Below, piece by piece: positions 1 through 64,000 of a stretch of 64,000 bases of DNA. The stretch comes from Streptosporangium saharense. Lineage in GTDB: Bacteria > Actinomycetota > Actinomycetes > Streptosporangiales > Streptosporangiaceae. Each line of letters starts with the position of its first letter. The stretch's first letter is position 1. The translations under genes were made by a program, and so were the position numbers. The notes under the pieces are model-generated. The model saw only the letters and a list, made by a program, of their open reading frames with translations. It was not told the DNA's origin and did no database searches. The stretch is taken from the NCBI RefSeq assembly GCF_014203715.1, contig NZ_JACHJP010000002.1, forward strand, positions 1,364,001 through 1,428,000. Direction: 5' to 3'.

Positions 1-1
1 C

Positions 2-640
2 CTCTATCCCACCCGGGGCGATCTCGGCCCCCTGCTGAAGATCGCCCACGGGACAGGTGTGCGGTACGTCGTGCTGCTGTCCTCCCCCGCCGCCTACGAC
101 GCCGGGGAGTACGACCAGCCCATCGGACTCGTCCACCGGGAGGCGGAACGGGCCGTCGAGGAGTCCGGCCTGCCGTACACCGTGCTGTATCCGAGCTGGC
201 TGGCCAGCAACACGCGCCGTGACTGGGCCGAGCAGATCCGCTCCCTCGGCCGGGTCGGCGTCGCCCATCCCGAGGCGCAGGTCAACCCGATCCACCTCGA
301 CGACGTCGCCGAGGTGGCCGCGCACCTGCTGACCGACGACAGGCACCGGGGGCGGATGCAGGTGCTCACCGGCCCCCGGTCGATGCGCCTGCGCGACGTC
401 GTCACGGTTCTGGGAGACGTCCTGGGCAGATCCATAACGCTGGACGAGCTGACCGAGGAGCAGGCGATCGAACAGCGCGCCCCCTGGATGCCCGAGGCGA
501 TCCTGCGGACGCTGCTCGCGGTGACCGCCCTGGGCGTCGGCGTTCTCGCGCCCGTCACCAACAACGTCGAGCGGATCACGGGCCACCCGGCCCGCGAGTT
601 CGCCGAGTGGGCGAGAACCCACCGCGCCGACTTCGAGTGA
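2..640 (+). CDS. NAD(P)-binding NmrA-like oxidoreductase, C-terminal part
   Basis: The reading frame is open from the first bases of the window, so the N-terminus with the Gly-rich dinucleotide-binding loop lies upstream and about 212 residues remain. The visible part has the layout of atypical short-chain dehydrogenases of the NmrA/NAD(P)H-binding group. A beta strand ending in VVLLSS is followed by a segment where EAERAVEESGLPYTVLYPS matches the usual helix-strand pair. Next comes NPIHLDDVAEVAAHLL, the conserved Asp-Val region before the C-terminal helices. A GTG at 59 is an internal valine, not the start. Substrate unknown; family call fairly sure, function not. Confidence 0.7.
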   Translation, partial: LYPTRGDLGPLLKIAHGTGVRYVVLLSSPAAYDAGEYDQPIGLVHREAERAVEESGLPYTVLYPSWLASNTRRDWAEQIRSLGRVGVAHPEAQVNPIHLDDVAEVAAHLLTDDRHRGRMQVLTGPRSMRLRDVVTVLGDVLGRSITLDELTEEQAIEQRAPWMPEAILRTLLAVTALGVGVLAPVTNNVERITGHPAREFAEWARTHRADFE

Positions 641-646
641 CACGCG

Positions 647-678
647 AGGCGCCCCGGCCACAACGGGCCGGGGCGCCT
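647..678. terminator. Bidirectional hairpin terminator
   Basis: A perfect 13-bp inverted repeat (AGGCGCCCCGGCC / GGCCGGGGCGCCT) with a 6-nt loop lies between two convergent genes. It has no U tract, as is usual in this window, and can serve both the reductase and dps. Confidence 0.75.
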
Positions 679-699
679 CCGAGCACGGTGAAGGACGAT

Positions 700-1167
700 C
701 TAGCGCTGGGCTTCCATCATCCAGTGCTGTTCCTCCAGTTTCTGGGTGATCTCGATGAAGATGTCCTGGGTCACCGGATCCGGCTTGTCGGTCGCCTCGA
801 TGCGCTCACGCATCCTGCGGATGATCGATCCGAGGATGTCCGTCATCGCGGCGACGACCTTGCCGTCGTTGAGGTAACCGGCCTCCAGCTCCGGAAGCTC
901 GCTGGTCTTGGCGAGCGTGGAGGCGCGCCCATCCGGGTTGCCTCCGATCGCGACCTCCCGCTCGGCGACGGTGTCGGCGTACTTCCTGGCCGATGTGACG
1001 ATCTCGTCGAGCTGCAGGTGCAGTGAGCGGAAGTGGTGGCCGATCACGTTCCAGTGGGCCTGCTTGCCCAGGAGCGACAGCTCCAGAAGATCCACGAGTG
1101 CGCCCTGGAGCGCGGTGGTGACGACCTTCTTGTCCTCGCCCTTGAGCGAACTGGTGATCGCGGACAT
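700..1167 (-). CDS. dps: Dps-family DNA-protecting ferritin-like protein
   Basis: The 155-residue protein matches Dps/miniferritin size. The ferroxidase signature is visible at residues 36-55: QAHWNVIG with H38 and W39, then a helix with H50, D54 and E55 typical of the inter-subunit iron site. Dps forms a dodecamer that oxidises and stores iron using peroxide and can coat DNA in stationary phase. The ATG has a strong GGGGGAGG ribosome-binding site 7 nt upstream. Its promoter region carries a dyad (see 1198-1214). It is transcribed divergently from the MerR gene and convergently with the partial reductase. Family call is firm; DNA binding is not shown by the sequence, because the N-terminal tail is short. 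Confidence 0.92.
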   Translation of the reverse strand: MSAITSSLKGEDKKVVTTALQGALVDLLELSLLGKQAHWNVIGHHFRSLHLQLDEIVTSARKYADTVAEREVAIGGNPDGRASTLAKTSELPELEAGYLNDGKVVAAMTDILGSIIRRMRERIEATDKPDPVTQDIFIEITQKLEEQHWMMEAQR

Positions 1168-1197
1168 GTGGTGTCCTCCCCCTGCTTTCAGGATCGG

Positions 1198-1232
1198 TTC
1201 CGTTTTGTACGGAAATGCCCCTACCCATCAAT
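1198..1232 (-). promoter_or_regulatory. dps promoter with overlapping dyad
   Basis: On the minus strand a -35-like TTGATG (1232-1227) is followed after 16 nt by TACAAA (1210-1205). A 17-nt dyad, TTCCGT-N5-ACGGAA (1198-1214), overlaps the -10 box and is well placed for a repressor, perhaps an iron- or peroxide-responsive one. The regulator is not identifiable from the site alone. Confidence 0.5.
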
Positions 1233-1244
1233 CCCGCTCTTATG

Positions 1245-1274
1245 TTGACACTGTCATCGTTACAGTGTCACTAT
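1245..1274 (+). promoter_or_regulatory. MerR-type promoter and palindromic operator
   Basis: TTGACA (1245-1250) and CACTAT (1269-1274) are 18 nt apart. A perfect inverted repeat, TGACACTGT-N7-ACAGTGTCA (1246-1270), fills the spacer, which is the geometry expected of MerR-family operators. The -10 box ends 6 nt before the ATG at 1281, so the transcript is probably leaderless and the regulator probably controls itself and the downstream VIT/vWA gene. Confidence 0.75.
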
Positions 1275-1280
1275 CGCCGT

Positions 1281-1832
1281 ATGGAATGGACCATCGGTGA
1301 GCTGGCGGAGCGGGCCTCCGCGGCACTCTCCCCGACCGCCCAGCTCAACGGGCGGGTCAGGGACGTGCCCAACGAGCGCCTCATCCGGTGGTACGCCACG
1401 ATCGGCCTGCTCGACCCGCCCACCTCCCGCAGGGGACGCGTCGCCCTGTACGGCAGGCGCCACCTGCTCCAGCTCGTCGCCGTCAAGCGCCGTCAGGCCG
1501 AGGGGCTGACCATCGCCGAGATCCAGGCGGAGCTGGCCGGGGCGAGCGACCAGGCCCTTGAGACCATCGCCGACCTCCCCTCTCCCCCACCCGCGCCTCC
1601 CGCCGCGAAAAGCGAGAGCACCCGTCCGAGGTTCTGGGCGAAGCCGCCCAGGACGCCACATCCCACCCAGGTCAACGGCGTACGGCTGGCCCCCGGGGTG
1701 ACGCTGATGCTCGACGGCGGCCGTCCCCTCTCCCCCGCCGCGCTCGCCGACATCGGCACCGCCGCCGAGGCGCTCCTGGCGGTCCTGCGCGAACACGACC
1801 TCGTCCCCGATCACGAAGGGAACCAATCATGA
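1281..1832 (+). CDS. MerR-family transcriptional regulator
   Basis: The product has 183 residues. An N-terminal winged helix-turn-helix (about 3-75) contains WTIGELAERA, then LIRWYATIGLLDPP (the MerR hinge after the first helices) and GRRHLLQLVAVKRRQAEGLTIAEIQ. The C-terminal half is a Pro/Ala linker plus a short hydrophobic domain without cysteines, so metal sensing is unlikely and the ligand is unknown. I chose the ATG at 1281: it starts exactly at the conserved domain and lies 6 nt after a -10 box. The stop overlaps the next start as ATGA, which implies translational coupling to the VIT/vWA gene. It probably binds the palindrome just upstream. Confidence 0.85.
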   Translation: MEWTIGELAERASAALSPTAQLNGRVRDVPNERLIRWYATIGLLDPPTSRRGRVALYGRRHLLQLVAVKRRQAEGLTIAEIQAELAGASDQALETIADLPSPPPAPPAAKSESTRPRFWAKPPRTPHPTQVNGVRLAPGVTLMLDGGRPLSPAALADIGTAAEALLAVLREHDLVPDHEGNQS

Positions 1833-4114
1833 TCACCGAGATCACGGCGCTACGCCCCGAGGAGTGCGAGCCGGTCCCCGGCGCCGGTCTCGGGGCCCTC
1901 GTCACCGACCGGGGCAACCTGCCGCTGGAGAGCGTCGAGGTGACCGCGGGCGTCTGCGGCCTCGCCGCGGGGGTCGAGGTCGTCCAGACCTTCCGCAACC
2001 CGCACGAGGTGGCGCTTGAGGCGACCTACGTCTTCCCGCTGCCCGACCGGGCAGCCGTCACCTCCTTCACGATGGAGGCGGACGGCAGGGTCGTCGAGGG
2101 CGTCCTGAAGGAGCGGGGCCAGGCCAGGGCCGACTACGACCAGGCCCTCGCCGAGGGCAGGCGGGCCGCCATCGCCGAGGAGGACCGTCCCGACGTCTTC
2201 ACGATCAGGGTCGGCAACCTCGTGCCCGGCGAGCGGGTCACCGTACGTCTCGGGCTCGACCAGCCACTCCCCTACGAGGACGGCGCCGCGACCTTCCGCT
2301 TCCCGCTGGTCGTCGCGCCCCGATACATCCCCGGTGTCCCGCTCGACGGGGACAGGGCGGGCGACGGCTGGGCCGACGACACCGACGCGGTGCCCGACGC
2401 CTCCCGGATCACGCCCCCGGTGCTGCTGCCCGGCTTCCCCAACCCGGTGCGCCTTTCGCTGGCCGTCTCCATCGACCCGGCCGGTCTCGACCTGCGCGAG
2501 ATCCGCTCAAGCCTGCACGTGGTCCAGGAGGAGGGCCACACCGTACGGCTGCGCCCCGACGAGCGGCTCGACCGTGACTTCGTGCTCCGCCTGACCTTCG
2601 ACGCCTCGACCTCGCTCGCCCTGGTCCCCGACCCGGAGGACGGCTCCCAGGAGGGCACGTTCGCGCTGACCGTCGTGCCCGATCCCGCCCAGGTCACGGG
2701 CAGGGCGAAAGACGTCGTGCTGGTGCTCGACCGCTCGGGGAGCATGACCGGCTGGAAGATGGTCGCGGCCCGGCGGGCGGCGGCCCGCATCGTCGACACG
2801 CTCACCGGCGGCGACCGGTTCGCGGTGCTGTCCTTCGACACCGTGGTCGAGTGGCCCGAGGGGCTCGGCGAGGGGCTGTCCGAGGCGGGCGACCGCAACC
2901 GCTACCGCGCGGTCGAGCACCTGGCCCGCCTTGAGGCCCGGGGCGGCACCGAGATGCTGGCCCCCCTTGAGAAGGCCGCCGCCCTGCTCACCTCCGACAA
3001 GAGGGATCGGGTGCTGGTGCTCGTCACCGACGGCCAGGTCGGCAACGAGGACCAGATCCTGGAACGGCTCGCTCCCCGCCTCACCGGGACGCGGGTGCAC
3101 ACGGTCGGCATCGACAGGGCCGTCAACGCCGGGTTCCTGAGCAGGCTGGCCGGGCTCGGCGCGGGCCGGTGCGAGCTGGTCGAGTCCGAGGACAGGCTCG
3201 ACGAGGCCATGGAGCACATCCACCGCAGGATCGGCTCCCCCCTGGTCACCGACCTGACCCTGGAGGCCGACGGACTCGACCCGGTCCCGGAGACCGTGAG
3301 CCGCCCGGGCTCGCTCTACCCGGGGGTCCCGCTCGTCGTCAGGGGACGCTACCGGGGCGCCGCCGAAGGTTCGCTGGCCGTGCGGGGAACGGACGCCTCT
3401 GGCCACGCCTGGGAGCGCCGGGTCGCGGGGAGCCTCACAGACAGCCCGGCGACCAGGGCGATCTGGGCACGGGAGCGCCTGCGGACGCTTGAGGACCGCT
3501 ACGCGACCGGGGACCACTTACTGGAGGAGGAGATCGTCGCGGTCTCTTTGAGGTACGGCGTGCTGTGCCGGTTCACCGCGTTCGTCGCGATCGACAGCCG
3601 GGTGGTGGCCGAGGGCGGTCCCGGGCACCACGTGGTCCAGCCGGTCGAACAGCCCAGCGGGTGGGGGTATCCGGTTCCTGCGGCGGCGCCGATGATGCTG
3701 GCCGGGATGGCGGCCCCCGCGAGTTATGGGGGTGCCCCCCTCCCGCCGCCCGCGCCCGTCGCCGCCGCCCCGCGCGCCGCGGCCCCCGGCGCCTTCCCCA
3801 AACGCGCCAGGGCCGCCAAGCCCGCTCCCGCTGCTCCCCCGGCGTCCCCGCAGCTTGGGGACCTGGTCGCCGAGGAGCTGCGTGGGCTGCGCGCCGCGGC
3901 CTCGCTGCCCGCCGCAGACCGGCGGCGTCACCTGGAGGACCTGGCGGGCAGGCTCGCCGTGTTCGCGCTCTCCCTGGGCGGTCACGCCGGGCTTGAGGCC
4001 CTGGTCGCGCGGCTGCGGGCGGGCGGCGACCTGGAAATCCTGTGGCGCGAGACGCTGGAGGGACTGGAGGCGCTGGGCCGTACCGGAAAACGCCGCTCTT
4101 TCTGGAGGCGATAA
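1829..4114 (+). CDS. VIT and von Willebrand factor A domain protein
   Basis: The product has 761 residues. A VIT domain (roughly 15-145) shows the typical VEVVQTFRNPHEVALEATYVFPLP-like core. The central vWA domain (about 295-460) has a complete metal-ion-dependent adhesion site, D301-R-S303-G-S305-M, with GGTEM and TDGQVGN later. An Ala/Pro-rich linker (about 610-690) leads to a helical tail. No signal peptide or membrane helix is seen, so it is probably cytoplasmic. VIT-vWA proteins bind protein partners through a divalent metal; their role in bacteria is poorly known. It is coupled (ATGA overlap) to the MerR regulator. Domain call is firm; function is unknown. Confidence 0.88.
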   Translation: MITEITALRPEECEPVPGAGLGALVTDRGNLPLESVEVTAGVCGLAAGVEVVQTFRNPHEVALEATYVFPLPDRAAVTSFTMEADGRVVEGVLKERGQARADYDQALAEGRRAAIAEEDRPDVFTIRVGNLVPGERVTVRLGLDQPLPYEDGAATFRFPLVVAPRYIPGVPLDGDRAGDGWADDTDAVPDASRITPPVLLPGFPNPVRLSLAVSIDPAGLDLREIRSSLHVVQEEGHTVRLRPDERLDRDFVLRLTFDASTSLALVPDPEDGSQEGTFALTVVPDPAQVTGRAKDVVLVLDRSGSMTGWKMVAARRAAARIVDTLTGGDRFAVLSFDTVVEWPEGLGEGLSEAGDRNRYRAVEHLARLEARGGTEMLAPLEKAAALLTSDKRDRVLVLVTDGQVGNEDQILERLAPRLTGTRVHTVGIDRAVNAGFLSRLAGLGAGRCELVESEDRLDEAMEHIHRRIGSPLVTDLTLEADGLDPVPETVSRPGSLYPGVPLVVRGRYRGAAEGSLAVRGTDASGHAWERRVAGSLTDSPATRAIWARERLRTLEDRYATGDHLLEEEIVAVSLRYGVLCRFTAFVAIDSRVVAEGGPGHHVVQPVEQPSGWGYPVPAAAPMMLAGMAAPASYGGAPLPPPAPVAAAPRAAAPGAFPKRARAAKPAPAAPPASPQLGDLVAEELRGLRAAASLPAADRRRHLEDLAGRLAVFALSLGGHAGLEALVARLRAGGDLEILWRETLEGLEALGRTGKRRSFWRR

Positions 4115-4190
4115 GGCCCATTTCTCGGAAGATATAACCCATTTCATATGGAGGGCATAACGCCCCATCTCCACAGGGGATAGCTTCCTC
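4111..4190 (+). repeat. Degenerate 23-nt repeats in an AT-rich spacer
   Basis: ATAAGGCCCATTTC (4111), ATAACCCATTTC (4134) and ATAACGCCCCATCTC (4157) start exactly 23 nt apart, and a weaker ATAGCTTCCTC follows at 4180. The first copy overlaps the stop of the vWA gene. A bulged hairpin (TGGA...GGGC / GCCC...TCCA, 4149-4173) sits inside and may act as a terminator. Nothing else is seen between this gene and 4243. Confidence 0.45.
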
Positions 4191-4243
4191 TTATAAGGGT
4201 CAGGACGTTATGCGATGAGTGATTAGTTGCAGGTCAGGTTGGT

Positions 4244-4249
4244 TACAGT
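4244..4249 (+). promoter_or_regulatory. -10 box of leaderless DUF885 gene
   Basis: TACAGT ends 6 nt before the GTG start at 4256, and no ribosome-binding site is present. No convincing -35 box is visible. Confidence 0.55.
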
Positions 4250-4255
4250 TCCCGC

Positions 4256-5887
4256 GTGACCAGTCCCATTTTTTCCCTTTGCAATGAATATGTTTCGCGT
4301 TCGGCGGCGCTCGACCCGGTCGCCGCCGGAGCGGCGGGCATCGCCGTCGAGTTCGCCGCCGCGTCGGACTACGGACCCGACGGCCACGCCGCGCGGGCCG
4401 CTCTGATCAGCGAGACATTGACCAGGCTCTCCGCCCTGACCCCCGAAGGTGAGGCGGACGTGCGGGCCGCCGCCCACCTGCGCGAACGCCTTGAGGCCGA
4501 ACGCGCCTGGCACGAGCTTGGCGAGCCGCTGCGCGCGGTGCAGGCGCCGTTCGGGCTCGTCAACGACCTGCGTGACAGCGTGGACCTGCTGCCGAACGCC
4601 ACCGACGACGAGTGGCGGGACGTGGCGGCCAGGCTGGCGGCGATGCCCGAGATGCTGGACGGCTGGCGGGCGAGCCTGGAGACCGGCCTGTCCAGGGGGC
4701 TGCGGGCGGCCCGCCGCCAGGCGCTGGAGTCGGCGGCCCAGGCCAGGCTCCTGGCCGAGGTCGGCACCCACGACTCGCTGCTCGCCCGCTACGGCGACGG
4801 GCCGGTGCGCGAGGAGCTGTCCAGGGGGATCGCCGCCGCGCACGGCGCCTACGCGCGGATCTCCCGCTACCTGCGCGAGGACTACGCGCCCAGGGCCGGG
4901 GAGCGCGACGCGGTCGGCGCGGAGCGCTACGCGGTCGCCGCCAGGCTCAACCTGGGCGCCGACATCGACCTGGTCGACGCCTACGAGTGGGGCTGGTCGG
5001 AACTCGAACGCATCGAGGCCGAACTCACCGTCGAGGCCGACCGGATCAAGGCGGGCGCCTCGATCGACGAGGCGACCGAGATCCTCAACGACACCCAGTA
5101 CGTCGTGGGCCGCGACGCCTACCGCGACTGGCTCCAGGAGCGTCACGACAGGGCCATCGAGCAGCTCCACGGCACCCACTTCGACATCGCCGAGCCGCTG
5201 CGCCGGGTGGACGTCACCCTGGCCGTCGGCTCCTCCTCGGGGGCGCCCTACTACACCTCGCCGAGCGAGGACCTGTCGCGGCCCGGCCGTACATGGTGGC
5301 CCGTCAGCGAGGACAGGAACCGCTTCGAGACCTGGCCCGAGCTGACCACGGTCTTCCACGAGGGCGTCCCCGGGCACCACCTGCAGTTCGGCGCTACCAA
5401 GGTCGCCGGGGAGAGCCTGTCGCGCTTCGGCAGGAACTCCTGGGTGAGCGGACACGGGGAGGGCTGGGCGCTGTACGCCGAGCGGCTGGCCGACGAGCTC
5501 GGCTGGTTCACCGAGCCCGGCACCCGTCTCGGCATGCTCGCCGGGTCGGCGTTGCGGGCGGCCAGGGTCGTCGTGGACATCGGCGTCCACCTGGACCTGC
5601 CGCTGCCGGACGGCTCGCGCTGGACCTTCGCCAGGGCGTGCGAGGTGCTGGGCGAGCGGGGCAGGTGCGAGCCGCACCGGATCCACGCCGAGATCGTCCG
5701 CTACTTCGGCTGGCCGGGGCAGGCGATCTCCTACAAGCTCGGCGAACGGGCGTGGCTGGCCGCCAGGCAGGAGGCCAGGACGCGCCTCGGCGCCGCCTTC
5801 GACCTGCGCCGCTGGCACACCGCCGCCCTCGAACTGGGCCCGGTCGGCCTGTCCAGTCTGGCCGAGGCCCTGCGCAGGATCGACTGA
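4256..5887 (+). CDS. DUF885-family putative metallopeptidase
   Basis: The 543-residue protein fits the DUF885 family, which is distantly related to zinc carboxypeptidases. The helical N-terminal part is followed by the characteristic H368-E-G-V-P-G-H-H375 element and downstream HGEGWALYAERLADELG (about 400-416), whose glutamate can be the third metal ligand. No signal peptide is visible, so it is likely cytoplasmic. Start: GTG at 4256, 6 nt after TACAGT, suggests a leaderless message. A Gly-His-rich substrate pocket and peptidase activity are inferred from the family; the substrate is unknown. It is followed by a strong hairpin terminator and stands as a single-gene unit. Confidence 0.85.
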   Translation: MTSPIFSLCNEYVSRSAALDPVAAGAAGIAVEFAAASDYGPDGHAARAALISETLTRLSALTPEGEADVRAAAHLRERLEAERAWHELGEPLRAVQAPFGLVNDLRDSVDLLPNATDDEWRDVAARLAAMPEMLDGWRASLETGLSRGLRAARRQALESAAQARLLAEVGTHDSLLARYGDGPVREELSRGIAAAHGAYARISRYLREDYAPRAGERDAVGAERYAVAARLNLGADIDLVDAYEWGWSELERIEAELTVEADRIKAGASIDEATEILNDTQYVVGRDAYRDWLQERHDRAIEQLHGTHFDIAEPLRRVDVTLAVGSSSGAPYYTSPSEDLSRPGRTWWPVSEDRNRFETWPELTTVFHEGVPGHHLQFGATKVAGESLSRFGRNSWVSGHGEGWALYAERLADELGWFTEPGTRLGMLAGSALRAARVVVDIGVHLDLPLPDGSRWTFARACEVLGERGRCEPHRIHAEIVRYFGWPGQAISYKLGERAWLAARQEARTRLGAAFDLRRWHTAALELGPVGLSSLAEALRRID

Positions 5888-5891
5888 ACGC

Positions 5892-5929
5892 CGGGCGGCC
5901 GGGGAACCATCCCTTTTCCCGGCCGCCCG
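5892..5929 (+). terminator. Hairpin terminator after DUF885 gene
   Basis: A perfect 12-bp stem (CGGGCGGCCGGG / CCCGGCCGCCCG) has a 14-nt loop and begins 4 nt after the stop codon. Confidence 0.75.
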
Positions 5930-5938
5930 TTACGCCCG

Positions 5939-5944
5939 TAAAGT
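5939..5944 (+). promoter_or_regulatory. -10 box upstream of homocysteine methyltransferase gene
   Basis: TAAAGT ends 6 nt before the ATG at 5951. The intervening GAGGAG abuts the start codon and is too close to act as a normal ribosome-binding site, so a leaderless message is likely. Confidence 0.5.
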
Positions 5945-5950
5945 GAGGAG

Positions 5951-6811
5951 ATGACGGTTCTTGACGGTGGGCTGGCCACACATCTCGAAGCGCTCGGCGC
6001 TGACCTGCGTGACGAGCTGTGGTCGGCGAAACTCCTGGTCGAGGACCCCTCGGTGATCCGTCAGGCGCACCTCGACTACTTCGCCGCCGGGGCCGAGGTG
6101 GCCACGACCGCCAGCTACCAGGCGAGCATCCCGGCCTTCACCCGGCGCGGGCTGGACGCCGCCCAGGCCGAGCGGCTGATCCTGCTTTCCGTACGGCTCG
6201 CCGCCGAGGCCAGGGACGCCAGCGGCGGGGGCACGGTCGCCGCCAGTGTCGGGCCGTACGGCGCGGCCCTGGCCAACGGCGCCGAGTACACCGGTGACTA
6301 CGACCTCGACGAGGACGGCCTGTTCGCCTGGCACCGGGACCGCTGGCACATCCTGGCGGGCTCCGGGGCCGACCTGCTGGCCTGCGAGACCATCCCGTCC
6401 CACGCGGAGGCGCGGGCGCTGCGGCGGCTGCTGGACGAGACGCCGGGGACCAGGGTGTGGGTGAGCTTCTCCTGTCGTGACGGGGAGCGCATCAGCGACG
6501 GCACCCCCCTGCGTGAGGTCGCCGCGCTGTTCGCCGGTCATCCGGGGGTGGTCGCGGTCGGCGTCAACTGCGTCGCGCCCCGCCACGTCCCCTCCCTCAT
6601 CAAGGAGGTCACGGACGTCCCGGTGGTGGTCTACCCCAACTCCGGCGAGTTCTGGAACGCCGCCGAACACCGGTGGGAGGGGCTGGCCGATCCCGTGGAG
6701 TACGGCGCCGCGGCGGCCGAGTGGCACGCGGCCGGGGCGACCCTGGTGGGGGGCTGCTGCCGTACGACACCCGAGCACATCCGCCGGGTCCGTGAGCACC
6801 TGCCTGGCTGA
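5951..6811 (+). CDS. mmuM: Homocysteine S-methyltransferase
   Basis: The 286-residue cytoplasmic enzyme transfers a methyl group, in this family from S-methylmethionine or S-adenosylmethionine, to homocysteine to give methionine. It starts with DGGLATHLEALG, the family's N-terminal DGGxxTxLE-like signature. The zinc-thiolate ligands are in place: C207 in GVNC and C269-C270 in GGCCRTTPEHI near the C-terminus. Length agrees with MmuM rather than with the much longer MetH. It stands alone between a terminator and a convergent acyltransferase gene. Methyl donor not determinable from sequence. Confidence 0.9.
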   Translation: MTVLDGGLATHLEALGADLRDELWSAKLLVEDPSVIRQAHLDYFAAGAEVATTASYQASIPAFTRRGLDAAQAERLILLSVRLAAEARDASGGGTVAASVGPYGAALANGAEYTGDYDLDEDGLFAWHRDRWHILAGSGADLLACETIPSHAEARALRRLLDETPGTRVWVSFSCRDGERISDGTPLREVAALFAGHPGVVAVGVNCVAPRHVPSLIKEVTDVPVVVYPNSGEFWNAAEHRWEGLADPVEYGAAAAEWHAAGATLVGGCCRTTPEHIRRVREHLPG

Positions 6812-6818
6812 GCGGCGC

Positions 6819-7538
6819 TCAGTCCCGCCGGGGCTTCCCCTTGGCGGCCTCCCTGGCCGCGCGGGCGGCCTCGACCTTGGCGCTCGCGGCGTACTTGTCG
6901 ACGTACTCCTGACCGGACAGCTCCATCAGCGCGTACATGATCTCGTCGGTGACCGCGCGCAGGACCAGGCGGTCCTCCTCCATCCCGTAGTAGCGGGAGA
7001 AGTCGAGCGGCTTGCCGAACTTGACCCCGGGGCGGATGCCGAGCTTGGGAAGGGGCCGTCCCGGCGGCATCATCTCGAAGGTGTTGACCATCGCCCACGG
7101 GATGACCGGGACCCGCGCCTCAAGCGCCAGCCTCGCCACGCCGGTCTTGCCCTTGTAGAGACGCCCGTCGTGGGAACGGGTCCCCTCGGGGTAGATGGCC
7201 AGGACCTGGCCCTCACCCAGGATGCGCTTGCCGGTGCGCAGCGCCGCCTCGCTGGCCTTGCCACCGGAGCGGTCGATCGGGACGGTGCCGACGCCGCTGA
7301 AGAAGGCCCGGCTGAGCGCGCCCTTGATCCCGCGTCCCGTGAAGTAGTCGGACTTGCCGAGGGAGATGACCTTGCGGGGCAGGAAAAGCGCCCCGAAGAA
7401 GTGGTCGGCGAACGACAGGTGGTTACCGGCCAGGATCACCGGCCCCTTCCTCGGCACGTTGTCCACCCCCTCCGCCCAGGGGCGGAAGACGAAATGGAGG
7501 AAGGGCCAGAGGATGGCCTTCACCACCCAGTAGAACAC
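6819..7538 (-). CDS. 1-acylglycerol-3-phosphate acyltransferase (PlsC family)
   Basis: The 239-residue protein has the acyltransferase motifs N39-H40-x4-D45 (NHLSFAD, catalytic His-Asp), PIDRSGG, and YPEGTRS (E118-G-T120, phosphate binding). A hydrophobic N-terminal stretch (1-20) suggests membrane association. The family acylates lysophosphatidic acid at sn-2 to make phosphatidic acid. The C-terminus is Ala/Lys-rich. GTG at 7538 is supported by GAAGGAG 6 nt upstream. The stop is 7 nt from the convergent mmuM stop, with no terminator between them. Paralogues with other acceptors exist, so no symbol is given. Confidence 0.88.
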   Translation of the reverse strand: MFYWVVKAILWPFLHFVFRPWAEGVDNVPRKGPVILAGNHLSFADHFFGALFLPRKVISLGKSDYFTGRGIKGALSRAFFSGVGTVPIDRSGGKASEAALRTGKRILGEGQVLAIYPEGTRSHDGRLYKGKTGVARLALEARVPVIPWAMVNTFEMMPPGRPLPKLGIRPGVKFGKPLDFSRYYGMEEDRLVLRAVTDEIMYALMELSGQEYVDKYAASAKVEAARAAREAAKGKPRRD

Positions 7539-7686
7539 GCGAGGCTCCTTCGGTCGGCAGGGGGGACCTGGAGCAATCCTCCCACTTCCCGGACGGACGA
7601 CCTACATCGCCAAACCACACATATCGACCTCTCGCAAAACACGCCCCAGTCGTGCGACGATCGGGCGAACCTTACAAGGAGCTGCG

Positions 7687-8451
7687 ATGCCAGTCATGCC
7701 CGGCGCGGAGCCGTACCACCACAGAGGGGGGCGGGTCGGGGTCCTGCTCTGTCACGGATTCACCGGGTCGCCGCAGTCGCTGCGCCCCTGGGCGGAGCAC
7801 CTGGCCGCCGCGGGCCTGAGCGTCGAGCTTCCCCGGCTTCCCGGCCACGGCACCACCTGGCAGGAGATGAGCCACACCCGCTGGGAAGACTGGTACGCCG
7901 AGCTGGACAGGACGCTGGCCAACCTGCGCGGCCACTGTGACGAGGTCTTCACCGCCGGGCTCTCCCTGGGCGGCTGCATGGCGCTGCGGCTGGCCGAGGT
8001 GCACGGGACGGGCATCAGGGGGGTGGTGGTCGTCAACCCGTCGATCGCCAACGACGTCCCCCTGCTCGCCCTGGCGCCTCTGCTCGGACTGTTCGTGTCC
8101 TCGGTGAAGGGCGTGGCCGGGGACATCAAGAAGGAGGGGGCGTGGGAACTCGGCTACAGCCGTACCCCTGTCAAGGCCGCCGCCACCCTCCCCCGGCTGT
8201 GGGCGCTGACCCAGTCGGAACTGCACAAGGTCACCCAACCGGTACTGGCTTTTCACAGCCCGCAGGACCATGTGGTGAAACCAACTAGTTTGCGCATTTT
8301 GCGTGAAAAGCTGACCGGGGGGAACCTTGATGTTGTGGAGCTCAATGACAGTTACCACGTCGCCACCCTCGACAACGACGCGGACCGGATCTTTGCGGGG
8401 AGCCTGGAGTTCATCAACGCGAACGCCTCTGTACCCTTGCAGGGAGACTGA
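7687..8451 (+). CDS. Alpha/beta hydrolase, carboxylesterase-like
   Basis: The 254-residue protein has the alpha/beta-hydrolase fold. LCHGFTGSP (20-28) supplies the oxyanion region, G-L-S93-L-G-G the nucleophile elbow, QDHVV the likely acid and SYHVATLD the catalytic His. It resembles monoacylglycerol lipase / Est30-type carboxylesterases, including the short lid region after the elbow. No export signal is seen. The ATG at 7687 has AAGGAG 6 nt upstream. A small membrane protein gene follows 46 nt downstream on the same strand and may be cotranscribed. Natural ester substrate unknown. Confidence 0.87.
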   Translation: MPVMPGAEPYHHRGGRVGVLLCHGFTGSPQSLRPWAEHLAAAGLSVELPRLPGHGTTWQEMSHTRWEDWYAELDRTLANLRGHCDEVFTAGLSLGGCMALRLAEVHGTGIRGVVVVNPSIANDVPLLALAPLLGLFVSSVKGVAGDIKKEGAWELGYSRTPVKAAATLPRLWALTQSELHKVTQPVLAFHSPQDHVVKPTSLRILREKLTGGNLDVVELNDSYHVATLDNDADRIFAGSLEFINANASVPLQGD

Positions 8452-8497
8452 AGGCAGGCGGGGAATGCGTGGTCTCCGGGAGGGACGGGCCAGCTAA

Positions 8498-8971
8498 GTG
8501 ACACCCCAGAGCGATGAGGACGAGGTCTGGCGCCAGATCGTCGCCTCCTTCAACGACACCTCCGAGCTCGACTCGGCCGACCAGCCATGGCCGGACAGCG
8601 AGAACCTCCCCGCCGAGCCGCCCAGGAGGGTCGTCAAGGCGCCGGAGGAGGTGCGCCACCCGCTGCCCGAGGAGTTCGCGAACCTCGGCCAGGAGAGCGA
8701 GACCGAGGCCGCGACGGAGGACGACGAGGGGCACTACGTCCCCCCGCCGCCGCCCCCGCTGCCCAAGACCGACACCGCCACCAAGCTCGCGTGGCTGGCC
8801 CTGTTCGGCGGCCCCGCCTACCTGCTGCTGAGCGCGGCGCTGAGCTGGCGGCTCCAGGGGTGGATGCTGTTCACCGCCGTCGCGGCCTTCATCGGCGGCT
8901 TCGTGGCGCTGGTGGTGCGGATGGGTGACGGCCCGCCCACCGACGGCTGGGACGACGGCGCCGTCGTCTGA
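8498..8971 (+). CDS. Small acidic membrane protein, unknown function
   Basis: The 157-residue protein has an acidic N-terminal half (rich in Asp/Glu, with a Pro run near residue 80). Two transmembrane helices follow in the C-terminal third (about 94-111 and 115-137), with a short acidic tail ending WDDGAVV. The start is GTG at 8498; no strong ribosome-binding site is close, so coupling to the upstream esterase or a nearby promoter is possible. Similar small proteins are common hypothetical genes in actinobacteria. No function can be inferred. Confidence 0.7.
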   Translation: MTPQSDEDEVWRQIVASFNDTSELDSADQPWPDSENLPAEPPRRVVKAPEEVRHPLPEEFANLGQESETEAATEDDEGHYVPPPPPPLPKTDTATKLAWLALFGGPAYLLLSAALSWRLQGWMLFTAVAAFIGGFVALVVRMGDGPPTDGWDDGAVV

Positions 8972-8977
8972 GCGCTT

Positions 8978-10105
8978 CTATGGTTCGGTACGGCCCGCCG
9001 CGCCGAACCGCTCGACCACGTCGGTGTAGCGGCCCGAGGCGTCGACCACGTGACCGACGGTCCACACCGTCCCGGTGGACGCCAGATAGGTCACCGACTG
9101 CAGCCTGATCGTCCTCGGGGCCGCGCTGTCGGCCCCGCGCACCGCCTTGACGGCGTGGCCGTCGTAGGTGAGCAGGAACGCCTCCCCCGGCCGTTCCATG
9201 TCCACGCCGGAGATCCAGAACCGGCCCTTCCTGTCGCCGGTCACCCCGTACAGGCGCACGTCGTCGCCGGGGGCCTTCACCCGCGACCAGCGCTTGCCGT
9301 TCCACGACAGGATCAGCGGGTTGACCTCGCCCGAGCTCTGGTAGACGCCGCCGACGGCCAGCGCCCGCTTCGGCGAGTCGAAGTAGACGTCACGCAGGTA
9401 GCCGCCGGGCACCGCGGGGACGGAGATCTGCTTCCAGCGGTTCCCGCTCAGCCGCGCGACCAGCGGCCCCGTGCCGGTGTCGCCGACCGCGAGCCCGTCG
9501 CCCTTGCCCGACAGCGCGACGCCGTACAGCGTGCCCTTGCCCTTGAGCTGGGTGAGCTTCCACTTGGCGCCGTTCTGGGTGAGGATCAGCGGCTGCTCAC
9601 CCCTGCGGCCGACCGCGGCCATCCGGCCCGGCACTGCGGCGACCCCGGCCAGCCAGTCGCCCACGTGCAGCTTGTCGACAACCACCCGGTCGAAGGTGGA
9701 CCCGCTGCCCACCGCGAGGTACGGCAGGCCGTCGTGCCCCTCGCCGACCGCCCACACCTGGGTGGGTGAGGCCGCGGCCACCGAGCGCAGCAGCCCGGCG
9801 CCCGTCGGGTCGTTGCGGATGCCGACCTCGGCCCAGGCGCTGCCGTTCCAGTGGGTGATCGCGCCCCGGCTCTGCCAGATGTCCCACACGCTCTCCTGGC
9901 CGACCGCCCAGATGTCGGAGGCGGAGACGCCGACCACGTCGGACAGCGATCCGTCCGTGCTCAGGCGCGCGCTCGTCGGCGCCTGCCACGCCTCCGCTGC
10001 AGAGACGGGACGGGGATCGGCGTGAGCGGCGGGCGGCAGAAAGGCCGTCAGGAGCAGTCCTCCCGCGCACAGCGCCAGCGCACGCCGCGGAAGGCGACGG
10101 GTCAT
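8978..10105 (-). CDS. Secreted propeller-like repeat protein
   Basis: The 375-residue protein has a clear Sec signal peptide: basic MTRRLPRR, a hydrophobic core and an Ala-His-Ala cleavage site near residue 28. The mature part repeats motifs of the type VWAVG, DIWAVGQ, WNGKRWSRV and ISGV about every 45-50 residues, suggesting a beta-propeller. No catalytic motif is seen. I prefer the ATG at 10105 over a TTG two codons upstream because TACCAT ends 6 nt before it. It is convergent with the preceding membrane-protein gene. Probably an extracellular protein of unknown function. Confidence 0.72.
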   Translation of the reverse strand: MTRRLPRRALALCAGGLLLTAFLPPAAHADPRPVSAAEAWQAPTSARLSTDGSLSDVVGVSASDIWAVGQESVWDIWQSRGAITHWNGSAWAEVGIRNDPTGAGLLRSVAAASPTQVWAVGEGHDGLPYLAVGSGSTFDRVVVDKLHVGDWLAGVAAVPGRMAAVGRRGEQPLILTQNGAKWKLTQLKGKGTLYGVALSGKGDGLAVGDTGTGPLVARLSGNRWKQISVPAVPGGYLRDVYFDSPKRALAVGGVYQSSGEVNPLILSWNGKRWSRVKAPGDDVRLYGVTGDRKGRFWISGVDMERPGEAFLLTYDGHAVKAVRGADSAAPRTIRLQSVTYLASTGTVWTVGHVVDASGRYTDVVERFGAAGRTEP

Positions 10106-10111
10106 GCCCAA

Positions 10112-10117
10112 ATGGTA
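10112..10117 (-). promoter_or_regulatory. -10 box of leaderless secreted-protein gene
   Basis: TACCAT on the minus strand ends 6 nt before the ATG at 10105; no ribosome-binding site is present. Confidence 0.55.
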
Positions 10118-10230
10118 CGGCGCGCGGCGCGGCCCGTGTGCGTGCCCGCTTCAGTTGCCCTCCCGATGGGGATCTCCGGGAAAAGCGCCTACCCCGGCCT
10201 TCCTGGCCCTTGGCATCGTTCAGCCGCATC

Positions 10231-10929
10231 TCAGCCGCGTCGTCCGGGGAGCGCGAGTTCGGCGACCACCGGGAGATGGTCGGTCGCCAGCCGCAGGTCA
10301 TCGGGGTCGGCCCCGATCTCGCCGCAGGACAGCACCCGTGCCTCCGGCGCCGCGAAGATCGCGTCGATGCGCGCCCTCGGCCCCCGCGCGGGGAAGGTGC
10401 GGCCGTCGCCGCGCGGCGCGAGCGGATAACAGTCGCGCAGTCGTTCCGTGACGAGCCGCCAGGCCGGTTCGCCCGCCTCCTCGTTGATGTCCCCGGCCAG
10501 CACGGGCAGCGCGTCGAAGCGCTCGGCGACCTTCCCGAGCAGGGCGAGCGCCTGGCGCGCGTGGAAGAGCCTGGCGGACGGCTCCAGGTCGAGGTGGACC
10601 GAGCCGACCGCCACCCGGTGCCCGCCGTACTCGACGACGGCGATGGCGACCGCGCGCTGTTCGAGGCCGGGGAAGAACCGCAGCAGCCGCCCCCGCCCGT
10701 GCAGCGGCCGTACGGCGGGGCCCGTCAGCACCGCCACCCCGCCCAGGCGGCGGCCGGCGACGACGGACATGCCTCCCGAGGCGGCCAGCCGTACGCGCCG
10801 GTCGCGCCAGCGCCAGAACCTGGGCGCTTCCTGCACGCACAGCACGTCGGCGCGCAGGGCGGTGATCACCCGGCCGAGCGCGGCCTGGTCGTCCTTCATG
10901 GAACGGACGTTGTAGGTGGCGATCCTCAG
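10231..10929 (-). CDS. Endonuclease/exonuclease/phosphatase-family protein, CTG start
   Basis: The 232-residue protein has the EEP fold markers in order: RIATYNVRSM at the N-terminus, VLCVQEAPR (metal-binding Glu), GSVHLDLEPS, VLAGDINEEAGE (GDxN) and a C-terminal LATDHLPVVAEL (catalytic Asp-His). It may hydrolyse nucleic acid or a phosphoester. No ATG, GTG or TTG precedes the essential RIATYNV block in frame for a long way. The CTG at 10929 overlaps the glucokinase TGA as CTGA and has CCAGGAT 7 nt upstream, so a CTG start with translational coupling is the best explanation. The ATG inside the NVRSM motif would remove part of the active-site strand. Confidence 0.8.
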   Translation of the reverse strand: MRIATYNVRSMKDDQAALGRVITALRADVLCVQEAPRFWRWRDRRVRLAASGGMSVVAGRRLGGVAVLTGPAVRPLHGRGRLLRFFPGLEQRAVAIAVVEYGGHRVAVGSVHLDLEPSARLFHARQALALLGKVAERFDALPVLAGDINEEAGEPAWRLVTERLRDCYPLAPRGDGRTFPARGPRARIDAIFAAPEARVLSCGEIGADPDDLRLATDHLPVVAELALPGRRG

Positions 10930-11870
10930 CGGATCCTGGCCAGGTCCGCGGCTCCGACCAGTCCGGCGGAGGCGCCCAGCTCCGCCAGGCGGATCTCGGG
11001 GAGCGGGCGGTGCCCCCGGCCCGTCACGTTGGCGGCGAAGGCCGCGCGGACCTGGTCGATCCACAGGTCGGCGGCGGTCGAGACGCCCCCGCCCAGGACG
11101 AAGCAGCCGGGGTCGAGGATCGCGGTCAGGTCGCACAATCCCTGGGCGAGCCAGTCGGCCATCGAGGAGAAGGCGGCGAGCGCGGCCTCGTCGCCCCGCC
11201 TGGCCGCCTCGGTGACGGTCTTGCCCTCGATGCCCTCCGGCGTGCCGCCCGCGAGCTCCAGCAGGATGGTGGCGCGGCCCGGGTCGGCCTCGGCGATCTT
11301 TTTCGCCTCGGCGACCAGGGCGTTTCCGCTGGCGTACTGCTCCCAGCAGCCGAGGTTGCCGCAGCCGCACAGCCGCCCCTCGGGGACGACCTGCATGTGG
11401 CCCAGCTCGGCGCCCATGCCCCAGCGGCCACGGAAGAGCGCGCCGTCCAGGACGATGCCGCCGCCGATGCCGGTGCCGACCGTGACGCACACCAGGTGGC
11501 TCTCGCCGCGTCCCGCGCCGAACCTGGCCTCGCCCCACGCCATGGCGTTGGCGTCGTTCTCCACCACGACGGGCAGGCCGACCAGGGCGGAGACCTTCTT
11601 CTGCAGCGGCTCCTCCCGCCAGGCCAGGTTGGGCGAGAAGCGCACCACGGAGCATGTCTCGTCGACGAAACCGGCGGCACCAAGCCCGACGGCCTCGATC
11701 TCCCGGCCCTCGGACAGCTCGGCGACCGCCTCGGCGATGCTCTCCGCGACCCGCTCGGGGTCGGTCGCCGGAGTCGGCCGCAGAAGATGCTCGACGATGT
11801 GGCCGTCCTCGTCCACGACGCCTGCCGCGATCTTGGTGCCGCCGATGTCAACGCCGATGGTCAGCGCCAT
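10926..11870 (-). CDS. glk: ROK-family glucokinase
   Basis: The 314-residue protein has ATP-binding DIGGTK at 8-13 and VVENDANAMAWGE (about 92-104) with the catalytic Asp. ELGH follows at 145-148, and the ROK zinc site shows H148 with C158-x-C160-x4-C165. Streptomyces GlkA has the same size and motifs. It phosphorylates glucose to glucose-6-phosphate and in related organisms also mediates carbon catabolite control. ATG at 11870 is chosen because DIGGTK must lie near the N-terminus and GAGAGG precedes it. Its stop overlaps the CTG of the endonuclease-like gene; a small CxxC-protein gene lies 22 nt upstream on the same strand. Confidence 0.9.
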   Translation of the reverse strand: MALTIGVDIGGTKIAAGVVDEDGHIVEHLLRPTPATDPERVAESIAEAVAELSEGREIEAVGLGAAGFVDETCSVVRFSPNLAWREEPLQKKVSALVGLPVVVENDANAMAWGEARFGAGRGESHLVCVTVGTGIGGGIVLDGALFRGRWGMGAELGHMQVVPEGRLCGCGNLGCWEQYASGNALVAEAKKIAEADPGRATILLELAGGTPEGIEGKTVTEAARRGDEAALAAFSSMADWLAQGLCDLTAILDPGCFVLGGGVSTAADLWIDQVRAAFAANVTGRGHRPLPEIRLAELGASAGLVGAADLARIR

Positions 11871-11892
11871 TACCCGTCCTCTCTCCCCGGAC

Positions 11893-12363
11893 TCATCCCA
11901 GGTCGATGTGCTCCACAGGGGTCTGTCCCTGGTCCCGCTCCCGCGCCCGCTGCCCGGGGGCGGGCCGGTTAAGCCCGTCGACCGCGGACCTGAACGCGGC
12001 GAACAGCTCACTGCCCGCCTGCACGAGGTGGTCGGCGACCGCGCCGCCCGCCTCACGCTGCGCGGCCATCGCCCGGCAGACGGGGCAGGCCCGGCAGATG
12101 TACTCGTCGTGCTCGGAGACCGCCTCCCCCCACACGTCCCGGCTGCTGCTCCCGCCACCGGTGAAACTCCCGGTGAAGGCGCCGCCGAGCCCGCCCAGGC
12201 CGCCGATCGTGGTCTTGACCAGGCCTTTTCTCAGCTCCCTGGTCGCCTTCTGCTGGAGCGTGTCGAAGAGTTTGAACGCCTCCTCGGCCGCGCTGCCCAG
12301 CGGGTCCCTTCCGTCGCCCGTGGCGCCGGTGCCCGTCGTCGTGTTGTCGGTCTTCTCAGTCAT
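11893..12363 (-). CDS. Conserved actinobacterial protein with CxxC motif
   Basis: The 156-residue soluble protein has a disordered Thr/Gly-rich N-terminus, an amphipathic helix (LFDTLQQKATRELRKGLVK), a Gly-rich stretch and C-R-A-C-P-V-C (about 92-98), which could bind zinc or be redox-active. I recall similar proteins (DUF5304-like) next to glkA and the ArsA-type ATPase gene in Streptomyces; the domain name is from memory. The start overlaps the end of the ATPase gene by 8 nt, implying coupled translation. Function unknown; the neighbourhood hints at a role with the ATPase. Confidence 0.72.
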   Translation of the reverse strand: MTEKTDNTTTGTGATGDGRDPLGSAAEEAFKLFDTLQQKATRELRKGLVKTTIGGLGGLGGAFTGSFTGGGSSSRDVWGEAVSEHDEYICRACPVCRAMAAQREAGGAVADHLVQAGSELFAAFRSAVDGLNRPAPGQRARERDQGQTPVEHIDLG

Positions 12364-13525
12364 CAGGCCCTCCCGTCTCGAACCGTACCCGGAGAAGGCC
12401 GTCGCGGAGCACCGCCGCCTTGACGGCCCTGCGCGCCAGGGCCGCCGGCAGCGCCAGGACCCTGCGGTGCGAGCCCGCGTCGACGATCAGTTCGTCGCCC
12501 TTGCGGGCCACGTTCACCTGGCTCCTGTCGGCGAGCGGCAGCGCGAGGATCAGCTCGCCCTCGGGGGTGATCCGCAGCGGCGGGTCCCCCTGCGGCGGGG
12601 CGAACGGGTCGGCCTGGCCGTACATGACCTCGGCGACCTTGGCCAGTGCGGCGGGGCCGACGGGTTCGGCGTCGAGGTAGGGCACCGTGTGCACGGGAAG
12701 CGGGGCGAAGGACTCGGCGACCTCGGCCAGCCGCGCCGCCTGGGCCTGGACCCACCCGCTGCGCCACGCGTCGGCGCCTTCCCCGGGGAAGACCCGATTG
12801 GCGATCACCCCGTCCACGCGGTAGCCGTACAGGCTGAGGGAGGTGAGCGTACGGCGGGCCTCGGCGAGCACGACGGCCTCGGGGGTGAGCACGAGGCGGA
12901 CGCTGGCCGAAGGGCCGGTGAGCAGTTCGCGGACCTCAAGCAGGCCGCGGTGCAGGCGCTCACCCGCCCCGATCACGTGGTCGTCGGGGACGCTGACCTG
13001 GGCCACCCTGCGCACCAGCGGCGCGACCGTGCGCAGCAGCCGCCTGCCCGCGGGCAGCAGCCGGTTGACGTGCCAGTCGAGGGCCTCGGGCAGGGCGAGC
13101 AGCCTGAGCGTCTCGGCGGTCGGCGCGCAGTCGACGACGACCACGTCCCACGTCCCGGCACGGGCGTGCTCGCGCAACTGGAGCAGCGCCAGGATCTCCT
13201 CGGCGCCGGGCAGCACCGTGATCTCCTCGGCGGTGATCTCGTCGAGGCCGAGTTCGGCAAACAGTCCCCTGGCGTAGTCGCGCAGCTCGCCCCACTGGCG
13301 TTCGAGCGCCCGCTGGGTGTCCACCTGGTGCAGGTAGAGCCCGGACACGACCTCGGCAGGCTCGCCCCCGGCCTCCACGCCGAGGGCGTCGGCGAGCGAG
13401 TGGGCGGTGTCGGTCGAGACCACGATGGTCTTCAGACCCTCCCTGGCCGCCCTGACGGCGGTCGCCGCCGCCGCGGTCGTCTTGCCGACCCCGCCCTTGC
13501 CGGTGAACAGCAGGATCCTGGTCAC
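12356..13525 (-). CDS. ArsA/Get3-type ATPase
   Basis: The 389-residue protein has the deviant Walker A G9-K-G-G-V-G-K-T-T17, switch I STDTAHSLADALG and Walker B VVVDCAPTAETLRLL, as in ArsA/TRC40/Get3 ATPases. The C-terminal 100 residues (ITPEGELILALPLAD...) form the HSP20-like domain seen in actinobacterial homologues. The mycobacterial counterpart would be Rv2184c. Arsenite-binding Cys residues are absent, so arsenic transport is unlikely. A role in protein or membrane targeting is a family-level guess. GTG at 13525 is preceded by GGGGGAGGG. It lies 16 nt downstream of the SRPBCC gene, so both share a transcript. Confidence 0.85.
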   Translation of the reverse strand: MTRILLFTGKGGVGKTTAAAATAVRAAREGLKTIVVSTDTAHSLADALGVEAGGEPAEVVSGLYLHQVDTQRALERQWGELRDYARGLFAELGLDEITAEEITVLPGAEEILALLQLREHARAGTWDVVVVDCAPTAETLRLLALPEALDWHVNRLLPAGRRLLRTVAPLVRRVAQVSVPDDHVIGAGERLHRGLLEVRELLTGPSASVRLVLTPEAVVLAEARRTLTSLSLYGYRVDGVIANRVFPGEGADAWRSGWVQAQAARLAEVAESFAPLPVHTVPYLDAEPVGPAALAKVAEVMYGQADPFAPPQGDPPLRITPEGELILALPLADRSQVNVARKGDELIVDAGSHRRVLALPAALARRAVKAAVLRDGLLRVRFETGGPDD

Positions 13526-13541
13526 GAACCCTCCCCCTGGG

Positions 13542-13979
13542 TCAGGAACCTTCGACGCGCTTCTTCAACCCTCTCAGGGCGGTGTCGATGATGACCTTCT
13601 CCGCCTTACGCCTGATCATGCCGATCATCGGAACCTTGAGATCGACAGCCAGCTCGTAGGTCACCTCGGTGCCGCCACGCGTCTCTGTCAGGCGGTAACT
13701 CCCGGTGAGCCCAGAGATCATCCTGCCCGCCTCGGAGACACTCCAATCGACGGACTCGTCCCCGTTCCAGGTGTAGGCGAGGGTGTACTCGTCACTGATC
13801 ACCCCGGCGTCGAGGACGAACCTGACGGTCTCCGGCAGGCCGTCGTCCCCGGTGGTCAGGACACGTGCCGCCTTCACCTGCCCGGCCCACTCCGGATACG
13901 CGGGGAAGTCGGCGATCACCTTCAGGATGGTCGGGCGGTCTGCGGCGATGACGGTGTTCGAGGTGGTGCGGTCAGCCAT
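13542..13979 (-). CDS. SRPBCC (START/Bet v1-like) protein
   Basis: The 145-residue protein follows the polyketide-cyclase/dehydrase SRPBCC pattern. An N-terminal strand is followed by PTILKVIADFPAYPEWAGQVKAARVL, the typical helix with the Phe-x-x-Tyr-x-x-Trp element, then antiparallel strands and a long C-terminal helix. The fold holds hydrophobic ligands. In M. tuberculosis a homologue (Rv2185c) lies in the same position beside the ArsA-type ATPase gene. ATG at 13979 is chosen: TACGGT ends 6 nt before it and the domain starts there. It heads the minus-strand chain to the endonuclease-like gene. Ligand unknown. Confidence 0.83.
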   Translation of the reverse strand: MADRTTSNTVIAADRPTILKVIADFPAYPEWAGQVKAARVLTTGDDGLPETVRFVLDAGVISDEYTLAYTWNGDESVDWSVSEAGRMISGLTGSYRLTETRGGTEVTYELAVDLKVPMIGMIRRKAEKVIIDTALRGLKKRVEGS

Positions 13980-13985
13980 GGGTTC

Positions 13986-13991
13986 ACCGTA
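13986..13991 (-). promoter_or_regulatory. -10 box of the leaderless SRPBCC-ArsA operon
   Basis: TACGGT on the minus strand ends 6 nt before the ATG at 13979, without a ribosome-binding site. It probably drives the whole chain from 13979 to 10231. Confidence 0.55.
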
Positions 13992-14032
13992 CTCTTTCGA
14001 CCGTTCCGCGACGATCTCCCACGCACCGCCCA

Positions 14033-14800
14033 TCACCACTCAAGGGCGAAGGGCACTCCCCTGCCACGGAAGTGGCCGACGTTGAGGCACTCGGTCCTGC
14101 CGACGCGCGTGCGGGCCGCGAGCGGCTGGTGCACGTGGCCGAAGAGCGCGTAGCGCGGCTGGGTGCGCCTGATCGCCTCAAGGGTGGCCTCGCTGCCCCG
14201 CTCGAACCGCCGGGCCACCACGTCGTAGAGCAGCTCGGGGATCGCCGGGGGGATGTGGCAGCACAGCACGTCCACCTCGCCGACCGCCTCGACCTTGCGG
14301 GCGAACTCCTCGTCGTCGATCTCGTTCGGCGTCCGGTACGGCGTGCGCAGCCCCCCGCCGACGAAGCCGAAGCGCAGGCCGCCGATCTCGACGCTCTGCC
14401 CGTCGAGCACGTGGTGGCCCCGCCTGACGTAGTCGCCCCAGTAACGCGGCACGTCCACGTTGCCGTGGGTGATGTAGGCGGGGGTCGGCATCGCGGCGAA
14501 GATCTCGGCGTACTGCTGGCGCACCAGGCGCTCGATGTGGTCGGCCGGGTCTCCGTCGAGGGAGGCCCACAGCTCGGCCGCCATCAGCCTGGCCTCGTCG
14601 AAGCGGCGGGCCAGCCGCAGCCGGACGAGCCTCGTGGCCGTCTCGGCGCCGAACAGCGCGGGGAAGATGCCCTGGGAGTGGTCGGCGTAGTCGATGAACA
14701 GCAGCAGATCGCCCAGGCAGACCAGCGCGTCGGCGCCGTCCGCCGCGCGGGCCAGGGCGTCGGCCCTTCCGTGCACATCGCTGACGACATGGACCCGCAT
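14033..14800 (-). CDS. Calcineurin-like metallophosphoesterase
   Basis: The 255-residue protein has the metal-binding motifs of the family in order: D8-V-H10, G30-D31, HGNVD in place of the usual GNHD, CCHIPPA and a C-terminal GHVHQP. The replacement of GNH by GNV removes one usual catalytic histidine, so activity could be altered. Substrate may be a nucleotide or phosphoprotein. ATG at 14800 lies 6 nt after TAGGAT and lacks a ribosome-binding site. It is divergent from the acyl-CoA synthetase and 53 nt upstream of the SRPBCC gene. Confidence 0.82.
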   Translation of the reverse strand: MRVHVVSDVHGRADALARAADGADALVCLGDLLLFIDYADHSQGIFPALFGAETATRLVRLRLARRFDEARLMAAELWASLDGDPADHIERLVRQQYAEIFAAMPTPAYITHGNVDVPRYWGDYVRRGHHVLDGQSVEIGGLRFGFVGGGLRTPYRTPNEIDDEEFARKVEAVGEVDVLCCHIPPAIPELLYDVVARRFERGSEATLEAIRRTQPRYALFGHVHQPLAARTRVGRTECLNVGHFRGRGVPFALEW

Positions 14801-14806
14801 GCCGTC

Positions 14807-14812
14807 ATCCTA
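14807..14812 (-). promoter_or_regulatory. -10 box of leaderless phosphoesterase gene
   Basis: TAGGAT on the minus strand ends 6 nt before the ATG at 14800. Confidence 0.55.
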
Positions 14813-14976
14813 GAACGCCCGTCCGGCGCCTTCCGCGACACGGACGTTCTGTCATTGGTCAGGAGGTCTCACGCGGCAGGGCTGATACCGTGAGATCGCC
14901 CCCGGGAACGCCTGGTGACCAATCCACCGCGACGACCTCCAGGCGTCCGCCGACCGCGCGTCTTCTGGAGTCACCC

Positions 14977-16791
14977 GTGCGTGAGTACAGCGTCCCCGTT
15001 CTCGTGGATGTCCCCGCCTCCGCCAGCCTGACCGACACGGTCTTCCTGCGTGGCGAGCGGGAGCCGGGCCGGGTCTCGCTGCGCCGCAAGTCAGGCGACG
15101 ACTGGGTCGCCGTGACCGCTGGCGAGTTCCGCGACCAGGTCGTCGCGGTGGCCAAGGGGCTGATCGCCGCGGGGGTCGAGCCCGGTGACCGGGTGGCCCT
15201 GATGTCGCGGACCCGCTACGAGTGGACCGTGATCGACTACGCGATCTGGGCGGCGGGGGCCGTCGGCGTGCCGATCTACGAGAGCTCCTCGGCCGACCAG
15301 GTCGGGTGGATCCTCTCCGACAGCGGCGCTCGGGCGGTCTTCGTCGAGCTGGACGCGCACGAGGAGACGGTGCGCGAGGCCCGCGAGAACACGGCCGTGC
15401 CGGGGCTCGACCACGTGTGGAACATCGAGGCCGGCGCCCTGGACAAGCTGACCGAGACCGGCGCCGGGATCGACGACGAGACCGTCGAGGAGCGCAGGAG
15501 CGGGCGCGGCGGGAGCGACCTGGCCACCATCGTCTACACCTCGGGCACGACGGGCCGTCCGAAGGGCTGCTCGCTGACCCACGACAACCTGCTGTTCACC
15601 GCCAGGAACGTCGCGGCGGGCCCGCTGGAGCCGCTGTTCACCTCCGACAGCGCGGCGCTGCTCTTCCTGCCGCTCGCGCACGTCTTCGCCCGAATGATCC
15701 AGCTCGTGCTGCTGGAGACCGGCACGGTCCTGGCGCACACCCCCAACATGAAGAACGTCGCCCCCGACCTGCAGAGCTTCAGGCCGACGTTCCTGCTCGG
15801 CGTACCCAGGGTGTTCGAGAAGGTCTACAACGCCGCCGAGCTGAAGGCCACCGTCGAGGGCAAGGGAAAGATCTTCCACGCCGCCGCCGCGACGGCCATC
15901 GCCTGGAGCCGCGCCGAGTCGGCGGGCGGTGCCGGGCTCGGGCTCAAGCTCAGGCGCGCCCTGTTCGACAAGCTGGTGTACGGCAAGCTGCGCGCGGCGA
16001 CCGGGGGCAGGCTCTCGGCGGCCGTCTCCGGCGGTTCGGCGCTGGGTGAGCGCCTGTCGCACTTCTTCAGGGGCGTCGGCATCGAGGTCTACGAGGGCTG
16101 GGGCCTGACCGAGACCTCCGCGCCCTCCTCGGTCAACCAGCCGGGCGCCAACAAGATCGGCACGGTCGGCAAGCCGTTCCCCGGCGTCACGATCGGCATC
16201 GCCGACGACGGCGAGATCCTGGTCAAAGGCCGCCACGTCTTCACCGGCTACTGGAACGACGAGAAGGCGACCGCGGAGGTCCTCGACACCGACGGCTGGT
16301 TCCACACCGGCGACGTCGGCGAGCTCGACCGGGACGGCTACCTGCGCATCACCGGGCGCAAGAAGGAGATCATCGTCACCGCGGCGGGCAAGAACGTCTC
16401 CCCGGGGCCGATGGAGGACCGCATCCGCGCCCACCCCCTGGTCAGCCAGGCCATGGTGGTCGGCGACGGCAGGCCGTTCGTCGCGGCGCTGGTGACCCTC
16501 GACCCCGAGGCGCTGGAGCGGTGGCAGAAGACCAACGGAAAGGCCGGGGCGAGCGTCGCCGACCTCAGCCGGGACCCGGCGATCCAGGCCGAGGTGCAGA
16601 AGGCCGTGAACGACGCCAACAGGACGGTCTCCAAGGCCGAGCAGATCAAGAAGTTCACCGTGCTCGACATCGACCTCACCGAGGAGAGCGGGCACATCAC
16701 CCCCTCGCTGAAGGTCAAGCGCGCCCTGGTCGCCCGTGACTTCGCCGACCAGATCGAGGCCCTGTACGGCAACGCCGCGCACACCCCCTGA
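14977..16791 (+). CDS. Long-chain fatty acid-CoA ligase (FadD15-like)
   Basis: The 604-residue AMP-forming synthetase has the phosphate-binding loop Y187-T-S-G-T-T-G-R-P-K-G, the adenine motif YEGWGLTETSA, the hinge region HTGDVGELDRDGYLRITGRKKE and a C-terminal Lys domain. Length and motifs match the FadD15 group of long-chain acyl-CoA synthetases, which activate free fatty acids for lipid synthesis or degradation. The open frame extends further upstream, but GTG at 14977 has GGAG 6 nt before it and leaves a normal N-terminus. A strong terminator follows. The mycobacterial counterpart (fadD15, Rv2187) has the same neighbours. Confidence 0.88.
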   Translation: MREYSVPVLVDVPASASLTDTVFLRGEREPGRVSLRRKSGDDWVAVTAGEFRDQVVAVAKGLIAAGVEPGDRVALMSRTRYEWTVIDYAIWAAGAVGVPIYESSSADQVGWILSDSGARAVFVELDAHEETVREARENTAVPGLDHVWNIEAGALDKLTETGAGIDDETVEERRSGRGGSDLATIVYTSGTTGRPKGCSLTHDNLLFTARNVAAGPLEPLFTSDSAALLFLPLAHVFARMIQLVLLETGTVLAHTPNMKNVAPDLQSFRPTFLLGVPRVFEKVYNAAELKATVEGKGKIFHAAAATAIAWSRAESAGGAGLGLKLRRALFDKLVYGKLRAATGGRLSAAVSGGSALGERLSHFFRGVGIEVYEGWGLTETSAPSSVNQPGANKIGTVGKPFPGVTIGIADDGEILVKGRHVFTGYWNDEKATAEVLDTDGWFHTGDVGELDRDGYLRITGRKKEIIVTAAGKNVSPGPMEDRIRAHPLVSQAMVVGDGRPFVAALVTLDPEALERWQKTNGKAGASVADLSRDPAIQAEVQKAVNDANRTVSKAEQIKKFTVLDIDLTEESGHITPSLKVKRALVARDFADQIEALYGNAAHTP

Positions 16792-16805
16792 CCGTGCCGT
16801 CCCCG

Positions 16806-16832
16806 CCGCGGCGACCGTCCGGGTCGCCGCGG
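16806..16832 (+). terminator. Hairpin terminator after acyl-CoA synthetase
   Basis: A perfect 11-bp stem (CCGCGGCGACC / GGTCGCCGCGG) has a 5-nt loop and lies 15 nt after the stop. Confidence 0.75.
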
Positions 16833-16914
16833 CTTTCGTGTTTCCGCACTCTTGGTGTCGCGGATGCGACGATGCCACGGCGGGCGGTCACGCGTCTGCC
16901 ATGGAACCCGGCTC

Positions 16915-16942
16915 TTGTGCCTGGAATATGCGAAGGTATGGT
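16915..16942 (+). promoter_or_regulatory. Promoter of the mod regulator gene
   Basis: TTGTGC (16915-16920) and TATGGT (16937-16942) are separated by 16 nt. The -10 box ends 8 nt before the GTG at 16951, so initiation at or beside the start codon is likely. Confidence 0.6.
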
Positions 16943-16950
16943 GATTGTTC

Positions 16951-17361
16951 GTGACGACGTTTCGGATCAGCGAAGCCGCCACGCTGCTCGGGGTCAGCCC
17001 CGACACCGTCCGCAGGTGGGTCGACGCGGGCAGGCTCATCGCCCGCCGCGACGACAACGGCCACCGGACGGTTGAAGGGGCCGACCTGGCGGCCTTCGCC
17101 CGCTCGCAGATCGAGACGGGCGGCGGCACGGGGCACTCCTCGGCGCGTAACCGCCTGCGCGGGATCGTGACCGAGGTGATCAAGGACTCGGTGATGGCCC
17201 AGGTGGAGATCGCAGCGGGGCCGTACCGGGTGGTTTCGCTGATGAGCCGCCAGGCCGCCGACGAGCTGGGCCTGGAGGCGGGGGTGGTGGCGGTCGCCGT
17301 GATCAAGTCCACCAACGTCGTCGTGGAGATCGCCGACCCCGCTCGCGCGGTGAGTCAGTAA
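16951..17361 (+). CDS. HTH-TOBE molybdate-responsive regulator
   Basis: The 136-residue protein fuses a MerR/excisionase-type helix-turn-helix (FRISEAATLLGVSPDTVRRWVDAGRL, residues 4-29) to a single TOBE/Mop-like domain (RNRLRGIVTEVIKDSVMAQVEIAAG onwards, about 66-130). TOBE domains bind molybdate or tungstate, so this is a minimal ModE-like sensor. It lies 10 nt upstream of modA in the same operon and probably regulates transport genes or stores oxyanion. GTG at 16951 is chosen; a TTG two codons earlier is possible. DNA target not identified. Confidence 0.82.
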   Translation: MTTFRISEAATLLGVSPDTVRRWVDAGRLIARRDDNGHRTVEGADLAAFARSQIETGGGTGHSSARNRLRGIVTEVIKDSVMAQVEIAAGPYRVVSLMSRQAADELGLEAGVVAVAVIKSTNVVVEIADPARAVSQ

Positions 17362-17371
17362 GGAGTCCTCG

Positions 17372-18196
17372 TTGCCCAAGCGGTTGCCCAGACGACTGTT
17401 CACCCGCCTTTCCCGGCTGACCGTGGTCCCGCTCGTGCTCGCGGCGACCCTGTCCGGCTGCGGCTCCGGCGCCCAGGACGCCTCCCCCAGCGGGACGTCC
17501 TCGGACCCCTCCGCGGGCGGTGGGGCGACGACGCTGACCGTGTTCGCCGCGGCGTCGCTGACCGGCACGTTCACCGAGCTGGGCAAGACCTTCGAGGCCG
17601 CGAACCCGGGCACCACGGTGCGGTTCAACTTCGGTTCGAGCGCCACGCTGGCCCAGCAGATCGTCCAGGGCGCCCCCGCCGACGTCTTCGCCGCGGCCAG
17701 TCCCGCCACGATGAAGACCGTCACCGACGCCTCCCTGGCCGCGGCCCCGACCACGTTCGCGCGCAACACGCTGCAGATCGCCGTGCCCGCGGACAACCCT
17801 GCCAAGGTTGACGACCTCGCGGACCTCGCCAACCCCAAGATCAAGGTCGCCCTGTGCGCCGCCCAGGTGCCGTGCGGCGCCGCGGCCGTCAAGGCGCTCG
17901 ACGCCGCGGGCCTGAAGGTCACCCCGGTCACCCTGGAGCAGGACGTCAAGGCGACCCTGACGAAGGTCGAGCTCGGCGAGGTGGACGCCGCCCTGGTCTA
18001 CAGGACCGACGTGATCGCCTCCGGGGGCAAGGTCAAGGGCATCGACTTCCCCGAGGCGGGCAAGGCGATCAACGACTACCCCGTCGCGACGCTGACCAAG
18101 GCGCCCGCCCCCGACCTCGCCAGGAAGTTCGTCGACCTGGTGCTGTCGCCCCGGGGCAGGGACGTGCTGACCAAGGCGGGCTTCGACGCCCCCTGA
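17372..18196 (+). CDS. modA: Molybdate ABC transporter substrate-binding lipoprotein
   Basis: The 274-residue protein has a lipoprotein signal peptide with lipobox LSGC, so C30 is the expected lipidated residue, followed by a Ser/Gly-rich linker. The mature domain has the ModA signature TVFAAASLTGTFTELG and later NFGSSATLAQQI and APADVFAAASPATM, residues that hold the oxyanion by hydrogen bonds. It captures molybdate outside the membrane and delivers it to ModB. The start is TTG at 17372 with AAGGAG 5 nt upstream. It belongs to the regulator-modA-modB-modC operon. Confidence 0.93.
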   Translation: MPKRLPRRLFTRLSRLTVVPLVLAATLSGCGSGAQDASPSGTSSDPSAGGGATTLTVFAAASLTGTFTELGKTFEAANPGTTVRFNFGSSATLAQQIVQGAPADVFAAASPATMKTVTDASLAAAPTTFARNTLQIAVPADNPAKVDDLADLANPKIKVALCAAQVPCGAAAVKALDAAGLKVTPVTLEQDVKATLTKVELGEVDAALVYRTDVIASGGKVKGIDFPEAGKAINDYPVATLTKAPAPDLARKFVDLVLSPRGRDVLTKAGFDAP

Positions 18197-18200
18197 TCCC

Positions 18201-19013
18201 GTGATCCGCTCCCGGCGACGGCCACACAGGAGCCAGGGCCGCCCGCCCTGGCTCCTGCTGCTGCCCGCCACGCTGGGAATCGCCTTCCTGGTCCTGCCGC
18301 TGGCCGGGCTGCTGGTGCGCGCGCCCTGGCCGACCATGGCCGAGCGGCTGGCCGAGCCCCAGGTGCTGCAGGCGCTGCGCCTGTCCCTGGTGACCGCGAC
18401 CCTGGCCACGCTCGCCTGCCTGCTGCTCGGCGTGCCGCTGGCCTGGCTGCTCGCCCGCGTCACCTTCCCCGGGCGGCGCCTGCTGCGCGCCCTGATCACC
18501 GTCCCCCTGGTGCTGCCGCCCGTGGTCGGCGGGGTCGCGCTGCTGCTGGTGCTGGGACGGCGCGGCCTCATCGGTCAGTGGCTCGACGAGACGCTCGGCG
18601 TCACCCTGCCCTTCACCACCGCCGGGGTCGTGGTCGCCGAGGCGTTCGTGGCAATGCCGTTCCTGGTCATCAGTGTCGAGGGGGCGCTGCGCGCCGCCGA
18701 CACCCGCCTTGAGGAGGCCGCCGCCACACTCGGCGCCTCCCGCATGACCGTCTTCCGCAGGGTGACGCTGCCGCTGGTCGCCCCGGGCGTGCTGGCGGGA
18801 GCCGTACTGTGCTGGGCCCGCGCGCTCGGCGAGTTCGGAGCGACGATCACCTTCGCCGGGAACTTCCCCGGGCAGACCCAGACCATGCCGCTGGCGGTCT
18901 ACCTGGCGCTGGAGACCGAACCCGAGGCGGCCGTCGTGCTCAGCCTCGTCCTGCTGGCCGTCTCCGTGGCCATCCTGGCGAGCCTGCGCGACCGGTGGAC
19001 GGGCACGGCGTGA
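18201..19013 (+). CDS. modB: Molybdate ABC transporter permease
   Basis: The 270-residue inner-membrane protein has about five or six transmembrane helices and the EAA loop EEAAATLGASRMTVFRRVTLPL (about 173-194), which contacts the ATPase. A basic N-terminus (RSRRRPHRSQGR) precedes the first helix. GTG at 18201 follows the modA stop by 4 nt. Its own stop overlaps the modC start as GTGA, so both are translationally coupled. The size and motif pattern are those of ModB/CysT-type permeases; the molybdate assignment comes from its neighbours. Confidence 0.92.
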   Translation: MIRSRRRPHRSQGRPPWLLLLPATLGIAFLVLPLAGLLVRAPWPTMAERLAEPQVLQALRLSLVTATLATLACLLLGVPLAWLLARVTFPGRRLLRALITVPLVLPPVVGGVALLLVLGRRGLIGQWLDETLGVTLPFTTAGVVVAEAFVAMPFLVISVEGALRAADTRLEEAAATLGASRMTVFRRVTLPLVAPGVLAGAVLCWARALGEFGATITFAGNFPGQTQTMPLAVYLALETEPEAAVVLSLVLLAVSVAILASLRDRWTGTA

Positions 19014-20074
19014 GCGCGCGTGAGCGGTGGCCGGACGGCCCCATGACCCTGCGGGCCCGCGTCGTCGTCACCAGGCCCTCCTTCCACCTCGACCTCGACC
19101 TCACCGTCGCCCCCGGCGAGGTCGTCGCGCTGCTCGGCCCCAACGGCGCGGGCAAGACGACCGCGCTGCGGGCGCTGGCCGGGCTGACCCCCGTGGACGA
19201 CGGCCACATCACCCTGGACGGGCGGCCCCTGCACACGCTGGCGGCCGAGGACCGCCCGGTCGGCATGGTCTTCCAGGACTACCTGCTCTTCCCCCACCTG
19301 TCGGCGCTGGAGAACGTCGCCTTCGGGCCGCGCTGCCGGGGGGTGGGCAGGGCGCGGGCGCGCCGTACGGCACTGGAGTGGTTGCGGCGGGTCGGGCTTG
19401 AGGAGTACGCGGCGGTCAGGCCGGGACGGCTCTCCGGCGGGCAGGCCCAGCGGGTGGCGCTGGCCCGCGCCCTGGCCGCCGAGCCGCGCCTGCTGCTGCT
19501 GGACGAGCCGCTGGCCGCCCTCGACGCCCACACCCGGCTGGAGATCCGCTCCCGGCTCCGCCGTCACCTGGCCGACTTCGACGGCGCTACCGTCCTGGTC
19601 ACCCACGACCCGCTGGACGCCATGGTCCTGGCCGACCGGCTTGTCGTCGTCGAGAACGGCACGGTCGTGCAGGAGGGCGCCCCGGCCGAGGTCGCCCGCC
19701 GTCCGCGCACCGACTACGTCGCCCGCCTGGTCGGCCTCAACCTCCACCGGGGTGCCGGGGCCGGGTCTCAGGTCGCCGTCGGCGAGGTGAGCTTCAGCGT
19801 GGCCGATCCCGTCGAGGGCCCGGCGTTCGTGGCGTTCTCCCCCTCGGCGGTCGCCCTGTACCGCACCCGCCCCGACGGGAGCCCGCGCAACCTGTGGCAG
19901 GCCGTGATCGAGGGCATGGAACGCCACGGCGACAACGTCCGCGTCCACCTCGAAGGGCCGCTGCCCGTCGCCGCCGACGTCACCCCCGCCGCGGTCGCCG
20001 AACTCGGCCTGACCCCCGGCCAGCCGATCTGGGTCTCGGTCAAGGCGACGGAGACCCACGCCTACCCGGCCTGA
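19010..20074 (+). CDS. modC: Molybdate ABC transporter ATP-binding protein
   Basis: The 354-residue protein has Walker A G43-P-N-G-A-G-K-T-T, the Q-loop VFQDYLLFP (87-95), the signature LSGGQAQR (141-148), Walker B LLLLDEP (161-167) and the switch His in VTHD. The last ~65 residues form a TOBE/Mop domain that binds molybdate and gives feedback inhibition in this family. The GTG start at 19010 overlaps the modB stop; a longer upstream open frame lies within modB and is not used. It powers uptake. The gene ends 6 nt from the convergent pimB stop, without a hairpin. Confidence 0.93.
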   Translation: MSARERWPDGPMTLRARVVVTRPSFHLDLDLTVAPGEVVALLGPNGAGKTTALRALAGLTPVDDGHITLDGRPLHTLAAEDRPVGMVFQDYLLFPHLSALENVAFGPRCRGVGRARARRTALEWLRRVGLEEYAAVRPGRLSGGQAQRVALARALAAEPRLLLLDEPLAALDAHTRLEIRSRLRRHLADFDGATVLVTHDPLDAMVLADRLVVVENGTVVQEGAPAEVARRPRTDYVARLVGLNLHRGAGAGSQVAVGEVSFSVADPVEGPAFVAFSPSAVALYRTRPDGSPRNLWQAVIEGMERHGDNVRVHLEGPLPVAADVTPAAVAELGLTPGQPIWVSVKATETHAYPA

Positions 20075-20080
20075 GCACCG

Positions 20081-21199
20081 TCACGGTTCGGCGTCGAGCA
20101 GGCGGGCGAAGCGGCCGGTGACGTGGCTCCAGTCCCACTCCCGCTCGGCCCAGGCCCGCCCACGCTCCCCCATCTCCCCGGCCCGCTCCGGATCCTCAAG
20201 CAGCCGCACCAGGGCCCCGGCGACCTCCTCGGGGCGGGTACCGTCGACGACCAGGCCCGTCTCGCCGTCGAGCACCGCGTCGGGGGCGCCGCCCGAGGAA
20301 CCCGCGACCACGGGCAGCCCGGTGGCCGAGGCCTCCAGATAGACGATGCCGAGCCCCTCCACGTCAAGCCCTCCCAGTCTCGTACGGCACGGCATCGCGA
20401 AGACGTCTCCCGCGTCGAGATAGGCGGGCAGCGAGGCCCACGGCACCGGCCCCGTGAGCCTGACCGAGCCGCCGAAGGGCCTGGCCAGGCGTTCGAGGGT
20501 GCCCCGGTAGGGGCCGCCGCCGACGATCAGCAGGACGGCCCCGGGGACCACGCCGAGCACCCTGGGCCAGGCCCGCAGCAGGACGTCCTGTCCCTTGCGC
20601 GGCACCAGCCTGGACAGGCAGACCACGACGGGACGCCCCTGGAGGCCGAGTTCGGCGCGGACCTCCTCTCCCCCGGCGCCGGGGCGGAACAGGGAGGTGT
20701 CCACGCCGGGTGCGAGCCGTACCAGACGGTCGGGGGGGATCACCCGGGCCAGGCGGCGCCGGGTGTACTCGCCCAGGTAGGTGACCGCGTCGGCGTGCGC
20801 GCCGATCCTGGCCAGCAGCCCCCTGGCGAGCGGGACCCCGGCCCAGGCGGCCTCGTGGCCGTGGGTGAGCATGACGATCCGCCGCGCCCCGGCCGCGCGC
20901 ATCCTGGGCGCGAGCAGGCCGAGCGGCGCCGCCGCCCCGAAGACCACGGTCTCGCACTTGAACTCGGCGACCAGCCGCGCGGCCCTGCGGCCGACCGCCC
21001 GGGTGGGCAGCATCAGGGAGGTGGGGTGGCGCACGACGGGGTACGGCTGCCGCGCGTCGAAGGCCGCCGAGCCCGGCCAGCGGGGGGCGTAGACCACCAC
21101 GCTCTCCGGGGGGCGCCCGGCGGCCAGGCCGTGCACGAACGACTGGATGCCGCCCGCCCTGGGCGGGAAGTCGTTGGTGACGATCAGCGTGCGGGTCAC
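20081..21199 (-). CDS. pimB: GT-B mannosyltransferase, phosphatidylinositol mannoside synthesis
   Basis: The 372-residue glycosyltransferase family 4 protein starts with TLIVTNDFPPRAGGIQSFVHGLA, the acceptor-side Gly-rich loop typical of PimB'. It has VCLSRLVPRKGQDVLLRAWP for nucleotide binding and the E-x7-E motif in VEGLGIVYLEASATGLPVVAG. PimB' adds mannose from GDP-mannose to phosphatidylinositol monomannoside at the inner leaflet. The order fadD15-pimB'-NlpC/P60 gene is also that of M. tuberculosis. The GTG start at 21199 overlaps the M48 protease stop (GTGA), so it is coupled. Exact acceptor not provable from sequence. Confidence 0.83.
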   Translation of the reverse strand: MTRTLIVTNDFPPRAGGIQSFVHGLAAGRPPESVVVYAPRWPGSAAFDARQPYPVVRHPTSLMLPTRAVGRRAARLVAEFKCETVVFGAAAPLGLLAPRMRAAGARRIVMLTHGHEAAWAGVPLARGLLARIGAHADAVTYLGEYTRRRLARVIPPDRLVRLAPGVDTSLFRPGAGGEEVRAELGLQGRPVVVCLSRLVPRKGQDVLLRAWPRVLGVVPGAVLLIVGGGPYRGTLERLARPFGGSVRLTGPVPWASLPAYLDAGDVFAMPCRTRLGGLDVEGLGIVYLEASATGLPVVAGSSGGAPDAVLDGETGLVVDGTRPEEVAGALVRLLEDPERAGEMGERGRAWAEREWDWSHVTGRFARLLDAEP

Positions 21200-22473
21200 G
21201 GTTCCCCGGCGCCGTTCAGCAGGGCCCAGGAGCGGGCCATGGCGATGCGCTGCGGTGTCGTGGGATGAGACGCATAAAGCAGATATTCGATGATATTTGG
21301 GGACAAATCAGAGATGTTGGTGACGGCGAGCCGCTTCTGCATGGCGACGAACGTCGCGGGCTGCCTTGTCAGGTCCAGCGCGTGCGCGTCGGCACGGGCC
21401 TCGATGTGCCTGCTGACCACGTTCTGCGCAGGGCCCGACAGCACGGTCGCCAGGCTCAGCAGCCCCATCAGCAGCCCGACCGCCCGGGGATCGGCCGCCG
21501 AGGAGACGCCGGTGCGGCGCCGTACCGGACCGGCTGAGGTGATCAGGTAGAGCAGGCAGGCCCCGCAGGCGGCGCCGAGCGCTCCGACGAGCGTGCCGTA
21601 CAGCACGTCGCCCGCCTTGGCGTGGCCCAGCTCGTGCGCGACGACCAGCTCGACCTCGTCGGCGGGAGCGCGCAGCAGCGTGTCGTAGACCACGATCCTG
21701 CGGGTCGCGCCGAACCCCGAGACGTAGGCGTTGAGCGCGGTCGTGCGCCGGGAGGCGTCGGCCACGAGCACGTCCTCGACCGGGACGCCGTCCTTGGCCG
21801 CCATGGCGAGCAGGTCGGAGCGCAGCGCCCCCGCAGGCATGGGCTTGAAGTCGTTGAACAGGGGCTCGATCACCACCGGGTAGGCGAAGGAAGCCAGCAC
21901 CGTCAGCGCGAACGCCCCGACCGCCGCGGGCAGCCACCAGCGCCGGTAACGACGGGCAAGCGCGATCACGGCGACCACCATGATGGCCGTCAGCACGGCG
22001 CCGATCGCGGTGTTCTTGATCCGGTCGGCCGACCACGACCCCCAGGTCTGGGTGGACAGGCCGTACTCGCGCAGGTAGGTCTCCGACCACATGCCCAGCG
22101 GCCAGCGCAGGGCCGCCACGACCGCCGAGATCGCCAGCACCCCGAGCAGCGCCCGCAGCCACCACGGCCCCCGCAGGCGGCCGAGCAGCCGCGCGCCGAG
22201 CGGGGTCGCGACCAGCACCCCGGCCACGACCAGCGTCAGCCCCAGCGACAGGTAGGACGGCAGGCTCACCGCCGCGTCGAACGCCTCGGCCCTGGCGATC
22301 TGCTCCGGGCTGAAGTCACGGGCCGGATCCGGCGCGACGTACGGCGCCGCCTCGGGCAGCGCCCGCCACGGCGTGGTGAACGCGACGACGGCCAGTGTGA
22401 CCGCCCCGAGGACGGCCAGGGCGATCCCCGCCCCCCGCTCCCGTTTGGGCGTCTCCCGCGCACTCCGCGTCAT
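21196..22473 (-). CDS. M48-family membrane metalloprotease (Ste24-like)
   Basis: The 425-residue protein has several transmembrane helices (about 18-34, 70-90, 108-124, 158-172, 183-205). The zinc motif is H280-E-L-G-H284, with a third ligand in SRHIEARADAHAL. Length and topology resemble Ste24/CAAX-prenyl-type endopeptidases rather than HtpX. ATG at 22473 overlaps the stop of the upstream secreted protease (ATGA). A longer frame from 22503 lies inside that gene and has no site of its own. It sits in a coupled trio with pimB, hinting at envelope maintenance. Substrate unknown. Confidence 0.87.
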   Translation of the reverse strand: MTRSARETPKRERGAGIALAVLGAVTLAVVAFTTPWRALPEAAPYVAPDPARDFSPEQIARAEAFDAAVSLPSYLSLGLTLVVAGVLVATPLGARLLGRLRGPWWLRALLGVLAISAVVAALRWPLGMWSETYLREYGLSTQTWGSWSADRIKNTAIGAVLTAIMVVAVIALARRYRRWWLPAAVGAFALTVLASFAYPVVIEPLFNDFKPMPAGALRSDLLAMAAKDGVPVEDVLVADASRRTTALNAYVSGFGATRRIVVYDTLLRAPADEVELVVAHELGHAKAGDVLYGTLVGALGAACGACLLYLITSAGPVRRRTGVSSAADPRAVGLLMGLLSLATVLSGPAQNVVSRHIEARADAHALDLTRQPATFVAMQKRLAVTNISDLSPNIIEYLLYASHPTTPQRIAMARSWALLNGAGEP

Positions 22474-23252
22474 CCGAGTTCCCTCCGGAGATGGTCGCGC
22501 CACGCGGCGGTGAACTCCGCTCGCGACAGGCCCAGCGTGCTGTCCACATCGCTACCGTAAAGCCTCACCAGTCCCTTCTCGCCGAAGCGCTCCGCGACGT
22601 ACCGGCACGCGAGCCAGGCCTCCTCGTAGGCCTGCGCGAGTCTGGGTGAGCCGGGGGCGAAGTCGGCGAGGCCGGGCAGTTCCGTGGGCAGACGGCCGGC
22701 GCGCACCTCGGCGGCGAGTTCCGCGGCCACCGTCCGGGTGGGAATCCCCGCGTCCCGGTAGCCCACGTAGTCGGCGAACCCCTCGGAGAGCCACATCGGG
22801 ACCCGGCCGCCCCTGGTCGCCCCCGTCGCCAGATGGGTCAGCTCGTGGGTGATCACCACGTCCCTGCCGGTCCCGCTGAGCCTGGCGTATCCCGTGGGCA
22901 CCACGACCACCCGGTCCACGGTCGCCAGCGCGGCCAATCCGCCGGTCCGCCCCGCTCCCGCCAGGAGCGCGGCCTCCTCGTCGGTCGCGGGAACCACGAC
23001 CACCGCCCTGACGGGCCCCCAGACCTCGGCGATCGTACGGCAGGCGCGGTCGGCCCTGGCCGCGAGATCACGGAGTTCGGCGGGCGGGACGCGGTGTCCG
23101 ACGACGAGCGAGCGCTCTCCCCTGACCACCTCGGCGGCGCCCGGCCACAGGTCGCGGGCCGTCTCCGGCGTGGGCCTCGCCCCGCCGAGCCCGGCGCCCG
23201 CCAGCGCGAGCATCCCGGCGAGCACGGCGCGGCGCCCCTTCGGGACGGACAT
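22470..23252 (-). CDS. Secreted gluzincin-type metalloprotease
   Basis: The 260-residue protein begins with a basic stretch and a hydrophobic segment (about 8-24), consistent with a signal peptide or anchor. The peptidase-MA-like core has H136-E-L-T-H140, followed by W154-L-S-E157-G-F-A-D-Y, giving the third zinc ligand. Such proteins often act on the envelope. The stop overlaps the M48 gene start. TAGCAT ends 8 nt before the ATG, consistent with a leaderless message. No substrate can be named. It heads the three-gene unit ending in pimB. Confidence 0.78.
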   Translation of the reverse strand: MSVPKGRRAVLAGMLALAGAGLGGARPTPETARDLWPGAAEVVRGERSLVVGHRVPPAELRDLAARADRACRTIAEVWGPVRAVVVVPATDEEAALLAGAGRTGGLAALATVDRVVVVPTGYARLSGTGRDVVITHELTHLATGATRGGRVPMWLSEGFADYVGYRDAGIPTRTVAAELAAEVRAGRLPTELPGLADFAPGSPRLAQAYEEAWLACRYVAERFGEKGLVRLYGSDVDSTLGLSRAEFTAAWRDHLRRELG

Positions 23253-23260
23253 GTCAGCCG

Positions 23261-23266
23261 ATGCTA
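23261..23266 (-). promoter_or_regulatory. -10 box of the protease-M48-pimB operon
   Basis: TAGCAT on the minus strand ends 8 nt before the ATG at 23252; there is no ribosome-binding site. Confidence 0.45.
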
Positions 23267-23295
23267 GCCGACGTTCGGCGGTTTCCCGGGTACGC

Positions 23296-23335
23296 GACGG
23301 CCCCGCCCGTCCGGAGAAGGATGGGCGGGGCCGTC
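23296..23335 (-). terminator. Hairpin terminator after first NlpC/P60 gene
   Basis: A 13-bp perfect stem (GACGGCCCCGCCC / GGGCGGGGCCGTC), extendable by two pairs, lies 8 nt beyond the stop codon on the minus strand. Confidence 0.78.
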
Positions 23336-23343
23336 CGCCGCTG

Positions 23344-23949
23344 TCAGGCGCCGGGACGAACCGCTCCGGCGAAGGCGGACCTGTAGTACCCCTTCAGCGT
23401 CACGATCCTGACCGTCTTGCCACTGCTCGGCGAGTGGATCATCTTGCCGTGGCCGACGTACATGCCGACGTGGCCCTTGCCGTAGAAGAACATCAGGTCA
23501 CCGAGGCGCAGCTTGCTCCACGGCACCTTCTTCCTGACCGCGCGGTACTGGCTGCCCGTCACCCGGGGGAGGGAGATGCCGGCCTTGCGCCACGCGTACT
23601 GGACCAGGCCCGAGCAGTCGAACGCGCCGGGACCGGAGGCACCCCACCGGTACGGATCGCCGATCTGCTTCCTGGCCGTCGTCACGGCCGTCCTGGCCTT
23701 GGTCCGCTGCCGTGCGGCCCGGCTCATCGCGACCTTCGCCGTGCGCTTGACGCGAGCCTTCTTCGCGACCTTCGCCGTGCTCTTGGCCGTGCTCTTCGCC
23801 TGGACCGCGACCGCGGTCTCCGTTGTCGCCTGCGCTGTCGCCGGACCCAGTGCCACCGCTCCGGTTGAGGCGGTCAGCGTGAGGACGAATCCGCCCAGGT
23901 AAAGGCGGAAAAAGCGCGACAAACGGGGGTTTTGCAGGGTGGTAGACAG
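23344..23949 (-). CDS. Secreted NlpC/P60 peptidoglycan endopeptidase
   Basis: The 201-residue protein has an N-terminal signal peptide (hydrophobic LYLGGFVLTLTASTGAVAL, cleavage after Ala-x-Ala about residue 40) and a basic Lys/Arg-rich linker. The NlpC/P60 domain contains DC112SGL, H160 in GHVGMYVG and H172, the catalytic triad order of the family, which cuts peptide cross-bridges in peptidoglycan. I propose a CTG start at 23949: AAGGAG lies 5 nt upstream, whereas the TTG at 23922 has no site. A c-di-AMP riboswitch ends about 20 nt upstream. Family and export are firm; the start codon is inferred. Confidence 0.85.
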   Translation of the reverse strand: MSTTLQNPRLSRFFRLYLGGFVLTLTASTGAVALGPATAQATTETAVAVQAKSTAKSTAKVAKKARVKRTAKVAMSRAARQRTKARTAVTTARKQIGDPYRWGASGPGAFDCSGLVQYAWRKAGISLPRVTGSQYRAVRKKVPWSKLRLGDLMFFYGKGHVGMYVGHGKMIHSPSSGKTVRIVTLKGYYRSAFAGAVRPGA

Positions 23950-23971
23950 GATTTCTCCTTGGGACTTCCAC

Positions 23972-24118
23972 TGATGCCTACCGGGTTAGCTGACGGGTTC
24001 GGGCTGGGAAGACGCCCTACGACGAAGAACACGTCGATTCACCCCTGGCCACACGTCGAGGGCCGATGGTTCCCCGGCTCCGTGCCTCCTGGCTGCACGA
24101 ACTCGGCGGGCCGCCGCG
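23972..24118 (-). ncRNA. c-di-AMP riboswitch (ydaO/yuaA type)
   Basis: Read on the minus strand, the conserved blocks occur in order: GCCGAGTT, GAGCCGGGGAACCA (24080-24067), GGGGTGAATC (24045-24036), GTAGGGCG, and GAACCCGTCAGCTAAC followed by CCGGTAGGC (24000-23976). These match the ydaO consensus, whose ligand is cyclic di-AMP and which often precedes cell-wall hydrolase genes in actinobacteria. The aptamer ends about 12 nt before the AAGGAG site, leaving no room for a separate terminator. Translation-level control of the NlpC/P60 gene is therefore plausible. Boundaries are approximate. Confidence 0.93.
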
Positions 24119-24334
24119 GTGTGGGACCAAGCCCTTGGGGGAGCGGCGACCAACTGGATATCTATACGGACACCGGCCTTCGGGACCGGCATTCGACGCG
24201 GCGGCATGGCTTGCTCACCGCGACCGCCAGAAGGTACCCCGATTACCAAGTCCCGGCAAAGACCCCACCAAATCCCAAGGCCCCCGGGAAAGGGTTTCAC
24301 GTTTACGAAATGCCTGCTTGTGTGGCATCACGAT

Positions 24335-24396
24335 CTTATAAATATGACCCTTGTCACATTTATAATGATCTTCGGGAAAGACGTGGCTTATGTCAC
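24335..24396 (-). promoter_or_regulatory. AT-rich promoter region with two Crp-like sites
   Basis: In this strikingly AT-rich stretch, 24383-24396 reads GTGACATAAGCCAC on the minus strand. This is an exact match to GTG-N6-GNCAC, the Streptomyces Crp consensus, and it matches on both strands. A near match, GTGACAAGGGTCAT, lies at 24357-24344. TATAAG (24340-24335) can be the -10 box. Transcription would then run through about 210 nt of unexplained leader into the riboswitch. The region between 24119 and 24334 shows no gene. Confidence 0.6.
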
Positions 24397-24485
24397 ATAA
24401 ATCACATCACCAAACAGCTTTCCCGGTCTACGCTCCGGGGGCCGTACGGCTTGCTTCCCCCTCAGAACGCCCGGAAACGACGAAC

Positions 24486-24512
24486 GGCCCGCACGCGGAC
24501 AGCGTGCGGGCC
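24486..24512 (-). terminator. Hairpin terminator after RipC-like gene
   Basis: A perfect 11-bp stem (GGCCCGCACGC / GCGTGCGGGCC) with a 5-nt loop lies 29 nt beyond the stop of the minus-strand gene. Confidence 0.78.
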
Positions 24513-24540
24513 GACAGGCCAAATGCTCTCAGAGGCCCCG

Positions 24541-25530
24541 TCAGGGACGGACGGCCCCAACCAGGCGGCCGCCGTACGAGGAGAGGGGAACGACCTTGAC
24601 GACGTCCCCGGTCTGGGGAGCGTGGACGATCTTGCCGTCGCCCGCGTAGAGGCCGACGTGTCCCAGTCCCTGGCTGAAGAGGATGTCCCCGGGCTGCAGG
24701 TCGCTCAGCGAGACCTTGCGGTTGGAACCCCAGCTCCACTGCTCCCAGGTGGTGCGCGGCAGGCTCACGCCCCCGGTGCGCCAGGAGGCCTGCACCAGCC
24801 CCGAGCAGTCCCAGCCGTCGGGGCCCGTGCCGCCGTACCGGTACGGCTTGCCGATCTGGGCGAAGGCGAAGGACAGGGCGGCCCTGGCGTTGCCCGAGGC
24901 GGGGCCGTTGTACTGGATCCCGGCGCTGTTGGGGTCGCCGGGCCTGAAGGTGCCGAGGTCGCGCAGCGTCTTCGTCTGGATCTTGATCAGCTTCTCGACC
25001 TTCTCCTTCTCCTCGGCCAGTTCGTCACGCGTCTCGTCCGCGTCGGCCAGCGCCTGCTTGGCCTGGTCACGGTTGTCGCGCAGCGTCTTGGTGGCCTCGT
25101 CGAAGGCGTTCAGGGCCTCGGCCCTTGAGGCGGAGATCTGGTCGGCCGTGGCCAGGCCGCTCAGCACCTGGTTGGGGTTGACCTCACCGACCAGGTTCGG
25201 CCAGCCGACGACCCCGCCCTGGTAGGTGGTGACGGCCATGGTCACGAGGTCCTTGCGCAGACCCGCGACCTTCGCGGTCTGCTTCGTCAGGTCCTCGTTG
25301 AGGCCCTCGTACTTCTTGCGGGCCTTCTTCCACTTCTCGCCCGCCTGGTTGTACTTCTCGACGAGCTGGTCGGCCTGCTCGTTGAGCTTGGCCAGCTTCC
25401 GCTTGGTCTGCTCGATCGTCGGCTTCGGCGCGGCCGTCGCGCTCCCCATTGGAGCCAGGAGCAACGCCAGGGCCAGTCCCGCAGCCATCGGCACACGCAC
25501 GAACCCACCCGGCATACCCGCCACGGCCAC
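24541..25530 (-). CDS. Secreted coiled-coil NlpC/P60 hydrolase (RipC-like)
   Basis: The 329-residue protein has a signal peptide (cleavage near Ala-Thr-Ala-Ala, residue 34) and a long coiled-coil segment (about 36-195). The C-terminal NlpC/P60 domain has C242 in DCSGL, H291 in GHVGLY and H303 in KIVHAP. The architecture matches mycobacterial RipC (Rv2190c), in the same syntenic slot; RipC cleaves peptidoglycan stems under FtsEX control. The coiled coil would be the regulatory or FtsX-docking part. GTG at 25530 has GGGGAGG 7 nt upstream. TACTAT at 25570-25565 (minus strand) is a good -10 box. Confidence 0.9.
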   Translation of the reverse strand: MAVAGMPGGFVRVPMAAGLALALLLAPMGSATAAPKPTIEQTKRKLAKLNEQADQLVEKYNQAGEKWKKARKKYEGLNEDLTKQTAKVAGLRKDLVTMAVTTYQGGVVGWPNLVGEVNPNQVLSGLATADQISASRAEALNAFDEATKTLRDNRDQAKQALADADETRDELAEEKEKVEKLIKIQTKTLRDLGTFRPGDPNSAGIQYNGPASGNARAALSFAFAQIGKPYRYGGTGPDGWDCSGLVQASWRTGGVSLPRTTWEQWSWGSNRKVSLSDLQPGDILFSQGLGHVGLYAGDGKIVHAPQTGDVVKVVPLSSYGGRLVGAVRP

Positions 25531-25564
25531 GACGCCGCCTCCCCACGCAAAGACCTGGGGCGAA

Positions 25565-25570
25565 ATAGTA
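25565..25570 (-). promoter_or_regulatory. -10 box of RipC-like gene
   Basis: TACTAT on the minus strand is followed by a leader of about 27 nt carrying GGGGAGG, so this message is leadered, unlike many neighbours. Confidence 0.5.
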
Positions 25571-25628
25571 CAGAATCGGTAAGGTCCAGCTCACCTTTTT
25601 GGCGGTTTTGTTCTTTACCGGGAGACGA

Positions 25629-26951
25629 TCAGGCCCGCCCGAGCCTGCGCAGGAGAAGCACCGCGGGGACGGGCCGCGCGCCCATCCGCCGGACCGACTC
25701 GGCGACCTCGCGGTCGGAGGAGACGACCGCGACGGCCCGCCCGACGGGTTCGGCCCGCACGAGCTGGCGGATCAGGTCGTCGGCGATCTGCCCGGGGGCG
25801 CTGAACATCACCCGGACACCACGCGGCGCCGAGACCGGCACCGGGCCGTTCAGCTCGGCGCCGTCGAAGACACAGGTCAGCTCGGTGCGGGTCTGCGCGT
25901 ACAGCGCGCCGAGCCCGGTCAGCAGCCGGTTGCGCTGGTCGGCCAGGGTCAGCGAGCCGTACCCCGTCTTGGTCACGTTGTAGCCGTCCACGATCAGGTG
26001 GATCTGCGGCAGCGCGAGCAGCTGGTCGAGCAGGACGGGATCGTCGTCGGCCAGGGCCCGCGCGGGCACCGCCTGCACCCCGTGCCTGCCCGGCGCGACC
26101 GAGGAGACGGAGTCGGCGGGCCGGTGGATGCTCGACGGCAGCGCCAGCTCCCTGCGCAGCCCCGCGGCGGCGTCCTGCAGGGCGTCGAGCAGCATGCGGA
26201 CCTTGGTGTCCTCGACGCTGCGGCCCTCACGGGCGGCCCTGCGCGTGGCCTCAAGCTGCCGCTCGGCGTCGGCCACCCGCTCCCGCAGGCGGCGCAGCTC
26301 GCTCTCCCCCGCGCTTCCCGCGGCGGTCGCGGCGGCCTTGGCCTCCTGCGCGGCCTCCTCCATCTCGGCGGCCTGCGCCTCGGCGGCCTTGGCGCGCTCC
26401 CTGGCGTCGTGCAGCCTGCGGCGCAGGTCGGAGATCTCGGACCTGGCTCCCTTGAGCTGCTCGCGCAGCCGGTCGGCCTCCTCCTTCGCCGCGGCCTTCT
26501 GCGCGGCGAGCTGCTCACGCAGCCGGGTGAGCGCCTGCTCCTGCGCCGACCCCTCGGCCACGGCTGCCGACCGCTCCAGGTCGTCGCGGGCGGTCTCGAC
26601 CATGTCCACCCAGCCGGGCGGCCTGGTCAGGTAGGCGGCGGCGGCCACCAGAACGGGCTCGGCCGCGGGCGGCACGACGCCCTCCGCGAGGCTCTCGACC
26701 AGCTCGGGCCAGCTCGCGGCCAGCGTCTCGGCGACCAGCTCGCGGAACTTCTTGTCGGTCTCCAGCTGGGCGGCGATCGGCGCGCCCCCCAGTTTGGCCC
26801 GTTTTCTCGGGTCGAACCTGGCGATTCCCCGCAGCGGCGCGGGCACCGTCGCCTGCGGCATCGACCCGAGGATCTGGGATGCCAGCTCCACGACGTGTAA
26901 GCGGACCTGCTCGGGCAGTGGACGAGACAGGCCCTCTCCGGCTGAACTCAT
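25629..26951 (-). CDS. NYN-domain (PIN-like) RNA-processing protein with coiled coil
   Basis: The 440-residue cytoplasmic protein has three parts. A helical N-terminal domain covers about 1-130. A long Ala/Glu/Arg-rich coiled coil spans about 135-270. A C-terminal NYN domain of the YacP type (from about 317) begins LIVDGYNVTKTGYG, with CVFDGAELNG and VVSSDREVAESVRRMGARPV carrying the conserved Asp residues that would hold metal. YacP relatives are ribonucleases; the actinobacterial fusion with a coiled coil may add oligomerisation. ATG at 26951 is preferred over an adjacent GTG because AGGGG is better spaced. Target unknown. Confidence 0.85.
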   Translation of the reverse strand: MSSAGEGLSRPLPEQVRLHVVELASQILGSMPQATVPAPLRGIARFDPRKRAKLGGAPIAAQLETDKKFRELVAETLAASWPELVESLAEGVVPPAAEPVLVAAAAYLTRPPGWVDMVETARDDLERSAAVAEGSAQEQALTRLREQLAAQKAAAKEEADRLREQLKGARSEISDLRRRLHDARERAKAAEAQAAEMEEAAQEAKAAATAAGSAGESELRRLRERVADAERQLEATRRAAREGRSVEDTKVRMLLDALQDAAAGLRRELALPSSIHRPADSVSSVAPGRHGVQAVPARALADDDPVLLDQLLALPQIHLIVDGYNVTKTGYGSLTLADQRNRLLTGLGALYAQTRTELTCVFDGAELNGPVPVSAPRGVRVMFSAPGQIADDLIRQLVRAEPVGRAVAVVSSDREVAESVRRMGARPVPAVLLLRRLGRA

Positions 26952-27088
26952 CACGGCCCCTACTCGGATCGGTCTTCACGTCAAGGGTACGGCTACCGCA
27001 CCCGGACACCGACCTGACCGACGGTCACCGCCCCCCTTCCCAGGTGAACGTGACGTCGCGAAGGGACGTCCGGCGGGAGAACGGGGGG

Positions 27089-27111
27089 TGTCCGGCCAGG
27101 TACCCCGGACA
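27089..27111 (-). terminator. Possible hairpin after response regulator gene
   Basis: TGTCCGG / CCGGACA arms are separated by 9 nt, 44 nt beyond the stop. The stem is only 7 bp, so it is a weak candidate. The rest of 26955-27154 shows no gene or motif. Confidence 0.4.
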
Positions 27112-27154
27112 TGCCCGCGACAGCGGCTCCCATACCCCTTCCCCGCCCGTCGGC

Positions 27155-27832
27155 TCAGATCAGATGGCCCGCGTCGTGGACGGTCAGCGCGATCTGGACC
27201 CGGTTGTTCAGCTCCAGCTTCGTCAGCACCCGGGAGACGTGCGCCTTGACCGTCGCCACGCTCATGTAGAGTTCGGCGGCGATCTCCGCGTTGGATCTCC
27301 CCCTGCCGACGGCGAGCGCGACGTCACGCTCCCGGTCGCTGAGTACGGCCAGCAGCGCCCGCGCCTGTTCCCCGCGCGTGCCGGCGCCACCGTCGGAGAC
27401 GTGTGCGATGAGCTGGCGGGTGACGGCGGGCGACAGGATCGGCTCTCCCGCGCCGACCTTGCGGATCGCGGTGACCAGGTCGGCCGGAGGGGTGTCCTTC
27501 AGCAGGAACCCGGCCGCTCCCGCCCGCAGGGCCCGCAGCACCTGGGCGTCGGCGTGGAAGGTGGTCAGGACGACCACCTCGGGAGGGGCGCAGGTGGCGC
27601 GCAGCCGCTCGGTCGCGGTCAGTCCGTCGACCCTGGGCATGCGGATGTCCATCAGCACCACGTCCGGCCGGTGTCTGGCCACCAGCTCCGGCACCTCGAA
27701 CCCGTCGCCCCCCTCGCCGACGACGAGCAGGTCGGGCGCGCCGCCGAGGATCATCGAAAGGCCGGCGCGGACCAGGGCGTCGTCGTCCACGATCAGCACG
27801 CGGATCACCGGTCCCGCGGACGAGGGAGTCAT
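27155..27832 (-). CDS. NarL/LuxR-family response regulator
   Basis: The 225-residue protein has a receiver domain with acidic pocket D16-D17-D18, phospho-acceptor D62 in MDIRMP, switch Thr in VVLTTFH and conserved Lys in FLLKD. It is followed by a LuxR-type helix-turn-helix (LSDRERDVALAVGRGRSNAEIAAELYMSVATVKAHVSRVL, written in part). ATG at 27832 lies 7 nt after TAACGT, giving a leaderless message. The histidine kinase gene upstream (27870) is its likely partner. Target genes are unknown. Confidence 0.92.
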   Translation of the reverse strand: MTPSSAGPVIRVLIVDDDALVRAGLSMILGGAPDLLVVGEGGDGFEVPELVARHRPDVVLMDIRMPRVDGLTATERLRATCAPPEVVVLTTFHADAQVLRALRAGAAGFLLKDTPPADLVTAIRKVGAGEPILSPAVTRQLIAHVSDGGAGTRGEQARALLAVLSDRERDVALAVGRGRSNAEIAAELYMSVATVKAHVSRVLTKLELNNRVQIALTVHDAGHLI

Positions 27833-27839
27833 GTCCGCC

Positions 27840-27845
27840 ACGTTA
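27840..27845 (-). promoter_or_regulatory. -10 box of response regulator gene
   Basis: TAACGT on the minus strand ends 7 nt before the ATG at 27832. It would let the regulator be made independently of the kinase transcript. Confidence 0.45.
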
Positions 27846-27869
27846 GCCACCCTTCCCATGCCGTACGGC

Positions 27870-29072
27870 TCACGCGGCCCACGGCAGCCACGCGTTGAGC
27901 CGGAAGCGGCCCTGGTCGTCGACCCCGTAGGCCAGGCGTCCGCCCACGAGCTCGGCCCGCTCGGTGAGCCCGATCAGGCCCGTCCCGCTGCCCGGGATGG
28001 CCTGCCCCGCGGTCGTCGGGTTGCCGATCTCGACGGTGAGCCCGTCGCCGGGCCCTCCCCTGACGGTAACGTCCACCCGGGCGGCCGTGGCGTGCTTGCG
28101 GGCGTTGGTCAGCCCCTCCTGGGTGATCCGGTAGACGTTCCTGCCGAGCGCGGCCGGTGCCCTGCCCGGTTCGGCCACCCGCATGTCGAGCGTCACCTCC
28201 ATGCCCGCGGTCCTGGACTCCTCGACGAGGCCCTCCAGGTCGGCGAGGGTCGGCTGGGGCCGGTCGGGGGTGGTCTCCTCGCCGCCGAGCCGCAGCACGC
28301 CGATGACCTCCCGCAGGTCCTGCAGCGCCTGGTGCGCCCCGGTCCTGATCACCCCGGCCGTCCTGACCAGGTCGTCGCGGGGGATGTCGGGGCGGTACTC
28401 CAGGGCTCCGGCGTGCACGCTGAGCAGCGAGAGGCGGTGGGCGAGCACGTCGTGCATCTCCCTGGCGATGCGCTCGCGCTCCAGGTGCCTGGCCCGCTCG
28501 ACCCGCAGCTCGGCCTCGACCTCCGCCCGTTCCGCGCGCTCGCGCAGCGAGAGCACGAGCTGGCGCCTCGCCCTGACGAACATGCCCCACATGACCAGCA
28601 GCAGGTAGGACAGCACGGAGAACGCCATGGCCCCCCAGAAGGAGACCTCGGGGTCGGGCCGCCACCACAGCTGGGGCGCGAGCACGGCGATGTGCAGCCC
28701 CGTGACCACGGCGACCGTCCTGAAGGGGCGGTGCACGGCGACCGTGAAGAGCGCCACGGCGACGGCACCGGCCGCGGTGCCCGAGGCGAGGGCCGCGGGC
28801 ACCATGACGAGGGCCAGGCCGACCGGCCAGCGGCGGCGCAGCCACAGCAGCGCGCACGCCGCGGCCCCGATCACCTGGTCGGCGAGGACGACGGCGGGCG
28901 GCAGGGAGCTGACGGGATGCATGGCCAGCGCCGCGGCCAGCCCCATCAGCGCGGCCACGACGAAGACGACGATGTCCACGCCCCAGTCGCGGGCCGAGCG
29001 CCGCGTCGGCGACCGCTCACCCACGAGATCGCCGTGCAGGACCGCGGGCAGCAGCCACCGATACTCCGTCAC
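27870..29072 (-). CDS. Sensor histidine kinase (HisKA_3, NarL-type)
   Basis: The 400-residue membrane kinase has about five or six N-terminal transmembrane helices (within about 30-165) with little extracellular sequence, then a signalling helix. The HisKA_3 box is ERIAREM-H207-DVLAHRLSLL. The ATP-binding domain has an N box (QEGLTNARKHA) and a G box (GSGTGLIGLTERA). It should phosphorylate the response regulator encoded 37 nt downstream. GTG at 29072; TACCCT ends 8 nt upstream. Lack of a sizeable sensor domain suggests sensing within the membrane; the signal is unknown. Confidence 0.92.
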   Translation of the reverse strand: MTEYRWLLPAVLHGDLVGERSPTRRSARDWGVDIVVFVVAALMGLAAALAMHPVSSLPPAVVLADQVIGAAACALLWLRRRWPVGLALVMVPAALASGTAAGAVAVALFTVAVHRPFRTVAVVTGLHIAVLAPQLWWRPDPEVSFWGAMAFSVLSYLLLVMWGMFVRARRQLVLSLRERAERAEVEAELRVERARHLERERIAREMHDVLAHRLSLLSVHAGALEYRPDIPRDDLVRTAGVIRTGAHQALQDLREVIGVLRLGGEETTPDRPQPTLADLEGLVEESRTAGMEVTLDMRVAEPGRAPAALGRNVYRITQEGLTNARKHATAARVDVTVRGGPGDGLTVEIGNPTTAGQAIPGSGTGLIGLTERAELVGGRLAYGVDDQGRFRLNAWLPWAA

Positions 29073-29169
29073 GCTGTCCGAGGGTAGGACCCGCCGGGAA
29101 CCGTCCGGTACCGACCAAAGTCGATGTCCGGGCGACTTTCGGCCGACGCGTCCCGCCCGGCTCCCCCGT

Positions 29170-29175
29170 CACCAT
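29170..29175 (+). promoter_or_regulatory. -10 box of small membrane-protein gene
   Basis: CACCAT ends 6 nt before the ATG at 29182; there is no ribosome-binding site. Confidence 0.4.
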
Positions 29176-29181
29176 CGAGGC

Positions 29182-29388
29182 ATGAGAGCGACCCTGTGGA
29201 TCCTCGGGAGCGTCTGCGTCGTCCAGGCCGTCGGCGGCGCGCTCAGCGCCCTGTGGGGCCGGGGGCGCGGGTGGTTCCTGGTGCACCACGTGGGCCCGCT
29301 GGAGGGCTACGAGATCTTCGCCTGCATCGTGCTCGGCGTGCTCGGACTGGCGCTGTGGGCGGCGGGCGCCGCCGTACGGAAAGAGTGA
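29182..29388 (+). CDS. Small two-helix membrane protein
   Basis: The 68-residue protein has two predicted transmembrane helices (about 3-24 and 43-64) linked by a short basic loop (WGRGRGWF) and ends in RKE. It has no recognisable domain. It is divergent from the sensor kinase, and a membrane partner or accessory role is a possibility only. The start is judged from CACCAT 6 nt before the ATG and from GC-rich third positions. A longer upstream frame overlaps the kinase and is not credible. Confidence 0.6.
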   Translation: MRATLWILGSVCVVQAVGGALSALWGRGRGWFLVHHVGPLEGYEIFACIVLGVLGLALWAAGAAVRKE

Positions 29389-29497
29389 TCTCTTCTGTTT
29401 CCCAGGGGTGAGACGGGGGTTACGTGAGGGTTGCCGGGACACCACGGGGGAACGACGGCAGGCGGACCCCGGAGCGGTAAATGTCGGTCGATGCTCC

Positions 29498-29503
29498 TAT
29501 GGT
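29498..29503 (+). promoter_or_regulatory. -10 box of DEDDh/GIY-YIG gene
   Basis: TATGGT ends 8 nt before the GTG at 29512, the same box and distance as before the mod regulator gene (16951). Confidence 0.5.
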
Positions 29504-29511
29504 CGTGAGCC

Positions 29512-31236
29512 GTGGAGTACGCCGTGCAGGGGACGCTTGACGAACTGGGCACGCCGCTCGACCAGATCACGTTCGTCGTGTTCGATCTGGAGACCACGGG
29601 GGTCTCCGCCGACGAGCACGCCATCACGGAGATAGGCGCGGTCAAGGTGCGCGGCGGCGAGGTGCTCGGCGAGTTCGGCACGCTGGTCGACCCGGGCTCA
29701 CCGATCCCGCCCTTCATCTCGGTGCTCACCGGCATCACCGACGCCATGGTCACCGCGGCGCCGAGGATCGACTCGGTGCTGCCCTCCTTCCTGGAGTTCG
29801 CCCGGGGCAGCACGCTCGTCGCGCACAACGCGGGCTTCGACCTGTCGTTCGTCAGGGCGGCCTGCGCGGCCCTCGGCTACCCGGCCCCGGGAAATCCCGT
29901 GGTCGACACCGTCGTGCTGGCCCGCAGGCTGCTGACCCGCGACGAGGTCCCCAACTACAAGCTCGCCACGCTGGCCAAGGTCTTCAGCAGGACCGAGCCG
30001 TGTCACCGCGCGCTCGCCGACGCCAGGGCCACCGTGGACGTGCTGCACGCCCTGATCGAGCGGGCGGGCTCCTTCGGGGTGCACACGCTTGAGGAGCTGA
30101 AGGGCTTCGTGCGGGCGCCGACGCCCGAGCAGCGCCGCAAGCGCCACCTGGCCAACGGGGTGCCCGGCGAGCCGGGGGTCTACGTGTTCGAGGACGACCG
30201 GGGTGAGCCCCTCTACGTCGGCAAGAGCACCAACCTGCGCAACCGCGTCCGCAGTTACTTCACCGCGGCCGAGACCCGGCCCAGGATCCGCGAGATGGTC
30301 GCCATCGCCGAGCGGATCAGGACGATCGTCTGCTCCACCCCCCTTGAGGCCGAGGTCAGGGAGCTCAGGATGATCGGCTCCGCCAAGCCGCGCTACAACC
30401 GCAGGTCGCGCTTCCCCGAGCGGATGGTCTGGCTCAAGCTCACCGACGAGCCCTTCCCCCGCCTGTCCGTCGTGCGCGAGGTCAGGGACGACGGGGCCGG
30501 ATACCTCGGCCCGTTCGGCAGCACCCGCGCCGCCGAGGACGCCCGCGCCGCGCTGCACGAGACGATCCCGCTGCGCCGGTGCACCGAGCGGATCACCCCG
30601 CGCACCGGCCGCCCCGCGTGCGCGCTCGCCGGGATCGGCCGCTGCGGCGCCCCCTGCGAGGGCCGCCAGAGCGTCGAGGAGTACGGCCTGCACGCCGCCG
30701 CGGCCCGCAGGGCCATGGAGCTCGACGCCTCTGAGGTCTTCTCCGCGATCGAGGCCAGGATGGAGCGCCTGTCCCGCGAGCAACGTTACGAGGAGGCCGC
30801 CGCCGACCGCGACCGTCTCGCCACCTACGTCCGGGTCTCGGCGCGCATGCAACGCCTGCGCGGGCTGACCTCGCTGCCGGAGCTGGTCGCCGCCGCCCCG
30901 CTGACGAACGGCGACTGGGAGATCCACGTGGTCAGGTACGGCAGGTTGGTCTCGGCCGGGGTGATGCCCAGGGGCGCCCACCCGACGCCGTTCGTGGACG
31001 CGCTGGTGGCCACCGCGGAGACCGTGGTGCCCGGTCCCGGCCCGGTTCCCGCCGCCAGCGCCGAGGAGACCGAGTGCGTGCTGCGCTGGCTTGAGACCCC
31101 CGGGGTGCGCCTCGTGCAGGTCGAGGGCGGCTGGAGCCTGCCGATCGGCGGCGCCGGGCGGTTCAGGGCCCGCATCGAGCTGGCCTACCGCTCCCGCGAG
31201 CGGTACGGGGACCGCGAGGGCCGTTCCCGGCGCTGA
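29512..31236 (+). CDS. DEDDh exonuclease fused to GIY-YIG nuclease
   Basis: The 574-residue protein begins with a DnaQ-like DEDDh exonuclease: FD25-L-E27-TTG, VAHNAGFD, and CHRALADARAT with His and Asp. From about residue 220 comes a UvrC-type GIY-YIG domain (GVYVFEDD, LYVGKSTNLRNRVRSYF). A UvrC-like region follows, with C-x-I-G-R-C-x-A-P-C-like cysteines and a UVR-like helix near 425-450. It corresponds to mycobacterial Rv2191 in place and architecture. It probably acts in DNA repair as a Cho-like incision plus trimming enzyme. GTG start; TATGGT ends 8 nt upstream. Confidence 0.9.
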   Translation: MEYAVQGTLDELGTPLDQITFVVFDLETTGVSADEHAITEIGAVKVRGGEVLGEFGTLVDPGSPIPPFISVLTGITDAMVTAAPRIDSVLPSFLEFARGSTLVAHNAGFDLSFVRAACAALGYPAPGNPVVDTVVLARRLLTRDEVPNYKLATLAKVFSRTEPCHRALADARATVDVLHALIERAGSFGVHTLEELKGFVRAPTPEQRRKRHLANGVPGEPGVYVFEDDRGEPLYVGKSTNLRNRVRSYFTAAETRPRIREMVAIAERIRTIVCSTPLEAEVRELRMIGSAKPRYNRRSRFPERMVWLKLTDEPFPRLSVVREVRDDGAGYLGPFGSTRAAEDARAALHETIPLRRCTERITPRTGRPACALAGIGRCGAPCEGRQSVEEYGLHAAAARRAMELDASEVFSAIEARMERLSREQRYEEAAADRDRLATYVRVSARMQRLRGLTSLPELVAAAPLTNGDWEIHVVRYGRLVSAGVMPRGAHPTPFVDALVATAETVVPGPGPVPAASAEETECVLRWLETPGVRLVQVEGGWSLPIGGAGRFRARIELAYRSRERYGDREGRSRR

Positions 31237-31276
31237 TAGCGTCGAAGGAAGCAGTCCCCAACGAGGAGGAGAGTCA

Positions 31277-31564
31277 GTGGTCACCGCGATCGTGCACATC
31301 AACGCCGAGGTCGACCGGATCCCCGAGGTGGCCCAGACGATCGCCGAGCTCGACGGGGTCAGCGAGGTCTACTCCATAACCGGCGAGTACGACCTGCTGG
31401 CGATCGTCCGCGTCCCCGCCTACGAGCAGGTCGCCGAGGTCATCCCCGGCAAGCTGAACAAGGTGGCCGGGGTGCTGCGCACCGAGACGCACATCGCCTT
31501 CCGCACCTACTCCCGGCACGATCTTGAGGCCGCCTTCTCCATCGGCCTCGGCGAGTCCGACTAG
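31277..31564 (+). CDS. Stand-alone Lrp/AsnC ligand-binding (RAM) domain protein
   Basis: The 95-residue protein is an AsnC-type RAM domain without a helix-turn-helix. It has beta1 VTAIVHINAEVD, a helix IPEVAQTIAELDGVSEVYSITGEYDLLAIVRV and a second beta-alpha-beta unit. Such stand-alone proteins form rings or dimers and may bind amino acids. The GTG at 31277 has AGGAGGA at 31263-31269, a good ribosome-binding site. It lies 40 nt after the nuclease gene on the same strand and converges with the orphan kinase gene. Ligand and role unknown. Confidence 0.85.
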   Translation: MVTAIVHINAEVDRIPEVAQTIAELDGVSEVYSITGEYDLLAIVRVPAYEQVAEVIPGKLNKVAGVLRTETHIAFRTYSRHDLEAAFSIGLGESD

Positions 31565-31565
31565 C

Positions 31566-32393
31566 TCACGTCGGCAGGCGGGTCCCCGGGCGGGGCTCGC
31601 CCGTCGTCGGCAGGCGGGCCCGCACCTCGAACCCCCCGCCGGGCAGCGGCCTGGCGTCCAGGGTGCCACCGAACATCGTGGCGCGCTCGCGCATACCGAG
31701 CAGCCCCGTCCCGGTGACGGCCCCGACGGGCGCGGGTACGGCCCTGCCGTCGTCGCGGACGAGCACGTCGAGGAAGCCGGGGCGCCAGCGCAGTGTGACG
31801 TGGGCCGAGTTGGCCCCCGCGTGCTTGAGCGTGTTGCCCAGCGCCTCCTGGACGATCCGGTAGGCCGCCAGCTCCAGGGTCAGGCCGATCTCCATGGGAA
31901 GGCCGTCCTCGACCACCTCGACCCGCAGCCCTGCCGTACGGACCTGGGTGAGCAGGTCGCACAGGTCGGACAGCCGGGGCTGGGGGTGCCTGGTCGCCAC
32001 GGGGGCGCCCTCGACGGTCAGCAGGCTCAGGATGCGCTGCAGCTCGACCAGCGCCTGACGGCCCGACTCCTCGGCGACACGCAGCGTCTCGCGGGCCCGC
32101 CCCGGGTCCTTCTCCATGATCATCCGGCCCGCGCCGACGCCGAGCGTCATCATGCTGACCCCGTGGGCGACCACGTCGTGCAGCTCCCCTGCGATGCGGG
32201 CGCGTTCCCGCATCGCCGCGGCGCGGCCCAGCGCCTCCCGCTGCCCGGCCAGCCGGGTGCGCTCGGCTGCCAGGCTCAGCAGCAGCAGGCGCCGCTCACG
32301 CGCGAGCCTCGCGGCGGCCAGCGAGAGGCAGACGACCGCGAGGACGAGCAGCCCGAACGCCACTCGCCAGGCCGGAAGGTCAACACGCCACAT
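31566..32393 (-). CDS. Orphan histidine kinase (HisKA_3)
   Basis: The 275-residue kinase has a single N-terminal membrane helix (about 9-30), a short coiled coil and the box ARIAGEL-H72-DVVAHGVSMM. An ATP-binding domain has AAYRIVQEALGNTLKHA (N box) and GTGLLGMRERA (G box). No response regulator of its family is adjacent; the nearby receiver-like protein (33549) lacks the conserved Lys and has no output domain. ATG at 32393 lies 6 nt after TAGATT, so it is probably a leaderless single gene. The stop is 2 nt from the convergent RAM-protein stop. Confidence 0.87.
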   Translation of the reverse strand: MWRVDLPAWRVAFGLLVLAVVCLSLAAARLARERRLLLLSLAAERTRLAGQREALGRAAAMRERARIAGELHDVVAHGVSMMTLGVGAGRMIMEKDPGRARETLRVAEESGRQALVELQRILSLLTVEGAPVATRHPQPRLSDLCDLLTQVRTAGLRVEVVEDGLPMEIGLTLELAAYRIVQEALGNTLKHAGANSAHVTLRWRPGFLDVLVRDDGRAVPAPVGAVTGTGLLGMRERATMFGGTLDARPLPGGGFEVRARLPTTGEPRPGTRLPT

Positions 32394-32399
32394 GGGCGC

Positions 32400-32405
32400 A
32401 ATCTA
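32400..32405 (-). promoter_or_regulatory. -10 box of orphan kinase gene
   Basis: TAGATT on the minus strand ends 6 nt before the ATG at 32393. Confidence 0.55.
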
Positions 32406-32478
32406 GGACGGCCACGGCGGGGGGTGCATCCCCTCACGGGAGGATCTTGCGTCCGCCCGCGAGGGGAGGACGCGCGGG

Positions 32479-33525
32479 TCAGGAGTTCTTCAGTCCCTGG
32501 CTGATCTCGACCCAGCGGTCGAGGAGGGTCGCCGCGGCGCCGGAGTCGACGACCTGCCCGGCCCTGGCGTAGGCGGCGGCCATCGAGGCGTCCAGGTCGT
32601 CCCCGGCGGCGTCGTGGGCGACCAGCGCGGCGGCCGCGTTGAGCAGCACCGCGTCGCGGACGGGCCCGGTCTTGCCGCTGAGCAGGTCGCGTACGGCCTG
32701 CGCGTTGAAGACCACGTCCCCGCCGCGCAGCGCGTCCGGCTCCGACCTGGGGATGCCGAGCACGGCCGGGTCGAAGACGGTCTTCCTCGCGGTGCCGTCA
32801 CGCACGACCCAGACGGTCGAGGTCGTCGCGGTGGTCAGCTCGTCGAGCCCGTCGTCGCCGCGGAAGACCAGGGCGGAGACGCCGCGCTCGGCGAACACGC
32901 CCGCGACCACGGGGAGCATGACCGGGTCGAAGATGCCGATGGCCTGGGCCTGCGGCCTGGCGGGGTTGGTCAGCGGACCGAGGAAGTTGAAGACCGTCGG
33001 GATGCCCAGCTCCTTGCGGGCGGGTCCGACGAAGCGCAGCGCCGGGTGGTAGTAGGGCGCGAAGCAGAAGGCGATGCCCGCCTCGACGGCGACCCTGGCG
33101 GTGTCCTCGGGGGCCAGGTCGAGCACGACCCCCAGGTGCTCCAGCACGTCGGCGGCCCCGCAGAGGGAGGAGGCGGCCCGGTTGCCGTGCTTGACCACCC
33201 TGGCGCCCGCGGCGGCGGCCACGATCGCGGCCATCGTGGAGACGTTGACGGTGTGGGCGCGGTCGCCACCGGTGCCGACGACGTCGACGACGGGCCCCTC
33301 GACCGACAGCGGGGTCGCCCGCTCCAGCATGGTGCGCGTCAGCCCGGTCAGCTCGGCGACCGTCACCCCCTTGGCCCGCAGCGCCACGGCGAAGCCCGCG
33401 ATCTGCACGGGGGTCGCAGAACCGGACATGATCTCGTTCATCGCCCAGGCGGTCTCGTCCGCGGTGAGGTGCTCACCCGCGAGCAGGGCGGACAACAGCG
33501 CGGGCCAGGTGGTGCGCGCGTCCAT
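32479..33525 (-). CDS. trpD: Anthranilate phosphoribosyltransferase
   Basis: The 348-residue enzyme joins anthranilate to phosphoribosyl pyrophosphate, the second step of tryptophan synthesis. Visible motifs: [17 protein letters not shown] (pyrophosphate loop), [23 protein letters not shown] (anthranilate-binding segment) and [16 protein letters not shown] at 33525 is chosen because GGAG lies 8 nt upstream and the protein then has standard length; an upstream in-frame extension has no family similarity. It stands alone here, away from other trp genes, in the same slot as Rv2192c. Confidence 0.95.
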
Positions 33526-33548
33526 GTGGGGTCTCCAGAGGGTTCGGT

Positions 33549-33977
33549 CTACCGGGAGGTCAGGCGGGTCGACAGGCGGCGGCGCATCAGGTCGGCGACG
33601 GTCTCGGCGAGCACGACCGGGTCGATCGGCTGCGGCACGACGGCCTCCGCGCGGGACCACTCGGCCAGCCACCGGTCGTCACGGCGGGCGATCAGCAGGC
33701 AGATCGGCGGGCAGTCGTACACCTCGTCCTTGGCCTGCCTGGCGACCCCCATGCCGCCTGCGGGCTGGGTCTCGGCGTCGAGCACGGCGACGTCGATCTC
33801 CCCCGAGTCGAAGTGCTGGACGACCTTCGCGTGGGTGGCGCACTCCACGATCTCCACGAGGGGCACGTCGGCGGCGGGGCGCCGGCCGATCGCCTGCCGC
33901 ACCTTCTCGCGGGTGCTCGCGTCGTCGCTGTAGACGAGGACCCTCAGCTTGTCGTCGGTGCTCACGGTGGCGCTCAC
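33549..33977 (-). CDS. Stand-alone degenerate receiver-domain protein
   Basis: The 142-residue protein has the CheY-like fold only. The acidic pair is in VLVYSDD and the presumed phospho-acceptor is the Asp in [12 protein letters not shown]. Where a Lys-Pro pair should follow beta 5, it reads VVPQPIDP, so the conserved Lys is Gln. Phosphorylation may therefore be lost or altered. No DNA-binding domain is present. I chose GTG at 33977 (AAGGGA precedes closely); a GTG four codons later is possible. It lies 23 nt upstream of trpD on the same strand and is divergent from ctaE. Confidence 0.78.
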
Positions 33978-34092
33978 TATCCCTTGTCGATGTATGGTCA
34001 CCTGGGATGGTACCGGGCTGCTCGCCCGGAGACCCAGGCCGGACGCGTCCATGAGTTAATTGCGTCGTAAGCCCGGTTTGAGGGGACACGGA

Positions 34093-34123
34093 GACCCCCT
34101 AGTGGGGGGTCGTGCGGCGACCC
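34093..34123 (+). promoter_or_regulatory. Two overlapping leader hairpins before ctaE
   Basis: Hairpin A pairs GACCCCC (34093-34099) with GGGGGTC (34105-34111). Hairpin B pairs GGGTCG (34107-34112) with CGACCC (34118-34123). They share 34107-34111 and cannot form together, an arrangement seen in attenuators and translational switches. The ATG is 20 nt further on, with AGGAG between. The ligand or trigger is unknown and the structure is not tested. Confidence 0.4.
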
Positions 34124-34142
34124 GACCAGGAGAGCCGCAATA

Positions 34143-34760
34143 ATGCTGCCCGTGGCGACAGCATCCGCAATATCTACGACGACGACAGCGCACTCGTCCC
34201 GCAGGCCAGACCTGGTCAGCGTCGGGACGATCGTCTGGCTGTCCTCTGAGCTCATGTTCTTCGCGGCGCTGTTCGCGATGTACTTCACCATCCGGTCGGT
34301 CAGTCTCGGTCAGGGTCTCCCCTGGCCGGAGGCTCACCTGAACGTCCAGTTCTCGCTGGTCAACACGATCATTCTGGTCCTGTCGAGTGTGACCTGTCAG
34401 CTGGGCGTGTGGGCGGCTGAGAAGGGCCAGGTCGCCAAGCTGCGCTTCTGGTACATCGTCAGCTTCCTGATGGGTGCCGTGTTCGTCGGTGGCCAGCTGT
34501 ACGAGTACAGCCAGCTGGTCCACGAGGGGCACACCCTGTCGCACTCCGCGTACGACTCGGTGTTCTACCTGACCACGGGCTTCCACGGCCTGCACGTGAC
34601 CGGTGGACTGATCGCGTTCCTGTTCATGCTGGGACGTACGTACGCCGCGAAGCGCTTCACCCGTGAGCAGGCGACCAGCGCCATCGTCGTGTCCTACTAC
34701 TGGCACTTTGTCGATGTGGTCTGGATTGGCCTTTTCGTGACCATCTACGGCATTCATTAA
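34143..34760 (+). CDS. ctaE: Cytochrome c oxidase subunit III
   Basis: The 205-residue subunit has five transmembrane helices. Conserved elements include the [20 protein letters not shown] helix, the helix ending GLHVTGG and the final [14 protein letters not shown], typical of actinobacterial short subunit III. It belongs to the aa3 oxidase that joins the bc1 complex in a supercomplex. The ATG at 34143 has AGGAG about 10 nt upstream. It starts the ctaE-qcrC-qcrA-qcrB operon; qcrC begins 16 nt downstream. A leader hairpin pair lies just upstream. Confidence 0.95.
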
Positions 34761-34776
34761 GGAATCGGGGATCTCT

Positions 34777-35589
34777 GTGAATAGGATCACCGCTGGGCGG
34801 CGGCATCCCCTCGCGAGATACGCCGTCCTGCTTCTTGCCCTTGGGCTGCTCGGGGGGTTCTACACCCTGGCGGCCCCGACGAGTGAGCGGGCTGACGCGG
34901 CCATCGCGTCCGGCAGGGCCGACGACGTCGCCGAGGGCAAGAAACTCTTCGAGCAGAGCTGCTCCAGCTGCCACGGCCTCAACGCCGAGGGCACCAAGAA
35001 CGGCCCGACGCTCGTCGGCGTCGGCGCCGCCGCCGTGGACTTCCAGGTCAGCAGTGGCCGCATGCCCCTGGCCAACCCCGGCGCCCAGGCCCCGCGCAAG
35101 CCGACGGCCCCCTGGGTCAACGAGGACACCATCCGGCAGCTCTCCGCCTACATCCAGTCGCTGGGCGGCGGCCCGACCGTCCCCACCGACGAGCAGGTGG
35201 ACCCGGCCAAGGGCGACAAGTCGAAGGGTGGCGAGCTGTTCCGCGCGAACTGCATCCAGTGCCACAACTTCGTCGGCGCCGGTGGCGCCCTGACCCAGGG
35301 CAAGTACGCCCCGCCGCTGAACGAGGCCACCCCGAAGCAGATCTACGAGGCCATGATCACCGGCCCGCAGGCGATGCCGGTGTTCAACGACAGCATCATC
35401 ACCCCCGACCAGAAGCGGGACATGATCGCCTACATCGTGGGCGTGCGTGAGGAGCCCAACCCGGGCGGCGCCGGCCTCGGCCGCATCGGTCCGGTGACCG
35501 AGGGCATCGTGGCCTGGATCGTGGGCATCAGCCTGCTCGTCCTCGCCGCCATCTGGATCACCGCCAAGAAGCGACAGGCCCACCAATGA
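34777..35589 (+). CDS. qcrC: Dihaem cytochrome c subunit of bc1 complex
   Basis: The 270-residue protein has an N-terminal membrane anchor (about 15-32) and two c-type haem sites, C62-S-S-C65-H66 and C159-I-Q-C162-H163, with distal Met ligands likely in SSGRMPLAN and GPQAMPVF. A C-terminal transmembrane helix covers about 242-262. The two haems replace separate cytochrome c1 and soluble cytochrome c in actinobacteria, passing electrons straight to the aa3 oxidase. GTG start; the stop overlaps the qcrA start (ATGA). Confidence 0.96.
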   Translation: MNRITAGRRHPLARYAVLLLALGLLGGFYTLAAPTSERADAAIASGRADDVAEGKKLFEQSCSSCHGLNAEGTKNGPTLVGVGAAAVDFQVSSGRMPLANPGAQAPRKPTAPWVNEDTIRQLSAYIQSLGGGPTVPTDEQVDPAKGDKSKGGELFRANCIQCHNFVGAGGALTQGKYAPPLNEATPKQIYEAMITGPQAMPVFNDSIITPDQKRDMIAYIVGVREEPNPGGAGLGRIGPVTEGIVAWIVGISLLVLAAIWITAKKRQAHQ

Positions 35590-36695
35590 CAGACAACAAC
35601 CACGACATCGAACAGTCCGAGGGGCGCGTGCCACACCGCGTCATCGGCACCCCGTCGCCCGCGACGAGCACCTCGCTGCTGGGCAGGGAGGAGCACGCCG
35701 GAACCGACGTCGACGTCCCCGGCGTGAACCTGCAGAACGAGCAGACCGCCAGGAAGGGTGAGCGGGCCGCGGCCCTGTGCTTCCTCATCACCTTCCTGGC
35801 CGCGGTCGCCTTCGTCGTCTCCTACGTGGTCTTCCAGGTGGGCGACGTGGAGTCCACCCAGACCTCGACCCTGGCGCTCGGCGGCTCGCTGACCCTGGCG
35901 CTGCTGTCGCTCGCGGCGGGCGTCGTGTTCTGGGTCCGCATGGTCATGCCGAAGTACAACCTGATCCAGGAGCGCCACGAGATGGCGTCCTCTCCCGCGG
36001 TCAGGGACGAGGTCGGCAGGACCTTCCTGCAGGGCGCCGCCGAGAGCGGCGTCACCAAGCGGCCGCTGCTGCGCCGTACGCTCCTGCTGGCCGCCGCCCC
36101 GCTGGGCGTGCTGCCGCTGGTGCTGCTGCGCGACCTCGGGCCGCGCTACACCAACTTCCCGCAGAAGCTGCGGCACACCGTCTGGGGCGAGAAGACCAAG
36201 GACGGCAAGGACCGCAGGCTCGTCGTCGAGGGAACCGGCGCGCCGATCCGCGCTGCCGACTTCAACTCCCCCGGCGGCATCCTCTCGGTCGTGCCCGAGG
36301 GTTACGAGCACGACCTCAACGCCCTGGCCAAGGCGACGCTGATCCTGATCAAGTTCCGCCCGGAGGAGATCAAGTCCGGGACGAACAAGAACTGGACGCA
36401 CGACGGCATCGTGGCGTACTCCAAGATCTGCACGCACGTCGGCTGCCCCGCGGCCCTCTACGAGCAGACCACGCACCACATCCTGTGCCCGTGCCACCAG
36501 TCCACCTTCGACGCCGCCGACGGCGCCAAGGTGATCTTCGGCCCGGCCGCCAGGCCGCTGCCCCAGTTGCCCATCGCGGTGGACAACGAGGGCTACCTGG
36601 TCGCCACGGCTGACTTCGCCGTCCCGCCAGGACCGAGTTTCTGGGAGCGCGGCGACGCCGAGGCCGAGGTCCGTGCGAAGGGAGGCCACGCATGA
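35586..36695 (+). CDS. qcrA: Rieske iron-sulfur subunit of bc1 complex
   Basis: The 369-residue subunit has three transmembrane helices (about 60-80, 100-120 and 160-180), as is usual for actinobacterial QcrA. The C-terminal Rieske domain holds the 2Fe-2S ligands C282-T-H284 and C301-P-C-H304, with the disulfide partners C287 and C303. It takes electrons from menaquinol and delivers them to QcrC. Both ends overlap neighbours as ATGA, so the three qcr genes are translationally coupled. Confidence 0.96.
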   Translation: MTDNNHDIEQSEGRVPHRVIGTPSPATSTSLLGREEHAGTDVDVPGVNLQNEQTARKGERAAALCFLITFLAAVAFVVSYVVFQVGDVESTQTSTLALGGSLTLALLSLAAGVVFWVRMVMPKYNLIQERHEMASSPAVRDEVGRTFLQGAAESGVTKRPLLRRTLLLAAAPLGVLPLVLLRDLGPRYTNFPQKLRHTVWGEKTKDGKDRRLVVEGTGAPIRAADFNSPGGILSVVPEGYEHDLNALAKATLILIKFRPEEIKSGTNKNWTHDGIVAYSKICTHVGCPAALYEQTTHHILCPCHQSTFDAADGAKVIFGPAARPLPQLPIAVDNEGYLVATADFAVPPGPSFWERGDAEAEVRAKGGHA

Positions 36696-38338
36696 GCACC
36701 GGAACGGTTCCGAAGCCCATCGCGGGCGCGAGCGGTTTCCTCGACGACAGGCTGGGCGCGGGGAACTTCCTCAAGCGCAACCTGCGCAAGGTGTTCCCCG
36801 ACCACTGGTCGTTCCTGCTGGGTGAGATCGCGCTCTACTCGTTCATCATCCTGCTGCTGACCGGTACCTTCCTGACGTTCTTCTTCAAACCCTCCATGGC
36901 GCACGTCGTCTACGACGGCTCCTACGAGCCGCTCAGGGACGTCACGATGTCGGAGGCGTACGCCTCCTCGCTGCACATCAGCTTCGACGTGCGCGGTGGT
37001 CTGCTGATGCGGCAGATGCACCACTGGGCCGCCCTGCTGTTCGTCGCCGGCATGATGGTGCACGCGCTCCGGGTGTTCTTCACCGGTGCGTACCGCAAGC
37101 CGCGCGAGCTGAACTGGCTCATCGGCGTGCTGCTGCTGACGCTGGCGCTCGCCGAGGGTCTGACCGGCTACTCCCTGCCCGACGACCTGCTCTCCGGCGC
37201 CGGTCTTCGTATCACCGAGGGTGTGGCGATCTCGCTGCCGCTGGTCGGCACCTGGATCACCTTCTTCCTCTTCGGCGGCGAGTATCCCGGCGAGGACGTG
37301 ATCTCCCGGTTCTACTCGCTGCACATCCTGCTCATCCCCGGCATCCTGCTCGCGCTCATCTCCGCCCACATGGTCCTCATGTGGGTGCAGAAGCACACCC
37401 AGATGCCGGGCAAGGGCCGTACGAACGAGAACGTGGTGGGCGCGCCGTTCTACCCGGCCTTCATGGCCAAGGCGGGCGCGTACTTCATGTTCACGTTCGG
37501 GGTGATCGCACTGCTGGGCACCTTCGCCCAGATCAACCCGATCTGGCTGTTCGGTCCCTACACGCCGGCCGACATCTCGGCGGGTTCCCAGCCCGACTTC
37601 TACATGGGCTTCCTCGAAGGCGCACTGCGTCTGATGCCCTCGTGGGAGATCAACTTCCTGGGCTTCACGCTGCCGATGAGCGTGCTGATCCCGGCGCTGG
37701 TCCCGATGGGCATCATCATGACCGGCCTGGCCCTGTATCCCTTCCTGGAGCAGTGGGTCACCGGGGACCGCAGCGAGCACCACGTCGCCGACCGTCCCCG
37801 CAACAACCCGCACCGCACCTCGATCGGCATCTCGGCCATCACGTTCTACGGTGTGCTGTGGCTGCTGGGCGCCAACGACGAGATCTCCTCGGTCTTCCAC
37901 GTCTCGCTGAACTGGACGACCTACATCGGCCGGGGCCTGATCTTCCTCGGTCCGCTGGTGGCCTACATCGTCACCTACCGGATCTGCCTGGGCCTGCAGC
38001 GCAGCGACGCGGCGGTGATCGGCCACGGCGTGGAGTCGGGTGTCATCAAGCGCCTGCCCCACGGTGAGTACATCGAGGTCCACGTTCCCGCCGAGGCCTC
38101 CATCGAGGCGCACATGCGGGGCAAGACCGCGGTTCCGATGATCGCCGGGACCGACACCGACAAGGACGGCATCCCGCCCAAGGGGATGCGCGGTCCGCTC
38201 GGCAGGCTCCGCGCCAAGATGAGCAAGGCCTACGGCGGCGAGAAGATCCCGCTGGACGACGGCCACGGTCACGGCGACGAGCACGACGAGCACGCGCAGG
38301 TCGGCCCGGGCGGGGACGACAGGTCCCTGACCCACTAG
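36692..38338 (+). CDS. qcrB: Cytochrome b subunit of bc1 complex
   Basis: The 548-residue membrane protein has about eight or nine helices. Haem-ligating His pairs are visible in the second and fourth helices (MRQMHHWAALLFVAGMMVHALR, FYSLHILLIPGILLALISAHM). Residues around QMHHWAALLF and the PDF-WY-like PDFYMGF element belong to quinol-site loops. The C-terminus carries a His/Asp-rich extension (HGHGDEHDEH). It oxidises menaquinol and pumps protons through the Q cycle. It overlaps qcrA and ends the operon before a strong terminator. Confidence 0.96.
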   Translation: MSTGTVPKPIAGASGFLDDRLGAGNFLKRNLRKVFPDHWSFLLGEIALYSFIILLLTGTFLTFFFKPSMAHVVYDGSYEPLRDVTMSEAYASSLHISFDVRGGLLMRQMHHWAALLFVAGMMVHALRVFFTGAYRKPRELNWLIGVLLLTLALAEGLTGYSLPDDLLSGAGLRITEGVAISLPLVGTWITFFLFGGEYPGEDVISRFYSLHILLIPGILLALISAHMVLMWVQKHTQMPGKGRTNENVVGAPFYPAFMAKAGAYFMFTFGVIALLGTFAQINPIWLFGPYTPADISAGSQPDFYMGFLEGALRLMPSWEINFLGFTLPMSVLIPALVPMGIIMTGLALYPFLEQWVTGDRSEHHVADRPRNNPHRTSIGISAITFYGVLWLLGANDEISSVFHVSLNWTTYIGRGLIFLGPLVAYIVTYRICLGLQRSDAAVIGHGVESGVIKRLPHGEYIEVHVPAEASIEAHMRGKTAVPMIAGTDTDKDGIPPKGMRGPLGRLRAKMSKAYGGEKIPLDDGHGHGDEHDEHAQVGPGGDDRSLTH

Positions 38339-38361
38339 GCCGCCAAGGCGTCGCCACACGA

Positions 38362-38396
38362 CGGGGCCCGGACACCGACTCGGTGTCCGGGCCCCG
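38362..38396 (+). terminator. Strong hairpin terminator after qcrB
   Basis: A stem of at least 15 bp (CGGGGCCCGGACACC / GGTGTCCGGGCCCCG) lies 23 nt after the stop, separating qcrB from the convergent L,D-transpeptidase. Confidence 0.85.
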
Positions 38397-38544
38397 CTGT
38401 CTGTCTCCGGCTCTCCCACGGTGACCCCCAGGAGGCTCCTGTACGGCTCGCGGAGCCCCGGAAAACGGTCTGCCGCAATTCCCCACACCCACGGGCCCGG
38501 AAAGGCGCACAGGGCCTCTCAGCGGCCCCGAGGCGCGCGGGCCG

Positions 38545-39762
38545 TCACAGGGAGTCGGCGGTGAAGTACTTGACGCTGCTCCACTTCAGCCACTGCTTCC
38601 AATCCTCCTGCCAGTGGCCCCACCCGTTGGTCGGCTCCAGCTGGCGAGGACTGCCGGTGATGATGATCGGGTCACCGATGAGGGTGTTGTTGATGAACCA
38701 GGCGGCGTTGTCCGGGCTGACGTTGACGCAGCCGTGGCTGACGTTGGAGTACCCCTGGGAGCCCACCGACCACGGCGCGCTGTGCACGTACTCGCCGCTG
38801 TTGGAGATGCGGACCGTGTTGTAGACCGTCATCTGGTAGTAGCCGGGAGAGCCGGGCCCGATGCCCGGGGAGGTCATGACCGTGACGGGCTCCCTGGACA
38901 TGGCCAGGTGCACACCGCTGGTCGTGTAGTACTTCCAGGCGCCGCCCTGGCCCGCGCTCATGGGGATCTGCCGGACGACCTTGCCGTTGCGCCTGACGGT
39001 CAGGTGGTGGGTGAGGGTGCTGCCCTTGGTGATCTGGGAGCGGCCGATCCGGAAACGGATGCTCTGGTTCTGCTTGCCGTACACGCCCCTGCCGCCTCTG
39101 ACGCCCTCAAGATTGGCGTCCACGCGGACCGTCGTGTTGGCGGGCCAGAAGGTCTTGGGGCGGAAGTGCACGGTCTTGTCGTCGAACCAGTGCCAGGCCC
39201 CGACGACCGGCTTCGAGGCGCTGATCGCCAGGTTGCGCTCGACCTCGACGCGGTCGGTGATCGGCTGGTCGAAGGTGATCATGACGGGCATGCCGACCCC
39301 GACCGTCAGGCCGGTCAGGTCCTTGTCGGGGAGGAACTCCTTGATCGCGAAGGTCTTCTCCGCCCTGACGGTGGAGAAGGAGGTGCGGGTCTCGGTGGTC
39401 TTGCCAGCCGGGTTCACCGCGACCGCGGTGACCTCGTAGGTCGTCCCCGGCAGCGCGGTGTCCTGGCTGTGCCACTGGGACCCGTCCGCGCTCAGCACGC
39501 CCGTCAGGGTGTTCCTGGGGCCCTTCACGGTGACGCTCTTCAGCGTCCCGCCGTTGGCGGCCACCAGGACCGTCGCGTGGGTCGGCACGTTGCCCGCCTT
39601 GTCGAGCGGGACCACGCTGACCGCCGCGTCCGCGTGCGGCGCCGACCCTGCCGGCCCCAGCGCGGCGGTGGTGGAACCGTCCGAGCATGAGGTCACCAGC
39701 AGCAGGGCCAGCAGCCCGGCCCCCGGAATCGAAACACGCATCGTCTGTCCCACGTGCCCCAC
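38545..39762 (-). CDS. L,D-transpeptidase lipoprotein
   Basis: The 405-residue protein has a lipoprotein signal with C26 in LVTSC, then two Ig-like domains (about 45-260) and the catalytic YkuD domain. The active site is S-H343-G-C345-V-N-V, followed by a Trp-rich C-terminal tail like that of mycobacterial Ldt enzymes. It makes 3-3 peptidoglycan cross-links outside the membrane. GTG at 39762 is supported by GGGGAG 5 nt upstream; an in-frame ATG seven codons later is the alternative. It faces qcrB convergently. Confidence 0.93.
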   Translation of the reverse strand: MGHVGQTMRVSIPGAGLLALLLVTSCSDGSTTAALGPAGSAPHADAAVSVVPLDKAGNVPTHATVLVAANGGTLKSVTVKGPRNTLTGVLSADGSQWHSQDTALPGTTYEVTAVAVNPAGKTTETRTSFSTVRAEKTFAIKEFLPDKDLTGLTVGVGMPVMITFDQPITDRVEVERNLAISASKPVVGAWHWFDDKTVHFRPKTFWPANTTVRVDANLEGVRGGRGVYGKQNQSIRFRIGRSQITKGSTLTHHLTVRRNGKVVRQIPMSAGQGGAWKYYTTSGVHLAMSREPVTVMTSPGIGPGSPGYYQMTVYNTVRISNSGEYVHSAPWSVGSQGYSNVSHGCVNVSPDNAAWFINNTLIGDPIIITGSPRQLEPTNGWGHWQEDWKQWLKWSSVKYFTADSL

Positions 39763-39864
39763 GTGTACTCCCCTGTTCAGGACCGGTCCGGTGATCCTGT
39801 TATTACCCGTAGTAAGCGGAGCGCCACATATGGCAGGGGGTATGGGTCCCCAATAAACACCAAA

Positions 39865-39895
39865 AAACGGACCACGGAAGTTCCGTGGCCCGTTT
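39865..39895 (-). terminator. Rho-independent terminator of the ctaC-ctaD-ctaF operon
   Basis: AAACGG-A-CCACGGAA pairs with TTCCGTGG-C-CCGTTT (one mismatch). On the minus strand the stem is followed by TTTTTT, one of the few U-tract terminators in the window. It lies 15 nt after the ctaF stop. Confidence 0.88.
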
Positions 39896-39909
39896 CTGGG
39901 AGCCGGGGC

Positions 39910-40305
39910 TCAGTGCGAGAAGTGACCCCGGTAGTACTCGAAGACGAACCCGATCATGCTCATGATGACCGCGAAGACGCCGATCAGGAACAGCCACCAG
40001 CCGATGACCAGGCCGACCGCGGTGAGCGAGACGGCCAGGCAGACGAACAGCGGCCACCAGCTGTGCGGGCTGAAGAAGCCGAGCTCCCCCGCGCCGTCGC
40101 TGATCTCGCCCTGCTTGTTGTCCTCAGGCTGCTCGCCGATGCGGCGGGCGGTGTACATGAGGTAGTAGCCGATCATGAAGGCGAAGCCGACCGAGATCGC
40201 CATCGCCGTCGTGCCGACCGGTTCCCTTGACCAGAACCAGTAGACGACGTCCACGGCGGCGAAGAAGATGCCGCAGAGGATGAACAGCCAGCCCTGGACC
40301 TTCAT
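39910..40305 (-). CDS. ctaF: Cytochrome c oxidase subunit IV, actinobacterial type
   Basis: The 131-residue protein has four transmembrane helices in two pairs (about 4-22, 32-50, 80-98, 101-121). The family's [15 protein letters not shown] start and the C-terminal [14 protein letters not shown] are recognisable. It is the fourth, regulatory subunit of the aa3 oxidase in actinobacteria. The ATG at 40305 overlaps the ctaD stop (ATGA). It is the last gene of the ctaC-ctaD-ctaF unit. Confidence 0.95.
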
Positions 40306-41966
40306 CGGTTCTCCTCCAGCTCAGGCGAGGCCGAGGTGATGTGCGGATACTTCAGGTCGAACGCGGGGCGCTCGGACCTGATGCGCGGCAGCGAGGTGAA
40401 GTTGTGCCGCGGCGGCGGGCACGAGGTCGCCCACTCCAGCGAGTTGCCGTAGCCCCACGGGTCGTCGACCGTGACCTTGGGAGCGGACTTGTGGGTCCGC
40501 CACACGTTGTACAGGAACGGCAGCGTCGAGGCGCCCAGCAGGAACGCGCCGACCGAGGAGATCATGTTCAGGTCGGTGAAGCCGTCGGCCGGGCTGTAGT
40601 CGGCGTAGCGGCGCGGGAAGCCCGCGGCGCCCAGCCAGTGCTGCACCAGGAAGGTGGTGTGGAAGCCGATGAACAGCGTCCAGAAGTGCACCTTGCCCAG
40701 CGTGTCGTTGAGCATCTTGCCGGTGAACTTGGGCCACCAGAAGTAGAAGCCCGCGAACATCGCGAAGACCACGGTGCCGAAGACGACGTAGTGGAAGTGG
40801 GCCACCACGAAGTAGGAGTCCGACACCTGGAAGTCCAGCGGCGGCGAGGCCAGGATGACGCCGGTCAGGCCACCGAAGAGGAAGGTCACCAGGAAGCCGA
40901 TCGAGAACAGCATCGGCGACTCGAACGACAGGTGTCCCCGCCACATCGTGCCGATCCAGTTGAAGAACTTCACACCGGTCGGGACCGCGATGAGGAAGGT
41001 CATGAACGAGAAGAACGGCAGCAGCACCTGGCCGGTCGGGAACATGTGGTGCGCCCACACGGTGATCGACAGACCGGCGATGGCGATGGTCGCGCCGACC
41101 AGGCCGATGTAGCCGAACAGCGGCTTGCGGCTGAAGACCGGCAGGACCTCCGTCACGATGCCGAAGAACGGCAGCGCGATGATGTACACCTCGGGATGGC
41201 CGAAGAACCAGAACAGGTGCTGCCACAGCATGGCACCACCGGTCGCCGAGTCGAAGATGTGCGCCCCGAGCTTGCGGTCGGCCTCCAGGGCCAGCAGCGC
41301 GGCGGCCAGCACCGGGAAGGCCATCAGCACCAGGATCGAGGTGAGCAGGACGTTCCAGGTGAACATCGGCATGCGGAACATCGTCATGCCGGGCGCGCGC
41401 ATGCACACGATCGTGGTGATGAAGTTCACCGAGCCGAGGATCGTGCCCAGACCGCTGATGGTCAGGCCGACGATCCACAGGTCACCGCCGATGCCGGGCG
41501 AGTGGATCGCGTCCGACAGCGGGGCGTAGGCGAACCAGCCGAAGCTTGCCGCGCCGCCCGGGGTGATGAAGCCCGACAGGGCGATGGTGCTGCCGAACAG
41601 GAACAGCCAGTAGCTCACCATGTTCAGACGCGGGAAGGCGACGTCCGGCGCGCCGATCTGCAGCGGCATGAGCTCGTTGGCGAAACCGGCGAACAACGGC
41701 GTCGCGAACATCAGCAGCATGACCGTGCCGTGCATGGTGAACAGCTGGTTGAACTGCTCGTTGCTGGTGAGCTGCAGGCCCGGCTGCGCCAGCTCGGCCC
41801 GCATGATCAGCGCCATCACGCCGCCGATCAGGAAGAACACGAACGAGGTGATGAGGTAGAGGTGCCCGATGATCTTGTGATCGGTGGACGACATCCACTT
41901 CGCGATGACCGAGCCCTTGCGGGTCGCCACCGGGGTTAGGGCGATGGGCTCGTTAAGTGCGGTCAC
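40302..41966 (-). CDS. ctaD: Cytochrome c oxidase subunit I
   Basis: The 554-residue catalytic subunit has 12 helices. Haem a ligands lie in [10 protein letters not shown] (first) and FVVAHFHYV (tenth helix), where the second His ligates haem a3. The CuB ligands are in [14 protein letters not shown] (the His-Tyr cross-link pair) and the following VWAHHMF. K- and D-channel residues are present (for example in the [13 protein letters not shown] region). It reduces oxygen to water with proton pumping. It overlaps ctaC and ctaF by 4 nt at each end. Confidence 0.97.
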
Positions 41967-42772
41967 TGGGCACCCGCCTGACTAGCGATGTACTTGTCGA
42001 ACTCGTCCGGGGTGACGAGCTTCACGGAGAAGAGCATCCGGCTGTGGTCGGTACCGCACAGCTCGGCGCAACGGCCCGCGAACACACCGGACTTGTTCAG
42101 GGTCTCGACCTCGAACTTGTTCTCCACCCCGGGGATGACGTCACGCTTGAAGTGGAAGGCCGGCACCCAGAACGAGTGGATGACGTCGGGCGAGACGAGG
42201 TCGAACTCCACAGTCTTGCCCGCCGGGAGGACCAGCTGCGGTCCCTCGCGGTAGTCACCGACCGGCGTGCCGACCACCGCGGCCTTCTGGCCGTTGTAGT
42301 CGGTGGTGAAGCGCCAGCTCCACTGGAAACCCTCGACCTTGACCTTCACGTCGGCCTTGCCGGAAACCGCGTTGACGTAGTTCTGGTCCCGCGCGGTGAA
42401 GTAGAAGAAGACGCCGACCATGATGATCGGCACAACCGTGTAGAGGATCTCGATCGGGAGGTTGTAGCGCACCTGCGGCGGCAGGCTCTCCTTGGAGTTC
42501 TTCCTCTTGCGGTGGAAGGCCACGGACCACAGGATCAGGCCCCACACGACCACACCGGTGGCGAGAGCCGCGATCCAGGATCCGTTCCATAGATTCTGGA
42601 TGGTGTCGGCCTGCTTGGTGATGCCCTCGGTCATACCGCCACGAGACCATTCCCCAGCGGTGTTCTCAGCACTGCACGCCGTCACGGACACCAGCAGCAG
42701 CGCCAGAGCGGCAGCGCATGGCACCCGGCGGCGGACCAACGGACGCCGTGCGGAACGGCGGGTCGGACTCAC
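41963..42772 (-). CDS. ctaC: Cytochrome c oxidase subunit II
   Basis: The protein (269 residues from this start) is an actinobacterial lipoprotein-type subunit II, with lipobox SVTAC and two transmembrane helices. The CuA domain has H in DVIHSFW and the cluster [12 protein letters not shown]. It takes electrons from QcrC to subunit I. I favour GTG at 42772, which gives a standard basic signal peptide; a GTG at 42808 abuts AGGAG too closely. It heads the ctaC-ctaD-ctaF unit and is divergent from the cysteine desulfurase gene. Confidence 0.92.
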
Positions 42773-42824
42773 GGATCGCCTACCCCACAGATGAAGCCCA
42801 GAAGTCACTCCTGGGCGGTCGTTT

Positions 42825-42861
42825 GTTCATGTTCACAACTTGTTGTTCACAGCTTTACGCT
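42825..42861 (+). promoter_or_regulatory. Divergent promoter region with GTTCA repeats
   Basis: GTTCAT (42825), GTTCACAA (42831) and GTTCACAG (42845) are direct repeats, and TACGCT (42856-42861) is a -10-like box on the plus strand. The region serves ctaC and the desulfurase and may bind a regulator; no known consensus is recognised. Confidence 0.4.
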
Positions 42862-42940
42862 GGGGGACACATTAGCGCGGACCACCCCCGCCCCCCCGCG
42901 CAGCCCCCGATTGCGCCGCACGTGGTGCGACGATTGGGGC

Positions 42941-44077
42941 GTGGCGTACTTCGACGCGGCCTCGACAGAGCCGCTGCACCCTCAGGCACGTGAAGCTCTG
43001 ATCGCGGCGCTCGACGTCGGCTGGGCCGACCCGGCGAGACTGTACGGCCCCGCCCGCCGGGCAAGGATGTTACTGGAACAGGCGCGCACAGAGGTCGCCG
43101 AAGCTCTCGGAGCCCGTCCCGACGAGGTTTCCTTCACCTCCTCGGGGACCCAGGCCGTGCATCTGGGCGTGCTGGGAGCCCTGCACGGGCGGCGCAGGGT
43201 CGGGCGCCGCCTGGTGACCTCGGCGGTCGAGCACTCCAGCGTGCTGCACGCCGCCGGGGTCCACGAGCGTGACGGGGGAAGCGTCGAGACGGTCGGCGTC
43301 GGCCTCACGGGCGCGGTCGATCCGGCCGCCTTCCGCGCGGCCGTCCTGGCGGAGGGTACGGCGCTGGCCTGCCTGCAGAGCGCCAACCACGAGGTTGGCA
43401 CGCTCCAGCCGGTCGTGGAGGCCGCGGCGGCGTGCGCGGAGGCGGGGGTGCCGCTGCTGGTCGACGCCGCGCAGACCGCGGGCAGGATGCCGCTGCCGGG
43501 CGGCTGGTCGGTGCTCACGGCCAGCGCGCACAAGTGGGGCGGCCCGGCCGGGGTCGGGGTGCTGGCGGTCCGCAAGGGCACCCGCTGGCGCAGCCCGCTG
43601 CCCGAGGACGACCGCGAGCGGCGCAGGGTCCCCGGGTTCGAGAACGTGCCCGCGATCGTGGCCTCGGCCGCCGCGCTGCGCGCCATGGTCGCCGACTCGG
43701 CCAGGGAGTCGGCACGGCTGGCCGCGCTGGTCGACCGGATCAGGAGTGAGGTGCCCCGGCTCGTCCCGGACGTCGAGGTGATCGGCGACCCGGTCTCCCG
43801 GGCACCACATATCATCACCTTTTCCTGTCTTTACGTCGAAGGTGAAGCGTTACTGACAGAATTGGACAAGGCAGGGTTCGCCGTATCGTCCGGCAGTTCC
43901 TGCACGGCCAGTACGCTTCGTCCGTCGCATGTTTTGGAGGCCATGGGCGTGCTTACGCACGGGAACGTACGGGTATCGCTGCCCCAGGGCGCGTCCGCGA
44001 CGGATGTCGACCGTTTCCTCACCGTCCTGCCGGACGCGGTGAGGAAGATTCGTGAGGACGCGGGAGTCAGGTCGTGA
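42941..44077 (+). CDS. Cysteine desulfurase-family aminotransferase
   Basis: The 378-residue PLP enzyme is of the NifS/IscS class. SSGTQAVHLGVLGAL holds the cofactor phosphate, SANHEVGTLQPV and VDAAQTAG are the strand motifs, and K198 in SAHKWGG forms the internal aldimine. C321 in SGSSCTAS is the sulfur-accepting cysteine on the mobile loop. It should make a persulfide from cysteine for iron-sulfur clusters or thiolation. GTG at 42941 is set by the conserved AYFDAAST start. A TusA-like protein gene follows 28 nt downstream. Confidence 0.92.
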   Translation: MAYFDAASTEPLHPQAREALIAALDVGWADPARLYGPARRARMLLEQARTEVAEALGARPDEVSFTSSGTQAVHLGVLGALHGRRRVGRRLVTSAVEHSSVLHAAGVHERDGGSVETVGVGLTGAVDPAAFRAAVLAEGTALACLQSANHEVGTLQPVVEAAAACAEAGVPLLVDAAQTAGRMPLPGGWSVLTASAHKWGGPAGVGVLAVRKGTRWRSPLPEDDRERRRVPGFENVPAIVASAAALRAMVADSARESARLAALVDRIRSEVPRLVPDVEVIGDPVSRAPHIITFSCLYVEGEALLTELDKAGFAVSSGSSCTASTLRPSHVLEAMGVLTHGNVRVSLPQGASATDVDRFLTVLPDAVRKIREDAGVRS

Positions 44078-44105
44078 CCGAGAGATGCGGGGGGTGAGGC
44101 GCTCC

Positions 44106-44375
44106 ATGGTGTCCACACAGGCGGCCGAGGCAGAGGCGGGTCAGCCTCCGGCACTGACCATCGACGCGCTGGGCAAGAAGTGCCCGATCCCCATCATCAT
44201 GCTCGCCGAGCAGATCAACTACGTGCCGCGCAACGCCATCGTCTCGGTCCTGGCCGACGACCCCGCCGCGTTCACCGACATCCCGGCCTGGTGCAGGCTG
44301 AAGTCCCACCACCACGTGGCGAGCTACGAGCTTCCCGACGGGGGCTGGGCCATCCACGTGCGCCGCAACTACTGA
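44106..44375 (+). CDS. TusA/SirA-family sulfur carrier
   Basis: The 89-residue protein has the TusA fold with the KKC26-P-I-P motif, whose Cys carries persulfide. It lies 28 nt after a cysteine desulfurase gene, so the two probably form a sulfur relay. Its strand order (TIDALGKKCPIPIIMLAEQI, VLADDPAAFTDIPAWC with a second Cys, ASYELPDGGWAIHVRR) is standard. ATG at 44106 is chosen for TGAGG 6 nt upstream; an ATG seven codons earlier is possible. Final acceptor (tRNA, molybdenum cofactor) unknown. Confidence 0.88.
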   Translation: MVSTQAAEAEAGQPPALTIDALGKKCPIPIIMLAEQINYVPRNAIVSVLADDPAAFTDIPAWCRLKSHHHVASYELPDGGWAIHVRRNY

Positions 44376-44423
44376 CGGCCGATCACCTGGCCCCTCCCGG
44401 CGCGGGAGGGGCCGGTGCGCGTC

Positions 44424-45410
44424 TCAGGCGTGGTGGCACCGTACGAAACGGCCCGCTTCCTCGGCGGCCTCGGTGCCGTAGGCGGCGGCGAAGCGCTCAA
44501 CGAAGGCCCGCTGACCGAGCTCGTACTCCTGGCCGCCGACCCGCTCAAGGACGTGGGTGGCGGTGAGGTTGCCGAGCTGGCCGCAGCGCTCAAGCGGCAG
44601 CTCCCAGGCCAGGCCCGCCAGGAAGCCGGCCCTGAAGGCGTCGCCGACGCCGGTCGGGTCGGCCTTTCCGTTCTCCGGGGCGGGTGAGACGTGCAGGGAC
44701 GGCTCGCCCCTGCGGTCGATCACGACGCCCTTGGGGCCGAGCGTGGTGACACGGACGCCGACCCGCTCCAGGATCTCCTCGCCCGACCAGCCGGTCTTCT
44801 GCTCGATCAGGCCGCGCTCGTAGTCGTTGCCGAACAGGTAGGCCGCGCCGTCCACGAGCTTCCTGATGTCCTCACCGGGCATCCGCGCGAGCTGCTGCGA
44901 GGGGTCGGCGGCGAAGGGGATGCCCCGGTCGCGGGCCTCGTCGGTGTGCCTGAGCATCGCGTCGGGGTCGTTGGGGCTGACCAGGACGAGGTCCAGGCCG
45001 CCGAGCCGCTCGGCGATCGGGCCCAGCTCGATCAGCCTGGCCTCGGCCATCGCGCCGGTGTAGAAGGAGGCGATCTGGTTGTGGTCGTCATCGGTCGTGC
45101 ACAGGAACCGGGCCGTGTGGTGGACCTCGGAGGTGTGCACGGAGTCACAGTCGACGCCGTGCCGTTCGAGCCAGGAGCGGTAGTCGGCGAAGTCCGTGCC
45201 GACCGCGCCGACCAGGACGGGCCGAAGGCCAAGGCTGCCCATGCCGAAGGCGATGTTGGCCGCGCAGCCTCCGCGGCGGACCTGAAGGTCGTCCACGAGG
45301 AACGACAGGGAGACCCGGTCGAGCTGGTCGGCGATGAGCTGGTCGCCGAAACGCCCCGGGAAGGTCATCAGATGGTCGGTCGCGATTGAGCCGGTGACGG
45401 CGATGCGCAC
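44424..45410 (-). CDS. adoK: PfkB-family adenosine kinase
   Basis: The 328-residue ribokinase-fold enzyme has FPGRFGDQLIADQLDRVSLSF at the N-terminus, GGCAANIAFGMGSLG (substrate lid region) and the catalytic DPTGVGDAFRAGF motif. The M. tuberculosis counterpart (AdoK, Rv2202c) is near ctaC and phosphorylates adenosine. GTG at 45410 is chosen, with GAGGAG 9 nt upstream; a longer frame extends into the leader. It salvages adenosine to AMP. Adenosine rather than another sugar-like substrate rests on synteny and overall similarity. Confidence 0.83.
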   Translation of the reverse strand: MRIAVTGSIATDHLMTFPGRFGDQLIADQLDRVSLSFLVDDLQVRRGGCAANIAFGMGSLGLRPVLVGAVGTDFADYRSWLERHGVDCDSVHTSEVHHTARFLCTTDDDHNQIASFYTGAMAEARLIELGPIAERLGGLDLVLVSPNDPDAMLRHTDEARDRGIPFAADPSQQLARMPGEDIRKLVDGAAYLFGNDYERGLIEQKTGWSGEEILERVGVRVTTLGPKGVVIDRRGEPSLHVSPAPENGKADPTGVGDAFRAGFLAGLAWELPLERCGQLGNLTATHVLERVGGQEYELGQRAFVERFAAAYGTEAAEEAGRFVRCHHA

Positions 45411-45572
45411 GGGGTCATTCTCCTCGTTGTCAGCATCTTCTGGATGGACGGGGTTTGGAGCCCCGCAAGAATACGTGACCATGCGGACGCACGGCGGCCC
45501 CGCGAGGTGAGAGATCTCACCCCGCGGGGCCGCCGTGCATCAGTTGTCGCGGGACCGCCCGCGTATGTCTGA

Positions 45573-45926
45573 CTAGTTGAACGAGTCGCCGCAGGCACAG
45601 GAGCCGGTGGCGTTCGGGTTGTCGATCGTGAAGCCCTGCTTCTCGATCGTGTCGACGAAGTCGATGGTCGCCCCACCGAGGTACGGCGCGCTCATCCGGT
45701 CGGTGACAACGCTGACACCGTTGAAGTCCGAGACGACGTCGCCGTCCATGGAACGGTCGTCGAAGAAGAGCTGGTAGCGCAGGCCCGAGCAGCCACCGGG
45801 CTGCACGGCGACGCGCAGCTTGAGCCCTTCCTCACCCTGCTGCTCCAGCAGGTTCTTGACCTTGGCCGCCGCCGCGTCACTCAGGACCAGGCCCTGCGTC
45901 GTGGTCTCGCTGCTCTCAACCGACAT
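45573..45926 (-). CDS. erpA: Iron-sulfur cluster insertion protein (ErpA/HesB)
   Basis: The 117-residue A-type carrier has the three conserved cysteines C46 in GGCSG, C110 and C112 in SCACGDSF. It passes iron-sulfur clusters to target proteins. A mycobacterial homologue (Rv2204c) sits in the same slot after adoK. ATG at 45926; GGGAG lies 7 nt upstream. It is divergent from nadA, itself a 4Fe-4S enzyme and a plausible client. Confidence 0.92.
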   Translation of the reverse strand: MSVESSETTTQGLVLSDAAAAKVKNLLEQQGEEGLKLRVAVQPGGCSGLRYQLFFDDRSMDGDVVSDFNGVSVVTDRMSAPYLGGATIDFVDTIEKQGFTIDNPNATGSCACGDSFN

Positions 45927-46051
45927 GTGGTGACTCCCGCGTCTGCGTCAGCCGCCCGGCCGGGTCGGCTGTCTGTGTGTGACGTCCTTCTTAGACGCTA
46001 CCAACACGTGCCGACCGCTACACATTCCTGGGCCGACCGCCCCCGCCCCCA

Positions 46052-46105
46052 CCCCGGAATAAAACCCCGGGGAGCGTGTGTCATCATTAGTCGTCAGTTC
46101 GACGA
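46052..46105 (+). promoter_or_regulatory. nadA upstream region with hairpin and short dyad
   Basis: CCCCGG / CCGGGG (46052-46057, 46067-46072) can form a hairpin around an AT-rich loop. TCGTC-N5-GACGA (46091-46105) is a small dyad just before AAGGGGG. Either could be an operator or leader element for nadA; no regulator consensus is recognised. Confidence 0.3.
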
Positions 46106-46120
46106 TAAGGGGGTGTGGTC

Positions 46121-47275
46121 GTGACGACCACCGAGACCGGCCTTCCGCTTTTCGTCCTCGGCAGGGGGACAGACCCGCACAGCGAGCGCGGTGTCGACTG
46201 TCCCGGGGAGCTGCCGACCGCCTCGGACCCGGCGCTCGTCGAGCGCGCCAGACGGGCGAAGGCGGCGCTCGGGGAGCGGGTCTTCGTCCTCGGCCACCAC
46301 TACCAGCGTGACGAGGTCATCCAGTTCGCCGACGTGACCGGCGACTCCTTCAAGCTCGCCCGCGACGCCGCGGCCAGGCCGGAGGCGGAGTACATCGTCT
46401 TCTGCGGCGTGCACTTCATGGCCGAGTCCGCCGACATCCTCACCAACGACGACCAGAAGGTCGTGCTGCCCGACCTGGCCGCCGGGTGCTCGATGGCGGA
46501 CATGGCGACCTTCGACCAGGTCGAGGAGTGCTGGGAGGCACTGGAGGACGCCGGGATCGCCGAGACGACGGTCCCGGTCACCTACATGAACTCCAGCGCC
46601 GACATCAAGGCCTTCTGCGGGCGCAACGGCGGCGTCGTGTGCACCTCCTCCAACGCCAGGCGCGCCCTCGAATGGGCGTTCTCCCGGGGGGAGAAGGTCC
46701 TGTTCCTGCCCGACCAGCACCTGGGGCGCAACACCGCGGTGCTGGAGATGGGCCTGTCCCTCGACGACTGCGTCGTCTACAACCCGCACCGGCCCAACGG
46801 CGGCCTGACCGTCCAGCAGCTCCGCGACGCCAAGATGATCCTGTGGAAGGGGCACTGCTCGGTCCACGGCCGCTTCACCGCCGAGTGCGTCGACGAGGTG
46901 CGCGAGCGCGTCCCCGGCGTCAACGTGCTGGTCCACCCCGAGTGCAGGCACGAGGTGGTCACCAAGGCCGACTACGTCGGTTCGACCGAGTACATCATCA
47001 ACAGGCTCAGGGAGGCCCCCGCCGGGTCGTCCTGGGCGGTCGGCACCGAGCTGAACCTGGTCAAGCGGCTGGGGCACATGTTCCCCGACAAGGACGTGAC
47101 GTTCCTCGACAAGACCGTCTGCTACTGCTCGACGATGAACCGGATCGACCTGCCGCACCTGGTGTGGGCCCTGGAGTCGCTGGCCGCGGGCCAGGTGGTC
47201 AACCAGATCACCGTGGACCCGGAGACCACCCGCTGGGCCAAGGTCGCCCTGGACCGCATGCTCGCCCTGCCCTGA
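46121..47275 (+). CDS. nadA: Quinolinate synthase
   Basis: The 384-residue enzyme condenses iminoaspartate with dihydroxyacetone phosphate in NAD synthesis. Motifs: FVLGHHYQRDEVIQFAD, GDSFKLARDA, TYMNSSADIKAFCG, VVCTSSNA, HPECRHEV and the C-terminal CYCSTMNRIDLPHL. The 4Fe-4S ligands are the Cys in CGVHFM, CTSS/HPEC-region and CYCST. GTG at 46121 has AAGGGGG 7 nt upstream. A longer paralogue-like N-terminus is common in actinobacteria. nadB and nadC are not adjacent here. Confidence 0.94.
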   Translation: MTTTETGLPLFVLGRGTDPHSERGVDCPGELPTASDPALVERARRAKAALGERVFVLGHHYQRDEVIQFADVTGDSFKLARDAAARPEAEYIVFCGVHFMAESADILTNDDQKVVLPDLAAGCSMADMATFDQVEECWEALEDAGIAETTVPVTYMNSSADIKAFCGRNGGVVCTSSNARRALEWAFSRGEKVLFLPDQHLGRNTAVLEMGLSLDDCVVYNPHRPNGGLTVQQLRDAKMILWKGHCSVHGRFTAECVDEVRERVPGVNVLVHPECRHEVVTKADYVGSTEYIINRLREAPAGSSWAVGTELNLVKRLGHMFPDKDVTFLDKTVCYCSTMNRIDLPHLVWALESLAAGQVVNQITVDPETTRWAKVALDRMLALP

Positions 47276-47301
47276 GCCCCGCTCGGGCGTCGCTCGTAAA
47301 A

Positions 47302-48027
47302 TCAGCCGAGCCCGTAGACCACCCTGACGCTGACGGAGACGGTCTGCTGGCCGGGGCTGACGGAGGCCTTCTCCGCCGCGAACCCCGCCCCGTAGGCGAC
47401 CGGCCTGGGCGGGGTGACGCTCTCCTCGGAGATCGTCACGACCCGGCCGAGCTCGCGGCCCGCCAGGCTCGCGTACTGCTCGGCGCGGGTCCTGGCGTCG
47501 GCGAAGGCCAGGTCGCGTGCCGCCGTGAGTGCGCCACGGCTGTCGGAGACCTCGAAGGACAGGCCGTTCAGGCGCACCTCCTCGCCGACGGCGACCGCCG
47601 CCTCGATGACCCGGTCCGCGCTCTCCAGGTCGCGCACCACGGCCTCGACGCCCTGGGCCGCCCGGTAGCCGGAGACCTTGGGGTAGTTCTCGTACTCGGG
47701 CCCCAGGGACAGCTCGCTCGTGCGCAGGTCCTCGGTGGCGACCCCCGCCTGACGCAGCGCCGAGGTCAGCTTGGCTGCGGCCACCCTGGCGGCGGCGAAG
47801 GCCTGGCTCGCGCTCGCGTGGCGCACCTCGACGCCGGTGTTCAGGCGCATGATGTCGGGGGCCGAGGAGACGCTGCCCTCCCCCACGACCGTCACCTGGG
47901 ATCGGTTCTCTTCCACGATCACCCTCGCAGTATCGGAAACGGTGCCGGAGTCCGCGGACGCGACTCCGCCGAGCGTCCCGGCGGTGAGGAACGCCGCCGT
48001 GGCCACGATGTGAGACAGCTTGATCAT
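47302..48027 (-). CDS. Secreted SIMPL-domain protein
   Basis: The 241-residue protein has a signal peptide (cleavage near Ala-Ser-Ala, residue 25). The SIMPL (DUF541) domain shows VTVVGEGSVSSAPDIMRLNTGVEVRHASA, alternating strands and helices, and LAFADARTRAEQYASLAG near the C-terminus. Members are periplasmic or secreted; some relate to stress tolerance, but activity is unknown. It is convergent with nadA, with only 26 nt between stops. TGCCAT ends 6 nt before the ATG at 48027. Confidence 0.85.
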   Translation of the reverse strand: MIKLSHIVATAAFLTAGTLGGVASADSGTVSDTARVIVEENRSQVTVVGEGSVSSAPDIMRLNTGVEVRHASASQAFAAARVAAAKLTSALRQAGVATEDLRTSELSLGPEYENYPKVSGYRAAQGVEAVVRDLESADRVIEAAVAVGEEVRLNGLSFEVSDSRGALTAARDLAFADARTRAEQYASLAGRELGRVVTISEESVTPPRPVAYGAGFAAEKASVSPGQQTVSVSVRVVYGLG

Positions 48028-48111
48028 AGGCTCATGGCACCACGGAAGGGCAGTCGCGCCGGGGAGGCACCCCTGCCCCCTGCCGTGTTTTGAACACCGA
48101 TTACGGCTCTC

Positions 48112-50340
48112 TCAGTCCTCGTGGGTGAAGCGCATGTACTGCTTCTTGTACTCCTCGGCGTTGGTCGTGGTGGCCAGGAGCCGCTTGACCTTCCCCTCGA
48201 AGTCGATCACCACGGCCTCGTAGCCGCTCCCCTTGGGCCGCCAGCCCGCGATGTGCCGGTCGTCGTACCAGCCGATGAGCTTGTCGGTCTCGAACGGCAC
48301 CTGGAACAGGGCGTCCGCGTCGGTGGCGGTGGACCAGATGCAGATCTTCTTCTTGTCCTGCTTGCAGTAGGTCATGATCATCGTGCCCGACGGGGAGACG
48401 TCGTCGCCCTCGACGGTGACCGGGGTGCCCACGTCGAGCAGGGTCTGCAGCACCGTGCCCTGCAGGTCGTAGAAGCGGATGCGCTGGGTCTTGCCGGTGA
48501 GCGCCCAGGTGCCGACCGCCCTGCTGTCACCCCGCCAGAAGTAGCTCCACTTCCCGGCGTCCTTCTCCCTGACCTTGACGGTCCTGACCTTCTTCGTCGC
48601 GATGTCGATGATCGCGTAGCCGTACTCCTTGCTGGTCTTGCCCGCCGACTCGTACAACGTCACCAGGCCCTTGCTGCCGTCGGGGGACCACTGCGGGATG
48701 GTCGGGTAGACCGGCGCCTTGGCGATCCTGAGCGTCGTCGCGGAGTTGGTCCTGCGGTCCACGAGGGAGACGACGGCGTAGTTCTCCGAGTCGTAGACCT
48801 TGTCGACCGCCAGCGCCTGGGTGCCCGTGGGGTTGACCACGTACTGGAAGTACTTGTCGTTCTTGCTGAAGGCACCGGCCCGGGAGCGCGTGTAGAGGAT
48901 CTTGTCCCAGTCGAGGCTGTAGGAGGTGAGCTTGACCGGGTCGTCCGGGTTCTCGTGGAGCGTGATCGAGCTGCCCGGCAGCTTGATCGCGTTCGTCTCC
49001 TGGGGCGGGTCGGAGACCGTGGGGCTCGGCGTCGGCGGGGCGTCGCTCCGGTCGGGCTCCCAGGGGCCGCCGGTGTCCGCCGTGTCGATCGTGCCGGTCT
49101 CCGTGCCCTGCTCGCCCTCCCTGTTCGTCAGCAGCGCGAGGGCGCCCCCGCCCAGCAGGACGACCACGATCCCGGCCACGACCGCGATCCAGACCCCCGT
49201 CCGCCTCTTCTTCCCGTACGGCGCCGCCCCCTGGGGCGGGTAGCCCTGCACGGGCCCCTGCGGGTAGCCGGGGCCGGGGAAGGGCTGGCGTCCCGCCGGG
49301 ACCGTCCCCACCGCGCCGGGTCCCGTCTGGTCGGGACGGGGGTAGTGCACGGTCGGCGGGTAGCCGCCCTGGGTCGGCTGCTGGAAGTGCTGCTGGCCGT
49401 ACCCCCCGGGCGACCCACCGGGGCCCGTCCGCTGGGCGGCGGCGGCCGATCCCTCGGCGAGGATGCCTCCCGGCGCGGCCGGTGCCGCGGCGCCCGGCAT
49501 GACGCCGGGAACGCCTCCCGGGACGGTGCCCGCGTGCCCGAGCAGCCTCAGCAGGGCGTCGCCCGCGCTCGGCCGTACTGCGGGATCCTTGGCCAGGCAC
49601 TGGCCGACCAGTTCGCGCAGCGCCGGGTCGGCGATGGCCCGCAGGTCGGGCTCCAGGTTCATGATCCGGTTGAAGATCGCGGGCAGGCTGTCCGTCCCGA
49701 AGGGAGGGCTGCCGGTGGCCGCGAAGACCATCGTGCAGCCCCAGGCGAACATGTCGGCGGGCGAGCCAGCCTGCTCCCCCGCAAGCTGCTCCGGCGTCAT
49801 GTAGGAGGGGGTGCCGATCGCCGTGGCGGTCAGCGTCGAGGTCCTGTCCAACGCCTTGGCGATGCCGAAGTCGATCACCCGGGGACCGTCGGGGGCCAGC
49901 AGCACGTTGGACGGCTTGAAGTCCCGGTGCACGATCCCGGCCTGGTGGATCGCGACGAGCGCGGTCACCGTGCCGATCGCCAGGCGGTGCAGCGCCGAGC
50001 CCTCGCGCGGTCCTTCGGCGGCCACGACCTCGGCGAGCGTCGGGCCGTCGATGTACTCGCTGACGATGTAGGGACGGTTGCCGTCCACCCCGGTGTCGAT
50101 GACCGCGGCGGTGCAGAACGGCGCGACCCGTCTGGCGGTGCTGACCTCGCGGACGAAACGTTCCATGGCCTCGGCGTCCTGCGCGAGGTCGGCACGGAGC
50201 AGTTTGACCGCGACCCGGGCACCCGTCGGGGAGACGCCGAGGTAGACCGTGCCCTGCCCGCCCTCGCCGAGCCGCGCGGTGAGCCGGTACTCCCGGACCC
50301 GCTCGGGATCCCCAGACCGCAAGGACGCAAGGTCCGGCAT
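48112..50340 (-). CDS. Membrane Ser/Thr protein kinase with extracellular propeller
   Basis: The 742-residue protein has an N-terminal kinase domain (about 18-275) with invariant K46, HR-D140-FKPSN and D157-FG, so it is active by sequence. A Pro/Gly/Gln-rich juxtamembrane linker reaches one transmembrane helix (about 380-403). The outer part (about 410-742) contains propeller-like WSPDGSKGLV and VSPSGTMIMT repeats and no PASTA domain. It should phosphorylate cytoplasmic targets in response to an outer signal. ATG at 50340 has GGGAGGG 5 nt upstream. Confidence 0.92.
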   Translation of the reverse strand: MPDLASLRSGDPERVREYRLTARLGEGGQGTVYLGVSPTGARVAVKLLRADLAQDAEAMERFVREVSTARRVAPFCTAAVIDTGVDGNRPYIVSEYIDGPTLAEVVAAEGPREGSALHRLAIGTVTALVAIHQAGIVHRDFKPSNVLLAPDGPRVIDFGIAKALDRTSTLTATAIGTPSYMTPEQLAGEQAGSPADMFAWGCTMVFAATGSPPFGTDSLPAIFNRIMNLEPDLRAIADPALRELVGQCLAKDPAVRPSAGDALLRLLGHAGTVPGGVPGVMPGAAAPAAPGGILAEGSAAAAQRTGPGGSPGGYGQQHFQQPTQGGYPPTVHYPRPDQTGPGAVGTVPAGRQPFPGPGYPQGPVQGYPPQGAAPYGKKRRTGVWIAVVAGIVVVLLGGGALALLTNREGEQGTETGTIDTADTGGPWEPDRSDAPPTPSPTVSDPPQETNAIKLPGSSITLHENPDDPVKLTSYSLDWDKILYTRSRAGAFSKNDKYFQYVVNPTGTQALAVDKVYDSENYAVVSLVDRRTNSATTLRIAKAPVYPTIPQWSPDGSKGLVTLYESAGKTSKEYGYAIIDIATKKVRTVKVREKDAGKWSYFWRGDSRAVGTWALTGKTQRIRFYDLQGTVLQTLLDVGTPVTVEGDDVSPSGTMIMTYCKQDKKKICIWSTATDADALFQVPFETDKLIGWYDDRHIAGWRPKGSGYEAVVIDFEGKVKRLLATTTNAEEYKKQYMRFTHED

Positions 50341-50404
50341 ACCTACCCTCCCTTTAGGGGCCTTTTAGGCTCCATTGTGACGGCAAATAGTCACGGTCAG
50401 TGCA

Positions 50405-51847
50405 TCAGTGCCCCGCGACGCCGAGCGTCCTGACCGCCTCGGCGATCGCCTCGGGCCGGTCGAGCTGAACCTCGTGCCCGCTGGCGGGCAGCGGGACCAG
50501 CCGGGCGCCGAGCAGCCGGGCCAGGTCACGGTGGCACGGGTCGTCGTCCCCCGCGCTGAGCACGACGACCGGGACCGGGGGCAGGGGGTGGGTCCGGCGC
50601 AGCTCCCCGAGTTCGGCGGCCATGTCCGGATAGGCGAGCCACTCGGCCAGCGCCGCGGCCAGCACCCTGCCCCTGCCGTACACCGCCCCTGCTCTCTCGT
50701 GCGCCCCCATGAGGAGGCGGTGCGCCGGAGGCAGGAGCAGGCGGGCGAGCGCGGTCGCGCCGAACGTCCCGCCAAGCGCGGGCAGCACTCCCTGTACGGC
50801 CCGCACCGCCGCCGCCCGCGTCCCGCTCCCGCGCCCCAGGTTCGGCTCGCAGCTCGGATCGACCAGGACCAGGCCCGCCACCCGGCCGGGGTTGAGCCGG
50901 GCGAAGGCCTCGGCGTGGAAGGCCGCGACGGAGTGGCCGACCACGACCGGCCTGCGCGCGAGCGCGGCGATCCGCTCCGCCTCCTCCGTCAGGGACGGCG
51001 GCCCCGGGTGGCCGGAGCTGAGCCCGAGCCCAGGACGGTCGAAGCGGATCACCAGGTGGTCGGCTCCCAGGTCCTCGGCGACCCGGTCCCAGTGGAACCA
51101 CGCCCCCGCCATCCCCGCGCAGACCACAACCGGCGTGCCCGCCCCCTGGAGCAGGACGTGTGACTTCTGCGGGACTGCGCGGGTCCTGTCGCGCCACAGC
51201 GCGGCCCCGACCAGCAGCAGCCAGAGCGCGACGATCCCCACCTGGAACCGCTGGGCGAGGCCGACGGGGACGGCGCTCCCGCCCGCCTCGGCGACCAGGG
51301 TGAGGGTCCACACCGTCGCCACAGCCATCAGGACGGCCAGTACGGCTCCGCCGTACACCAGAGAGGGCCAGCGGCGGCGTCGCAGCGCGCTCACCGGCAG
51401 CGCGACGAGACTGAGCCCCGCCCCCGCCAGGGCCAGGGAGCTGACCGCCGCGTGGAGCGTGTGGGAGGCGGACAGGCGCCCCGCCGCCTCGGCTGCCGCG
51501 CACGCGGGCTCGCTCAGCACCGCGCAGTCCAGCGGGAAGACACCCGCGTCCAGCACCGTCATCGCGCCGAACAGCGCGAGACCGAGCCACCCGGCCGCGC
51601 CCGCCCTGCCGGGACGCTCATCAGGCGCCAGGGCGACCCCTGCCAGGCAGGCGGTTCCGGCCAGCACGTCGGCCAGGCGTACCAGCCACGACCACGGCTG
51701 GTCGGCCGCGGCCAGCTCACTGAGGTAGGCGAGGGAGCTGTCGACGCCGGGGTTGAGGAACTGCAGCGGCACCCAGGCCGCGTAGCACAGTCCCGCCAGG
51801 AGGAACGCCAGGGCCGCGACCCGCGTCACGTCTCGCCTTGAGCGCAC
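50405..51847 (-). CDS. DUF998-like membrane domain fused to alpha/beta hydrolase
   Basis: The 480-residue protein has an N-terminal membrane domain with about six helices (residues 10-220, including FLLAGLCYAAWVPLQFLNPGVDSSLAYLSELAA). It resembles DUF998 proteins. A C-terminal alpha/beta hydrolase follows, with VVVCAGMAGAWFHWDRV, the elbow VVGHSVAAFHAEAF, an Asp in LVDPSCEP or SAGDDDP, and the catalytic His in PLPASGHEVQLD. The GTG start lies 3 nt after the pspAB stop, so it may ride on the psp transcript. Substrate unknown. Confidence 0.8.
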   Translation of the reverse strand: MRSRRDVTRVAALAFLLAGLCYAAWVPLQFLNPGVDSSLAYLSELAAADQPWSWLVRLADVLAGTACLAGVALAPDERPGRAGAAGWLGLALFGAMTVLDAGVFPLDCAVLSEPACAAAEAAGRLSASHTLHAAVSSLALAGAGLSLVALPVSALRRRRWPSLVYGGAVLAVLMAVATVWTLTLVAEAGGSAVPVGLAQRFQVGIVALWLLLVGAALWRDRTRAVPQKSHVLLQGAGTPVVVCAGMAGAWFHWDRVAEDLGADHLVIRFDRPGLGLSSGHPGPPSLTEEAERIAALARRPVVVGHSVAAFHAEAFARLNPGRVAGLVLVDPSCEPNLGRGSGTRAAAVRAVQGVLPALGGTFGATALARLLLPPAHRLLMGAHERAGAVYGRGRVLAAALAEWLAYPDMAAELGELRRTHPLPPVPVVVLSAGDDDPCHRDLARLLGARLVPLPASGHEVQLDRPEAIAEAVRTLGVAGH

Positions 51848-51850
51848 GGC

Positions 51851-52420
51851 TCACAGTCCGGGGGCGCCCCAGAGGGGGAACCAGCGGCCGAGGTCGGGCT
51901 CGATCCTCAGCTCCCCGTCGAGCGCGCCGCGCACCTGAAGCTCAAGGGAGTTGTCCCTGCGCTGACCGGACAGCGGCGCGAACGGGTAGAAGGCGCCCCG
52001 CTTGTAGAGGTAGACCAGCGCGAGCCGCCCCTGCGGGGAGGTGAAGGTGACCAGTGAGCAGAGCAGGGAGGGGCCGAAGCCCGCGGCCTCCAGCGAGGAG
52101 TTGACCGCGTGCAGGTCGGTGACCAGGTCGCCGAGCGCGGCGGGGTCGCGGCGCACCACCAGCCAGGTGTAGCCGTAGGAGTCCTTCACCTCCTCGACCG
52201 GCGGCCCTCCCCCCGCGGCGAGCAGTTCGACGACGTCGCGCTCAAGCGCGCTGAACGCCCCACCCTCGGCGGGACGGAAGCAGACGGAGCCGATCCCGTT
52301 GGGTTCGAGCCCGGTCGCGGCCTGCAGGGTCACCGCGGCCGACGGCAGCGCGAACAGCGCGTCCAGGTCGGGCTTGACGGGTTCGGTACGGCCCAGCAGC
52401 GCGTCCCACCACCTGGCCAC
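51851..52420 (-). CDS. pspAB: PspA-associated protein PspAB
   Basis: The 189-residue soluble protein is recognised by its WWDALLGRTEPVKPDLDALFALPSA start, the SYGYTWLVVRRD segment and YLYKRGAFYPFAP. Together with PspAA and HtpX it occurs in actinobacterial psp clusters. GTG at 52420 follows the htpX stop by 3 nt. It is the fourth gene of pspA-pspAA-htpX-pspAB. Exact biochemical role unknown; a part in envelope-stress sensing around PspA is inferred from context. Confidence 0.82.
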   Translation of the reverse strand: MARWWDALLGRTEPVKPDLDALFALPSAAVTLQAATGLEPNGIGSVCFRPAEGGAFSALERDVVELLAAGGGPPVEEVKDSYGYTWLVVRRDPAALGDLVTDLHAVNSSLEAAGFGPSLLCSLVTFTSPQGRLALVYLYKRGAFYPFAPLSGQRRDNSLELQVRGALDGELRIEPDLGRWFPLWGAPGL

Positions 52421-52423
52421 CGC

Positions 52424-53335
52424 TCACACTCCCTGTCCGAGCTGGCCGGAGATCCTGCGGAGCTGGTCGAGACGCCGGTCGAGCGGAGGGTGGGTGGCCA
52501 GCAGCGAGGCCAGGGAGGCTCCGGCACGGCCACCGGCGAGCGCGGGGGCGAAGAAGAAGGCGTTGAACGGCTCGGCCTCGCGCAGGTCCCTGGTCGGGAT
52601 GCGGGCCATGTCACCGGAGACCTTGACCAGCGCGCTGGCCAGGGCGGAGGGCCGCTGGGTCAGCAGCGCCCCCGCGCGGTCGGCGGCCAGCTCGCGGTAG
52701 CGCGACAGCGCCCGGGTGAGCAGGAAGCTGATCGCGTACACCAGGACGGAGACCAGCATCACGATCAGCCCGATCGGCGGCCCGTTCTGGTTGTCCCTGC
52801 GCCCGCCGAGACCGCTGTAGAGCGCGACCCTGGTCATCAGCCCCGCCACGATGCCGAGGAAGGACGCGATCGTCATCACCGCGACGTCACGGTGGGCGAC
52901 GTGGGACATCTCGTGGGCGAGCACGCCCTCAAGCTCGGCGCGGTCAAGGCGCCGCAGCAGGCCCGTGGTCGCGCAGACCACGGCGTTCTTCTGGTTGCGG
53001 CCGGTGGCGAACGCGTTCGGAACATCCGAGTCGGCGATCGCCACCCGCGGCTTCGGCATGTCGGCCATGGCGCAGAGCCGGTCGATCACACCGTGCAGCT
53101 CGGGCGCCTCCTGGGGGCTGACGACCCGTCCGTGCATCGCGAACAGGGCGATGCGGTCGGACATGAAGTACTGGACCAGGAGCATGGCGCCCGCGATGAC
53201 CAACACCGTGACGGCGTGGACGCCCAGTGAGATCAGCACGCCGACGAACACGACATAGAGCAACCCCAGCAGGAACATGGTCAGAACCATGCGGCTGGTC
53301 AGGCCCCGGTCCGGGGCGAACCGGGTGTGTGCCAT
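52424..53335 (-). CDS. htpX: HtpX-like membrane zinc protease
   Basis: The 303-residue M48 protease has transmembrane helices near 13-34, 38-52, 150-166 and 180-195, and the zinc motif LAHEMSHVAHRD, with a third ligand in LSRYRELAADRAG. HtpX degrades damaged membrane proteins. It lies 9 nt downstream of pspAA. TAGTTT ends 6 nt before its ATG, so an internal leaderless promoter can express it apart from pspA. Confidence 0.93.
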   Translation of the reverse strand: MAHTRFAPDRGLTSRMVLTMFLLGLLYVVFVGVLISLGVHAVTVLVIAGAMLLVQYFMSDRIALFAMHGRVVSPQEAPELHGVIDRLCAMADMPKPRVAIADSDVPNAFATGRNQKNAVVCATTGLLRRLDRAELEGVLAHEMSHVAHRDVAVMTIASFLGIVAGLMTRVALYSGLGGRRDNQNGPPIGLIVMLVSVLVYAISFLLTRALSRYRELAADRAGALLTQRPSALASALVKVSGDMARIPTRDLREAEPFNAFFFAPALAGGRAGASLASLLATHPPLDRRLDQLRRISGQLGQGV

Positions 53336-53341
53336 ATGCCC

Positions 53342-53347
53342 AAACTA
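53342..53347 (-). promoter_or_regulatory. Internal -10 box before htpX
   Basis: TAGTTT on the minus strand ends 6 nt before the htpX ATG and lies in the 9-nt gap and end of pspAA. Confidence 0.5.
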
Positions 53348-53623
53348 TCCGGGAATCAGACCCTCATTGCCGAGCATCTCCCGCACTTCGTCCATGGAAG
53401 CGTCAGCCGGAGGCAAAATCAGCTCCGACGGCTCAAGGCTGTCGTCGGGCAGCGCCTTGCCGACGTGACGGACCTTGTCGAGCAGGTCGTGCAGCCTGCT
53501 TCTGAAGGACTCCTCGTCACCGGCGGCGATGGCCGCCTCAAGCTCGCTGTCGAGGGCGTTGAGGACGTCGAGATCGGCCTCGGCGATGTCGATCTGACCC
53601 TCGCCCATGATGCGTACGATCAC
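53345..53623 (-). CDS. pspAA: PspA-associated protein PspAA
   Basis: The 92-residue acidic protein starts MIVRIMGEGQIDIAEADLDVLNALD, continues with a helical segment (ELEAAIAAGDEESFRSRLHDLLDKVR) and ends in a low-complexity acidic tail. This is the PspAA family, always next to PspA. The GTG at 53623 overlaps the pspA stop (GTGA), so it is made together with PspA and probably binds it. Role otherwise unknown. Confidence 0.85.
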   Translation of the reverse strand: MIVRIMGEGQIDIAEADLDVLNALDSELEAAIAAGDEESFRSRLHDLLDKVRHVGKALPDDSLEPSELILPPADASMDEVREMLGNEGLIPG

Positions 53624-54450
53624 AGCCCCTCCCCCGGCTGGCGGAACTGCTGGGTCTGCTGGTTCTGCGGCTGCTGCTGCGGTTGCTGCTGGGGCTGCTG
53701 GTAGCCCGGCTGGGCCGGACCCTGCTCGATCGCGCTCTTCGGCGCGGGACCCTGGCCGAGCTCAGCCTTCATGCGGGCGATCTCCAGCTCCACGTCGTGC
53801 CCGCCGCCCATGCGGTCGAGCTCGGCCTGGATGTCGTCGCCGCGCTGGCCGCTGAAGTCGTCGAGCGCGCCGCTGGCGAGCAGCTCGTCGATGGCACCCG
53901 CGCGGGCCTGCATCGAGGCGGTCTTGTCCTCGGCCCGCTGGATCGCCAGACCGACGTCGCCCATCTCCTCGGAGATGCCGGAGAAGGCCTCGTTGATACG
54001 GGTCTGCGCCTCGGCGGCGGTGTAGGTCGCCTTGATCGTCTCCTTGCGCGTGCGGAAGGAGTCGACCTTGGCCTGCAGGCGGTGCGAGGCCGTGGTGAGC
54101 TTCTCCTCCTCACCCTGAAGGTTGTCGTGCTGCACCCGGAGGTCGGCGATCTGGGTCTGCAGACTCGACCGGCGGGTCAGCGCCTCACGGGCCAGGTCCT
54201 CACGGCCGACCCCCAGCGCCTTGCGGCCCTGCTCCTCAAGCTTGCGGGACTGAGCCTCGATCTGGTTGATCTGCAGTTCCACCCGCTTGCGCGAGGTGGC
54301 GACGTCGGCCACGCCACGGCGCACCTTCTGCAACAACTCCAGCTGACGCTGATAGGAGTAGTCGAGGGTCTCGCGCGGATCCTCCATCTTGTCCAAGGCG
54401 TTGTTCGCCTTGGACTTGAAGATCATTGAAAGTCTCTTCATCACGCTCAT
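53620..54450 (-). CDS. pspA: PspA/IM30 phage-shock protein
   Basis: The 276-residue protein is a long antiparallel coiled coil (about 25-220) beginning with the amphipathic MKRLSMIFKSKANNALDKMEDP that binds membranes. A Gln/Pro-rich tail (about 235-270) follows, which is unusual. PspA oligomers stabilise stressed membranes. The ATG at 54450 could also be the one three codons later. It is divergent from a DUF3043 gene and heads the four-gene unit. Confidence 0.94.
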   Translation of the reverse strand: MSVMKRLSMIFKSKANNALDKMEDPRETLDYSYQRQLELLQKVRRGVADVATSRKRVELQINQIEAQSRKLEEQGRKALGVGREDLAREALTRRSSLQTQIADLRVQHDNLQGEEEKLTTASHRLQAKVDSFRTRKETIKATYTAAEAQTRINEAFSGISEEMGDVGLAIQRAEDKTASMQARAGAIDELLASGALDDFSGQRGDDIQAELDRMGGGHDVELEIARMKAELGQGPAPKSAIEQGPAQPGYQQPQQQPQQQPQNQQTQQFRQPGEGL

Positions 54451-54584
54451 GCGCGTCGGCCGTCCCCTTCTTCAAATGCGCTTCGGGTCACCCCAGTGAT
54501 TCCAGCCCCCCAAGCAAAGCACCGGAGCCACCTAGGTTCACCCTACGCATAACGCACGAGGGCGTCACTAAGTTGCACTCCCGG

Positions 54585-54590
54585 TAGGCT
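54585..54590 (+). promoter_or_regulatory. -10 box of leaderless DUF3043 gene
   Basis: TAGGCT ends 6 nt before the GTG at 54597, and no ribosome-binding site is present. Confidence 0.55.
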
Positions 54591-54596
54591 GACGAT

Positions 54597-55205
54597 GTGT
54601 TCCGACGTACCCAGACCACCGCGGACGACTCCCCCGTCTCCGTCAACGATCCTAAGCCTGCGGGCAAGGGGCGTCCCACACCCAAGCGCCGCGACGCCGA
54701 GGGGCGCCGCCGTCAGCCGGTGAACGCCCCCCAGAACCGCAAGGAGGCCTACCGGCAGCTCCGTGAGCGCCAGGCCAACGAGCGCGTCAAGGCCCGCGAG
54801 GGCATGCTGCGTGGTGACGAGCGCTACTTCCCGGCCCGCGACCGGGGCCCGGCCCGCAAGTTCGCCCGTGACTGGGTCGACTCCCGGCGCCTGCCCAGTC
54901 AGTACTTCCTGCCTTTCTCCCTGTTCATCCTGCTGGTGACCTGGGTGCCCTTCCCCGAGCAGATCCGCGGTCAGGTCTACGTCGCGGTCATCACGGTCGG
55001 CTGGCCGCTCATGATGATCGGCGTCGTGCTGACCTCGGTCTGGGTGGCCTGGAAGATCAAGAAGCTGACCGCGGAGAAGTTCCCCTCGGAGAACCTCAAG
55101 GGTGTCGGCTTCTACGCCGCGATGCGCGCGCTGCAGATCCGCAAGCTGCGCTTCCCGCCGCCGGCCGTCCTGCCCGGCGGCAGGCCGGTCCCGCCGAAGA
55201 AGTAA
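54597..55205 (+). CDS. DUF3043 membrane protein
   Basis: The 202-residue protein has a basic disordered N-terminus (about 1-75, rich in Lys/Arg/Pro) and ARDRGPARKFARDWVDSRR, the conserved block before two transmembrane helices (about 104-121 and 128-150). A basic C-terminus ends PPKK. This is the DUF3043 pattern, an actinobacterial family of unknown function. GTG at 54597; TAGGCT ends 6 nt before it. It is divergent from pspA and separated from the following gene. Confidence 0.85.
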   Translation: MFRRTQTTADDSPVSVNDPKPAGKGRPTPKRRDAEGRRRQPVNAPQNRKEAYRQLRERQANERVKAREGMLRGDERYFPARDRGPARKFARDWVDSRRLPSQYFLPFSLFILLVTWVPFPEQIRGQVYVAVITVGWPLMMIGVVLTSVWVAWKIKKLTAEKFPSENLKGVGFYAAMRALQIRKLRFPPPAVLPGGRPVPPKK

Positions 55206-55252
55206 GAACGCGCGCCACGGCCCCCGTCCGCACGGACCGGGGCCCGGCGGCG

Positions 55253-56329
55253 TCACGGGCTGCCGACGACGTCCCAGTCGAGCACGCCCTCGACCACCCT
55301 GGGCCGCCAGTAGCCGATGCGCCCACCGGTCTCCAGGGCGTCGGCGGTCGCCTTCAGCAGCGCGTAGTAGGACTTCACCCGCACCCCGCCCGGCGCGAAG
55401 CCGATCGGCGAGTCCTCGCAGCTCCTTCCCACGTCACGCACGACCGAGTCGACGAGCAGGTAGCAGCCGGTGCCGTCCGCGGTGAACGGGATCATCCGCC
55501 CGTCCCACCACTCCGACCTCTCGTCCGTCTCATCGGCCAGATGGTCGTCGGTGCCGTCGACCTCGCACAGCATCCGCCAGGAATCGCGGATCCTCCTGAC
55601 ATCCAGCGGGTCCTCCCCCAGGAGAGAGACTCCCCCACCGTTGTGCCGCAGCAGGGAGGCGCGCAGGTCCTCGGGCAGGCGTAGGCCCATCTGCGCCTCG
55701 GCCACGGCGATGGTCCCGGGCCTCGCGGGGGCGGCGAGTGTGCCGTAGGTCCGGGGGGCGTTGACCCGCAGCCATCTCTCGATCCTGACCCACTGCCGGT
55801 TTACGGCCCTGGTCACCTTCGGGTTACGTGCCCTCAGGTGCGGCCTCCGCGCCGCCGGATGACAGTCGGCGTCCAGGACAACGGGCGCGGGCGTCTCCTG
55901 GACCTCCGGCACGCGTCCGACAACCGGTTTCCCCGCGTGCCCCCGCCCGGAGAAGACCGTGCTCTCCAGGAACTGGGCGCCCACGGCCAGCAGGCACAGC
56001 GCGCACGCGACGGCTCCCCAGCGGGTGAGAAAACGCCGGGTCGCGCGGTCAAGCGGCGGGCGCGGCGCGGGGCGCCGGGTGAGGAAGCCGGGCAGCCGGG
56101 CAGGTGTCGCGTACCCCCTGAGAATCTTGGTGTCCGGCGTGCCCAGGATCGGAGCCGGTGGCCACGCCTCCACCTTTGAGGCGACCTCGGCGCGGGTCGG
56201 TTCGGGGACGGCCACCGGGCGCCGGGCCGAGGAGGGGCGGCGCAGGCGCAGGACCGCCACGACGACCGCCGTCACCACGGCCGCCGCCAGCGCCAGCCGT
56301 ACCCATCGAGAAGTGATCAACCGCGACAC
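55253..56329 (-). CDS. Membrane-anchored SMI1/KNR4 (SUKH)-like protein
   Basis: The 358-residue protein has transmembrane helices at about 9-26 and 104-123. A C-terminal domain has the SUKH pattern IAVAEAQMGLRLPEDLRASLLRHNGGG, then LLGEDPLDVRRIRDSW and WWDGRMIPFTADGTGCYLLVD. SUKH proteins are often immunity proteins to nuclease toxins, but a lone, membrane-tethered copy has no toxin here and may be a housekeeping regulator. GTG at 56329; TACTCT ends 7 nt before it. Domain call is likely; role unknown. Confidence 0.72.
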   Translation of the reverse strand: MSRLITSRWVRLALAAAVVTAVVVAVLRLRRPSSARRPVAVPEPTRAEVASKVEAWPPAPILGTPDTKILRGYATPARLPGFLTRRPAPRPPLDRATRRFLTRWGAVACALCLLAVGAQFLESTVFSGRGHAGKPVVGRVPEVQETPAPVVLDADCHPAARRPHLRARNPKVTRAVNRQWVRIERWLRVNAPRTYGTLAAPARPGTIAVAEAQMGLRLPEDLRASLLRHNGGGVSLLGEDPLDVRRIRDSWRMLCEVDGTDDHLADETDERSEWWDGRMIPFTADGTGCYLLVDSVVRDVGRSCEDSPIGFAPGGVRVKSYYALLKATADALETGGRIGYWRPRVVEGVLDWDVVGSP

Positions 56330-56336
56330 GCCGGGC

Positions 56337-56342
56337 AGAGTA
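56337..56342 (-). promoter_or_regulatory. -10 box of the SUKH-like gene
   Basis: TACTCT on the minus strand ends 7 nt before the GTG at 56329. Confidence 0.45.
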
Positions 56343-56372
56343 TCCCGAATCCCTCCCTTCTATGGCGCCCAC

Positions 56373-56378
56373 TAGGGT
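56373..56378 (+). promoter_or_regulatory. -10 box of leaderless aldo/keto reductase gene
   Basis: TAGGGT ends 6 nt before the ATG at 56385. Confidence 0.55.
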
Positions 56379-56384
56379 CGGGGC

Positions 56385-57383
56385 ATGGAATTCCGTCACC
56401 TCGGCCGTAGCGGCCTCAAGGTCAGTGAGATCAGCTACGGCAACTGGATCACCCATGGCTCCCAGGTCGAGGAGGACGCCGCGAAGGAGTGTGTGCGGGC
56501 GGCTCTCGACGAGGGGATCACCACCTTCGACACCGCGGACGTCTACGCGGGCACCAGGGCCGAGGAGGTGCTCGGCCGGGCGCTGAAGGGGGTGCGCCGC
56601 GAGTCCCTGGAGATCTTCACCAAGGTCTACTGGCCGACCGGGAGCGGCCCCAACGACCGTGGCCTGTCGCGCAAGCACATCACCGAGTCGATCAACGGCT
56701 CACTGCGCCGCCTGCAGACCGACTACGTGGACCTCTACCAGGCCCACCGCTACGACCACGAGACCCCGCTTGAGGAGACCCTCAAGACCTTCGACGATCT
56801 CGTACGGCAGGGCAAGGTCCTCTACGTCGGCGTCAGCGAGTGGACCGCGGACCAGATCTCCAGGGCGCTGCGGATCGCCGACGAGATGGGCTTCGACCGC
56901 CTGGTGTCCAACCAGCCGCAGTACTCGATGCTGTGGCGGGTCATCGAGGCCGAGGTCGTCCCGCTGTGCGAGAAGGAGGGCCTCGGACAGATCGTCTGGT
57001 CCCCGATCGCCCAGGGCGTGCTCACCGGCAAGTATCTCCCGGGTCAGCCCCCGCCCGCCGGGTCCAGGGCGACCGACCCGACCGGGGGCGGCTTCATCTC
57101 CCGGATGATGGACGACGACCTGCTCACCAGGGTGCAGCAGCTCAAGCCTGTCGCCGCCGACCTCGGCCTGACCATGGCCCAGCTCGCGGTCGCGTGGGTG
57201 CTGCAGAACCAGAACGTGTCCTCGGCGATCATCGGCGCGACCAGGCCCGAGCAGGTCCGCGACAACGTCGGGGCCTCCGGGGTGAAGCTGGGCGAGGACG
57301 TGCTCGCCAGGATCGACGAGATCATCGGCGCCGTGGCGGAGAAGGACCCCGCCAAGACCGTCAGCCCGGAGAGGCGTCCCTAG
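56385..57383 (+). CDS. Aldo/keto reductase (Kv-beta-like subgroup)
   Basis: The 332-residue TIM-barrel oxidoreductase has the catalytic Asp/Tyr pair in TFDTADVYAG, Lys in IFTKVYWP and His in LYQAHRYD. A C-terminal NADPH-binding stretch (SPIAQGVLTGKYLPGQ, SAIIGATRPEQVRDNV) follows. The closest family pattern is the voltage-gated potassium channel beta-subunit / YghZ-like group. The carbonyl substrate is unknown. It is a single leaderless gene ended by a strong terminator. Confidence 0.88.
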   Translation: MEFRHLGRSGLKVSEISYGNWITHGSQVEEDAAKECVRAALDEGITTFDTADVYAGTRAEEVLGRALKGVRRESLEIFTKVYWPTGSGPNDRGLSRKHITESINGSLRRLQTDYVDLYQAHRYDHETPLEETLKTFDDLVRQGKVLYVGVSEWTADQISRALRIADEMGFDRLVSNQPQYSMLWRVIEAEVVPLCEKEGLGQIVWSPIAQGVLTGKYLPGQPPPAGSRATDPTGGGFISRMMDDDLLTRVQQLKPVAADLGLTMAQLAVAWVLQNQNVSSAIIGATRPEQVRDNVGASGVKLGEDVLARIDEIIGAVAEKDPAKTVSPERRP

Positions 57384-57390
57384 TCTCCTC

Positions 57391-57427
57391 CCCTCCCGTG
57401 GCCCCGGTCGACGGGGCCACGGGAGGG
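57391..57427. terminator. Strong bidirectional hairpin terminator
   Basis: A perfect 16-bp stem (CCCTCCCGTGGCCCCG / CGGGGCCACGGGAGGG) has a 5-nt loop between two convergent genes, 7 nt from each stop. Confidence 0.85.
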
Positions 57428-57433
57428 GGTGGC

Positions 57434-57640
57434 TCACTCGGGGCGCAGCGGCATGTTCGCGTACTCGACCCGGCCGTCCTCAAGCAGCGTGACGCTCTCG
57501 ACACCCGCGTCGAACAGCTCGCGCCAGCTCTCACCGAGCCACGACTCCGCGTCCGCCTGGCTGGGGAACGCGTCGGACGGCGTGACTCCCTCGGTCACCT
57601 CGCCGCCGTTCGCGTCTTCGTAACGCCAGTGCCACGTCAT
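57434..57640 (-). CDS. Small conserved acidic protein
   Basis: The 68-residue protein starts MTWHWRYEDANG and has an acidic, Trp-rich sequence with predicted beta strands and a helix (SQADAESWLGESWRELFDAG). AAGGAG lies 9 nt upstream of the ATG. Two tandem copies of TTCTCACGAG (57653-57672) precede it. I recall no function; it looks like a conserved actinobacterial hypothetical protein. Confidence 0.7.
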   Translation of the reverse strand: MTWHWRYEDANGGEVTEGVTPSDAFPSQADAESWLGESWRELFDAGVESVTLLEDGRVEYANMPLRPE

Positions 57641-57652
57641 GCCATGCGCTCC

Positions 57653-57672
57653 TTCTCACGAGTTCTCACGAG
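57653..57672. repeat. Tandem duplication of TTCTCACGAG
   Basis: Two identical 10-nt units lie back to back between the small-protein gene and the cobU-like gene, 13 nt before the minus-strand start. They could be an operator or simple slippage. Confidence 0.6.
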
Positions 57673-57739
57673 TCCGGCGATCTTTTTCTGACGGTTCAGC
57701 GAACCCTACATCGCCCGAGGCCGCCCCGGGGGTCGGCCG

Positions 57740-57745
57740 TACGCT
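57740..57745 (+). promoter_or_regulatory. -10 box of the cobU-like gene
   Basis: TACGCT ends 7 nt before the GTG at 57753. No cobalamin riboswitch is seen upstream. Confidence 0.5.
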
Positions 57746-57752
57746 GGGGGCC

Positions 57753-58787
57753 GTGAAGGTCCTGTTCTCCGGTACGGCGGGCACCGAGGGATGGCCGGTT
57801 CCCGGCTGCGGATGCGCCTCCTGCTCGCGTCTCTCCCCCGGCCACCGGCGCCCCGCCGAGATCGTCCTGGATGGGACGGTACGGCTCCCGCACGACCTGT
57901 CCGGCTCCCTCCCCCCGGGGCTCCAGGTCGCGGCGGACCCCGGCGGCCTGCTGCTCACCTCCCCCGGCGGCCACCGTGTCCTGTACGCCGTCCGGCCCCA
58001 CGTCCGCTCCGTCGAGGGGCCGAGGGGGCGGGCATGTGACCTGGTGCTGGTGGACGTGCTCGACCGGCCCGAGTTGCTCGGCGGGCTGCGGCGCCGGGGC
58101 CTGGTCACGGAGGGGACCCACGTGGTCGCGGCGCATCTCGACCACCGGGTGTCCTCGGAGACGGAGCTGGCCAGGCGGGCGCTGCTGTGGGGGGTGCGGG
58201 CCGTACCCGACGGGACCGTCCTCGACCTGGACGGGCCCGCGCCCGCTCCCGGGCCGCCTCCCCGGCGGACACTGCTGCTCGGCGGGTCCCGCTCGGGCAA
58301 GTCGGCCGAGGCGGAGCTGAGGCTAGCGGCCGAGCCGGAGGTCCGTTACGTGGCGACCGGCCCCCGGGGTGACGGGGACGACGAGTGGGCACGCAGGGTC
58401 AGGACGCACCGGGAGCGCAGGCCCGCCCACTGGGAGACGGTCGAGAGCACCGACCTGGCCGGGTTGCTGCGCGGTTCGCGGGCGCCGCTGCTGGTCGACG
58501 GGCTCGGCACCTGGGTCGCGGCGGTCTTCGACGAGTGCGACGCCTGGTCCGGCGACGGGGGCGGGGAGGCGGTCGAGGCGCGGTTCGCGGAGGTGGTCGA
58601 GGCCTGGCGGCAGGTCGGCTGCCGGGTGGTCGCGGTCTCCGACGAGGTCGGGCTCGGCGTGGTGCCCGCGACGGCGAGCGGCAGGATGTTCCGCGACGCC
58701 CTCGGTTCGCTGAACCGGCGTCTGGCCGCCGAGTCCGAGGACGTCACCCTGGTCGTCGCGGGCCGTCCGATGTCCCTTCCCCTGTAG
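57753..58787 (+). CDS. cobU: CobU-like cobinamide kinase/guanylyltransferase with MBL-like N-terminus
   Basis: The 344-residue protein has a CobU/CobP domain from about residue 175: P-loop G177-G-S-R-S-G-K-S, ATGPRGDGDDEWARRVRTHRERRPAHWETVE, LVDGLGTWVA and SDEVGLGVVP. It phosphorylates adenosylcobinamide and transfers GMP. The first ~170 residues (VLFSGTAGTEGWPVPGCGCASC..., HVVAAHLDH) resemble the start of metallo-beta-lactamase-fold PhnP/PqqB-type proteins but lack HxHxDH. GTG at 57753; cobS follows 18 nt downstream. Confidence 0.87.
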   Translation: MKVLFSGTAGTEGWPVPGCGCASCSRLSPGHRRPAEIVLDGTVRLPHDLSGSLPPGLQVAADPGGLLLTSPGGHRVLYAVRPHVRSVEGPRGRACDLVLVDVLDRPELLGGLRRRGLVTEGTHVVAAHLDHRVSSETELARRALLWGVRAVPDGTVLDLDGPAPAPGPPPRRTLLLGGSRSGKSAEAELRLAAEPEVRYVATGPRGDGDDEWARRVRTHRERRPAHWETVESTDLAGLLRGSRAPLLVDGLGTWVAAVFDECDAWSGDGGGEAVEARFAEVVEAWRQVGCRVVAVSDEVGLGVVPATASGRMFRDALGSLNRRLAAESEDVTLVVAGRPMSLPL

Positions 58788-58805
58788 GACCCCGTAGGAG
58801 AGACC

Positions 58806-59585
58806 GTGTCCGCTGATCCACCGCCCGGGGAGCGGCGTTCGACGTTCGCCGACGGCCTGCGTCTGGCGGCCGGGACGCTGAGCGTGTTCCCCGTCAGGCC
58901 CGGGGTCGTCGATCGCCGGACCGGAGGGATCGCGATGACGGTAGCGCCCCTGGCCGGGGCGCTGCTCGGCGGTGCCTGCGCGGCCGTGCTCGCGGTTGCG
59001 CTGTGGCTCGGCCTGGCTCCCCCGCTCGCGGCGGCGCTGGCCGTGGCGGCCCTGGCGCTGTTCACCAGGGGGCTGCACCTGGACGGGCTGGCCGACCTGG
59101 CCGACGGTCTTGGCAGCGCCAAACCCGCCGAACAGGCCCTCGAAATCATGAAAAAGTCGGATATCGGGCCGTTCGGGGTGGTGACGCTGATCCTCACCCT
59201 GCTGGTCCAGGTGACGGCGCTGGCGCAGGTCACCGCCTCGGGGACGGGCCCCGCCGCGCTGGTGGTCGCGTGCGCGACGGGCAGGCTCGCCCTCACCTGG
59301 GCCTGCCGTGCCGGGGTGCCCGCCGCCCGCCCCGGCGGTCTCGGCAGCCTGGTCGCGGGCACCGTACGGCCCGGCCCCGCGCTCGCCGTGACGGCGCTGA
59401 CGCTCCTGGGGGCCGCCCTGGCCGGGCCACGGGCCGTGCTGGCCGTCCCGGTGGGCCTGCTGGCGGCCTGGGCGCTGCGGCGGCGGGCCGTACGGCGGCT
59501 CGGTGGCGTCACCGGGGACGTGCTCGGCGCGCTCGTCGAGACCGCGACCGCCGTGGCCCTCGTGGTGTGCGCGACGGGCGGCTGA
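58806..59585 (+). CDS. cobS: Adenosylcobinamide-GDP ribazoletransferase
   Basis: The 259-residue membrane enzyme has several helices and the family signature TRGLHLDGLADLADGLG (about 79-95), followed by IMKKSDIGPFGVVTL, which binds substrate and metal. It joins adenosylcobinamide-GDP with alpha-ribazole in the last steps of cobalamin synthesis. GTG at 58806 has TAGGAG upstream. It forms an operon with the cobU-like gene. It ends close to the convergent CPBP gene. In M. tuberculosis cobS lies near pepB likewise. Confidence 0.94.
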   Translation: MSADPPPGERRSTFADGLRLAAGTLSVFPVRPGVVDRRTGGIAMTVAPLAGALLGGACAAVLAVALWLGLAPPLAAALAVAALALFTRGLHLDGLADLADGLGSAKPAEQALEIMKKSDIGPFGVVTLILTLLVQVTALAQVTASGTGPAALVVACATGRLALTWACRAGVPAARPGGLGSLVAGTVRPGPALAVTALTLLGAALAGPRAVLAVPVGLLAAWALRRRAVRRLGGVTGDVLGALVETATAVALVVCATGG

Positions 59586-59588
59586 CGT

Positions 59589-60512
59589 TCAGCCCTCCGC
59601 GGGTACGGCGGGCCGTACCGGGGCGCGGGTGAACAGCAGGAGGGAGAGCACGGCCAGCAGTGCCGAGCCGACCAGGCCGGTGGCCCCGGCGACCACCAGG
59701 CTCGGCGGGTGCGCGGCGTCGGCGACGAGCAGGATCAGCCCTCCCGAGGCGTTCAGGGCGCCGTGGCCCACGACGGCGGGCCAGACGCTTCCCGAGCGCA
59801 GGCGCAGCCAGCCGAGCAGGGCGCCGAAGGCGACGCAGAACACCACGAAGAAGGGGGCCGCCCAGGCGCCCAGCTCGGGGTAGTTGTAGCCGCGCAGGGT
59901 GAGCGGGGCATGCCAGGCCCCCCAGATCACCCCGGAGACCAGGACCGCCCGCCAGGTGCCGAGCGGCATCAGCCTCGGCAGCAGCCATCCCCGCCAGCCC
60001 CACTCCTCGCCGAAGGCCGGGATGGAGTTGACCAGCGGCGCGACGAGAACCGCCAGGGCGAGCTGGACCACGACCACCGGCCCGAGCGACGACGGCACGG
60101 GCCGTCCCTGGGACGTCTGCTCCAGGGTCTGCCGGAACAGGCTGAACCCGTCGAGGTCGAGGCCGAACAGCCCGAGGGCCGCGCTGAGCGCGATCGCCGC
60201 GGCCACGAACAGCGGCACGCCGAACCACGCGAGCGCGAAGAGGGCGACCGTACGGCCCGGCCGCTCCCCCAGCGTCAGGCCCGTGCGCCCGGCCCACTCA
60301 CGCCAGGTGGTACCCGGCTCGCCGCGGCGCCTGCCGTACAGCCAGACGGCCAGGACGCCGAGCGCGGGGGTGAACATCATCACGGCGGCGGTCACCACCA
60401 CCGGCGCGGAGCCGAGGGGGGAACCGTTCAGCCAGATCGGCAGGGCGAACAGCCAGGACAGGCCGAACGCGACGATCAGGAACAACCACAGGTCCGTGGA
60501 ACGACGGGACAT
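59589..60512 (-). CDS. CPBP-family intramembrane glutamic protease
   Basis: The 307-residue membrane protein has about eight helices. The ABI/CPBP motif is E169-E170-W-G-W-R-G-W, with further catalytic His in VIWGAWHAPL and VVGHGALN. Family members cleave in the membrane or have lost activity. It follows the DUF1648 gene and is likely part of the GntR-DUF1648-CPBP operon. AAGGTGG precedes the ATG. Substrate unknown. Confidence 0.9.
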   Translation of the reverse strand: MSRRSTDLWLFLIVAFGLSWLFALPIWLNGSPLGSAPVVVTAAVMMFTPALGVLAVWLYGRRRGEPGTTWREWAGRTGLTLGERPGRTVALFALAWFGVPLFVAAAIALSAALGLFGLDLDGFSLFRQTLEQTSQGRPVPSSLGPVVVVQLALAVLVAPLVNSIPAFGEEWGWRGWLLPRLMPLGTWRAVLVSGVIWGAWHAPLTLRGYNYPELGAWAAPFFVVFCVAFGALLGWLRLRSGSVWPAVVGHGALNASGGLILLVADAAHPPSLVVAGATGLVGSALLAVLSLLLFTRAPVRPAVPAEG

Positions 60513-60558
60513 GACACCACCTTCTTGGAGGACTTCGCGGGAGGACGGGTCCCGGGGG

Positions 60559-61536
60559 TCAGTGGGCGGCCTCGGCGACGTAGGCGTTCAGCAGGGCGGC
60601 GCCGTTGCCCGCGTCGTCCACGGAGACCGCGAACTCGCCCCCGGTGACGCGCCGGATGACCAGGCACTCGCCGCCGCGCAGCATGAACGTGACCCGGCCC
60701 GCGCCGGGCACGCCCCGGACACCCCAGCCGCCGACCTCGGTCGGGCTGCGCGTCTCGACCCAGGCGGACTCGATCCTGTCGATCGGCGTACGGCGCGCGA
60801 GCCCGCCGAACAGGCCGAAGCCGACGCGCAGGCCGTTCTCGTCGACGCGGACCCGGGTCGAGCAGGTGGCCAGCCCGACCAGCGTCGCCAGGGCCAGCGC
60901 GCCGAGGAGGGTCAGGGCGGAGCCCTCCAGGACGCCCGTCACGGCGAGCACCGCGCAGACCAGGGCGCCCGCCAGGGACGCCAGGGACAGCCCGAGCAGC
61001 CAGCCGTTGCTCGCGCGGCTCACCCAGACCGCGCGCCGCCCCGCGCGCAGCCGTACGGTCGGCAGGGCGGCCGGGTCACGGTGCGGGTCGGGGGCTCCCC
61101 TGCCGAGGAACCCCGCCAGCACACCGACCGCGAGCGCGGCGAGGGACACCGCGATCGCCTGCCAGACGGGCAGCCCGGCCTGCCGCCAGTCGGCGGCGTC
61201 GAGGTTGGCCGCGACGGTCGTGCCCTGCATCCCGACGGCCAGTACGGCCCAGCCGAACAGGAAGCCGGTCCAGCTCGCGCGTCCGAGCCGGGTGGCGAGC
61301 GCGGGTCCCCGCAGGGCGAGGACGGTCAGGACGATCCAGGCCACCCCCCACAGGGCCAGACCGGCCCACAGGGCGGTGGTGAAGGACATGTGCCCGTTGG
61401 GGGTGCCCGCGCCGTTCCAGTGGGTGGCGAGCGGGTCGGGCAGGCGGTCCCGCAGGGCGAGCGGAATGCCGGCGACGGCGGCGGTGACGAGGACGCCTCC
61501 GCCGAGGGCGAGGACGGCACGACCCTTGGAGGTCAT
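60559..61536 (-). CDS. DUF1648-like membrane protein
   Basis: The 325-residue protein has an N-terminal DUF1648-like segment (LPDPLATHWNGAGTPNGHMS, about 33-51) and several transmembrane helices. A C-terminal soluble part (about 225-325) contains RVRVDENGLRVGFG and RIESAWVETRSP, like a membrane-bound PH-like module. ATG at 61536 is supported by AAGGAGG. It lies 41 nt after the GntR regulator and may be its target. Function unknown. Confidence 0.78.
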   Translation of the reverse strand: MTSKGRAVLALGGGVLVTAAVAGIPLALRDRLPDPLATHWNGAGTPNGHMSFTTALWAGLALWGVAWIVLTVLALRGPALATRLGRASWTGFLFGWAVLAVGMQGTTVAANLDAADWRQAGLPVWQAIAVSLAALAVGVLAGFLGRGAPDPHRDPAALPTVRLRAGRRAVWVSRASNGWLLGLSLASLAGALVCAVLAVTGVLEGSALTLLGALALATLVGLATCSTRVRVDENGLRVGFGLFGGLARRTPIDRIESAWVETRSPTEVGGWGVRGVPGAGRVTFMLRGGECLVIRRVTGGEFAVSVDDAGNGAALLNAYVAEAAH

Positions 61537-61577
61537 CGCGCCTCCTTCCGTTGAGGGGGAGCCGTGGAGCGGGGAGG

Positions 61578-61925
61578 TCACGTCAGCTCCCTGATGATGT
61601 GGATCACTTCTTCCGGGCCGTAGCCGTACCGGTCGGCCTCGGCGAGCAGTTCGCGCGCCGCCTCCGCCAGCACGGCCCTGGCGTCGGGTCTGCTGAGCAC
61701 GCTGACCCCGCGTCCCCTGCGGAACTCGAGCAGCCCCTCGTCCCGCAGCTCGCGCAGCGCGCGCAGCACGGTGTTGGCGTTGATGCCCAGCGCGTCGGCC
61801 AGGTCCCGCGCGGGCGGCAGCCGGTCGCCAGGGCGGTAGGAGCCGTCCGCGATGGCGCGGCGGATCGCTCCCGCGACCTGGTCGTGCAACGGCCGCGGAT
61901 CGTTCAGGTCCAGAGAGAGCAACAT
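61578..61925 (-). CDS. GntR-family (YtrA-type) regulator
   Basis: The 115-residue regulator has an N-terminal winged helix (PLHDQVAGAIRRAIADGSYRPGDRLPPARDLADALGINANTVLRALRELRDEGLLEFRRGRG, seen in order) and only a short helical tail. This is the YtrA subfamily, whose members usually repress transport-type operons. It starts leaderlessly at 61925. A perfect palindrome, 61939-61965, overlaps its promoter. It probably represses itself, the DUF1648 gene and the CPBP gene. Confidence 0.9.
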   Translation of the reverse strand: MLLSLDLNDPRPLHDQVAGAIRRAIADGSYRPGDRLPPARDLADALGINANTVLRALRELRDEGLLEFRRGRGVSVLSRPDARAVLAEAARELLAEADRYGYGPEEVIHIIRELT

Positions 61926-61938
61926 AGTGATAGTGACA

Positions 61939-61965
61939 CTAGCACCATCACTCAGATGGTGCTAG
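61939..61965. promoter_or_regulatory. GntR palindromic operator
   Basis: A perfect 27-nt inverted repeat, CTAGCACCATC-N5-GATGGTGCTAG, lies 14 nt before the regulator start. It is the likely autoregulatory operator. Confidence 0.75.
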
Positions 61966-61983
61966 TTCAAGTAGCTTCATCGT

Positions 61984-62011
61984 GGGTTCGGCCAATTCAT
62001 AGGACGAACCC
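61984..62011. promoter_or_regulatory. Inverted repeat upstream of pepA
   Basis: GGGTTCG and CGAACCC are separated by 14 nt between the GntR gene and pepA. It could be an operator or a chance repeat. Confidence 0.35.
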
Positions 62012-62039
62012 TCGTTTATGCGTACGGCCCAAGCACGGC

Positions 62040-62045
62040 TAGCAT
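62040..62045 (+). promoter_or_regulatory. -10 box of leaderless pepA
   Basis: TAGCAT ends 7 nt before the GTG at 62053; no ribosome-binding site is present. Confidence 0.55.
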
Positions 62046-62052
62046 CGGGCGC

Positions 62053-63546
62053 GTGACCACTGTGCGGGTGAATTCAACTGACAACGTCGTCTCGTTCGAA
62101 ACCGATGCGCTGGTCGTCGGCGTCCATCCCGGCGAGGACGGTCCCCGTCTCGCTCCCGGCGCCGAAGGACTGGACGATGCACTGAACGGCAAGCTGGCCG
62201 CGACCCTCGGCGCCGTAGGCGTCAAGGGCAGACCGGGCGAGATCGCCAAGGTCCCCACCTTCGGCGCGCTCGCCGCCCCGCTCCTGGTGGTCGTCGGTCT
62301 CGGTGACGCCCCCGGCTCCGGCGCGGACTACGACCCCGAGACCCTGCGCCGCGCGGCGGGCTCCGCCGTACGCGCGCTCGCGGGCACGGCCCGGGTCGCG
62401 CTCGCCCTGCCCTCCGCCGACGCCTCGCGGGTGGGCGCCCTCGCCCTAGGCGGCCTGCTCGGCGCCTACTCCTTCACCAAGTACCGCACCAACGGCGAGC
62501 AGCCCGCCCCGGTCGACGAGCTGACCCTGCTGAGCGGCGCCGAGGGCGCCCAGGCCGCGGTCGAGCGCGCCGTCACCGTCTCGGAGTCGGTCTCCCTCGT
62601 GCGCGACCTGGTCAACACCCCGCCCTCCGACCTGTGGCCCGCCCGCTTCGCCGAGATCGCCGAGGAGACCGGCACCGCGGCCGGTCTCTCCGTCGAGGTG
62701 CTGGACGAGACGGCCCTCAAGGAGGGCGGCTACGGCGGCATCGTGGCCGTCGGCCAGGGCTCGGCCAACCCGCCGCGCCTCGTCCGCCTCGCCTACAGCC
62801 ACCCCGAGGCCGCCAAGACTGTCGCGTTCGTCGGCAAGGGCATCACCTTCGACTCCGGCGGCCTCTCGCTCAAGCCGTCGGCCTCGATGGACTGGATGAA
62901 GTCGGACATGGGCGGCGCGGGCGCGGTCTTCGGCGCGCTCGTCGCCATCGCCAAGCTGGGTCTGAAGGTCAACGCGGTCGGCTACCTCTGCCTCGCGGAG
63001 AACATGCCGAGCGGCACCGCCCAGCGTCCCTCCGACGTGTTCACCAGCTTCGCGGGCAAGACCGTCGAGGTGCTCGACACCGACGCCGAGGGCCGCCTGG
63101 TCCTGATCGACGGCATCGCCAGGGCCGCGCAGGACTCCCCCGACGTGATCGTGGACATCGCCACCCTCACCGGCGCGCAGATCGTCGCGCTCGGCTGGCG
63201 CACCGCCGGGGTCATGTCCAACGACGACGCACTGCGCGCCGAGGTCGTCGAGGTCGCCGGTGAGCAGGGCGAGGGCGCCTGGGGCATGCCCCTGCCCGAG
63301 GAGCTCCGCAAGGGCCTCGACTCCCCCGTCGCCGACATCGCCAACCTGCACCCCGAGCGCTGGGGCGGCATGCTGACCGCGGCGATCTTCCTCCGGGAGT
63401 TCGTGCCTGACGGCGTCCGCTGGGCCCACATCGACATGGCGGGCCCGGCCTTCAACAAGGGCGAGGCGCACGGTTACACCCCCAGGGGTGGCACCGGCGC
63501 GATCACCCGCACCCTGCTCGGTCTCGCGGAGCGCTACGCGGGCTAG
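62053..63546 (+). CDS. pepA: Leucyl aminopeptidase (M17)
   Basis: The 497-residue enzyme has an N-terminal domain and the catalytic C-terminal domain: VGKGITFDSGGLSLKPS (metal ligands Lys, Asp), MGGAGAV, and DTDAEGRLVLIDG, the family's metal-binding motif. It removes N-terminal residues from peptides, using two metal ions in a hexamer. It is probably cytoplasmic. The GTG start lies 7 nt after TAGCAT. The lpd gene follows after a terminator. Mycobacterial PepB (Rv2213) has the same neighbourhood. Confidence 0.96.
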   Translation: MTTVRVNSTDNVVSFETDALVVGVHPGEDGPRLAPGAEGLDDALNGKLAATLGAVGVKGRPGEIAKVPTFGALAAPLLVVVGLGDAPGSGADYDPETLRRAAGSAVRALAGTARVALALPSADASRVGALALGGLLGAYSFTKYRTNGEQPAPVDELTLLSGAEGAQAAVERAVTVSESVSLVRDLVNTPPSDLWPARFAEIAEETGTAAGLSVEVLDETALKEGGYGGIVAVGQGSANPPRLVRLAYSHPEAAKTVAFVGKGITFDSGGLSLKPSASMDWMKSDMGGAGAVFGALVAIAKLGLKVNAVGYLCLAENMPSGTAQRPSDVFTSFAGKTVEVLDTDAEGRLVLIDGIARAAQDSPDVIVDIATLTGAQIVALGWRTAGVMSNDDALRAEVVEVAGEQGEGAWGMPLPEELRKGLDSPVADIANLHPERWGGMLTAAIFLREFVPDGVRWAHIDMAGPAFNKGEAHGYTPRGGTGAITRTLLGLAERYAG

Positions 63547-63665
63547 CCCGTGCGGGACACGAGCGGCACAGACAGATGAAAAGATGCGGTTGCCGAGGTC
63601 AGGCCACGGGCGAGAGAGCCGACGGCGGGCATCGGCACGGCGGCGAACCGAGGGCCCAGGGACAC

Positions 63666-63695
63666 GGCCGCGGACACGAACGGGTGTCCGCGGCC
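63666..63695 (+). terminator. Hairpin terminator between pepA and lpd
   Basis: A perfect 12-bp stem (GGCCGCGGACAC / GTGTCCGCGGCC) has a 6-nt loop, 119 nt after the pepA stop and 61 nt before the lpd start. The intervening 119 nt hold nothing recognisable. Confidence 0.72.
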
Positions 63696-63756
63696 CCCTG
63701 GGCACGGAGCGGGCGCGACCGCGACACGGTACTTCGATCCGACAAGGAGCTTTCCT

Positions 63757-64000
63757 GTGGCTGATGGCAGCGGCCCGTACGACCTCGTCGTCCTGGGGGG
63801 CGGTAGCGGTGGGTACGCCTGCGCTCTGCGGGCGGCCGAGCTGGGCAAGACGGTTGTCCTCATCGAGAAGGACAAGATCGGCGGCACGTGCCTGCACCGG
63901 GGGTGCATCCCCACCAAGGCCCTCCTGCACTCGGCCGAGGTGGCCGACGAGACGCGGGAGAGCGAGACCTACGGCGTCAAGGCCCGCTTCGAGGGCATCG
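63757..64000 (+). CDS. lpd: Dihydrolipoyl dehydrogenase, N-terminal part
   Basis: The frame is cut by the window end; about 81 codons are visible. It starts VADGSGPYDLVVLGGGSGGY (FAD-binding GxGxxG). The redox-active disulfide motif follows as GGTC45-L-H-R-G-C50-IPTK. This E3 component reoxidises lipoamide of 2-oxo acid dehydrogenases. GTG at 63757 has AAGGAG about 8 nt upstream. The order pepA-lpd-dehydrogenase E2 is usual in actinobacteria. Lipoamide rather than another disulfide substrate is a family-level inference. Confidence 0.92.
   Translation, partial: MADGSGPYDLVVLGGGSGGYACALRAAELGKTVVLIEKDKIGGTCLHRGCIPTKALLHSAEVADETRESETYGVKARFEGI

Follow-up and report, generated by a model that had tools for sequence, protein, structure and literature searches.

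In the window analyzed here, a 64,000-nucleotide stretch of Streptosporangium saharense DNA, the gene for an NlpC/P60 hydrolase is preceded by a c-di-AMP aptamer that extends to the Shine-Dalgarno sequence, which is complementary to bases overlapping a conserved CTG that appears to be the start codon. The reading favored here, to which a probability of about one half is assigned, is that a Crp-influenced promoter is combined with a translational OFF switch in which the aptamer would lock the RNA beside a small hairpin, the clamp, formed by the Shine-Dalgarno sequence and the CUG. Control of an NlpC/P60 gene by a riboswitch together with a Crp-family regulator is already known, and this part of the arrangement is mostly expected and well conserved; the unexpected part is the conserved CUG start within a Shine-Dalgarno hairpin. 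By conservation, the joint input of cAMP and c-di-AMP on a wall hydrolase is extended across many genera of the family. The work on Corynebacterium glutamicum, in its accessible sections, left open how c-di-AMP riboswitches without terminators control actinobacterial translation; the question of translational control becomes directly testable once a clamp is defined and its CUG is seen to be conserved.

The product matched the NlpC/P60 domain PF00877 (2.7e-26, 92 bits against a cut-off of 23), and its best named match was from Streptosporangium canum with 75% identity. Residues C112, H160 and H172, which we take to be the catalytic residues, were invariant in all 22 aligned proteins. Read along the minus strand, the locus consists of an upstream NlpC/P60 gene, a GC-rich hairpin, site A, site B, the promoter, hairpins HP1 and HP3, the aptamer, the Shine-Dalgarno sequence and the CTG (Table 1). 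The GC-rich hairpin, as read from the sequence, might mark the end of the transcript of the upstream gene; it was not accepted by the terminator scan. The next gene downstream (22470-23252) has the look of a secreted protein of the Peptidase MA type, with a PF13485 score of 25.6 bits that lies below the cut-off of 32.4.

Table 1. Features of the hydrolase locus, in window coordinates.
Feature	Position	Strand	Remarks
NlpC/P60 hydrolase gene, 201 codons	23344..23949	-	Apparent start CTG 23949-23947; domain match, translation
Clamp hairpin AGGA-GAAA-UCCU, 3' arm overlapping the apparent start codon	23948..23959	-	In 67/73 orthologs
Shine-Dalgarno sequence AAGGAG	23955..23960	-	Sequence
c-di-AMP (ydaO/yuaA) aptamer, RF00379	23960..24118	-	76.4 bits, cut-off 38
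Predicted tail pseudoknot strand GGAAG	23965..23969	-	Complementary to CUUCC 24011-24007
HP3, hairpin directly before aptamer helix P1	24109..24151	-	Covariation
HP1, hairpin at the predicted mRNA 5' end	24197..24224	-	Covariation
Conserved weak promoter	24231..24259	-	TTGCCG 24259-24254, 17-nt spacer, TACCTT 24236-24231
Site B, putative Crp-type, TGTGACAAGGGTCATA	24343..24358	-	Palindrome 11/12; centre about -126 from the predicted RNA start
Site A, putative Crp-type, TGTGACATAAGCCACG	24382..24397	-	Palindrome 10/12; exact GTG-N6-GCCAC within
GC-rich hairpin between both NlpC/P60 genes	24512-24486	-	Read from sequence
Upstream NlpC/P60 gene	24541-25530	-	

Searching 60 related genomes with the protein gave matches in 59 and yielded 30 loci (L007-L036). 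A script located 103 distinct places with the aptamer core CAGCTAACCCGGT(A/C)GGC, 18 duplicates having already been removed. From these, 17 loci obtained with a family-wide pattern (the aptamer core followed by AGGAGNNANYCTG), 12 aptamers of other genes at locus position 1500 or beyond, and the aptamer of another gene at L110 were left out. The remaining 73 leaders, to which all counts out of 73 refer, come from protein searches only and, as the set is defined by the CAGCTAACCCGGT(A/C)GGC core, comprise no orthologs with another core sequence. Among 80 named loci, the aptamer was upstream of the matched gene in 46 (45 plus L068) and absent there in 34, and it was also found upstream of the match in 10 (L148-L157) of 30 further loci from 28 genomes that were picked because the family-wide clamp pattern had missed them. 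The genera named are Streptosporangium, Planobispora, Sphaerisporangium, Nonomuraea, Herbidospora, Acrocarpospora, Planotetraspora, Microtetraspora, Microbispora, Spongiactinospora and Actinomadura.

The covariance-model search put forward as a check in the preliminary description placed the aptamer above the gathering cut-off, with a match at 24118-23960 to model positions 1-134 of 134 (E 5.8e-16); nowhere else in the 64-kb window did a match reach a gathering score. The almost complete ydaO-type aptamer of that description (23972-24118) is the same element, which proved to be full-length, the earlier span lacking the last 12 nucleotides. The last base of the match is the first base of the AAGGAG. 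Six RF00379-type aptamers were found in the genome, and among loci L007-L036 an aptamer above the cut-off was present in all 20 of the first relatives' leaders scanned and in 4 of the 10 remaining. In the tail pseudoknot, 98.9% of cells were paired across the 73 sequences; no two-sided change was found among them, and shuffles equaled the observed values. DisA is encoded in the genome (match of 8.6e-155). The sequence supports the identification of the element as a c-di-AMP riboswitch, with ligand binding presumed. No intrinsic-terminator-like site was detected in 23900-24560, and a terminator platform of the Bacillus subtilis ydaO type was therefore not found. The earlier suggestion that the aptamer may gate translation rather than a terminator fits this absence of an intrinsic terminator before the ribosome-binding site. 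At L035, L088, L170 and L173, two c-di-AMP aptamers approximately 800-950 nucleotides apart precede neighboring genes.

The CTG was kept in 72 of the 73 orthologs, the exception being L077, which has TTG in another context. The distance from AGGA to CTG in the 72 was 6 nucleotides in 69, 7 in two and 8 in one, and in 71 no in-frame ATG, GTG or TTG lies between the preceding stop codon and the CTG; L072 has an in-frame TTG eight codons before the CTG, within the aptamer tail. The peptide read from the CTG onward (L-S-T-T) is conserved across the 22 aligned proteins. These start-codon counts come from an analysis with the reading frame checked; an earlier codon-position test after the CTG, in which two of the 72 rows were out of frame, showed no more than a weak trend and carries no weight here. 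The frame-checked counts indicate that the gene appears to start at the CTG. The list of open reading frames, compiled with ATG, GTG and TTG, puts the start at TTG 23922, a candidate disfavored by the conservation of the CTG and by the 71 orthologs without an in-frame alternative upstream of it. Since such listing misses CTG, these hydrolases have probably been annotated with wrong N-termini. In the accessible part of a 2024 paper on M. tuberculosis (PMC11260477), translation in mycobacteria is said to start rarely at CUG, which was used there as a non-start codon, making a conserved CUG both more notable and more in need of proof.

The clamp comprises four predicted base pairs between the AGGA of the Shine-Dalgarno sequence and UCCU, the last two bases of which are the CU of the CUG. 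The pattern AGGA-N4-U(C/U)CU was found in 67 of the 73 leaders, placing the Shine-Dalgarno sequence and the start codon in a structure adjoining the aptamer, as expected of a translational platform. The loops were of the GNRA type in 63 (GAAA 32, GCAA 12, GCGA 11, GAGA 8), the remaining being GACG (two), GACA (one) and UUCG (one), and the pattern was missing in L077, L079 (with a longer stem, GGGA/UCCC), L088, L112, L150 and L156. Two of the four loop bases vary; the U and C before the CUG hardly vary. This contrast, and the retention of the shape with different loops in relatives, speaks for the hairpin. The folding energy was about -3 to -4 kcal/mol, with 0 kcal/mol for the UUCG variant, both GACG variants and one GCAA variant (G-U) when folded alone. 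These variants and the ortholog alignment speak against the hairpin: no pair of the stem showed a two-sided change in the alignment, in which shuffles equaled the observed values. In the whole family, the aptamer core followed by AGGAGNNANYCTG was found in 131 of 341 genomes and 23 of 68 genera, with none in the reversed control among the matches listed; the loops among the matches listed all read GNRA, the last A being fixed by the pattern. In a sample of the class, the pattern of aptamer tail plus clamp occurred in 16 of 41 genomes of the same family and in 1 of 353 other genomes. A role of the clamp as a genome-wide initiation element was rejected, AGGANNNNTCCTG occurring 67 times versus 71 in the reversed control; two of the 67 places are at riboswitch leaders, those of the window and of the contig-7 paralog.

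Folding gave values of 0.125 for the unpaired Shine-Dalgarno sequence and 0.144 when the pseudoknot strand was blocked; the clamp is thus predicted to be closed in either case, and no switching is predicted by folding. Two mutually exclusive conserved folds were not found, the sole alternative examined being the pairing of the pseudoknot strand with the coding region. An extended hairpin obtained on folding the window, in which GUGG of the tail pairs with CCAC of codons 3-4, was discarded, as GGAAG paired with the coding region at 0.648 versus 0.618 with shuffled coding sequence in 71 leaders. Pairing of GUGG with CCAC would be in competition with the tail pseudoknot, and for that reason it would have suggested an ON switch.

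The promoter resembles the sigma-70 consensus weakly and was identified by its conservation: a TTTGC-N15-21-TANNTT element was present in 68 of the 73 leaders, with 0.08 expected after shuffling. A consensus promoter scan of the region found nothing. The predicted RNA start, seven bases past TACCTT, is the first base of HP1 (24224). Two-sided changes were found in 10 of the 16 pairs of HP1 and HP3 in 54 of the 73 sequences, amounting to 67 two-sided cells versus a shuffle mean of 13.2 (none of 500 shuffles reached 67) and a maximum of 12 after sliding of the partners; kinship can inflate such counts and is retained in the slid-partner control. The strongest argument for this start site is the agreement between the position predicted from the promoter and the beginning of the covarying RNA. 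The approximately 210 nucleotides between promoter and aptamer that were previously described as unexplained shrink to a structured leader of about 105 nucleotides with HP1 and HP3, since the conserved promoter is nearer the aptamer and the remainder is DNA upstream of it. Relatives share a GATCTT block approximately 20-25 nucleotides before the -35 box, possibly the site of a further regulator; the window itself reads differently in this region (24260-24340).

The exact GTG-N6-GNCAC site of the preliminary description is present as site A, and its near match corresponds to site B, which is the better palindrome and is better conserved. GTG-N6-GNCAC is the consensus of the Streptomyces-type Crp operator. 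The best match to TGTGAC-N4-GTCACA scored at least 10/12 in 70 of the 73 upstream regions (0.25 expected from shuffles of single letters), and a second, separate site of at least 10/12 was found in 39. All 68 promoter-matching leaders have a site centered 116-122 nucleotides before the end of the -10 box, with a score of at least 10/12 at that place in 67 (L041 scored 9) and an expectation of 0.04 of 68. In the 8.5-Mb genome, TGTGACNNNNGTCACA with at most one mismatch occurred at 17 places, site B among them, versus 1 in the reversed control. The results describe a conserved palindromic site resembling TGTGA-N6-TCACA that is rarer than chance, as expected of a Crp operator. Four proteins with a cNMP-binding domain are encoded in the genome, one of which matched solved Crp/Fnr-family chains, presumably M. 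tuberculosis CRP, at 2.8e-87 and 3.1e-87. We regard sites A and B as genuine Crp-type sequences and as putative operators to which Crp would bind.

According to the accessible sections of the published report (PMC9960051), nlpC (cg2402) of C. glutamicum encodes an NlpC/P60 peptidase under the control of a c-di-AMP OFF riboswitch that is most likely translational, and sites for GlxR (Crp family), MtrA and EsrR were reported in its promoter region. The view of NlpC/P60 genes as new targets of such dual control is therefore not supported. The two systems share an RF00379-type aptamer before the gene for an NlpC/P60 wall peptidase, a reported Crp-family site upstream and no canonical terminator; however, C. 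glutamicum belongs to another actinobacterial family, and MtrA and EsrR control is added there. The OFF direction and the translational mode assigned here are borrowed from nlpC by analogy. In the Streptomyces rpfA leader (St-Onge 2015, 2017, as described in PMC9960051 and PMC10117811), a c-di-AMP riboswitch and a cAMP input likewise act together on the gene of a wall-lytic enzyme, although Rpf is lysozyme-like rather than NlpC/P60, and premature transcription termination was reported in the available text of a review (PMC10117811). Inputs of cAMP and ppGpp besides c-di-AMP were reported for S. coelicolor (PMC9960051). Leaders resembling ydaO are described on seven hydrolase genes of S. coelicolor and six of S. 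venezuelae (PMC9960051, PMC10117811), and six ydaO leaders, five of them transcribed, are described before secreted hydrolases and a transglycosylase in S. lividans (PMC8079986). The ydaO (kimA) leader of B. subtilis has the same aptamer family and is an OFF switch, but it has a terminator platform and precedes a potassium importer gene, neither of which is found here (PMC9960051). For genes under riboswitch control, no description of a conserved CUG start or of a clamp of this kind was found in the open-licence literature, covered mostly as titles and abstracts.

In the proposed mechanism, transcription from the weak promoter would probably be influenced by cAMP-Crp at the two upstream sites, and the mRNA would begin with a hairpin and carry the c-di-AMP aptamer reaching the ribosome-binding site. 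At low c-di-AMP the 30S subunit would load and melt the weak 4-bp clamp. At high c-di-AMP the folded aptamer and the tail pseudoknot, the GGAAG strand of which ends five bases before the AGGA, would lock the RNA next to the clamp and exclude the 30S subunit. The clamp would in this way take part in switching, and the wall hydrolase would be made when c-di-AMP is low. It is tentatively proposed, at somewhat less than even chances, that the arrangement is an expression platform for c-di-AMP riboswitches not found described in the literature covered. The CUG would be fixed by the need of its CU, within UCCU, to base-pair with the Shine-Dalgarno AGGA in a tetraloop clamp just behind the tail pseudoknot, such that RNA structure and not initiation strength would dictate the non-canonical start across much of the family.

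The clamp and the CUG could instead be a fixed throttle holding a dangerous hydrolase low, with the riboswitch leaving the clamp unchanged. With no conserved alternative pairing found, and the clamp predicted to be closed whether the pseudoknot strand is free or not, this remains a strong rival, and lineages with decayed aptamers (L165, L167) retain AGGA-ACUG-UCCUG. However, the position of the clamp immediately after the aptamer tail is fixed and, as noted, AGGANNNNTCCTG is no commoner in the rest of the genome than its reversed control, and a throttle is considered possible though doubtful. Rather unlikely is a riboswitch acting on transcription, in which ligand binding would make transcripts end early although a canonical terminator is lacking, the outcome reported for rpfA (PMC10117811); no terminator-like site lies between promoter and gene, the aptamer ends at the Shine-Dalgarno sequence, and the C. 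glutamicum riboswitch is reported to act on translation (PMC9960051). Translational gating beside the clamp is the reading preferred here, and since the rivals concern different steps, the confidences placed in them overlap.

Distances of -126 and -166 are unusual for Crp activation, which counts toward the palindromes being bound by another regulator such as MtrA, or by Crp to no effect. MtrA and EsrR sites are also reported at C. glutamicum nlpC (PMC9960051), but the fixed position of the TGTGAC-N4-GTCACA palindrome and the very close match of the Crp homolog to solved Crp/Fnr-family chains (2.8e-87) make this distinctly unlikely. Least probable of all is translation beginning at the AUC before the CUG or farther downstream, for example at TTG 23922. 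That TTG is an open start in the window and in L007-L011, but it is present in 5 of 72 orthologs, a count that includes the two out-of-frame rows, and ATG, GTG and TTG are absent from codons 2-13 in 60 of the 72 and from codons 2-21 in 48. In addition, the CTG stands at a constant distance from the Shine-Dalgarno sequence, and most orthologs have ATC or ATT as the preceding codon, L029 having GTC.

A second NlpC/P60 paralog is located on contig 7 of the same genome (L006 1501-1730), with counterparts at L182-L193 and L195. The aptamers of these paralogs are divergent, scoring 36.9 to 63.3 bits; their cores read CAGCTCACC or CAGCTAACC, they contain a long insertion, and they are followed by an AGGA-N4-NNNU clamp at CTG or TTG. 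In the paralog of the same genome the aptamer scored 40.7 bits and is followed by AGGA-ACGA-UCCUG. The 13 tails from this and 12 other genomes have CTG in 10 and TTG in 3, some imperfectly paired, with ACGA, ACCA, AUCA and AUCG loops; a fourteenth locus, L194, resembles L077 in type. An in-frame ATG 15 bases upstream in these tails makes the start of the paralog uncertain. It is conceivable that the second paralog has a variant riboswitch with an altered ligand response.

The leaders of L165, L167 and L029 contain aptamer-like pieces in which the complementarity of Shine-Dalgarno sequence and CTG is still present; none had an Rfam match up to E 1, and those of L165 and L167 were recognized as aptamer-like remnants by eye. 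On contig 12 of the same genome (L003 1640-1710), an aptamer is followed by a Shine-Dalgarno sequence with pairing potential (GAGG/CCUC) and then by an 18-codon open reading frame from ATG, possibly a leader peptide, before a longer frame for a secreted protein. In another family, the c-di-AMP leaders of genus g41 (L209, L217, L218, L221, L225, L226, L227 and L229) were seen by eye to have their GTG start enclosed in another kind of small hairpin, of the ACGCC...GGCGU type, and hairpins at the start codon behind a c-di-AMP aptamer may be a wider theme.
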